DNA of 33,980 bases from the NCBI GenBank assembly GCA_016212005.1, contig JACRHP010000058.1, positions 1-33,980 on the forward strand, written 5' to 3'. Within the stretch, counting starts at the first letter, position 1; every line of letters begins with the position of its first letter. Source of the stretch: Candidatus Omnitrophota bacterium (GTDB lineage Bacteria; Omnitrophota; Gorgyraeia; Zapsychrales; Zapsychraceae). Shown in pieces: positions 1 through 33,980 of the stretch. The position numbers and the translations under genes were made by a program. Under the pieces are notes generated by a model. That model searched no databases. It saw only the letters and a list, made by a program, of their open reading frames with translations, and had not been told where the DNA came from.

Positions 1-298
1 TGAGAATTCATGCATAAAATTGGAAAAATGTTCCAAATTTGCCCTAAAAATGGGGCACCCAACTAAAGGTTATAATTTTTATTTTCTCGACGATGACTCT
101 TTGCAAAGAATCGTTTTTTCAAAAAAGTGACGAAGTCAGGTGGGGCCTGGGTTACCCCGATTCGTAAGATATGGCAAAATTTTCTTCGATAATTTTGCCA
201 TACTCATCGGGGTTATCCGCCGAAATATTGCTAGGCGACATCTCGCCGTAGCTGAATACGAAAGTCATTCAGCGAAGGCGGATAAGGAGTCATTTCCT
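1..298. promoter_or_regulatory. Hairpin-dense non-coding leader upstream of oxidase subunit III
   Basis: No convincing gene is seen here. The stretch is AT-rich at its left end and carries a series of inverted repeats. They are TTGGAA/TTCCAA at 20-36, TGCCC/GGGCA at 40-57, a CTTTGCAAAG palindrome at 97-106, and TGGCAAAATT/AATTTTGCCA at 172-200 inside an outer ACCCCGAT/ATCGGGGT pair at 154-213. GGCGA/TCGCC at 234-247 and GCTGAAT/ATTCAGC at 251-273 follow. The last hairpin ends 10 bases before the ribosome binding site of the next gene. A TATAAT hexamer lies at 71-76 but has no good -35 partner. It may be a 5' leader, an intergenic spacer between an unseen subunit I gene and subunit III, or a decayed palindromic repeat element. 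Confidence 0.55.
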
Positions 299-892
299 AT
301 GGAACTTATGCCGTACATTGTTGAAGAGCGAAAGGATACGGGGCTTTTTAACGCCAAGCTCGGTATTTGGCTTTTTTTGTCGTCGGAAGTCATGCTTTTT
401 GGCGCCTTGTTTTCTTCTTATGTATTATTGCGCACCGGGGCGGCTCACTGGCCGCACGGCTCATCTATCCTGAACGTTCCCATCGGCGCGTTTAATACGG
501 TTGTTCTGATCGCCTCCAGCGTGAGTATGGTCTTCGCCTGGGCCGCGCTCAAAGAAAATAAATTCGGCAAATTCAGGCTTAACCTCGGGCTGACGGTCCT
601 TTTGGCGCTGACGTTTTTAGTCGTCAAATCGTTTGAGTACGGCGCGAAGTTTGAGCACCACTTGTTCCCCCGGACAAACACCTTTTTAGCCATTTATTTT
701 ACGCTGACCGGGCTGCATGCCCTGCACGTGATCGGCGGGATCATCGTCAATGGTTATCTCTGGGGGCCGGGGGCCAAAATGTGGCAAACGGATCCGGCGC
801 GGTTTACCAACCGCATCGAGATTGCGGGGATTTACTGGCATTTCGTCGACCTTGTGTGGATCTTTCTGTTCCCGGTGCTTTACCTTTTATAG
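299..892 (+). CDS. ctaE: Cytochrome c oxidase subunit III
   Basis: Subunit III of an aa3-type heme-copper oxidase, an integral membrane subunit that stabilises the catalytic core. The 197-residue product has about five membrane segments and typical family text: GLFNAKLGIWLFLSSEVMLF near the N-terminus, a central LHALHVIGG histidine segment, and a C-terminal YWHFVDLVWIFLFPVLYLL helix. The open frame extends up to a GTG at 140. I start at 299 because AAGGAG (284-289) lies 9 bases upstream, and because the extra 53 residues would be encoded by hairpin repeats and do not look like the family. It is the first visible gene of the oxidase operon. Subunit IV follows after 10 bases. Confidence 0.93.
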   Translation: MELMPYIVEERKDTGLFNAKLGIWLFLSSEVMLFGALFSSYVLLRTGAAHWPHGSSILNVPIGAFNTVVLIASSVSMVFAWAALKENKFGKFRLNLGLTVLLALTFLVVKSFEYGAKFEHHLFPRTNTFLAIYFTLTGLHALHVIGGIIVNGYLWGPGAKMWQTDPARFTNRIEIAGIYWHFVDLVWIFLFPVLYLL

Positions 893-902
893 GAGAATCG
901 TG

Positions 903-1214
903 ATGAGCGGGACACATGACATTAAGCAAGAGATTAAAAAATACTGGAAGGTGTTTACGGCCTTGCTGGTCTTGACCGTAGTCACGGTCGCGATCAGTTA
1001 TTTGAAATTCGGCCTGGCTGTTGCCATTATCGTGGCGTTGACGATTGCCCTGGTCAAAGGATCTCTGGTGGCTTGTTTTTTTATGCACCTTATTTCCGAA
1101 AGGAAACTGGTTTATGTTATTCTTGGCTTTGTGGTTTTTTTCTTTTTGGCCATGATGCTGTTGATCTACGCGTCGCATTTCAACCTGCCGGAAGGGGTTC
1201 AAATTGTCTCTTAG
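903..1214 (+). CDS. ctaF: Cytochrome c oxidase subunit IV (CtaF/CyoD-type)
   Basis: Small membrane subunit of the terminal oxidase, 103 residues with three hydrophobic helices. The KEIKKYW-like opening (IKQEIKKYWKVF), the ALVKGSLVACFFMHL second helix and the long C-terminal helix are typical of bacterial subunit IV, where the helix-2 'KxxLVxxxFMHL' pattern recurs. The start at 903 is set by AGGAG at 891-895, which also overlaps the stop codon of subunit III; an upstream in-frame ATG at 750 would overlap subunit III heavily. Its last bases overlap the TTG start of the next small gene by 11 bases, so translation is probably coupled. Confidence 0.9.
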   Translation: MSGTHDIKQEIKKYWKVFTALLVLTVVTVAISYLKFGLAVAIIVALTIALVKGSLVACFFMHLISERKLVYVILGFVVFFFLAMMLLIYASHFNLPEGVQIVS

Positions 1215-1398
1215 AGATTTTCATATTCTTTTTGTCACAGCCTCAATCCTATGCAGCATCGGTTTTGGATGGTGGGCGGTTAATCAGTATGCGGCCCAGC
1301 CGGGCTGGAACTATTTGACGACCGCGCTGGCTTCTTTTTTCATCGCCGGCGGGTTGGTTATCTATGAAGTTCTTTTTATCAAAAAGATCAAAGGGTAA
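1204..1398 (+). CDS. Small two-helix membrane protein of the oxidase operon
   Basis: I do not recognise a named family. The product is 64 residues with two hydrophobic helices (roughly residues 7-27 and 39-58) separated by a short loop, and it ends in a basic tail (IKKIKG). It starts at TTG 1204, with a purine-rich GGAAGGGG six bases upstream, and overlaps the subunit IV stop by 11 bases. Its place between subunits IV and II suggests a small accessory subunit or assembly factor of the oxidase. That role is inferred from position only. Confidence 0.65.
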   Translation: MSLRDFHILFVTASILCSIGFGWWAVNQYAAQPGWNYLTTALASFFIAGGLVIYEVLFIKKIKG

Positions 1399-1405
1399 CG
1401 GGGTC

Positions 1406-1645
1406 ATGCCACATCGAAGGTTGAACCGGCTTGTTTTTATTTCGCTTGTCTTGTTTTTAGGTGGCACGCAAGCAGGGTATGCTTGTAGTGTTTGTTTTGG
1501 CGGGTCGTCGCAGGACCCAGCCAATATTGGCCTGCGTAACGGCGTGATATTTTTGCTGGCGGTTGTTTTGCTCGTGTTGGCGTCTTTTGCCAGATTTTTC
1601 CTGAATATTCGAAAAAGAACAAAGTTGATGGTGGACCAATCCTAG
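1406..1645 (+). CDS. Small exported membrane protein with CSVCFG motif
   Basis: A 79-residue protein with an N-terminal signal-like helix (residues about 8-25), then CSVCFGGSSQDP, then a second helix (about 44-66) and a basic end. If the first helix is a signal peptide or inward anchor, the CxxC pair lies on the outer face of the membrane, just after the helix. I chose ATG 1406, eight bases after the previous stop; an in-frame ATG at 1364 would overlap that gene by 35 bases. I recall similar CxVCFG small proteins beside oxidase genes in planctomycete/verrucomicrobial genomes, but could not check this. A CxxC protein next to the CuA subunit could act in copper delivery or thiol reduction; this is inference. 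Confidence 0.6.
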   Translation: MPHRRLNRLVFISLVLFLGGTQAGYACSVCFGGSSQDPANIGLRNGVIFLLAVVLLVLASFARFFLNIRKRTKLMVDQS

Positions 1646-1655
1646 GGAACGCACG

Positions 1656-2438
1656 ATGGACATAACAAAAATGTTGAATTTGCCGATTGTCGCCTCGGCC
1701 CATGGCCATGAGATCGACATGATGATTTATCTGGTGCATATTTTGATGGTTATTCTGGGGCTGGGCTGGGGAGTTTATTTCGTCGTCGTTTTGTGGCGGT
1801 TCCGCCGCCGGAAAAACGTCGGGGCCAATTACCAGGGAACTCAATCGCACGCTTCCTCCGCGATCGAGGTTGCGGTTATTATTGCGGAGGCAATCTTATT
1901 GATCGGCTTTTCGATTCCCTTCTGGGCCAAGCAGGTCAATGCCTTTCCGCAGCGTAAGGATATTATCGAGGTCCGTGTCGTGGCCGAACAGTTCGCCTGG
2001 AATATCCATTATCCGGGTGCGGACGGTATTTTTGGCAAGACGGATATAAAATTTTTTGACAAACAATCGAACCCGTTGGGGCTAGATCCGAATGACCCGC
2101 ATGGTAAAGACGATATCACGACAATCAATCAATTGCATCTTCCCATTGGCCGGCCGGCGGTTATCTATCTGACTTCACGAGATGTCATGCATTCTTTTTC
2201 ATTGCCGGTGATGCGCGTCAAGCAGGATGTCATCCCCGGGATGAGCATTCCCACCTGGTTTACTCCCACCCGCACCGGAGCTTATGAGATCGGCTGCGCG
2301 CAGTTGTGCGGGCTCGGCCATTACCGGATGAAAGGGTTCCTGACCATTCATACGCAGGAAGAGTTTGACCAATGGCTCAAGGACCAGGCCAGTTCCTCAC
2401 AAAAGGAGGAAGGGACCGATGACTTCTGGGGGTCTTGA
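1656..2438 (+). CDS. ctaC: Cytochrome c oxidase subunit II (CuA subunit)
   Basis: Carries the dinuclear CuA centre that takes electrons from cytochrome c on the outer face of the membrane. The 260-residue product has two membrane helices (about 24-48 and 70-92) and then a cupredoxin domain. CuA ligands are visible: H179 in DVMHSFSLP, then C214, C218, H222 and M225 in CAQLCGLGHYRMKG. The aromatic electron-entry region EQFAWNIHYPG is at 111-121. A long loop (about 122-160, rich in Asp and Asn) precedes the LHLPIGRPA strand. No cytochrome c domain is fused. The start follows AGGGA with a short spacer. Unusually, this gene lies downstream of subunits III and IV. Confidence 0.95.
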   Translation: MDITKMLNLPIVASAHGHEIDMMIYLVHILMVILGLGWGVYFVVVLWRFRRRKNVGANYQGTQSHASSAIEVAVIIAEAILLIGFSIPFWAKQVNAFPQRKDIIEVRVVAEQFAWNIHYPGADGIFGKTDIKFFDKQSNPLGLDPNDPHGKDDITTINQLHLPIGRPAVIYLTSRDVMHSFSLPVMRVKQDVIPGMSIPTWFTPTRTGAYEIGCAQLCGLGHYRMKGFLTIHTQEEFDQWLKDQASSSQKEEGTDDFWGS

Positions 2439-3444
2439 CAAGCCCGCACGCCTTTCCGGTTTTTCTTCCATGTGCTTAAGACGATTTTCCAAAGCAATCT
2501 GCTTTTCAACTCTTTTCCTGATCTTTGCCGGCGGGATGGTCACGAGCACCGGGTCCGGACTTTCGGTGCCTGACTGGCCGTTGTCGTATGGCATGCTTTT
2601 CCCTCCCATGGTCGGAGGCATTTTTTACGAACACGGGCACCGGATGGTCGCCGCAACGGTGGGATTTCTCACACTTTGCCTGACCATCTGGCTGGGTGTG
2701 AGGGAAAAACGAAAGTGGGTACGTCGCCTGGGGATCGGGGCCCTGACAGCGGTCGTCCTGCAAGGGATCCTCGGCGGACTGACCGTATTGTTTTTGCTCC
2801 CGACACCGATTTCTGTCCTGCACGCCGTTTTGGCCCAGACATTTTTTGTTTTGACGATCCTCATCGCTTACAGCTTGTCGGTTGAGCGGCAACGGCGCTC
2901 CGACCAGGCGCCGGAGCACCATCCGGCCCTGGTGAAGGTAACTTTGGTCTTCGCGGGATTGGTTTACGTGCAGCTTATCCTGGGGGCTTTGATGCGCCAT
3001 ACGGAATCCGGTTTGGCCATCCCGGATTTTCCAACGATGGGCGGGTACTGGCTGCCGCCATTTAATGAGGCCATGCTGCGGCACATCAACTATTGGCGGT
3101 TTGAGTATAATCTCGACGCGGTGACGATCAGCCAGGTTATTATCCATTTCATTCACCGGACGGGGGCGCTTGTGGTTGCGTTCGCGGCGGGCATTATAAA
3201 TTACGCCGGATGGCGGACGGGAGTTCAGGAAAGGACGCTTGTGCGGACGATTTTGTTTTTGAATATTGCCGTAGTTCTGCAATTGTGCCTGGGTATTTTA
3301 ACGGTTCTCACGGGCAAGGCACCGCATATTACGAGTGTACACGTTGTCACCGGGGCGGCAACGCTGGGGGTTTCCATCTTGCTGCTTTTACGGGCGTCGC
3401 CGCTGTCGTGGGCTGAATTTGTGAAATCTGTCAGGGAGTCATGA
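2419..3444 (+). CDS. ctaA: Heme A synthase (COX15/CtaA family)
   Basis: Oxidises the C8 methyl of heme O to the formyl group of heme A, the cofactor of aa3 oxidases. The 341-residue membrane protein shows the family's two-fold internal repeat. Heme-ligand histidines sit in EHGHRM (H74), LHAVLAQ (H135), FIHRTGA (H246) and SVHVVTGA (H308). The paired TSTGSGLSVPDWP (42-54) and HTESGLAIPDFP (194-205) motifs mark the two halves. I start at 2419 because a strong AAGGAGGAAGG run (2403-2413) sits directly upstream. This makes a 20-base overlap with subunit II and implies coupled translation. It overlaps the heme O synthase start by 4 bases. Confidence 0.93.
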   Translation: MTSGGLDKPARLSGFSSMCLRRFSKAICFSTLFLIFAGGMVTSTGSGLSVPDWPLSYGMLFPPMVGGIFYEHGHRMVAATVGFLTLCLTIWLGVREKRKWVRRLGIGALTAVVLQGILGGLTVLFLLPTPISVLHAVLAQTFFVLTILIAYSLSVERQRRSDQAPEHHPALVKVTLVFAGLVYVQLILGALMRHTESGLAIPDFPTMGGYWLPPFNEAMLRHINYWRFEYNLDAVTISQVIIHFIHRTGALVVAFAAGIINYAGWRTGVQERTLVRTILFLNIAVVLQLCLGILTVLTGKAPHITSVHVVTGAATLGVSILLLLRASPLSWAEFVKSVRES

Positions 3445-4310
3445 TGAGGAAAAAAAATATCGTCAGCGCGTATCTGGAATTGACCAAGCCGAGGATCGTT
3501 TCCCTGGTCCTGGTTTCTTGCGCGTTAGGTTTCTTTTTAGGGGGGCACGGGATCCATTCCTGGCCGCGTTTTGTCATGCTGTTGGTGGGGGTTGCCCTGG
3601 TGAGCGGAGGGTCCGGCACGTTGAACCATTATCTGGAACGGGAGTATGATGCTAAAATGTTGCGCACGCGTAACCGTCCGATTCCCTCCGGTATCATCGC
3701 CCCGGCGGACGCGCTGGGCTTCGGTGTTGTCCTTATCCTGGCGGGAATTTTTATCCTGTACGTGAAAACCAATATTTTGACCGCCTTCCTTAGCTTGCTT
3801 ACCTCGTTTCTCTATATCATGGTGTACACGCCGATGAAGCGGGTGAGCTGGCTGAATACGACGATCGGCGCGGTTCCCGGTGCCATCCCGCCGTTGGGGG
3901 GCTGGGCGGCGGCAACCGGCCACTTGAATTTTTCGGCCGGTATTTTATTTTTGATCTTGTTCTTGTGGCAGCATCCCCATTTTTATTCGATCGCCTGGAT
4001 GATCAGGGATGATTACGCGCGGGCCGGATTTAAAATGCTGCCGGTCCTCGAACCCGACGGGCGGTCAACGTTCTCCCAGATCCAGACATTTTCCGGGATG
4101 TTGATCGTCGCTTCGCTCTTGCCGACCATGGTCGGTTTGTCCGGCTACATTTACGCCTTCGGCGTAGGGGTCGCCGGAGTCGTTCTCTGGGGTATGGGCC
4201 GCAGGCTCACGGAAACCAAGTCATTGGAAGACGCCCGTAATCTTCTCAAAGCGACCGTTTTTTATCTTCCCGTCCTGTTTGTTCTGATTGTTGTGGACCT
4301 CTGCGCTTGA
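3441..4310 (+). CDS. ctaB: Protoheme IX farnesyltransferase (heme O synthase)
   Basis: UbiA-family prenyltransferase that adds the farnesyl group to heme B to make heme O, the substrate of the preceding gene's product. The 289-residue product has about eight hydrophobic segments. The first Asp-rich/allylic motif is visible as NHYLEREYDAKMLRTRNRP (62-80). It is followed by the YTPMKR loop and the GAVPGAIPPLGGWAA segment typical of CtaB/CyoE, and WMIRDDYARAGFKMLP supplies the second motif. It starts at ATG 3441 in an ATGA overlap with the heme A synthase stop; a second ATG at 3444 is possible. Confidence 0.94.
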   Translation: MMRKKNIVSAYLELTKPRIVSLVLVSCALGFFLGGHGIHSWPRFVMLLVGVALVSGGSGTLNHYLEREYDAKMLRTRNRPIPSGIIAPADALGFGVVLILAGIFILYVKTNILTAFLSLLTSFLYIMVYTPMKRVSWLNTTIGAVPGAIPPLGGWAAATGHLNFSAGILFLILFLWQHPHFYSIAWMIRDDYARAGFKMLPVLEPDGRSTFSQIQTFSGMLIVASLLPTMVGLSGYIYAFGVGVAGVVLWGMGRRLTETKSLEDARNLLKATVFYLPVLFVLIVVDLCA

Positions 4311-4320
4311 TAAAGCCACT

Positions 4321-4734
4321 ATGATTTCCTGGTTTCCGACCATTAACGCTTCCCTGAACGCAACCGCCGCCGTATTGCTGTTTCTCGGCTGGCGGGCCAT
4401 CAAGAGCAAAAACACCGTTGTGCACAAACGCTTTATGATTGCCGCGCTTGTTGCATCAACGCTTTTTCTTGTTTCTTACCTGACTTATCATTTGACGGTG
4501 GCGGGGGTGACGCGCTACCAAGGGCAGGGAATATCCCGATTTATTTATTTTTTGATCCTTTTAACGCACACGCCGCTGGCTGTTATGATCGTGCCGTTCT
4601 GCCTGGCTGCGGTTTATTTCGCCGTACGTGGGGATTTTAAGCGGCACGTGAGGATCACGAAGTGGCTTTTGCCGGTCTGGATGTATGTTTCAGTGACTGG
4701 TGTTCTTATTTATTTCATGCTTTATATATTTTAA
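4321..4734 (+). CDS. DUF420 membrane protein (YozB/CtaM-like)
   Basis: A 137-residue membrane protein with four helices. Its opening (FPTINASLNATAAVLLFLGW) and the RAIKSKNTVVHKRFMIAAL, YLTYH and LLTHTPLAV segments are characteristic of DUF420. Members of this family (CtaM in staphylococci, YozB in Bacillus) are reported to be needed for maturation of aa3-type oxidases, which fits its place at the end of the oxidase/heme operon. The start at ATG 4321 is 10 bases after heme O synthase; a longer frame from 4288 would overlap that gene. No strong ribosome site is visible. Its stop codon overlaps the stop of the convergent minus-strand gene within a TTAA at 4731-4734. Confidence 0.85.
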   Translation: MISWFPTINASLNATAAVLLFLGWRAIKSKNTVVHKRFMIAALVASTLFLVSYLTYHLTVAGVTRYQGQGISRFIYFLILLTHTPLAVMIVPFCLAAVYFAVRGDFKRHVRITKWLLPVWMYVSVTGVLIYFMLYIF

Positions 4735-5036
4735 CGCCGCAATAAAAACCGCCAAAGATTTTTTTCCCGTTCCCAGAAAAAAGAAAATTGTCCGAACAAG
4801 AATCCGAATATCAAGAGATTGATCTGGTAGGTGGGGAAGACTACGGCGAGCCAGGCGAGAAATTTGAGGATAAACGGCGTCTGGGCCGTGACCCCCAGGG
4901 CGTGAAAGATGGGTTTGCGTACCCATACGATGGCCATGCCGGCCAGTGAGAAAACGGTCATGATCTTGACTAGTTCAAGAGTGGTTTGGACGTTATATTT
5001 TGTTTTCATGCCTTGGAGGAATTTGGGTCCACTCAT
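4731..5036 (-). CDS. Small membrane protein, DUF6787-like
   Basis: A 101-residue protein with a basic N-terminus, two or three hydrophobic helices, and a C-terminal LLIFGFLFGQFSFFWEREKNL segment. The last part recalls the 'GQF.FF' end of DUF6787 proteins annotated in Bacteroidetes, but I hold that only loosely. It starts at 5036, set by AAGAAAGGG seven bases upstream on the minus strand; an internal Met ten residues in lacks such a site. It is the last gene of the minus-strand ferredoxin cluster. Function unknown. Confidence 0.65.
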   Translation of the reverse strand: MSGPKFLQGMKTKYNVQTTLELVKIMTVFSLAGMAIVWVRKPIFHALGVTAQTPFILKFLAWLAVVFPTYQINLLIFGFLFGQFSFFWEREKNLWRFLLRR

Positions 5037-5050
5037 CGTTGCGCCCTTTC

Positions 5051-5173
5051 TTAAAAAGTCGTTATAATCAGGATGATCCCGGCGATCAAAACAACCACGG
5101 CAGTAAAGGCCAGGACGTAAATCATCGCTTTAAATCCGTCAGCCCCGGTGTCAAATTTGAGGATAGTTCTCAT
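5051..5173 (-). CDS. 40-residue single-helix membrane peptide
   Basis: A very short gene: MRTILKFDTGADGFKAMIYV, then an almost wholly hydrophobic helix ending in IITTF. The start ATG shares an ATGA overlap with the stop of the upstream 55-residue gene, and the next gene's AAGAAAGGG ribosome site begins within its stop codon. The tight spacing on both sides and clean topology (soluble head, one helix) argue that it is translated. I know no family. The size recalls small single-helix subunits of respiratory complexes, but that is only an analogy. Confidence 0.55.
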   Translation of the reverse strand: MRTILKFDTGADGFKAMIYVLAFTAVVVLIAGIILIITTF

Positions 5174-5337
5174 TTGCTCTTTAGCGCGAAGCGCTGGATA
5201 ATCCATCCGAAGAAGAATACGGCCGTCCCCGTCCAGAACATCCGCATGTTCATAAGCGCCGGGAAATGGCCTATAAATCCCACCAGGATGACTGCTAGTC
5301 CTGTCGCCTGCGCAATCTTGGCAAGATAATAGAGCAT
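5170..5337 (-). CDS. 55-residue two-helix membrane peptide
   Basis: The product is 55 residues with two hydrophobic stretches (about 5-25 and 35-47) around a short loop containing several Met residues (ALMNMRMFW), and a basic end (RFALKSK). It starts 5 bases after the stop of the 160-residue membrane protein gene and ends in an ATGA overlap with the 40-residue gene. Hydrophobic codon patterning and operon packing support a real gene. The family is not recognised. Given the ferredoxin at the head of the cluster and the facing oxidase operon, a respiratory accessory role is possible but unproven. Confidence 0.55.
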   Translation of the reverse strand: MLYYLAKIAQATGLAVILVGFIGHFPALMNMRMFWTGTAVFFFGWIIQRFALKSK

Positions 5338-5342
5338 GATGA

Positions 5343-5825
5343 TTACACGGTCCTTTTGATGCCGCTCATATCCAGGATGATTTGAGTATTTTCCTTGAAA
5401 CTGCGGTGTTCGATGATTTTAACCTGGATAAAATGCGCCAGACAGATCAAAAATAAAATTTGATACACCGGCACCGGTAGCTGGTGTGTGTTCATGGCTC
5501 CCACGGAAACAAACAGGATGATCATCAGCAAAATATTCAGCAGAAGGGGCGGGTAAACGCGGTATTTGACGGCGAGCGATCGCTTGTGGAATCCGGCGTC
5601 GAGCTTATGTTCCAGACAGTATTCCTTGATGCTAACGCCCGTTCCGACAAAGAAGAAAATCACCAGCGTTTCCGTCAATAGATAGAGGATGCTCGTCAGG
5701 AGCATGAATGTCAAATGCCCCGCCTGGAAAATAAAAAAATGCCAAAAGCTTTGCCCCAGGCCGACAAGAAGTAAAAGAAACGTCAGCAAGCTTAAGCCAT
5801 AACATATGTTCATGAACAGCCACAT
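5343..5825 (-). CDS. Four-helix membrane protein of unknown function
   Basis: About 160 residues with four clear membrane helices: MNICYGLSLLTFLLLLVGLG, a second around LTSILYLLTETLVIFFFVGTG, and two more in the C-terminal half. A polar, basic loop (EYCLEHKLDAGFHKRSLAVK) separates the helix pairs. The open frame runs further upstream across the ferredoxin gene, but that part is a frame shadow; I start at ATG 5825, 34 bases after the ferredoxin stop. No ribosome site is obvious for this ATG or for the next one at 5813. The protein is not recognised. Confidence 0.6.
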   Translation of the reverse strand: MWLFMNICYGLSLLTFLLLLVGLGQSFWHFFIFQAGHLTFMLLTSILYLLTETLVIFFFVGTGVSIKEYCLEHKLDAGFHKRSLAVKYRVYPPLLLNILLMIILFVSVGAMNTHQLPVPVYQILFLICLAHFIQVKIIEHRSFKENTQIILDMSGIKRTV

Positions 5826-5859
5826 GAGAGAAGATTTCGCTACGCGATGACAGGAAAGG

Positions 5860-6144
5860 TTATTTCTTCGGAGGCGCCAGGGGTTCTTTTTTTTCCGTGA
5901 TAACGGGAAGATTTTTGGCTTTTTCCTTGTTGAGGGCGACGTAACTTTTCCATTTTTCCGGGACGTCATCTTCGACGTAAATGGCCTGGACCGGGCATTC
6001 AGGGATGCACGCGCCGCAGTCGATGCACACTTCGGGGTCGATGACAAGCATCTCGGCGTCTTCATGGAAACAGTCCACCGGGCAGACGGTGACGCAGTCC
6101 GTATATCGGCATTTTACGCAAGGTTCACAAACAATATGGGCCAT
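5860..6144 (-). CDS. fdxA: 7Fe ferredoxin (FdxA type)
   Basis: A 94-residue soluble electron carrier. The N-terminus [20 protein letters not shown] followed by CPVDCF, and then [16 protein letters not shown], match ferredoxins that hold one [3Fe-4S] and one [4Fe-4S] cluster. The remaining tail ([20 protein letters not shown] then a Pro/Lys-rich end) is also family-like. The start at 6144 is fixed by a perfect AGGAGG six bases upstream; an upstream in-frame Met is not needed. It heads a minus-strand run of small membrane-protein genes, so it could feed electrons to a membrane partner encoded there. That link is inferred. Confidence 0.92.
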
Positions 6145-6197
6145 CGAAAACCTCCTCATAACTGCGGGTTAAAGAAATTCATACAACAACGACACTT

Positions 6198-6228
6198 ATA
6201 GTATTAACATAACAAAAAATAATTTCAA
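6198..6228 (-). promoter_or_regulatory. Possible promoter of the ferredoxin cluster
   Basis: Reading the minus strand, TTGAAA (6223-6228) is followed after 19 bases by TACTAT (6198-6203), about 55 bases before the ferredoxin start. The spacer is longer than ideal and other -10 choices exist in this AT-rich stretch, so the call is tentative. Confidence 0.35.
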
Positions 6229-6243
6229 GAGGATTTTTTCATT

Positions 6244-6259
6244 TTCAAATGATTTTGAA
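6244..6259. promoter_or_regulatory. Inverted repeat between divergent promoters
   Basis: TTCAAA and TTTGAA are separated by four bases, just upstream of the aconitase -35 element and between the two divergent transcription units. The symmetry and place suit a dimeric regulator site, but the region is AT-rich and chance is possible. Confidence 0.3.
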
Positions 6260-6266
6260 CGGCGTA

Positions 6267-6294
6267 TTGACTTCTTGGAGAGGTTTTATATAAT
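6267..6294 (+). promoter_or_regulatory. Sigma70-type promoter for aconitase
   Basis: TTGACT (6267-6272) and a perfect TATAAT (6289-6294) are separated by 16 bases. Transcription would begin near 6301, about 22 bases before the ATG at 6323. This also argues against the earlier in-frame ATG at 6275, which lies inside the promoter. Confidence 0.7.
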
Positions 6295-6322
6295 ACATAT
6301 CTTGTTTAGAATTGGAATTAAG

Positions 6323-9019
6323 ATGAACACAAAATTTAATCCTAAAACGGTCCAAAAAAGTTTAAAGACCAAGCGCGGCTCTTACACGATTTTTTCTTTT
6401 AGAAAATTGGCGCGTCTTGGCATGGGAGTTCCTCACCGCCTGCCGTTGTCTATTAAAATCCTTCTGGAAAGCGCCCTGCGGCATTACGATGATTATCAGA
6501 TCACCTTTGAGGACATCCAGACGATCCTGGGGTGGTCGCCGATCCCTGGGCAAGCGAAGGAGATTGCCTTCAAACCCGGGCGGGTCATTTTACAGGATTT
6601 TACCGGTGTGCCCTGTGTCGTGGATCTGGCGGCCATGCGTTCGGCGATGAAACGCCTCAGTGGCGATATCCGTAAAATCAATCCCCAGGTGCCTTGCGAT
6701 TTGGTCATTGATCATTCGGTGCAAGTAGACGCCTTTGGCGCGAAGAGCGCATTTCAGAAAAATATAACCCTGGAATTCAAACGCAATAAGGAGCGTTATG
6801 AATTTCTCAAATGGGGTCAGAAGGCATTCAAGAATTTTCGGGTTGTCCCGCCGGCAACGGGGATCGTCCATCAGGTTAACCTTGAATATCTCGCGCAAGG
6901 GGTTTTGAAAACCAAGGTTGGCCGGACAACGGTGATTTACCCTGACAGCCTTGTGGGAACGGACAGCCATACGACGATGATCAATGGTTTGGGTATCGTG
7001 GGCTGGGGGGTAGGCGGCATTGAAGCGGAAGCGATCATGCTGGGGGAGCCTATTTACATGTTGATGCCCGAAGTTGTTGGTTTCAAGATGATCGGCCGGT
7101 TGCGGGAGGGGGTTACCGCCACTGACCTGGTTTTAACGGTAACCCAGATACTGCGCCAGAAGGGAGTGGTCGACAAGTTCGTTGAATTTTACGGTGAGGG
7201 GATCAAATCGTTGAGTCTGCCTGACCGGGCGACGGTTTCGAATATGGCGCCGGAATATGGGGCGACGATCGGGCTGTTCCCTGTCGATGAAGAGACGTTG
7301 CGTTATTATCGTCTGACCGGACGCTCCGCCGCCCAGGTTGATTTGATCGAGCGGTATATGAAAGAGCAGGAGATGTTTTATACTGGCGCTGACACTGATC
7401 CCGTTTTTTCAAGCACCATTGAGTTTGATTTGTCCAAAGTTGAGCCAAGCCTAGCCGGGCCCAAACGTCCGCAAGACCGGGTTTCCTTGCCGAATGTTTC
7501 ACGGGAATTCAAGCAGCTGCTGACAAAACCTGTCAAGGAAAAAGGCTTTGGGTTAAACCAGGAGGCGGCCGCCCGGACGGTTGCCGTCAATGATCATGCA
7601 AATATTAGGCATGGGTCGGTAGTTATTGCCGCTCTCACCAGTTGCACCAATACTTCCAATCCGTCCGTTTTGGTCGGAGCGGCACTTTTAGCGAAAAAGG
7701 CCGTTGAAAAAGGTCTCCATGTTCCCACTTATGTCAAAACGAGTTTTGCGCCCGGTTCGCAGGCCGTCGAAGAATATCTGAAGGCCGCGGGTCTTTTGAA
7801 ATATCTAGAGGCTTTAAAATTTCATATCGTCGGTTACGGATGTACGACCTGCATCGGCAACAGCGGGCCGCTGTCTGACGAAGTCACGAAGGCTATCCAG
7901 GAAGGCGACCTGGTGGCAGCGAGCGTATTAAGCGGGAACCGTAATTTTGAAGGGCGCGTGAATCCGTATGTCAAAGCCAACTATTTAGCCAGCCCACCGC
8001 TGGTGGTCGCTTACGCCCTGGCAGGGAGCGTTGAAATCGATTTAACCAAAGACCCTGTTGGCCGCGACCGCGAGGGACAACCGGTTTATTTGAAGGATCT
8101 TTGGCCCAAACAGGAGGAGATCAACGCGGTGGTCAGAAAATTTGTTGTTGTTGACGCTTTTCGAAAGCGGTATCGGAATATTGCCAAAGGCAACAAGGAC
8201 TGGAACGCTATTAAATCGGTGAAATCCCACTTATATACATGGCATGAAAAGAGTACTTACATCCAGGAGCCGCCGTTTTTTGTCAACATGTCTAAAAATA
8301 TAGGACCGATTCAAGGAATCCGCGGGGCACGCGTTCTGGTGATGGTGGGTGATTCCATCACCACTGACCATATCTCTCCGGCAGGGGCGTTTTCTTCGCA
8401 AAGTCCGGCGGGGCAATACCTGATTCGCCTTGGCGTGAAGCCCGCTGATTTCAACAGTTACGGTTCCCGCCGCGGCAACGACCGGGTGATGACGCGCGGG
8501 ACTTTTGCGAATATCCGGTTACGTAACCTTTTGGCGCCGGGAACGGAAGGTTCCTGGACGATCCATTTTCCATCGATGGAAAAAATGAGTATTTATGATG
8601 CCGCATTGAAATACAGGGAACAAAACACACCATTGATCGTTTTAGCCGGCAAAGAATACGGGACAGGTTCCAGCCGTGACTGGGCAGCCAAAGGGGCAGC
8701 GTTGCTTGGGGTACGGGCGGTCCTGGCGCAGAGTTTTGAACGGATCCACCGCAGCAACCTCGCCGGCATGGGCGTCTTGCCGCTGCAGTTTAAGGCGGGC
8801 GAGTCGGCGGATTCGATGGGGATCAAGGGAGATGAAACTTTTGATTTTCAGGGCGTCGATGATTCATTGCGGCCGCGTCAGGATATCCGTGTCATTGCCC
8901 GAGGTCTATCGGGCGCGTCCAAAGAGTTTGTAGTAACGGTGCGTTTGGATACTCCGGTTGAAATTGATTATTTCCGCAATGGCGGGATTTTGCAGACCGT
9001 TTTACGCAAGCTCTTATAA
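6323..9019 (+). CDS. acnA: Aconitate hydratase, AcnA/IRP type
   Basis: Interconverts citrate and isocitrate in the TCA cycle through a labile [4Fe-4S] cluster. The 898-residue length is standard for AcnA. Cluster cysteines are visible as C441 ([13 protein letters not shown]) and C507/C510 ([14 protein letters not shown]). Substrate-binding text includes [13 protein letters not shown] (212-224) and, in the C-terminal swivel domain, [16 protein letters not shown] and [15 protein letters not shown]. The start at 6323 is chosen because the promoter -10 element covers the upstream ATG at 6275. It appears to be a single-gene transcript, divergent from the ferredoxin cluster. Proteins of this family can also bind RNA when iron is low, but nothing here tests that. 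Confidence 0.97.
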
Positions 9020-9041
9020 ATAGAAGAATGGCACGAGATAC

Positions 9042-9069
9042 TGGACAATATAAAATATAGTGTTATGAT
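9042..9069 (+). promoter_or_regulatory. Possible sigma70-type promoter upstream of the DUF2934 gene
   Basis: TGGACA (9042-9047) and TATGAT (9064-9069) are spaced by 16 bases, 60 bases before the DUF2934 start. Both hexamers are one mismatch from consensus. No terminator for aconitase is visible before it. Confidence 0.45.
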
Positions 9070-9128
9070 AAAGGCAGTATAAAAAGGGGGGTATTACCCT
9101 GATAAAAATTTTTAAAAAAGGAGCCGCC

Positions 9129-9407
9129 ATGTTAAACAAAAAATCCCAACCCGCAAAATCCGAATCTCCTATCAGCTTGCGCAGGGGCATTTCGGCCAAA
9201 CGGTACATCCCCGAAACTTCTCCTGCGGGTTCACAGGGAATCTGGGGCCGTAAAGCCAAGCAGAATGTCGACGAAACGGAAATTCGTCAAAAGATTGAGA
9301 AGAAGGCCTATGAGCTTTTTGAAAAGAGAGGTTACGCGCACGGCAATGATTTTCAGGACTGGGTTGAAGCTGAGCAGATCGTTACCAAAGGACTCGCCGG
9401 AAAATAA
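9129..9407 (+). CDS. DUF2934 domain protein
   Basis: A 92-residue, charged, probably cytoplasmic protein. The C-terminal half (residues about 50-88) reads EIRQKIEKKAYELFEKRGYA, then HGNDFQDWVEAEQIV, the helical DUF2934 pattern (I..RAYELY..RG...G.D..DW..AE). The first 45 residues are Ser/Pro/Lys-rich and likely flexible. The biochemical role of DUF2934 is unknown. The start is supported by AAAGGAG immediately upstream. The next gene follows after 118 bases, in which I see nothing but a purine-rich ribosome site at the end. Confidence 0.85.
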   Translation: MLNKKSQPAKSESPISLRRGISAKRYIPETSPAGSQGIWGRKAKQNVDETEIRQKIEKKAYELFEKRGYAHGNDFQDWVEAEQIVTKGLAGK

Positions 9408-9525
9408 TTTCTTAGCCTTTTTAAAGACCTGTATCTCGTCACAGATTTTTTCAATGTCGGTAAGAGTGAATCAGTCTGTCCAGAGTTTGGTTTTGGAATT
9501 CTTGTAATTGTACAGGAGGGGAAAT

Positions 9526-10494
9526 ATGTTGTATCGTGGATTAAAAAAGTTTTTTTATGGGGTCGCTGTCATTTCTTTTTTGGGATTTTTTCCCCAGGCG
9601 GGAAGCGCATGGGATAAAGCTGCCCGGCAAGAACGCCATCAGCAGCAAATAGATGAATTGCAAAAAGAATTTCAATGGTGGCCTACCGACGCCAAGCCAG
9701 CCCCTGTTAAAGATGAGGATCGTGGCGGTTATTGGTGGATGCCTACGGAACCTGGACAAATGAGGCCGTGGGGTAACCGGGGCTATCTTTATGTCTATAA
9801 AATTATCTACGATTACAAGGCTCAAGATGATGAGCCGCCATCTCCAGGGGCGAAACCCTCGCTTTTGATCAAGAAGATCATCCGTAACGTCAAAATTTAT
9901 TTTGATTATAACAAGGCGGAATTGCGTGACGATCATTTGCCACTCCTTGATAATGCCGTCAAAGCGCTTGAACGTAATCTTGAAGCTAATATTCTGATTA
10001 CGGGAAATTGCGATGCGAGAGGGTCGTCAGAATATAATTTGAAGCTTGGCAAGAAAAGGGGAGAAGTGGTTGAGCAGTATATGCTGGATCACGGTATTTC
10101 GCAGGATCGTGTCAAAATTATAAGCCGTGGCAAACTGGATGCGGTTGCTCCTATCAGCGATTTAGTGGGTATGCAAAAGGACCGTAACGCGCAGTTTATG
10201 GTGGCTGAAGTTGAAGAAATTTTGATTCCAGGTTCCGAGGCGGCCCAGTATCCTCAGGCCCAGCAAACGGGTGAGGGGAATCTGATGGTCGAGGACCAGG
10301 AAAATGTTGAAACTGCGGTCAAGGTTTCTACCCACGAGTATGTTGTTCAGAAAAATGATTCGTTGTCAAAGATCGCGCAACAAGAGATGGGTGCCGGCCA
10401 CCGCTGGAAATATCTTTATGAGTTGAACAAAGACCGCATCAAGGACCCGAATAAACTGCGCGAAGGCCAGACGATCCTGATTCCTGTTGAATGA
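9526..10494 (+). CDS. Exported OmpA-family protein with C-terminal LysM domain
   Basis: A 322-residue periplasmic or outer-membrane-associated protein that probably holds peptidoglycan at two points. Residues 1-28 form a signal peptide (cleavage likely after GSA). Residues 121-228 are an OmpA C-terminal domain: KIYFDYNKAEL, then CDARGSSEYNLKLGKKRGE with the Asp and Arg that bind diaminopimelate in this family. Residues 270-321 are a LysM domain (EYVVQKNDSLSKIAQQ ... LREGQTILIP). Between signal and OmpA lies a tryptophan-rich segment with two related pieces, WWPTDAKP and WWMPTEPG. It lacks a lipobox, so unlike Pal it is not lipid-anchored. The start at 9526 is set by AGGAGGGG; the TTG at 9508 is upstream of that site. 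Confidence 0.88.
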   Translation: MLYRGLKKFFYGVAVISFLGFFPQAGSAWDKAARQERHQQQIDELQKEFQWWPTDAKPAPVKDEDRGGYWWMPTEPGQMRPWGNRGYLYVYKIIYDYKAQDDEPPSPGAKPSLLIKKIIRNVKIYFDYNKAELRDDHLPLLDNAVKALERNLEANILITGNCDARGSSEYNLKLGKKRGEVVEQYMLDHGISQDRVKIISRGKLDAVAPISDLVGMQKDRNAQFMVAEVEEILIPGSEAAQYPQAQQTGEGNLMVEDQENVETAVKVSTHEYVVQKNDSLSKIAQQEMGAGHRWKYLYELNKDRIKDPNKLREGQTILIPVE

Positions 10495-10642
10495 AGGTTG
10501 GGTGCATACGTATCCATGTCTCGGTGCTGGCTAAGTTTTTGCCTCTGGATTTTGAATATCCCCCCTTATCCTCTTTTAAGCAAGCCAATTCATTTAAAAA
10601 CAAGACTATTATTTAAAGTTATTTACGAGAGAAACTAATGTC

Positions 10643-11974
10643 ATGATTGGAGACCAGAGTTTTAGCGGATTTACTCAATATTTGAGCAATTATTTTGAGA
10701 TATTCCTGGGGATATCTGCTGCTTTTGTGGTTTTTGGCATATTGATCCAGGTATTACTGAAAATAAGAGAAATCAATTTTCAGAATATTTTTCAGAGGGT
10801 ATTACGTCGTATTTTGGTTCTTACCGTTGTCGCTGGACAGGCATTGTTACTGGCAATCGCGGCGTATCTTTTTTGGATAAATTATAAACAGCCTGCGCCA
10901 GCCCTTGAATTCCCCGGGGATGTGCTTGCGGACACTTCGTGGGTCAGGGATGATTTAAGGATTTATTTCATTGATGGCAATTCCCTGAAGGCCGTCAGTG
11001 TCAATGGACAAAACAGACATGAGGTCCTGTCTTTGACTGATCCCGTCAAGGAATATCATTTTTCTCCTGATGGAAAGTTTTTGTTGGTGGCCAGCGTCAA
11101 AGAAATTTATCTTGTGGAGTTGAATCCTTTACAAAAGCAGCTCATTGATTCCTGGGCGCCAGGTGAAGTTTCACAGGAATGGAACGGGGCTGTCAGCGGT
11201 ATCCGTTGGGCGCCGGACAGCCGTCATTTTTGTTATGAGATTGCGCGTTGGTCCTCATTCTCGTCACAAAACCATTTATATGTGTATGATGTGGCTAATA
11301 AGAAACGACAGGCCGTGGAAAGTCCTGCCCGGCGTATTTCGTCTTTGTATTGGGATCATGCTGGTGAAAATCTTTATTATTTGCAGAAAGCGGCAAAAGA
11401 TACTTCGGTCCATGCGTATTCATTCGACGTCAACGTGTTCCGTATTTCTTTGAGTTCGTTACATCCGGAATTCGTGACCAGGATCCCCTACAACCAATCG
11501 GGCATTCCTATGGCGAATTTAAGAGTGCGCGGCATAAACCTTTTTATGGATGCAGATGCCCTGTCATTCGTTCAGGGTGTTGATCGTGATGTTTTTGTTT
11601 CTGAGAAGGGGCAACATCTGGGCATTGATGAAGACGACCATCTTTTTTATGTGTCGAAAAAATGGTTTCGTCATCGTCTTTTCCGGATCCCCCGCGAACC
11701 GCAGGTGGAGGATATCCCGCGCCACGCATATCGTGGCGGAGAGTTGATAATTACCCAAATTCGCTGGATTCCCGGCGGGCGGTATGCTATTATGCTGCAT
11801 CGATATTTTGGGATACTGGTCGTTGAGCCCGCAACATCCCGAACAGGTCTGCTTATTGCAGCGAGAGGAAATACCTTCGGCTGGTATGAGCGTCTTGACT
11901 TGCGACCTAAAAATTTTGTAATCCAATTGCATAACGTTAATGAAGAAAATTCCGCGGCAAGTTCTGGGAAATAG
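10643..11974 (+). CDS. Membrane-anchored TolB/WD40-like beta-propeller protein
   Basis: A 443-residue protein with two N-terminal membrane helices (about 16-40 and 53-80) and a large domain of repeated beta-strand units typical of TolB-like or WD40-like propellers. Examples are REYHFSPDGKFLLV-type strands (VKEYHFSPDGKFLLVAS), GIRWAPDSRHFCYEI, and SSLYWDHAGENLYYL. The propeller probably faces the periplasm. ATG 10643 lies in weak ribosome-site context (GAGAG). It sits between the OmpA-LysM gene and the SPOR gene, recalling the Tol-Pal logic of a propeller near a peptidoglycan-binding protein, but no TolA, TolQ or TolR is seen. Of the 148 bases before it, I see no clear terminator or promoter. 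Confidence 0.7.
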   Translation: MIGDQSFSGFTQYLSNYFEIFLGISAAFVVFGILIQVLLKIREINFQNIFQRVLRRILVLTVVAGQALLLAIAAYLFWINYKQPAPALEFPGDVLADTSWVRDDLRIYFIDGNSLKAVSVNGQNRHEVLSLTDPVKEYHFSPDGKFLLVASVKEIYLVELNPLQKQLIDSWAPGEVSQEWNGAVSGIRWAPDSRHFCYEIARWSSFSSQNHLYVYDVANKKRQAVESPARRISSLYWDHAGENLYYLQKAAKDTSVHAYSFDVNVFRISLSSLHPEFVTRIPYNQSGIPMANLRVRGINLFMDADALSFVQGVDRDVFVSEKGQHLGIDEDDHLFYVSKKWFRHRLFRIPREPQVEDIPRHAYRGGELIITQIRWIPGGRYAIMLHRYFGILVVEPATSRTGLLIAARGNTFGWYERLDLRPKNFVIQLHNVNEENSAASSGK

Positions 11975-11983
11975 GAGGAAATG

Positions 11984-12610
11984 ATGAAAAGGGCGTGGTT
12001 GGTCTGGGGTTTGGTTGGAGCGGTCGTGGTAACGGTTTTGATCGCATTTAATTATGAACGAGGCAAGGAAGCCGTTCCGCTGACGGAAGTATTCCCGGGA
12101 AAGGATGTCATGAACAACGCGGTGGAGTATGAATTTTTTGATTCGGATGAAACGGCTTCAGTCCCGGTGAAAACTACCGGCGTTGCCGCAGGGAGCCAGA
12201 GTCCAGCTCCCTCGGTTATTGCAGTGTCAAAGAAAAGGCCTGCCGCGCCAACGGCTCCTAAACCTGTGGTTGCCAGAGCTCCTGTGGCCGTTTCAACGTC
12301 TCCCGCGGTCGCTACCACTGTCAGCGTGCCGACATCCAAAATTTCTGTCGCACCATCGACCGGTACGGGAAAAGCGTATACCATCCAGGTCGCCGCGTTT
12401 AAAGACCAATCGGGAGCCAATAAGGCGGTTGAGCTGGCTCGGCAAAAAGGATATACCGCTTTTGTTGACCAGCACAACAAAAGCGATGGTAGCGTCTGGT
12501 ATCAAATCTGCATCGGGCGATTTGACGGCCAGCAGGCCGCCAAAGAACTTTTGATCAAAGTCAAGCAAGATTATAAAGACGGATATATTAAAGTTTTGAC
12601 CAGTCATTAA
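11984..12610 (+). CDS. SPOR-domain membrane protein
   Basis: A bitopic envelope protein of 208 residues. A membrane helix (about 4-22) is followed by a long Pro/Ala/Val/Thr-rich linker (about 60-130). The C-terminal SPOR domain (about 131-205) includes YTIQVAAFKDQSGANKAVEL and VWYQICIGRFDGQQAAKELL. SPOR domains bind glycan strands stripped of stem peptides, usually at division sites. AGGAGGAA is only two bases from ATG 11981 and five from ATG 11984, so I prefer the second. It follows the propeller gene by 9 bases and is likely co-transcribed. Confidence 0.85.
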   Translation: MKRAWLVWGLVGAVVVTVLIAFNYERGKEAVPLTEVFPGKDVMNNAVEYEFFDSDETASVPVKTTGVAAGSQSPAPSVIAVSKKRPAAPTAPKPVVARAPVAVSTSPAVATTVSVPTSKISVAPSTGTGKAYTIQVAAFKDQSGANKAVELARQKGYTAFVDQHNKSDGSVWYQICIGRFDGQQAAKELLIKVKQDYKDGYIKVLTSH

Positions 12611-12657
12611 TGTGAGCTATGATAACAATCGGTTTTGGTAAGAAAAGGAAGAAGGTC

Positions 12658-12951
12658 ATGCGCAAATACTCAATGTTTCTTATGTCGGTTTTGATAGTGG
12701 CCGGTTGCACAACCACCCAGAAAGCGGCAACTACCGGTGGTCTGACTGGTGCCACCCTGGGTGGGGTGGTTGGACATCAGAGCGGTCATGGTGTAGCTGG
12801 TGCCGCTATTGGCGGGGGGGCCGGGACGGTAGGCGGCATGGTGGTCGGTGAGCATATGGAAAAAAAGTTTTGTCCTGTTTGCGGCAGGGTTTATACGGAA
12901 GATGTAAAATTTTGCCCTGTGGACGGTACGGAGCTGAAATATCGTCAATAG
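12658..12951 (+). CDS. Glycine-zipper lipoprotein with C-terminal zinc ribbon
   Basis: A 97-residue protein. The N-terminus (MRKYSMFLMSVLIVAGC) is a lipoprotein signal with lipobox VAGC, followed by TTTQ, so lipidation is expected. A glycine-zipper segment follows (TGGLTGATLGGVVGHQSG then GVAGAAIGGGAGTVGGMVVG), as in small outer-membrane lipoproteins that insert or oligomerise. The end carries two paired-Cys knuckles, CPVCG and a later single-Cys CPVDG, the pattern of cytoplasmic zinc-ribbon tails. Such a tail on an exported lipoprotein is odd. The start at 12658 is set by AGGAAGAAGG; the frame is open back to 12619. Confidence 0.8.
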   Translation: MRKYSMFLMSVLIVAGCTTTQKAATTGGLTGATLGGVVGHQSGHGVAGAAIGGGAGTVGGMVVGEHMEKKFCPVCGRVYTEDVKFCPVDGTELKYRQ

Positions 12952-12980
12952 CTGGTTAATCGGGAAGGGAGATTGGCGTT

Positions 12981-13190
12981 TTGACCCAAGCCAAGTGGCG
13001 CGTTATTTTGCGCTGGACGCACATTGTTCTGGGGGTGACTTTAATGTGCTATATTTATTCACCGTTTAGCGCAAACCCGCACTTCCAGATATTTGTAAAA
13101 TTTATTGTTGTGCCGGTTATTGCTGTCACGGGAGTTTGGATCTGGAAATTCACGTTATTTAACAAAATCTTAAAGATTAAGTCAGAGTGA
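12981..13190 (+). CDS. Small two-helix membrane protein
   Basis: A 69-residue product with a basic start (TQAKWRVILRWTH) and two hydrophobic helices (about 13-28 and 36-58), ending [11 protein letters not shown]. It starts at TTG 12981 with GGGAAGGGA ten bases upstream. The stop overlaps the GTG start of the response-regulator gene (GTGA), so the two are probably translated together. The family is not recognised; a membrane partner for the receiver protein is conceivable from position only. Confidence 0.6.
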   Translation: MTQAKWRVILRWTHIVLGVTLMCYIYSPFSANPHFQIFVKFIVVPVIAVTGVWIWKFTLFNKILKIKSE

Positions 13191-13564
13191 AAATTTTAAT
13201 AGTTGACGATTCTAACACAGATCGCACCATACTTACGCGGGTTTTGCAAAAAGCTTTTAGCGAAATTGAAGTGATACCAGCGGAGGATGGAAGGGTAGGA
13301 CTTGATATTCTAAACAAACAATCACAGGAAATTGGACTTATCCTGCTGGACTGGGAAATGCCCAAGGTGGATGGGCTGGAATTTATGCGGTTGATCCGCA
13401 AGCAGCCGGCGTTGGCATCAATTCCTGTTATTATGGTTAGTTCCGCGTGGGCCGAAGAACAGCGGGAAATTGTGTGGTTGATTAATCCCAATCTGGCCGG
13501 TTATTTTATCAAGCCTGTCCAGCCGGAAGCCTTGATCGAAAAAGTAAAAACGTATATAAAATAA
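13187..13564 (+). CDS. Single-domain response regulator (CheY-like receiver)
   Basis: A 125-residue stand-alone receiver domain. Acidic pair D7/D8 (VDDSNTD), phospho-acceptor D55 (LILLDWEMP), the conserved Ser in IMVSSAWA and the Lys of FIKPVQP are all present, so it should be phosphorylatable. There is no output domain. No histidine kinase is seen in the window. It starts at GTG 13187, overlapping the previous stop. It may signal to a distant kinase or bind a partner protein; its link to the envelope cluster or to the following PEP carboxykinase gene is only positional. Confidence 0.9.
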
Positions 13565-13614
13565 ATGCAGTCAATTATGACCCCTTTGGGATGTATGAGG
13601 AAGCGAGAAGGTAT

Positions 13615-15261
13615 ATGAAAACGCAGAATACAGGTCTTGATGTTATTCAAGCGCAGCTGGCCTCGCTTGGCATTAAAGATTGTGGGGAGATTTACTATAA
13701 TCTTACTTACGATGAACTTTTTACTCATGAAACGGCTCCGGACTTAAAAGGGTATGAGCGGGGCATTGTAACACCGTTGGGAGCGGTGGCTGTCGATACG
13801 GGGAATTTTACCGGCCGTTCGCCGAAAGATAAATATATCGTTGAAGATGAAACCACCAGGGATAATGTTTGGTGGGCCACGGGGGGAGCCGGGAGCTCTG
13901 ACAACAAACGGCTTTCACCGGAAGCCTGGCGACATGTCAAGGGAATCGCCGTGCGCCAATTAAGCGGCAAAAAGGTTTATGTCGTGGACGGTTTTTGTGG
14001 TACCAATCCCCAGTCGCGGTTGAACATCCGTCTTGTCACGGAAATCGCGTGGATGGCGCATTTTTTTAAAAACATGTTCATCCGCCCCGCGGAAGAAGAA
14101 TTACGCAATTTCAAACCTGATTGGACTATCCTGAACGCCTGTAAGGCCACCAATCCGGAGTACCAGAAATTTAAGATGCGTTCGGAAGTGTTTGTCGCTT
14201 TTAACATAAAAGAACGCATGGTCGCCATCGGGGGGACATGGTATGGCGGTGAAATTAAAAAAGGTATTTTCTCCGTGATGAATTATGTTTTGCCCTTGAA
14301 AGGGATTGGGTCGTTCCATTGTTCCGCGAATATGGGCAAAGCTGGGGATACCGCGCTTTTTTTCGGTCTTTCAGGGACGGGGAAAACCACGCTTTCGGTA
14401 GATCCCAAACGTCTTTTGATCGGCGACGACGAACATGGCTGGGATGAGGATGGCATTTTTAATTTTGAAGGCGGCTGTTATGCCAAGTGTATTAATCTGA
14501 CCAGAGAAAGGGAACCGGATATTTACAACGCGATTAAGCGTGATGCTTTGCTGGAAAATCTGGATGTCGCGCAGGACGGTAAGGTGGATTTTGCTTCAAA
14601 GAAAAAAACTGAAAATACCAGGGTTTCCTATCCGATCACCCATATCCCCAACATTGTCAAACCAGTTTCTAAAGGGGGGCATTCTAGGCGGATTATTTTT
14701 TTGGCTTGTGACGCTTACGGAATTTTGCCGCCGGTTGCCAAACTTACCCCAGAGCAGGCGATGTACCATTACTTAAGCGGGTATACGGCCAAAGTGGCGG
14801 GAACGGAGCTGGGCGTCACGGAACCTCAGGCGACGTTTTCTTCCTGTTTTGGTAAAGCCTTCTTGATGCTGCATCCGACCAGATATGCCCGGATATTGGG
14901 AGAAAAAATCAAGCAATACGGCTCTTCCATTTATCTGATCAATACCGGCTGGGTAGGAGGGAAATACGGGGTCGGATCGCGCATCCCATTGATCGACAAC
15001 CGTCACATTGTTGACGCTATTTTTGATGGCAGCCTTGACAAGGCTCCATTCACGGTTTTGCCGGTTTTTAACCTTCGGATTCCTGACAGAGTGCAGGGTG
15101 TTGACACGAATATCCTGAACCCGCGGAATTTGTGGCAGAACAAGGAGGAATACGATCAGACGGCCCGCCGTCTGGCCTCGATGTTCATTGAGAATTTCAA
15201 AAAGTTTGAAGATACGCCGCAAGGGAGGGCACTGGTCGCGGCCGGGCCGCAATTATCGTAG
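13615..15261 (+). CDS. pckA: Phosphoenolpyruvate carboxykinase (ATP)
   Basis: Converts oxaloacetate and ATP to phosphoenolpyruvate, CO2 and ADP, the first committed step of gluconeogenesis from TCA intermediates. The 548-residue product shows [10 protein letters not shown] near residue 67, the P-loop [11 protein letters not shown] (251-261), the second nucleotide/metal motif [20 protein letters not shown], and [13 protein letters not shown] near the active site. All fit the ATP-dependent class. ATG 13615 has an AGAAGG immediately upstream; ATG 13591 is also in frame but has no ribosome site. It is about 50 bases after the response regulator. It pairs metabolically with the aconitase and oxidase genes upstream. 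Confidence 0.96.
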
Positions 15262-15299
15262 AATAAAACCTGACGTCGTCTATTGGGAGCAGTGTATTT

Positions 15300-15926
15300 A
15301 TGCGGAAATCTTCTAAGTTGAATTTAACGCTGGGTATTATTGTTTTTGGTGTTTTGGTCATTGCGGGGGTAAAATATCTTGGGAAAGTTCTTATGCCGTC
15401 GCATGTGGCATCCGCGGCTATGCGGGTTAAAGGGAGTCCTGATGCGCCCATCCGGGTCACTGAATTCATCGATTTGGAATGTCCGGCATGCGCCCAGGGC
15501 GCTAAATATCTGGCACAATTTATGGCCGACCATCCTGGTTCGGTCCGTTTGGAATTGAAGTATTTCCCTTTGAAGATGCACCGTCACGGACTGGAGGTGG
15601 CCCGTTACGCCGAATGTGCCGCGCGGCAGGGCAAATTCTGGCCGTTTCACGATCTTTTGCTGGAACGTCAGGCTAACTGGAGCCGCTTGATGGATACCGC
15701 ACCCGCTTTTGCCTTGATCTCCGGTGAAGTGGGGCTTGACCCGCAACGTCTGAAGGCCTGCCTGAAAGACGCTTCCGTAGACGCGTTTATAACGCAGAAC
15801 CGACTGGAGGGAGAAAATCGTGGGGTCAAAAGCACGCCGACATATTATGTCAACGGCAAGATGGTCGTCGGTATAAATTCGCTGCAGTCGGAATTGACGC
15901 AATTGCTCAATGCCTCTCAAAAGTAA
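15300..15926 (+). CDS. DsbA-like thiol oxidoreductase (thioredoxin_4 type), membrane-anchored
   Basis: A 208-residue exported thioredoxin-fold protein. One N-terminal hydrophobic helix (about 9-27) is an anchor or signal, and the thioredoxin domain starts near residue 44 (GSPDAPIRVTEFIDLECPAC). The redox pair is C61/C64 (CPAC) and the cis-Pro loop is STPTYYVNG. A helical insert lies between. Members act as disulfide oxidants, reductants or isomerases in the periplasm. The start at 15300 has GGGAG ten bases upstream. The MauE-like gene starts 17 bases before this stop, so the two are tightly coupled. It heads the long redox operon. Confidence 0.9.
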   Translation: MRKSSKLNLTLGIIVFGVLVIAGVKYLGKVLMPSHVASAAMRVKGSPDAPIRVTEFIDLECPACAQGAKYLAQFMADHPGSVRLELKYFPLKMHRHGLEVARYAECAARQGKFWPFHDLLLERQANWSRLMDTAPAFALISGEVGLDPQRLKACLKDASVDAFITQNRLEGENRGVKSTPTYYVNGKMVVGINSLQSELTQLLNASQK

Positions 15927-16374
15927 TTTATTCATTCTGCTGCGTCTGCTGGTCGGGACGTTGTTGATCGTTTCCGGACTCGAGAAGCTCGTCAGTCCTT
16001 ATCAAAATTTTCTATATGTGATTCAAAATTACGCCCTGTTGCCTCCTTTGCTGGAAGAACTGGGCGCGCGTGCTTGGCCTTGGGCCGAATTTTTTTTGGG
16101 TGTTTTTCTCGTGCTTGGCTTCTGGTTGCGATGGGTGCTGCGGGGTGTCATGGCCACGTTTGCGGTCTTTATTTTTGTTGTCGCGCAGGCGCTGGTCAGG
16201 CACCTGCCGGTCAATGAATGTGGTTGCTTCGGCGATTTGATCAGTTTCCCGTTGCCGGTCGTTATTACCTTCGATACGGCATTGTTGGCCGTGACAGGGG
16301 TCCTGTATTATCGTCTTCGAGAGACGATCCGTTTCAGCCTGGATCAATATTTTAACGATAATGCCCGTACATGA
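15910..16374 (+). CDS. MauE/DoxX-like four-helix membrane protein
   Basis: A 154-residue integral membrane protein with four helices. The first helix pattern (LRLLVGTLLIVSGLEKLVSP) and the ECGCFG motif at 103-108 (C104, C106) are typical of MauE and related DoxX-like proteins. In methylamine dehydrogenase systems MauE works beside the disulfide protein MauD, and similar pairs accompany DsbA-like proteins elsewhere. Here it overlaps the DsbA-like gene by 17 bases, which suggests it recycles or supplies electrons to that protein. Its stop shares an ATGA with the next gene's start. Confidence 0.88.
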   Translation: MPLKSNLFILLRLLVGTLLIVSGLEKLVSPYQNFLYVIQNYALLPPLLEELGARAWPWAEFFLGVFLVLGFWLRWVLRGVMATFAVFIFVVAQALVRHLPVNECGCFGDLISFPLPVVITFDTALLAVTGVLYYRLRETIRFSLDQYFNDNART

Positions 16375-17888
16375 GACGGATTATTCTGTTAGCTTCAGCG
16401 ATATTGATATCAGCATTGTCTATGGCCCGCGCAGAGAGCAACATTAAACAGCCTAACGTGAGCGGTCAGTTTTATGCCGCGAACCCCGGGGAGTTAACTT
16501 CCCAGGTCGATCAATTCCTCCAGAAGGCCAGCGTCCGTCCCTCCGACAAACATATCCGTATTGTTATTGCCCCCCACGCGGGGTATGCGTACTCTGGCCC
16601 CGTGGCCGCTTACGGCTTTAAGGCGGCCAGCCGCGGCAATTACAAAACAGTCGTTATCCTGGCGCCGAGCCATTATTACGGGTTCGACGGTATCGCTGTC
16701 TGGCCGGAAGGAGGGTTCCAGACGCCGTTGGGGGTCGTGCCGGTCGACCAGGAGTTGGCGAAACAGTTGATGGTGCAGGACGCGAACTTTTACTCCATGC
16801 CGCCAGCCTTCGAGCGCGAACATTCGTTGGAGGTGGAGATCCCTTTCTTACAGAAAACGCTGAAGGACTTTAAAATCGTTCCGGTCATCATGGGCCAGCC
16901 GAGTTTTTCGTTGCTTGAGAAATTTGCCGGCAGTTTAAACAAAATTATCGGCGACAGGGAGGACATTCTGATCGTCGTCAGCACCGATCTGTCGCATTAT
17001 CATCCAGACGCGAAAGCCCGCGCCATGGACACGTTGACGATTGATATGGTCAAGACGCTGGATGCTGCCGGGATTTGGGAGGGTAATCAGCAGCGGGTTA
17101 AAATCGAGATGTGCGGGTTTGTCCCGACGGTGGCGGCCATTTTGTACGCCAAAGAACGCGGACTTGATGATATCGAGGTCCTGCGGTACGCCAATTCCGG
17201 GGATGTGACCGGCGAGCGCGATGCCGTGGTGGGGTACACCTCTATTGTTATTTACGATAATCCAGTCGAGGCGGACCCCCCGCCCGCAACCGTGGAATTA
17301 CAAACACAAAATGTTTCTTCACAAGGTTTTTTTACCACTCCCGAGAAACGGCATCTTCTCGATATCGCCCGCAAGACAATGGAAGAATACGTGCGTACCG
17401 GCAAGGTGCTGGAATTCCAGGAGACCAACCCTCGTTTGGGGAATGAAGAAGGGGCGTTTGTCACGATCCATAAAAATGGCCAGCTGCGCGGTTGTATCGG
17501 GAACATCATCGGCCGCGGGCCGTTGTATAAAACGGTCAGGGATATGGCGGTTGCCGCGGCGAGCAAAGATCCGCGTTTTGATCCCGTCCAGCCGCAAGAA
17601 TTAGGAGAGGTGGAGCTGGAGATATCCGTCCTGTCCAGGCCGCGGGTCGTCCAAAATATCGATGAGATCGTCCTGGGAAAGCATGGCGTGATCGTCAGCC
17701 AGGGGCCATGGCACCAGGGAATTTTCTTACCGCAAGTGGCGACGGAAACCGGCTGGACAAAAGAGGAATTCCTGCGGCAGTTATGTGCGCAGAAAGCCGG
17801 CCTGCCGGCGGACGCCTGGAAAGACCCGCAGACGAAAATCGAAATTTTTACCGCGGAAGTTTTTTCTGAAAAGGATGTCCGCGAATAA
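16371..17888 (+). CDS. Exported MEMO-AMMECR1 fusion (AmmeMemoRadiSam proteins B and A)
   Basis: A 505-residue two-domain protein. Residues 1-21 form a clear signal peptide ending ARA (likely cleavage before ESN). Residues about 25-297 are a MEMO domain, with metal-site candidates H69 (APHAGYAYSG), H101 (APSHYYG) and C248 (EMCGFVPT), plus EREHSLEVEIPFLQ and STDLSHYH. Residues about 320-500 are an AMMECR1 domain with the hallmark LRGCIG (372-377) and DPRFDPVQPQEL. In many bacteria and archaea MEMO and AMMECR1 genes sit with a radical SAM gene and the products are expected to be cytoplasmic. Here the protein is predicted to be exported and no radical SAM gene is in the window. An ATGA overlap joins it to MauE. 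Function unknown. Confidence 0.92.
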   Translation: MRRIILLASAILISALSMARAESNIKQPNVSGQFYAANPGELTSQVDQFLQKASVRPSDKHIRIVIAPHAGYAYSGPVAAYGFKAASRGNYKTVVILAPSHYYGFDGIAVWPEGGFQTPLGVVPVDQELAKQLMVQDANFYSMPPAFEREHSLEVEIPFLQKTLKDFKIVPVIMGQPSFSLLEKFAGSLNKIIGDREDILIVVSTDLSHYHPDAKARAMDTLTIDMVKTLDAAGIWEGNQQRVKIEMCGFVPTVAAILYAKERGLDDIEVLRYANSGDVTGERDAVVGYTSIVIYDNPVEADPPPATVELQTQNVSSQGFFTTPEKRHLLDIARKTMEEYVRTGKVLEFQETNPRLGNEEGAFVTIHKNGQLRGCIGNIIGRGPLYKTVRDMAVAAASKDPRFDPVQPQELGEVELEISVLSRPRVVQNIDEIVLGKHGVIVSQGPWHQGIFLPQVATETGWTKEEFLRQLCAQKAGLPADAWKDPQTKIEIFTAEVFSEKDVRE

Positions 17889-17905
17889 TGTAAGAGGAGA
17901 ATACC

Positions 17906-18511
17906 TTGCTGGTAAGCCGAATGGATAGAAAACAGGTTGGCCGTGTCGTTCTTGTCGCCGCATCCGTTTGTGTCTGGGTTTATCTGGTGTTTTGTTATCC
18001 AACGATACGTCTGTTCACCCTCCTGTTGCCGCCTGTTATCGCTCTCCATTGGAGTAAAACCATCCGCTGGCGTAATGTCTTTATCAGCATCTTCACGCTC
18101 CTGTGGTTGTTTGTTTTTCATTATGAATCAACCCGTTATTTTTATTTAACGCCGTTCGCGCAACGGGAGATGCTGAAGTTTAAATTCCTTTTCCCGCCAG
18201 CCGGCTGGATCATGTTTTTCAACGTTGATGACAGTTACAGTTATGTCGAGGTTTATGGCAAAAAAGGAGAAGCCCTCCAGCCGATTGACCCCCACGACAT
18301 CTTACGCACGCGCACGATCGGTTTCGATAATATCCACCGCAATGTCTTGAGCACCGTCTATTCGCGTGAGTTGGCCGGGCCGTTTTGCCGGTTCCTCAAG
18401 CGGCGTTTGCCGTATTACGACGATTTTGTGGTCGTTGCCGTTGAATATCCTTCGGTATCCAGGGAGCCAGACCGGAGGCTGCAGCAGGCGTTGTACCGCT
18501 GCGGCCCATAA
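17906..18511 (+). CDS. Membrane protein, possible SdpA/DUF5819-like partner of the HTTM protein
   Basis: A 201-residue protein with two or three N-terminal helices (about 12-49 and 55-72) and a soluble domain facing out. The stretch FPPAGWIMFFNVDDSYSYVE (96-115) followed by VYG, and the DPHDILRTRTIGFDNIHRNV region (128-147), recall the 'PQ.W.xFx' plus short beta domain of SdpA/DUF5819 proteins. Those are commonly encoded beside HTTM proteins, as SdpA is beside SdpB. This is pattern recall, not a search. The start is TTG 17906 with AGGAG six bases upstream; ATG 17921 is too far from that site. The HTTM gene follows after 10 bases. Confidence 0.6.
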   Translation: MLVSRMDRKQVGRVVLVAASVCVWVYLVFCYPTIRLFTLLLPPVIALHWSKTIRWRNVFISIFTLLWLFVFHYESTRYFYLTPFAQREMLKFKFLFPPAGWIMFFNVDDSYSYVEVYGKKGEALQPIDPHDILRTRTIGFDNIHRNVLSTVYSRELAGPFCRFLKRRLPYYDDFVVVAVEYPSVSREPDRRLQQALYRCGP

Positions 18512-18521
18512 GGTAAATCGC

Positions 18522-19802
18522 ATGAAAGAACTTTGGGGCAAAATATTTCTTCAGGATCGGCCGTCGATAGGCCTGTCATTTTTTCGTATTTTTGTCGCCT
18601 TGACGACCGGGTTCCATGTCCTGCCTTCGTTTGTCCATTTAGAGGACAATTATCTCCATACCGCTTTTAAAACCCTTAATTTTAATTTTTTCACTCCGCA
18701 GGTTATCGACCTTGTCCAGAAAAGCCCGGATGGAGTTGTCGTCGCCTTTGTGTGGCTATTTTGCGTTTCGTGGTTTTCTTTTTTGATCGGCTGGCGCAGC
18801 CAGATAAGTTGCATCGTAATGACGGCGGCAGGCTACTATTTCTACGCCTTGAACGCCTTTCATATCGGGACGCTCTCCTGGGACATCCTTCTGGTGACGC
18901 TGTTCTTGATGTGCCTGACGCCATACCACGGTGATTACTTTTCGCTGGATTCCTTGAGGGGGCGAGACGTTTATGCCTATAAACGCCGCCGGCCTTTTTT
19001 CCTCCAGCGGCTTTTACAGATACAAATCGCGTTCACTTATTTTTACACGGCGTTGTATAAAGTTTCCGGTGAAGGGAATTGGCTGACGGATAATCCCATT
19101 TATTACTTGATGCATTACCCGGCGGCAGGGGTGACCAAATATTTTCTGCTGCGGGATATCCTGGCGCCCCACCCGCAGCTGTGTTACGGGATCGGTATAC
19201 TTATCGTCGTTGTCGAGCTGTTGATGCCGTTCCTGCTTTTCTGCGGCCCCACGCGTGTTTCCGCGATTTACTTGGGGTTCGTTTTCCATATTATGCTGAT
19301 TTTGACGCTGGATGTGCCGGCGATTTTCTTTTTTCTTTTCCCGCCGCAGCTTTTGCTTTTTATCAATCCCGAGCGGATTGTCTCCTGGGTCGAGCGGTGG
19401 CGGCTTTACCATCAGCGTGCCAACCGCAGCCAGATTGTTTATGACGGAAAGTGCCGGTTTTGTCAAAACAGCATCGAAAAAATAAAGATCATGGATTTGT
19501 ATGATGTCCTTAATTCGGTTGACTTTCAAGCCCTGGATGATCCGGGGACTTTGCACCCGCAGTTAAGCAAGGAAAAGGCCATGAGCCAGATCCATCTGAT
19601 CGAGCCCGACGGCAAGTTCTATGGCGGGTTCGACGCTTTCCGGCGGATATGCTGGCGTTTGCCGATGTTGTATTCATTGATTCCTGTCGTTTATTTCCCC
19701 GGGATGGGGATCATCGGCCCTTGCCTGTATCGCTGGGTCGCCAGGAACCGTTATTTGTTTCATGCCAACGGGGTCTGCGCGAAGAACACGTGTTTTCGGT
19801 AA
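18522..19802 (+). CDS. HTTM (vitamin K carboxylase-like) membrane protein fused to a DCC thiol domain
   Basis: A 426-residue protein. Residues 1-300 are a horizontally transmembrane (HTTM) domain of the vitamin K-dependent carboxylase superfamily: SIGLSFFRIFVALTTGFHVL, the SWDILLVTLFLMCLTPYHGD segment, and IAFTYFYTALYKVSGEGNWL with the conserved Tyr/Lys. Residues about 303-420 are a DUF393/DCC thiol-oxidoreductase domain: IVYDGKCRFC with C311 and C314. HTTM proteins outside animals are not known to be carboxylases in general; SdpB-type members help toxin maturation. The start at 18522 has AAGG upstream; a longer frame from 18366 overlaps the previous gene. The fused DCC domain may couple thiol redox to the HTTM reaction. 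Confidence 0.82.
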   Translation: MKELWGKIFLQDRPSIGLSFFRIFVALTTGFHVLPSFVHLEDNYLHTAFKTLNFNFFTPQVIDLVQKSPDGVVVAFVWLFCVSWFSFLIGWRSQISCIVMTAAGYYFYALNAFHIGTLSWDILLVTLFLMCLTPYHGDYFSLDSLRGRDVYAYKRRRPFFLQRLLQIQIAFTYFYTALYKVSGEGNWLTDNPIYYLMHYPAAGVTKYFLLRDILAPHPQLCYGIGILIVVVELLMPFLLFCGPTRVSAIYLGFVFHIMLILTLDVPAIFFFLFPPQLLLFINPERIVSWVERWRLYHQRANRSQIVYDGKCRFCQNSIEKIKIMDLYDVLNSVDFQALDDPGTLHPQLSKEKAMSQIHLIEPDGKFYGGFDAFRRICWRLPMLYSLIPVVYFPGMGIIGPCLYRWVARNRYLFHANGVCAKNTCFR

Positions 19803-19858
19803 AAATTTTGGAAAAAACTGGAGAAAAATCTGGAAGAAAGCAAGAGGCGTGTGTTAGA

Positions 19859-21967
19859 ATGCCTTTGCATTCTATCTCTTTTCTCATGCACCAGTTATAT
19901 CATAAAAAATCCTGCCTTGTTTCTGTCGTATTGCTGTTTTTCGCGGTCTGTTCTGCCGGTGTCCAGGCGAAGGCTGACGCGGAAGCAGCATCCGGGAACG
20001 CTTCCGCTCAACCCGAAAAGAAAATAAAGATCCAACCCGCAAAACCGGCGGAGCGTTTGCTGACGAGGGAAGAGGTTGAGAAAAAAGCGGAAGAATATAA
20101 CCGCGCCGCCATTGATCTTTTCGAGCAGGGCAAGTATCCCCAGGCCCAGGAATTATGGGAAAAGGCCATCGGGTTGATGGAGAATCCCGGGACCCGGGAT
20201 TCGGATGTCATTGATCCGCAGGCCGTTTCCACGGCACCCCAGGCGTCTTCCGTTGATCCTTCATTTGCCGGTGCCGGCGCGGACAGTGACCTTGACCAAA
20301 AATATGAAACCGGGATGTGGTTACTGGAGCAGAAAGAGTACGCGAAGGCGCAGGAGATTTTTGAGGAAGTCCAGAAGTTGCGGCCGGGTTACAAGAATAC
20401 GGCTAATTATCTGGCAGTCATCAATGAGTTGACGCAAGGCGAACAGATGTCTGGGGCAGAGCCTGAAGTGATTTCAGCGGACGAATCCCTCTCCGAAGGG
20501 CCGGTCAGCGTTGAAGGTGAAGAACAGGCGCCTGTTGAGGAGACGGATTCAGGCGAGGAAGAAACGCAATGGCAGGAGGCCGCCGACCAGGCGGAACAAA
20601 AACGGCTGGAAGAATTGGAACAAAAAGTTGAACCTGTTTACGCGCAGGCCGTCGAACAGTATGAGCATGGGCAATTTACCGAGGCCAGGACCGGTTTTAG
20701 TCAGGTCCAAGTTCTTTATCCCGATTATGCGTTGACCGCAGATTATCTCGCGCGCATTGACGATGATATCCGCGAAGCCGAAGAAGGGCGTGTGCAACGG
20801 GAACGCCAACAGCAAGAAGCGACCAGCAAAAAAGAGCAGGAAGAATTCCAAAGGGCGGTTCGTGCCAAACAAACGCTTTATCGCCGGCAGCAGGCCGCGG
20901 AAGCCGAGAAGTTTTATCGGCAGGCCATTGAGGCGTATAAAGGTCATAAATTTGATGAAGCGGAGAATAATTTCCGCAAAGTATTAGTGTTGTCCCCGGA
21001 TTATAAATTGACGGAGAAATATCTTGAGCGTATCAAGCAGGACAGGGCGGAAGAAGAGCGTCTGTATCAAGAGCAGCAACGTCAGCTGGGCGTTCTGGAA
21101 CAGGCCCGCCAGCAAAAATTTACTGATGAGGCAGGGCCGGTCGCAAATGCCGAAGAAAGCCGTCAACTCAAGTTGATGGCAAGCCAGCAGACTCCCATTG
21201 TTTCCGAGTCAACAAGTCTGAAAAAAGAAGTTTCGCAGCCCTTGAAGGAACAAGAGCGCGAAAAGAAAATGCGCGAGCGCGAACAAATCCGCCAGGACCA
21301 AAAAAGAGCCCGGGAACTTAAACGGACCGTTGGGCAAAAATATCAGGAGGTTGTCGCGGCGTATAAAAGCAAACAGTGGGAAACCGCCGCGCAAAAACTT
21401 GGGGATTTTGAGAGTTTCCTGGCTGGGGAAGACAAGGATGGTCTCTGTCAGAAATCTTATGCCGCCCGTGTGACCCGGTTGCGCAAGAATATCCAAACAC
21501 AACAAGCCAGCGTCGGGACGCCGCGTCCTGAATCAAAAGAAACTTTGGCCAAGCCGTTACCGCCGGAGCCGCCGGTTCCCTTGGGGCTTCTGGAAAGCAA
21601 GGAGTTTGCGCCGTCGGACGACCTGCGGGTGCTGCGCCGACAGCAGCAACAAATCCAGAAAGAGCGCCAGAAAATTCATTCCGCTATTGATTCCAAGATC
21701 GACCGTTCTTACGCCCGGGCGGTCGATTTATATACTAAAGGGTATTATCAGCAAGCCGGCGAGCTTTTTGAGGCGATCAACCAGGCCAGCCCCGTGTTTA
21801 AAAAAACTCAAAATTATCTTGCCGACATAAATAGTAAGCTGGCGACAGCGTCTCCCCCTGGGATCAGGCAGTCTGACAACCTGATTGTGACCAGCCCGAT
21901 TTATGTCAGGCCGCGTGGGCATATTGATCCCGATCCCCCCGACGGCCTTAAGGTCCAGCCACAATGA
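19859..21967 (+). CDS. Secreted tetratricopeptide-repeat protein with charged linkers
   Basis: A 702-residue exported protein. A signal peptide ends near VQA-KA (about residue 38). Six TPR-like units of about 40 residues follow at roughly 80-110, 149-190, 261-300, 353-393, 495-535 and 618-660. Most share the pattern Y..A...Y..G.Y.EA...F..V..L.P.Y..T..YL..I. Highly charged Glu/Gln/Lys/Arg coiled-coil stretches (about 240-350, 395-490) lie between them. The C-terminus ends [14 protein letters not shown] units usually bind other proteins, so this may be the scaffold or client-binding part of the operon. The start could be ATG 19859 (AAGAGG 11 bases upstream) or ATG 19886; both keep the signal peptide. 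The 56-base gap before it holds a purine-rich TGGA-type triplet repeat. Confidence 0.8.
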   Translation: MPLHSISFLMHQLYHKKSCLVSVVLLFFAVCSAGVQAKADAEAASGNASAQPEKKIKIQPAKPAERLLTREEVEKKAEEYNRAAIDLFEQGKYPQAQELWEKAIGLMENPGTRDSDVIDPQAVSTAPQASSVDPSFAGAGADSDLDQKYETGMWLLEQKEYAKAQEIFEEVQKLRPGYKNTANYLAVINELTQGEQMSGAEPEVISADESLSEGPVSVEGEEQAPVEETDSGEEETQWQEAADQAEQKRLEELEQKVEPVYAQAVEQYEHGQFTEARTGFSQVQVLYPDYALTADYLARIDDDIREAEEGRVQRERQQQEATSKKEQEEFQRAVRAKQTLYRRQQAAEAEKFYRQAIEAYKGHKFDEAENNFRKVLVLSPDYKLTEKYLERIKQDRAEEERLYQEQQRQLGVLEQARQQKFTDEAGPVANAEESRQLKLMASQQTPIVSESTSLKKEVSQPLKEQEREKKMREREQIRQDQKRARELKRTVGQKYQEVVAAYKSKQWETAAQKLGDFESFLAGEDKDGLCQKSYAARVTRLRKNIQTQQASVGTPRPESKETLAKPLPPEPPVPLGLLESKEFAPSDDLRVLRRQQQQIQKERQKIHSAIDSKIDRSYARAVDLYTKGYYQQAGELFEAINQASPVFKKTQNYLADINSKLATASPPGIRQSDNLIVTSPIYVRPRGHIDPDPPDGLKVQPQ

Positions 21968-22095
21968 ATCTTCGCTCTTGCATCAGGAGTTTGGCCGTCG
22001 CCGCGCTTTTATCCGTTGCGTCCACAGCCCCGGTGTCTACCACGCCGCCTTCTGATCTTAAACTGAAGCCGGACGCAAAGATGCGACCCTTGTAA
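21964..22095 (+). CDS. 43-residue predicted secreted peptide
   Basis: A short gene in ATGA overlap with the TPR gene stop. The product begins [20 protein letters not shown], a basic n-region plus hydrophobic core as in a signal peptide. It then has [19 protein letters not shown] and ends MRPL. After cleavage only about 20 residues would remain. The end (PPSDLKLKP) resembles the last residues of the preceding TPR protein (PPDGLKVQP). No family is known. It could be a genuine small exported peptide, a leftover of a duplicated gene end, or a non-functional frame; coupling to the TPR stop favours translation. Confidence 0.45.
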
Positions 22096-22132
22096 TTCCG
22101 TGAATCTATTCCTATTTACTCTCGCCGTTGTC

Positions 22133-24295
22133 ATGACCACGAACCCCGAACATCCGAACCGTTTGATCCATGAAAAAAGTCCGTATTTGCTGCAGCACGC
22201 GGATAACCCCGTTGACTGGTATCCGTGGGGACCGGAAGCATTTGAAAAGGCGAAACGGGAAGACAAGCCCATTTTTCTTTCTATCGGATATTCGTCTTGC
22301 CATTGGTGTCATGTGATGGAAGAGGAGTCTTTCGAAAATGAGGAAGTGGCGAAGCTCATCAATGCGTATTTTGTTCCCATCAAAGTCGACCGGGAAGAGC
22401 GGCCGGATATCGACCAGGTGTATATGCCCGCGGTCATGGCCATCTCCGGGCAGGGCGGCTGGCCGCTTACTGCTTTTTTGACGCCGGATCAGAAACCGTT
22501 CTGGGGAGGGACGTATTTCCCGCCGTATGCCAAGTGGGGGGCGCCTGGCCTTGTCGATGTCCTGACATCGATCCACGAGGCCTGGCAAAACAACCCCAGC
22601 CGGTTGGTGCAATCAAGCCTGACCTTGACCGCCATGCTCCAGGTGCGAACACCCCAGAAAGAGCAGCAGGAAGTAGCGGTCGAATCTATTTTATCAAAAG
22701 GATTTGAACAGTTCTCGGCGATGTATGATCCAAGTTTCGGCGGTTTTGGGACCGCGCCCAAATTTCCTTCCAGCCATAATTTATCATTTCTTTTGCGTTA
22801 CGCTAAACGGGTTCCCGACAAGATGGCGCTGACGATGGCAACGCATACCTTAAAACAGATGGCTAACGGCGGAATTTACGATCATCTCGGCGGCGGGTTC
22901 CACCGGTATTCCACGGATCAGGTCTGGCAAACCCCGCATTTTGAAAAGATGCTTTACGACCAGGCTATGCTGATCAAGACATATGCCGAGGCCTATCAGG
23001 TGACCCATGAGGCCGGCTACGCCAAAGTCGTCCGGGAAACCTGTGATTATGTCCTGCGCGACATGCAGCATCCGCGGGGAGGATTTTATTCGGCTGAAGA
23101 TGCGGATAGTCTTGATCCGGGAAAAGAAAAACCTTCTGCTAAGTCGGGGAAAGAACATAAAAAAAGAGAAGGGGCTTTTTACCTTTGGCGGTATGAGGAG
23201 ATCGTTCGTCTATTGGGCAGGGAGGACGCTGAAATTTTGAATTATTATTTTGGTGTTCAGTCCAACGGCAATGTCCAAAATGACGTTCATGGCGAATTCA
23301 CGGGAAAAAATATCTTCTACGCGGCAAGGACATTGGAAGAAACAGCACAGCATTTCCAAAAAACGCCGGAAGAAGTCGAAAAAGTTTTGCAACGCGGCCG
23401 CCGAAAACTTGGGGAACACCGCCGGAAGCGTCCGCGGCCGTTTCTGGATGACAAGATTTTGACGCATTGGAACGGGCTGATGATCTCCAGTTTGGCGCTT
23501 GCCTCGCAGGCGCTGGGAGAGCCTAAATACCGGACAGCGGCCCCAAAAGCAGCCGACTTTATCCTGCAGCATCTCCAAGATAGCGATGGGCGATTAAGGC
23601 ACCGCTACCGGGATGGCCAATCGGCCGTTATGGGGACGCTGGATGATTACGCCTTTTTTATCCACGGATTGATAGATCTCTACGAGGCGACCTTTGATGC
23701 GGTGTATCTTCGGCAGGCGCGGGAGCTGGCCGAGCAGATGATTCGTCTTTTTTGGGATCATTCAGAAGGAGGATTCTATCTGACGGCGGAGGATGCCGAA
23801 ACGCTTTTGTTTCGTTCCAAGGAGGTATATGATGGTGCCATTCCTTCCGGCAATTCCCTCGCGGCCCTTGACCTTGTGCGGTTTTATCATATTACGCTTG
23901 ATGAAAGTTTGCGGGAAAAGTTCGAGAAACTCCTGGAGATTTTCAGTTCAGAGATATCCCGGAACCCGGCTGCCCATGCTCAAATGTTGATCGCGCTCGA
24001 TTTTATGGCAGGAAATCCGCGCGAGATCGTCATTGCCGGAAAACAGGGGGATCCCCGGATCAGCGCGCTGTTGTCCGGGATCCACGGCGCATTTATCCCC
24101 AACAAAGTGGTTATCTTTAATCCTTTCCCGGAGGATAACACCGCGATCCGGGAAGTCGCGCCGTTTATCGAGAACCAGGTCTCTCTCCAGGGGGATCCTA
24201 CTGTTTATGTGTGCGAAAACCACGTTTGTCAGCGGCCCGTCCGGATCTCACAACCCGAACAGGTCGGGGAAATCTTGAAGAGGTTATTATTATGA
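22133..24295 (+). CDS. DUF255 thioredoxin-fold protein (YyaL/SPATA20-like)
   Basis: A 720-residue protein. The N-terminal DUF255 domain begins [20 protein letters not shown] and contains C56/C59 in SSCHWCHVM, the family's CxxC thioredoxin-like site. The rest (about 180-720) has the six-hairpin alpha/alpha barrel look of the family, with [37 protein letters not shown] and GGFYLTAED. Its reaction is not established. A Lys-rich insert (about 330-350) interrupts the barrel. I start at ATG 22133, where the family text begins; GTG 22100 would add a short hydrophobic lead. Neither has a clear ribosome site. It overlaps the AsmA-like gene by ATGA. Confidence 0.9.
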
Positions 24296-26217
24296 AGGCA
24301 TTGAAATCCCTGTTTCTCGGACTTGCGCTGCTTATCCTTATCATTGCTGTTGCCTTGGCCGTTTTTATCGCTACCTTCGATATCAATCAATACAAGTCCC
24401 GCTTGACTCAAACGATCAGTTCCCTGCTGGGCCGGCAAGTGGAGGCCGGGCGGCTTAAATTAAGTTTCGCGCTGGATAAAGGGCTGACGTTTGTTATTGA
24501 AAAATTGTCGATGGCGGACAATCCATCTTTTGGCAGAGAGGCATTTTTAGCGGCGGATTCGGTTTATTTAAACGTCGACATCCTTAAATTTATCCTTCAG
24601 AAAGAGATTATTATATCCAAGATCGAGATCCGCAGCCCGGATGTCCGGATAGTCCGTAATCCTGAAGGCCTCTTAAACGTGCAGACCATGCTTCCGACAG
24701 AAAAACCTCAAGGACTACCGGTGACTGACCAGGCAACGGTTGTTCCTTCTCCAACGGTGGTATCAAAGGTTAAAATTTTGCCTGTGCCGCCGATGACGGT
24801 AGATACCATCACTATCGTGGACGGTTTGCTGACATACATTGACCGCGCCAGCGATCCGGCACTCATTGTGCCGTTGCGGCGGATCAACGTGAAGATTACG
24901 GATTTATCATTGCAAAACAGGGCGTTTTCTTTCCGGGCGGACGCCGCCTTGTGGGCGGACCAGCCGAATCTCCACGGACAGGGAGAGATGGCGATCGATT
25001 TAAACAGTAATAAGATCCAACTCGACCGCGGGCGGCTGGAAACGGACCTGTCGCAGGTGCAGCTTCCGGGAACGCCGTTCTATCCGGATTTAAAGGAAAA
25101 GATTCTTCTGGAGGGAGATTTGACGGGTAAAATTGTCCTTGATGATATACGGCTGGCGGCGGGACAGGAGGGGCTTCAGATTTATTCTTTACGCGGAACA
25201 TTGAGCGGTGGCCGGGCCATGTTTGAATTTTTGAATAAACCTGTTGAAGATATCCATGCGGATCTTCAGATGAACGAAAACAGCGTTGACCTTAAAGAGG
25301 CCGGCTTTTCGTACGCTTCAGGCACGGTCAGCGCCCATGGCCGGTTGAGCGATTACGGAAAGTCCAATATGTTTATGCTGGATTGCCAGGCGGCTGATAT
25401 GCGGGTGGCGGAACTGGTCCCGCAGGAGAAAATGCCTGTTTGGGATGCCGGTCGAGGCCCTGTTCGTCTGGAAGGGCGGGTTTACGGAAATTTTAATCTT
25501 GAAGGCCAGGGGGAACAATTTGCGCAATTGCAAGAAAGTTTTAAAGGCGACGGTACCTTGGATATCCGCGAGGCAAAATTGATGAACATTAATCTTCTTC
25601 GCTTTATTCTGGAGAAGATATCATTTTTGCCGGACCTGGCGCAAAAAATTGAAGCGAACCTTTCCCCTGAATATAAGGACAAGCTTGAAGGGGGAGATAC
25701 TCCCCTGGACCAGGTCACGCTCAAGGCGGATATTCACGATCAGGCTGCTGTCCTGACGCTGGATGTCGGCGCGGCCGCGTTCTCGCTGAAGGCCAACGGT
25801 CGCATTGGTCTTGACCAGAATCTTGCCTTGACAGCCGATTTTTATATCCCGGAGGATCTGTCGAACAGTATGGCCATCGCTGTTGAAGAACTGGGGTATT
25901 TTAAAGACCAGGACGGGAGGATCCATATCCCGTTCAAGCCTTACGAGGGCAAATGGCAGGAAGTCCGGATCTATCCGGACATCGGGCGGCTTAGTAAACA
26001 AGTGATCCGCAATAAAGGGCAGGAGGAACTGCGTAAGGCGATTTTCAGGGTCTTGAACGTTGAGGATACGCCCGCCACGCCGGCGCCGGAACAAGAAGGA
26101 CAACAGCCCTCCGCCCCATCACCGCAGTCCGGCGGTGAGAATACCGAACCCCAACCGTCCCCAGAGGGAAAAGTCATCCTGGACAGTATTCTGGACACCA
26201 TTTTCAAGGGCAAGTAG
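24292..26217 (+). CDS. AsmA-family envelope protein
   Basis: A 641-residue protein with one N-terminal membrane helix (about 5-28) and a long periplasmic beta-rich body. The opening [20 protein letters not shown] followed by [13 protein letters not shown], and later [20 protein letters not shown], are typical of AsmA (chorein-related bridge-like proteins linked to phospholipid transport or outer-membrane assembly). The C-terminal AsmA segment includes [20 protein letters not shown]. The last 50 residues are Pro/Glu/Gln-rich. The start at 24292 uses an ATGA overlap with the DUF255 gene and an AAGAGG site. It ends the operon; its stop codon lies inside a 14-base tandem duplication. Confidence 0.85.
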
Positions 26218-26236
26218 TCAATGGCAAGTAGTCAAT
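26209..26236 (+). repeat. 14-base tandem duplication over the AsmA stop codon
   Basis: Two perfect adjacent copies of GGCAAGTAGTCAAT occur at 26209-26222 and 26223-26236. The first copy contains the AsmA-like gene's TAG stop. It is probably a recent slippage product. Confidence 0.9.
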
Positions 26237-26247
26237 CAAAAATCTCC

Positions 26248-26276
26248 TTGTCTTTCTCGCCTTTTACTTATATACT
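26248..26276 (+). promoter_or_regulatory. Sigma70-type promoter upstream of the PilZ gene
   Basis: TTGTCT (26248-26253) and TATACT (26271-26276) are separated by exactly 17 bases. Transcription would start near 26283, only a few bases before a terminator-like hairpin, so this promoter may be attenuated or the match may be partly chance. Confidence 0.5.
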
Positions 26277-26280
26277 ATGT

Positions 26281-26314
26281 AAAAAAACGACAGCCATGAA
26301 AGGCTGTTTTTTTA
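26281..26314. terminator. Intrinsic terminator, probably bidirectional
   Basis: Seven A residues, stem ACAGCC/GGCTGT (26290-26295 with 26302-26307), a six-base ATGAAA loop and a run of T residues (26307-26313). The flanking A and T tracts can also pair, so it could work on both strands. It lies about 65 bases after the AsmA stop and ends the redox operon. Confidence 0.85.
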
Positions 26315-26325
26315 TTGGGGGAGAA

Positions 26326-27441
26326 ATGGCGGCCAGGGATTTTCAGAGGATGATCGCAGGCGAAGCCAGGCACGATGTCCGTGTCGGGGAAAATACCCGG
26401 TTGTTGTGGCACATTAAAGAGGGCGGCTTGGCCGGCGAGGGCAGGGTGCGCAATATCAGCTCTTCCGGTATGCTGGTTGAGTTGACGTCGGTCCATACCA
26501 TCCCTGAAGAAAGCATTCTCTCTTTCGATTCAAACCCCAACGAGGCCAATTACATACCGCAGGCAGGCCGTCTGGTTTGGCAGAGGCGCAAACGCTTTGC
26601 AGGCGATACGCGTTTGTGCGGCGTTCAATTTACCGACGTGCCGGAAGTCATCCTTTCCCGGCTGGGTAAAAGGATCGATGACGGCGTGCAGGCCCTCGTC
26701 CGGATGTGGAAAATCACCAACGTGGTCGGCCGTTTTGCAAGCGTCGTGGCCATAGCCTTGATCGTTTATTCCGGCTGGCTCGGCTGGGTCATTTATCAGG
26801 GCACAGCCCAATCCGCGGACAAACTTCTCGGTAATTCCAGTGATCAGGCTGCGTTGACACGGGAGTACCAAAGGCTTTATACGGACACCACCCACAGGCT
26901 GACTGATGTTACCTTGGAACTGAACCAAACAACCGCCTTGTATCAACAAAGCCAGCAAGTCCTGCAGAGCAGCCAACAGGAACTGGTGGTACTTAAATCC
27001 GTTTTGTCCCAAACCGAAACCATGCTTGCCCAGGCGCAAAGCCAGAATACCCGGAATGTTCAAGGCTCTGATGCGGCTGTCAGGCAGGATATGAATGCCC
27101 TGAAACCCGCTTTGAACGATCCTGTGACGGCTGATATTCGTGACATTCCGGCGGGAAAGACATTGATCGCTTTGTATCAGGACAAGATCCAGGCGGTCCG
27201 CGCCCAAATTGACCAGATCAGGCGTGATGAGCAGGCGGGCAGGATAACCGCTTTGCGGGAGCGCGACCGTGTCCGTCTTATGCTGGGCAACCAGGGCTAT
27301 TTTGTACGTGATGGCCGGGATATCCAGGTCAATATGGCACAATATCGCGCGGCGAACCCCAATGCCGCCGGTGGTTACTCCGGGCAAACGCCGCAATCCG
27401 ACTCCCGGGTCAAGGTCAACGTTACGGTCTTCCAGCAGTAA
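26326..27441 (+). CDS. PilZ-domain protein with membrane helix and coiled coil
   Basis: A 371-residue predicted c-di-GMP receptor. The N-terminal PilZ domain (about 10-120) carries both binding motifs: RHDVR (RxxxR) and NISSSG ([DN]xSxxG). A membrane helix follows (about 140-163), then a Gln/Ser-rich coiled coil (about 180-265) outside the membrane. A C-terminal region follows with DIPAGKTLIALYQDKIQAVR and an end rich in Gly/Gln/Asn. The layout suggests that cytoplasmic c-di-GMP binding is relayed to a periplasmic coiled coil. The start is ATG 26326 next to GGGGGAG; upstream in-frame Mets lie in the terminator or before the promoter. No GGDEF or EAL protein is in the window. Confidence 0.8.
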   Translation: MAARDFQRMIAGEARHDVRVGENTRLLWHIKEGGLAGEGRVRNISSSGMLVELTSVHTIPEESILSFDSNPNEANYIPQAGRLVWQRRKRFAGDTRLCGVQFTDVPEVILSRLGKRIDDGVQALVRMWKITNVVGRFASVVAIALIVYSGWLGWVIYQGTAQSADKLLGNSSDQAALTREYQRLYTDTTHRLTDVTLELNQTTALYQQSQQVLQSSQQELVVLKSVLSQTETMLAQAQSQNTRNVQGSDAAVRQDMNALKPALNDPVTADIRDIPAGKTLIALYQDKIQAVRAQIDQIRRDEQAGRITALRERDRVRLMLGNQGYFVRDGRDIQVNMAQYRAANPNAAGGYSGQTPQSDSRVKVNVTVFQQ

Positions 27442-27486
27442 TATCTGCAGACGAAGAACCTCACTTTCTTCTCCAAACACTTTCTT

Positions 27487-27717
27487 ATGAAAATCGAAGT
27501 GAAGGTCATCCCGGGTGCCAGGAGAAACGCGATCCTCCCGCAAGGGACGCAAGGGACGGGATTGAAAGTCTATTTAACCGCCCCCGCGGCGGACGGCAAA
27601 GCCAACAAGGCGCTTGTCGAAATTCTCGCCGATCATTATCGTGTCCGCAAACAGCAAATCGAAATCATAAAAGGATTGAAATCCCGCCATAAAATTATTA
27701 TTATAAGTGATATTTAA
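27487..27717 (+). CDS. DUF167 family protein (YggU-like)
   Basis: A 76-residue soluble protein with the family pattern VKVIPGARRNAI, LKVYLTAPAADGKANKALVE and IIKGLKSRHKIIII. The small alpha/beta fold is widespread; its biochemical role is not established. No strong ribosome site is visible before ATG 27487. It lies 45 bases after the PilZ gene and 21 before the YqeY gene. Confidence 0.92.
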   Translation: MKIEVKVIPGARRNAILPQGTQGTGLKVYLTAPAADGKANKALVEILADHYRVRKQQIEIIKGLKSRHKIIIISDI

Positions 27718-27738
27718 TCAGGCAAAATGGAGGTGTCC

Positions 27739-28188
27739 ATGTTGGAAGATCAGCTCCAGAAAGATTACGTGCAGGCCATGAAAGACCGCGACGCGGTCAA
27801 GTCCTCGACCGTCAATTTCCTGCGCGCGCAGCTTAAAAACGTCCGGATCGAAAAGCGTGTCGAAGGTCTCGAAGACAAGGACGTGGTCGCCGTCATCAAA
27901 AAGCAGATCAAACAGCGGCAGGATTCTATCGAGCAGTATCAAAAAGGCGGCCGCAATGATCTGGCCGATAAGGAAATCGCCGAGATGGCTGTCCTGAAGA
28001 CTTATCTGCCGCAAGAGCTCTCCGAGGCCGAATTGCAGGGGTTGGTGGCAAAAGCGATCAGGGAAACCGGCGCCCAATCAATAAAGGATATGGGGAAGGT
28101 CATTAAGGCGGTCGCGGCCGAGGCGCAGGGCAAAGCCGATAACAAGGTCGTAAGTGAATTGGTCAAAAAGGCGCTGGCGGGAGCTTAG
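27739..28188 (+). CDS. yqeY: GatB/YqeY-domain protein
   Basis: A 149-residue helical protein of the YqeY family, related to the tRNA-binding tail of GatB amidotransferase. The pattern DYVQAMKDRDAVKSSTVNFL then RAQLKN near the N-terminus, QRQDSIEQYQKGGRNDLADK, and the GAQSIKDMGKVIKAV end are all typical. Its exact role in tRNA or ribosome biology is unclear. The start at 27739 is set by GGAGGT four bases upstream; the in-frame ATG at 27727 precedes that site. The deacetylase gene starts on the base after this stop codon. Confidence 0.93.
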   Translation: MLEDQLQKDYVQAMKDRDAVKSSTVNFLRAQLKNVRIEKRVEGLEDKDVVAVIKKQIKQRQDSIEQYQKGGRNDLADKEIAEMAVLKTYLPQELSEAELQGLVAKAIRETGAQSIKDMGKVIKAVAAEAQGKADNKVVSELVKKALAGA

Positions 28189-28980
28189 ATGGACGGCCGT
28201 TTTGCCGGGAAGAAAGTTTTAGCCGTTGGATTAACAGCAGTCTTGATTGCCGTCGTTGCCGCAGTCACGACGGGTTATCGGGGATATGCGGTCCCTATTA
28301 TGATGTATCATCATGTCAGCCCTGATAACGTTTCCCAATCCGATACGGTCAGCCCCCGGCGTTTCGAATGGCACATGGCTTATTTGAAAGCGAACCATTT
28401 TAACGTTTTATCCTTGAGCGATTTGGTACGGGCCGTCAGGGAAAGAAAATCGTTGCCGCGCAAGAGCGTCGTGATTACATTTGACGATGGCTATCAGGAC
28501 AATTACACGCACGCTTTCCCCGTTTTAAAGAAGTATCATTTTCCAGCCACGATGTTTGTCATTTCTGATGTTATCAATACGCCGGGGTTCCTGACGACAG
28601 CCCAGATCAGGGAAATGGCGGCTTGGGGCATCGAAATCGGAAGTCACACCCGTACGCACCCGTATCTTCCGGAAACTCCCGAAGGCCGGCTTGCGGATGA
28701 GATTGCCGGCAGCAAACGTAAACTTGAAGAGGACCTGGGTATCCGGGTCGTTCATTTTTGTTATCCTTCCGGGGGGTTTAATGAAGAGATCAAGGACATC
28801 GTCCGCCGCAGCGGATATGAGAGCGCCTCTACGACCAACCGGGGGGATGACCGCTCCGGCCGTGACGTATATGAACTCAAGCGCGTTCGTTTCAGCGATG
28901 ATGACCGTCATGTCACGGATCTGTGGATAAAGTTAACGGGATTGTATAATTTGTCCCGGCAAAACAAGAGTCCCTATTAG
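28189..28980 (+). CDS. Polysaccharide deacetylase (CE4/NodB family), membrane-anchored
   Basis: A 263-residue protein with one N-terminal hydrophobic helix (about 10-28) and a NodB homology domain. Motif 1 is TFDDGYQDN with D99/D100; motif 2 is IGSHTRTHPYL, with metal ligands H153 and H157; motif 3 is FCYPSGGFNEE. These enzymes remove N-acetyl groups from chitin, peptidoglycan or exopolysaccharide, using a divalent metal. The MMYHHV opening is typical of the exported PgaB/IcaB-like branch. It begins directly after the YqeY stop with GGGAG upstream, and the GH94-like gene follows after 2 bases. The natural substrate is not evident. Confidence 0.92.
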   Translation: MDGRFAGKKVLAVGLTAVLIAVVAAVTTGYRGYAVPIMMYHHVSPDNVSQSDTVSPRRFEWHMAYLKANHFNVLSLSDLVRAVRERKSLPRKSVVITFDDGYQDNYTHAFPVLKKYHFPATMFVISDVINTPGFLTTAQIREMAAWGIEIGSHTRTHPYLPETPEGRLADEIAGSKRKLEEDLGIRVVHFCYPSGGFNEEIKDIVRRSGYESASTTNRGDDRSGRDVYELKRVRFSDDDRHVTDLWIKLTGLYNLSRQNKSPY

Positions 28981-28982
28981 CC

Positions 28983-31900
28983 ATGAGTCGTAAGGATATA
29001 ACAACGTATTCGTTAAATGACGAAGGGCGCTTTATTATAGAAAATTATAATCAGAGCAAGCCCTTCAGTAATTTTTTTCCGGGCATTGCCGGTACGCGGG
29101 GCATCCCGATGTGGGTGTTTTATGTTAACCGCGGCCAGGCAATCGCCAGTTTCGGTGTTGAATCCAAAGACAAAGCGATCATGGAATTCCAGCCGGCCAA
29201 CAAGGCTTACCGGTTGACGTCCTTGCAGGGGTTCCGCACCTTTCTTAAAATCCGCCGCGGTTCGAAAACGGTTTACTGGGAACCGTTCCAGAATCATCTT
29301 CCCGGTACGGATTTCAAGAAGTTCCAGCGTATGTCCATATCTGCCCATGACCTGACTCTGACTGAAAACAACCTGGACCTGGGGCTTGAGGTCCGCGTGA
29401 ATTATTTCACGATGCCTGAAGAGCCCTATTCCGCGCTGGTGCGGCGCGTTACGGTCATCAATAAAGGTAAAAAATCCTGCTCCGTGGAAATGCTCGACGG
29501 CCTGCCTTTGATCGTCCCGTACGGGATGAAAGATTGGGTCCTTAAAAATATGTCACGCACGGGCGAGGCCTGGGTTCAGGTCGGTAATGTCAGGGAGAAG
29601 GCGCCATATTATAACCTCACGGTTGAGATCTCCGATACTCCGCAGGTGACCCATATTCATGAAGGGAATTTTTTCTTCGCTTTTGATCTGGAGGGCAGGA
29701 ATCCCCGGCTGTTAGACCCGGTGGTTGAATCCGCGCGGGTCTTTGGCCCGGCTTGTGACTTTTCGGCCCCGCAACAGTTTATCAGCAGTAATTTTTCCCG
29801 GAATTCAGGCCAGAAGACCACCAACCGCATGCCGTCGGCATTCAGTTATGCCCGGTTTATGCTGAAGGCCGGGGGAGAGAGGGAAATAGTTTCCTTGTTC
29901 GGCTATGTCCCGGACGTCGCGAGGCTCAACCAGATCGTCCGCCAGGCTACGGATAAAGACGGATTTACCACCCAGAAAGCATCCCGCAACCAGGAAATTA
30001 TCGACGGTATTAGAAGCCATGCTTTGACGCGGAGTTCTTCGAAGGCTTTTGACCTGTACGCCGGGCACACGTTCCTGGATAATATTTTGCGCGGCGGACT
30101 GCCGGTTTCGGTGAAGACGGCGCGCGGGGCCGGGGCCTTCAATGTGTACAGCCGCAAACATGGCGACCTGGAGCGCGATTATAATTATTTCGTTGTCTCC
30201 CCGACGTTCTATTCGCAGGGAAACGGGAATTACCGCGACGTCAACCAGAACCGGCGCAACGACGCGTGGTTTAACGCGGATGTCGGTGACAGCCACCTCG
30301 TCAGTTTTATGAATCTTGTCCAGGCCGACGGGTACAATCCGCTGATCGTCAAGGGGACGGTATTCCATCTGGTGAATACTGAAAAATTAGGGGGGTTTCT
30401 GGATAAGTGTGTTCTGCCGCAGAGCCGCGCGGTGTTAAAAGAATTTCTGCACAAAAATTTTGCGCCGGGTGACCTGTTCCGTTTCATCGACAGCCAGGAG
30501 ATTAAACTTGCGGTCGAGCCCGGTATATTTCTGGATCGCGTGCTGGAGCTTTGTCAGCGCCAGGAAACAGCCGATCATGGGGAGGGGTTCTGGACGGATC
30601 ACTGGACGTATAACCTGGACTTGATTGAAAGTTATCTGGCCCTGTATCCGGAGGATTTACGCGGGGTCCTTCTGGAGCGCAAGACGCTTAGTTTTTACCG
30701 CAACACGCATTATGTCCTGCCGCGGTCGCAGCGTTATGTTTTGACGGACAAGGGTGTGCGTCAATACCATTCGGTCGCTAAAGAAGCGCTGCAAGATAAA
30801 CCGCTGAAAGGACATTTTCTCCGTGCCGCGCACGGGGAAGGAGATATTTATCATACGACCCTTTTTGTGAAAATCCTTTGTCTCGTTGCCAGCAAAATCG
30901 CCACGCTGGACCCCAGCGGGACAGGCGTCGAGATGGAAGCGGACAAGCCCAACTGGTATGACGCTTTAAACGGGCTGCCCGGGCTTTTGGGATCGTCAGT
31001 TTCGGAGACTTTTGAAATCCAACGAATCTGCCAGTTTTTATTGGAGGCCATCGCTGAACTGTCTTTCAAAGGGGATGAGATGGTCCTGATTTTTGAGGAA
31101 CTGGCCGAGTTTATTTCCGGTTTAAAATCAGTTCTCGCAGATACACAAGACCCGCTGGAGTACTGGCTGAAGTCCAATGATCTCAAGGAAGAATACCGGC
31201 GCAAGGTCCTCGACGGTATTGACGGGAAGGAAAAAGATTTTTCAGTCAATGAAATCAAGGGGTTTCTGGCGCTGGCGCTGGCGCGCGCGCAAAAAGCCGT
31301 GGCTTCAGCCCAAGACGCGCAAGGCCGGCTTGCCACATATTTCTATCATGAGGTGACCGAATACAAGCGTCAGGCGGACGGCAAGCACGTCTGGCCGCTT
31401 AAGTTCCGGCGTCACGCCTTGCCGGCATTTCTGGAAGGATATGTCCACGCCTTGCGGACTGCCGAAGACGCCGCGGCCGCGCGTAAACTTTATCTGCAAG
31501 TGCGGACCAGCGGCCTGTTCGACAAATCTTTAAAGATGTACAAGGTCAACGCTGATATTTCCAGCTCGTCGGAAGAGATCGGGCGCGCGCGGATTTTTCC
31601 GCCGGGCTGGCTGGAAAATGAGTCTATCTGGCTCCATATGGAATATAAATTTCTTCTGGAGCTTCTGCGGGCGGGATTGTATGAAGAATTTTTCGAAAAT
31701 TTTCAGAAGGTCCTGGTTCCATTCTTGAACCCGGAGCGTTACGGCCGCAGTATTCTGGAGAATTCTTCATTTTTGGTCAGCAGCGCCCACCAGGACAAAT
31801 CTTTGCACGGCCAGGGGTTCGTCGCCCGTCTTTCCGGAAGCACGGCCGAATTTCTTCATATGTGGTTATTGATGAACGCGGGTGCCAATCCATTTTTTGT

Positions 31901-32237
31901 CAAAAAAGGGGAACTGTGCTTGCAGTTCAAGCCGGCTTTGCCGGGATGGCTGTTTACCCGACAGCCAACCACTCTGGATTACATAAATCAATCTTCGCAG
32001 AAAATGACTGTCCATCTTCCCGCTCATGTGTATGCATTCCAGTTTTTGGGGTCGACGCTGGTTGTGTACCACAACCCCAAACACCGGGACACGTACCAGG
32101 CCGCTGTTCAAGAGATCCGTCTGACGTATTCGTATGTGCCGCAGCCGGTCGTGCTCTCCACTTCATTTATACCGCCTCCGCATTCCCAGGAAATCCGTAA
32201 AAATAAAGTTCAGCGCGTGGATATTTATTTTCAGTAG
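28983..32237 (+). CDS. GH94-like (cellobiose phosphorylase-related) protein
   Basis: A 1084-residue protein with no signal peptide, so probably cytoplasmic. An N-terminal beta-sandwich domain (about 20-310) precedes an alpha/alpha barrel. GH94-like pieces include GNYRDVNQNRR (415-425), the FWTDHWTYNLDLIESYL run, and PNWYD at 656-660, which lies where GH94 enzymes have the xDWND-type catalytic Asp. The C-terminal GRSILENSSFLVSSAHQD then GQGFVARLSGSTAE also fits. Glycoside phosphorylases cleave glucans with phosphate to give a sugar 1-phosphate. It is longer than typical GH94 enzymes (about 800) and closer in size to GH149 or GH161 beta-1,3-glucan phosphorylases, so substrate is open. It follows the deacetylase by two bases. 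Confidence 0.7.
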   Translation: MSRKDITTYSLNDEGRFIIENYNQSKPFSNFFPGIAGTRGIPMWVFYVNRGQAIASFGVESKDKAIMEFQPANKAYRLTSLQGFRTFLKIRRGSKTVYWEPFQNHLPGTDFKKFQRMSISAHDLTLTENNLDLGLEVRVNYFTMPEEPYSALVRRVTVINKGKKSCSVEMLDGLPLIVPYGMKDWVLKNMSRTGEAWVQVGNVREKAPYYNLTVEISDTPQVTHIHEGNFFFAFDLEGRNPRLLDPVVESARVFGPACDFSAPQQFISSNFSRNSGQKTTNRMPSAFSYARFMLKAGGEREIVSLFGYVPDVARLNQIVRQATDKDGFTTQKASRNQEIIDGIRSHALTRSSSKAFDLYAGHTFLDNILRGGLPVSVKTARGAGAFNVYSRKHGDLERDYNYFVVSPTFYSQGNGNYRDVNQNRRNDAWFNADVGDSHLVSFMNLVQADGYNPLIVKGTVFHLVNTEKLGGFLDKCVLPQSRAVLKEFLHKNFAPGDLFRFIDSQEIKLAVEPGIFLDRVLELCQRQETADHGEGFWTDHWTYNLDLIESYLALYPEDLRGVLLERKTLSFYRNTHYVLPRSQRYVLTDKGVRQYHSVAKEALQDKPLKGHFLRAAHGEGDIYHTTLFVKILCLVASKIATLDPSGTGVEMEADKPNWYDALNGLPGLLGSSVSETFEIQRICQFLLEAIAELSFKGDEMVLIFEELAEFISGLKSVLADTQDPLEYWLKSNDLKEEYRRKVLDGIDGKEKDFSVNEIKGFLALALARAQKAVASAQDAQGRLATYFYHEVTEYKRQADGKHVWPLKFRRHALPAFLEGYVHALRTAEDAAAARKLYLQVRTSGLFDKSLKMYKVNADISSSSEEIGRARIFPPGWLENESIWLHMEYKFLLELLRAGLYEEFFENFQKVLVPFLNPERYGRSILENSSFLVSSAHQDKSLHGQGFVARLSGSTAEFLHMWLLMNAGANPFFVKKGELCLQFKPALPGWLFTRQPTTLDYINQSSQKMTVHLPAHVYAFQFLGSTLVVYHNPKHRDTYQAAVQEIRLTYSYVPQPVVLSTSFIPPPHSQEIRKNKVQRVDIYFQ

Positions 32238-32271
32238 TATAATATCAGTCGCTAGCCGAAGGGAGGAATAT

Positions 32272-33267
32272 ATGACGACTTCCGAGATAGCTATCCTCAA
32301 TGAACGTGTCCGAAAGGAAAACGGCTGTATCGAAGCCATCCTTCTGGAGACGCAAAAAGTCATCGTCGGCCAGAAAGACCTTCTGGAGCGCATGATGGTT
32401 GGACTCCTGGCCAACGGACATATTCTTTTGGAAGGCGTGCCGGGCCTTGCCAAGACGACCGCCGTCAAAACGATCGCCGCGACGATTAAAGCCAAATTCC
32501 AGCGTCTGCAGTTTACGCCGGACATGCTGCCCGCCGACCTGACCGGGACGCTCATCTTTGACCAGCGCACCGGCGGGTTTCAGGTCAAGAAGGGACCGAT
32601 TTTTGCCAACATTATTTTGGCGGATGAAATCAACCGCGCCCCGGCCAAGGTCCAGAGCGCTCTTCTGGAAGCGATGCAGGAACGCCAGGTCACCATTGGT
32701 GAAGAAACTTTTAAACTCCCCGATCCGTTTTTGGTTTTGGCGACGCAAAATCCAATTGAGCAGGAAGGCACCTATCCGCTGCCTGAAGCCCAGGTGGACC
32801 GCTTCATGCTTAAACTCAAGGTCGATTACCCCTCGAAAGAAGAAGAATTTAAGATTTTGCAGCGGATGGCTTTTACCAAATCGGTGATTGAGACCAAAGA
32901 AATCATCCACCCTGAAGATCTTCTACGGGCGCGCGATGTGGTGGACGCGATCTACGTTGATGAGAAAATCCAGAAATACATCGTGGATATCGTGGACGCC
33001 ACGCGTAACCCGCAGACCTATCGTCTGGCAAATATCAAGAACCTGATCCATTACGGTGCCTCGCCGCGGGCGAGCATTTATCTGGCGGTCGCCGCCAAGG
33101 CGTACGCGTTTTTGCAGGGCCGCGGGTATGTCACGCCCCAAGACGTCAAATCCATCGGCCTGGATGTGTTGCGCCACCGGATCATCGTCAGTTATGAGGC
33201 CGAGGCGGAAGAAAAGAATTCCGAAGATATCATTAAAATTATTTTTAACGAGATCGAAGTGCCGTAA
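32272..33267 (+). CDS. MoxR-family AAA+ ATPase
   Basis: A 331-residue cytoplasmic chaperone-like ATPase. Walker A is GVPGLAKTT (55-63), Walker B is IILADEINRAPAKVQSALLE (114-133 overall), and EAMQERQVTIGEET, ATQNPIEQEGTYPLPEAQVD and the C-terminal lid GASPRAS are all diagnostic of MoxR. These ATPases help metal insertion or folding of partner proteins and normally sit with DUF58 and VWA genes, as here. GGGAGG five bases upstream fixes the start at 32272; the longer frame overlaps the GH94-like gene. A TATAAT at 32238-32243 lies in the gap, but has no clear -35. Confidence 0.95.
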   Translation: MTTSEIAILNERVRKENGCIEAILLETQKVIVGQKDLLERMMVGLLANGHILLEGVPGLAKTTAVKTIAATIKAKFQRLQFTPDMLPADLTGTLIFDQRTGGFQVKKGPIFANIILADEINRAPAKVQSALLEAMQERQVTIGEETFKLPDPFLVLATQNPIEQEGTYPLPEAQVDRFMLKLKVDYPSKEEEFKILQRMAFTKSVIETKEIIHPEDLLRARDVVDAIYVDEKIQKYIVDIVDATRNPQTYRLANIKNLIHYGASPRASIYLAVAAKAYAFLQGRGYVTPQDVKSIGLDVLRHRIIVSYEAEAEEKNSEDIIKIIFNEIEVP

Positions 33268-33269
33268 AA

Positions 33270-33980
33270 ATGATCCCCAGGGAACTGCTGCGTAAGGTAA
33301 GACGCATTGAAATTACGACTTCGCGGCTGGTGACCGACCTTTTTGCCGGCGAGTACCACAGCGTTTTTAAGGGCCAGGGCATTGAGTTCGAGGAGGTCCG
33401 GGAATACCAGACCGGCGATGATATCCGCACCATCGACCGCAACGTCACCGCCCGCACGGGCAAGCCGCACGTCAAAAAGTACATGGAAGAGCGGGAATTG
33501 ACCGTGATGATCCTGGTCGACTTGTCCGCCTCCTGCCGTTTTGCCTCACGCCAGATGTTCAAGAGCCAGCTGGCAACCGAGATCGCGGCCACGCTCGCGT
33601 TTTCCGCCACCCGCAACAACGACCGGGTGGGGCTGATGATTTTTACCGACCGCGTCGAGAAATTTATCCCGCCGCGCAAGGGCTTGCAGCATGTCCTGCG
33701 TATTATCCGCGAGGTATTGGGTTATGAGCCGCGGGGCAAAGGCACGGACATCGTCCAGGCCCTCGAATATCTCAACCGCGTTGCCCGGCGAAAAACCGTC
33801 ACCTTTGTCATTTCAGATTTTTTGTCAGACGCAATGCCTGCCACCGGTAAAGGAGACGATGGTTTTAAGAAAATTTTATCAGTTACCAACAAACATCACG
33901 ATTTCATCGCCGTGACTTTAAACGACCACCGGGAAGCCGAGATGCCTGAATGCGGGATTATCGCCCTTCAGGACGCGGAA
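33270..33980 (+). CDS. DUF58 protein, partial at window end
   Basis: 237 codons are visible and the frame is still open at the last base. The pattern LVTDLFAGEYHSVFKGQGIE, EEVREYQTGDDIRTIDRNVT then AR, and KPHVKKYMEERELTVMILVD is diagnostic of DUF58. The family's usual IDW is IDR here. The following DLSAS marks a VWA-like fold with a MIDAS-type motif. DUF58 proteins work with MoxR ATPases, which matches the gene two bases upstream. The total length is not known, though the visible part covers most of the roughly 290-residue family norm. Confidence 0.93.
   Translation, partial: MIPRELLRKVRRIEITTSRLVTDLFAGEYHSVFKGQGIEFEEVREYQTGDDIRTIDRNVTARTGKPHVKKYMEERELTVMILVDLSASCRFASRQMFKSQLATEIAATLAFSATRNNDRVGLMIFTDRVEKFIPPRKGLQHVLRIIREVLGYEPRGKGTDIVQALEYLNRVARRKTVTFVISDFLSDAMPATGKGDDGFKKILSVTNKHHDFIAVTLNDHREAEMPECGIIALQDAE

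Follow-up and report, generated by a model that had tools for sequence, protein, structure and literature searches.

The stretch of DNA analysed here (the window; 33,980 nucleotides from a Candidatus Omnitrophota bacterium) carries an uninterrupted reading frame (16371-17888, + strand) for a 505-residue protein that is predicted to be exported and in which a MEMO domain is fused to an AMMECR1 domain. MEMO and AMMECR1 proteins occur from archaea to humans, and we know of no established reaction for either. Profile searches place the MEMO domain at residues 28-293 (16452-17249, +; PF01875, 223 bits against a cut-off of 27) and the AMMECR1 domain at residues 331-498 (17361-17864, +; PF01871, 192 bits against a cut-off of 25), and the fusion also scores above the curated cut-offs of TIGR04336, the MEMO-type AmmeMemoRadiSam protein B (276 bits, cut-off 26), and of TIGR04335, the AMMECR1-type AmmeMemoRadiSam protein A (181 bits, cut-off 99). 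The AMMECR1 assignment, originally read from the motif LRGCIG, is borne out by the profile score and by an alignment of 77 distinct fusions, all of which keep G374, C375, and G377 of this motif. An AlphaFold2 model (mean pLDDT 93.6) shows two confidently predicted domains with a flexible linker between them (residues 301-317), and its pTM of 0.61 leaves the predicted orientation of the two domains unsure; its MEMO part matches the human MEMO1 structures 3bcz and 7kq8, and its best matches in the PDB overall are human MEMO1 and AMMECR1 proteins from archaea, with extradiol dioxygenases ranking next. A search of the window's genome for further MEMO or AMMECR1 proteins returned none besides the fusion, and the fusion query has a match, single-domain matches included, in 254 of the 285 genomes compared from the phylum. 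Among public records, the nearest is an Omnitrophota metagenome-assembled genome (MAG; L002) with 88% identity to the fusion. Another record (L003) carries the title Planctomycetales but shares synteny with the window at ∼66% identity and is probably mislabelled or mis-binned, a reminder that other MAGs among the genomes compared may be mis-binned as well.

The fusion gene lies among genes for thiol-redox proteins. Directly 5′ of it are the genes for a DsbA-like thioredoxin with an N-terminal anchor (15300-15926, +; PF13462/PF01323), whose four cysteines (C61-P-A-C64, C106, and C154) are kept in 14 of 14 proteins, and for a MauE membrane protein (15910-16374, +; PF07291), whose C104-G-C106 cysteines are invariant in 15 of 15 and whose stop codon overlaps the ATG of the fusion. 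Downstream, a 201-residue protein with an N-terminal hydrophobic segment and no Pfam match (17906-18511, +), homologs of which lie 3′ of the fusion in six other loci, is followed by an HTTM-DCC1 protein (18522-19802, +, with the start inferred at 18522; PF05090 and PF04134) that joins a membrane domain to a DCC1 thiol-disulfide oxidoreductase and whose CxxC motif is present in nine of nine homologs. With the DsbA-like, MauE, and HTTM-DCC1 proteins, the fusion thus has three thiol-redox proteins encoded around it, and these may serve it. Many relatives within the window's order repeat the gene order PEPCK, DsbA-like thioredoxin, MauE, fusion, and a subset of them also has the two downstream genes. 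The linkage to Dsb-type genes to which the original prediction drew attention thus extends across this taxonomic order, but it is a local feature rather than the defining mark of the exported branch. Farther along the window (22100-24295), a DUF255/Thioredox_DsbH gene encodes a further thioredoxin-fold protein near the cluster.

The predicted export of the fusion rests on its leader (residues 1-21, MRRIILLASAILISALSMARA; 16371-16433, +), which carries positive charge ahead of a hydrophobic core, ends in ARA, and is modeled by AlphaFold2 as a helix over residues 2-18. Using a heuristic test that calls a leader from a hydrophobic stretch of 10 residues without charge close to the N terminus, we found leaders in 75 of 77 distinct fusions and in 14 of 14 DsbA proteins, compared to none of ∼116 cytoplasmic controls (0/12 PEPCK, 0/12 RsmE, 0/12 MtaB, 0/10 response regulators, and 0/70 cytoplasmic radical SAM proteins). 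Net charge is higher before than after the hydrophobic core in 85 of the 92 fusion rows, and the remaining 7 show equal values. The signal peptide ending in ARA and the export of the protein, both proposed from this one sequence, therefore agree with what its homologs predict. Some relatives (L092, L087, L198, and L293) have lipoprotein-like leaders, suggesting that the destination was kept while the type of leader changed. Both fusions that fail the test come from other phyla: L004, whose start is uncertain, and L212 (the L168 gene, in a genome from the phylum of the Ignavibacteria record), where a leaderless fusion adjoins a leaderless radical SAM gene of the group 1 type described below, which is the classical cytoplasmic arrangement.

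The MEMO domain retains a MEMO1-like site of two histidines and one cysteine. Human MEMO1 binds iron or copper through H49, H81, and C244 (PMC11081632), and alignment to 7kq8 puts the putative ligands H69 (16575-16577, +), H101 (16671-16673, +), and C248 (17112-17114, +) at these positions, as had been proposed; the two histidines are conserved in 77 of 77 fusions and the cysteine in 73, with aspartate in the other 4. By this sequence comparison, the domain would bind one iron or copper ion. The four aspartate-bearing relatives (L092, L093, L029, and L033) thereby acquire a dioxygenase-like 2-His-1-carboxylate site, whereas the window protein, with Cys248, lacks a site of this LigB type.

MEMO and AMMECR1 proteins belong to the AmmeMemoRadiSam set, whose third member is the radical SAM protein TIGR04337, and the fusion had been described as lacking this partner. 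This is true of the window only: the genome encodes a TIGR04337 protein on another contig (C24:40247-41290; 641 bits against a cut-off of 220), so that all three families are present above their curated cut-offs and a genome without the radical SAM enzyme can be rejected. The C24 enzyme is leaderless and unlinked to the fusion, and the window's genome therefore does not co-encode the set; other genomes of the phylum do so through a different radical SAM clade. The TIGR04337 proteins of the phylum divide in two, and group 1, to which the C24 enzyme belongs, scores ∼440 to 660 bits and is leaderless. Within 53 group 1 loci, we found neither linkage to the fusion nor a nearby gene for DsbA, MauE, DsbD_2, or the SpdS-like membrane protein described below, and two genomes (G012 and G219) have a group 1 enzyme without any match to the fusion, MEMO, or AMMECR1. 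These observations disfavor group 1 as a dedicated partner, and the conserved pairing of a cytoplasmic radical SAM enzyme with this protein that would have contradicted the original prediction was not seen in these loci.

Elsewhere in the phylum, the radical SAM enzymes that are linked to the fusion belong to the second part of the family and bear export signals of their own. In a tree of 147 radical SAM rows, 54 leadered enzymes fall inside one supported clade of 73, and leader state changes 4 times compared to 44 expected under shuffling. Every one of the 54 retains the CX3CX2C motif of the radical SAM superfamily; 11 have Tat-type leaders (with motifs such as SRRQFCK in L142, NRRVFLK in L091, and ISRREFLKKG in L222), three of them from the phylum of the Ignavibacteria record (L193, L194, and L192/L198), and 43 have Sec-like leaders or anchors. 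Charge predicts an N-in orientation for 11 of 11 Tat-type rows and for 40 of the 42 rows of the Sec type, the other 2 being ties. Among 20 fusion loci that had not been selected for adjacency, a leadered radical SAM gene is adjacent in 7 and fused in 1; we take the frequency from these loci because a separate set of 20 was largely picked for adjacency and is unfit for this purpose. The phylum of the Myxococcales record, a third phylum whose loci were read by tblastn, has Tat-leadered radical SAM enzymes in L289, L290, L296, L300, and L304, a row of radical SAM gene, Tat peptide gene, and leadered fusion in L293, and a row of FMN protein gene, radical SAM gene, and leadered fusion in L288. The linkage of leadered fusions to leadered radical SAM enzymes, seen in much of the phylum, places the window protein in a predicted exported branch of the AmmeMemoRadiSam set. 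The view that this branch as a whole does without a radical SAM enzyme does not hold, as the leadered clade is adjacent to the fusion or fused with it in much of the phylum.

Several members of this second group have unusual architectures or neighbors. An 849-residue protein (L252:2254-4803, on G061:C15) consists of a leader followed by radical SAM, MEMO, and AMMECR1 domains in a single chain. A second protein (L136:1743-4064, on G045:C2) has its radical SAM domain behind FMN_bind and Fer4_5 membrane domains and carries a flavinylation-like motif, SGATLT. The Tat-leadered radical SAM protein at L198:3068-4312 has an additional N-terminal CxxCH motif (CSTCH). Genes resembling type IV pilins or pseudopilins lie directly 5′ of the radical SAM-fusion pair in many members of the class (L083, L085 to L087, L090, L096, L097, L099, L101, and L102); their products are possible substrates, or these genes may simply reflect an old gene order.

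In the window's own family, the group 2 radical SAM enzyme is short and leaderless, and its locus is split: neighboring genes encode a membrane anchor and a small peptide with a Tat signal, together with two membrane proteins, one of the FMN/ferredoxin type and one with a SAM pocket. Of ∼18 short radical SAM loci in the phylum, 16 (L155, L146, L126, L149, and L153 among them) encode directly 3′ a Tat-like peptide of ∼50 to 65 residues with a C-terminal motif like KEAKYYxxxDxLAG, one further peptide ending in MAG; 16 have directly 5′ a membrane-segment reading frame that ends like AKYWK, the segment with which other TIGR04337 enzymes open; and 15 have a gene for an FMN_bind protein upstream. 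None of these three accompanies the group 1 loci, and the leadered group 2 loci have neither the Tat peptide nor a separate FMN protein, their two anchor matches looking like chance. We infer that in the short enzymes the N-terminal anchor has become a separate gene and that the Tat peptide carries the enzyme through the membrane as a hitchhiker; alternatively, the small Tat peptide may be the substrate of the radical SAM enzyme.

The distribution of the export machinery fits these leader types. TatC-positive genomes account for 25 of 27 Tat-type or split enzymes but 7 of 43 Sec-type enzymes (Fisher 2e-10, kinship ignored), an association that should be read at the level of clades because there were few independent switches between Tat and Sec. 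The TatC gene directly adjoins the radical SAM gene in three genomes (G278, G221, and G106) and is no more than ∼3 kb from it in three others (G261, G202, and G027), two of these cases having been checked with Pfam; at one of these loci (L222:1590-4602, on G278:C11), it is followed by two Tat-leadered radical SAM genes. DsbD_2, in turn, is found near the radical SAM gene in loci of the Sec type only (0/9 Tat-type loci), possibly because a cysteine-rich enzyme exported through Sec must be kept reduced outside. We found none of three components (an exported-type or split radical SAM locus, an SpdS-like protein, and TatC) in the 86%-complete assembly of the window's genome, while each of two congeners has the full trio; the absence is therefore not established and may reflect either a gap or a loss. 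Six fusion-bearing genomes of the same order (G107, G071, G121, G131, G238, and G253) have no TIGR04337 match at an E value of ≤0.001, which suggests that the fusion may work on its own in some members of the order.

The SpdS-like membrane protein, in which a PF01564 domain lies between ∼6 helices and ∼6 more, occurs repeatedly beside the exported radical SAM clade (L084, L123, L142, L252, and others). It was found near 8 of 9 Tat-type, 15 of 21 short, 14 of 31 Sec-type, and 0 of 53 group 1 loci, counts that are lower bounds because the available flanks are often short. Its glycine-rich and acidic SAM-type motifs are kept, and the presumed position of the aminopropyltransferase catalytic aspartate lacks this residue in 38 of 39 proteins. 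Judged by these motifs, it could bind or carry SAM.

Taken together, we consider it fairly probable that the fusion is an extracytoplasmic metalloenzyme of an exported AmmeMemoRadiSam branch and that its radical SAM partner is also exported in the wider branch. Made with a Sec leader, the fusion would work on the outer face of the cytoplasmic membrane, where its MEMO domain would hold one iron or copper ion via H69, H101, and C248 and, with the AMMECR1 domain, may modify an extracytoplasmic substrate by redox or radical chemistry. For the radical SAM enzyme of the wider branch, we propose three routes across the membrane, namely Tat, a Sec leader or anchor, and hitchhiking with the small Tat-signal peptide; its electrons would come from either the FMN_bind/ferredoxin membrane protein or a thiol carrier of the DsbD type. 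The fusion gene of the window's order would have parted from the radical SAM gene and come to lie beside the genes for DsbA and MauE, and these two proteins probably control the redox state of the fusion cysteines C248, C375, and C472. More tentatively, and with somewhat less than even confidence, we suggest that radical SAM chemistry itself takes place outside the cytoplasm, with the TIGR04337 clade exported alongside MEMO-AMMECR1, electrons supplied by the FMN/ferredoxin conduit or the DsbD-like carrier, and SAM supplied by the ∼12-helix SpdS-like protein. Several points count against the preferred account: the exported-type radical SAM, the SpdS-like protein, and TatC were not found in the window's own assembly; some genomes of the order have the fusion and no TIGR04337 match; few independent switches underlie the Tat/TatC association; a radical SAM enzyme exported through Sec would need its Fe-S cluster assembled outside; and we know of no SAM available outside the cytoplasm.

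Other readings of the window protein differ in how much of this picture they dispense with. The fusion could be a stand-alone exported metalloenzyme, a periplasmic non-heme iron or copper oxidoreductase matured by DsbA and MauE, with the radical SAM enzyme dispensable in the order. The order genomes G107 and G121, in which the fusion remains beside MauE (and, in G107, DsbA) and TIGR04337 has no match, are consistent with this, as are the 2-His-1-carboxylate sites created by aspartate in four relatives and the modeled fold, which resembles extradiol dioxygenases next after MEMO1. Yet most of the window's family has kept the group 2 radical SAM locus, and matches to the fusion query (P0001) and radical SAM co-occur across the phylum (235/19/7/24 in a four-way count read by eye from two presence tables; Fisher 2.6e-17, ancestry uncorrected), and we regard this reading as rather unlikely. 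Still less likely, in our judgment, is that the fusion is a client, modified before its export by the cytoplasmic group 1 enzyme on C24 in the way that sulfatase-maturing enzymes act on exported sulfatases. Such a role would suit a genome with a strong group 1 match (641 bits) and no cytoplasmic MEMO or AMMECR1 protein, but it sits poorly with the lack of linkage in the 53 group 1 loci, with G012 and G219, where group 1 has no possible MEMO or AMMECR1 client by the searches made, and with the fact that the radical SAM enzymes linked or fused to the fusion elsewhere are of the leadered type.

The predicted leader might, finally, be an artifact of a mis-called start, with translation from Met18 yielding an ordinary cytoplasmic MEMO-AMMECR1 protein. 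A methionine 6 to 12 residues ahead of the domain is present in 23 of 97 rows, the closest relatives included, and neither the Met1 nor the Met18 start is preceded by a clear ribosome-binding site. However, most homologs are leadered and lack a methionine at this place, the opposite of the leaderless homologs starting at the second methionine that would have spoken against the original prediction; the leaders differ in sequence and type and are nonetheless almost always there; and the overlap of the ATG at 16371 with the MauE stop recurs, with the same start, in L002. We therefore disfavor the Met18 start and find it highly improbable.

The preferred reading, a predicted extracytoplasmic metalloenzyme of an exported branch, sets the window protein apart from the systems that it most resembles. 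Relative to the AmmeMemoRadiSam set as such, proteins A and B are here fused and leadered and the genome's radical SAM enzyme is unlinked and leaderless, whereas the linked radical SAM enzymes of its relatives bear export signals. Human MEMO1 shares the fold and the two-His, one-Cys metal site but is intracellular and has no AMMECR1 fusion; its primary function has been described as unknown (PMC11081632). The LigB/DesB extradiol dioxygenases share the fold and, with the MEMO1-type site, the two histidine positions, and no dioxygenase activity was detected in MEMO1 (PMC11081632); their third ligand is glutamate, where the window protein has cysteine. The FMN_bind and Fer4_5 domains, whether in a protein encoded upstream or in one chain with the exported radical SAM enzyme, are also those of NosR/RnfG-type proteins, but here, unlike in these, they are linked to a radical SAM enzyme, and the literature on extracytosolic flavoproteins that we searched makes no mention of radical SAM or AMMECR1. 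For the split loci, a precedent for Tat hitchhiking is PaoABC (PMC4273604), likewise a case of a leaderless Fe-S enzyme gene beside the gene for a small Tat-signal protein, with the differences that the carrier here has ∼50 to 65 residues, that the cargo is a radical SAM enzyme, and that co-export is what the gene arrangement suggests. The phrase "exported," "secreted," or "periplasmic radical SAM" is absent from the literature searched, in which each paper naming the AmmeMemoRadiSam set mentions it once; the MEMO comparison by Burroughs and colleagues (2019) lies outside that scope and may already have noted exported forms.

Radical SAM chemistry is assumed to be confined to the cytoplasm, and export signals on the radical SAM partner are unexpected for this reason. 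If the export reading is true, an extracytoplasmic radical SAM clade would break this assumption, and both SAM and low-potential electrons would need a route across the membrane. For the MEMO and AMMECR1 families, the exported branch narrows the candidate substrates to extracytoplasmic ones, and its tight gene sets, including the three-domain fusion, offer places at which the function of these proteins can be tested.
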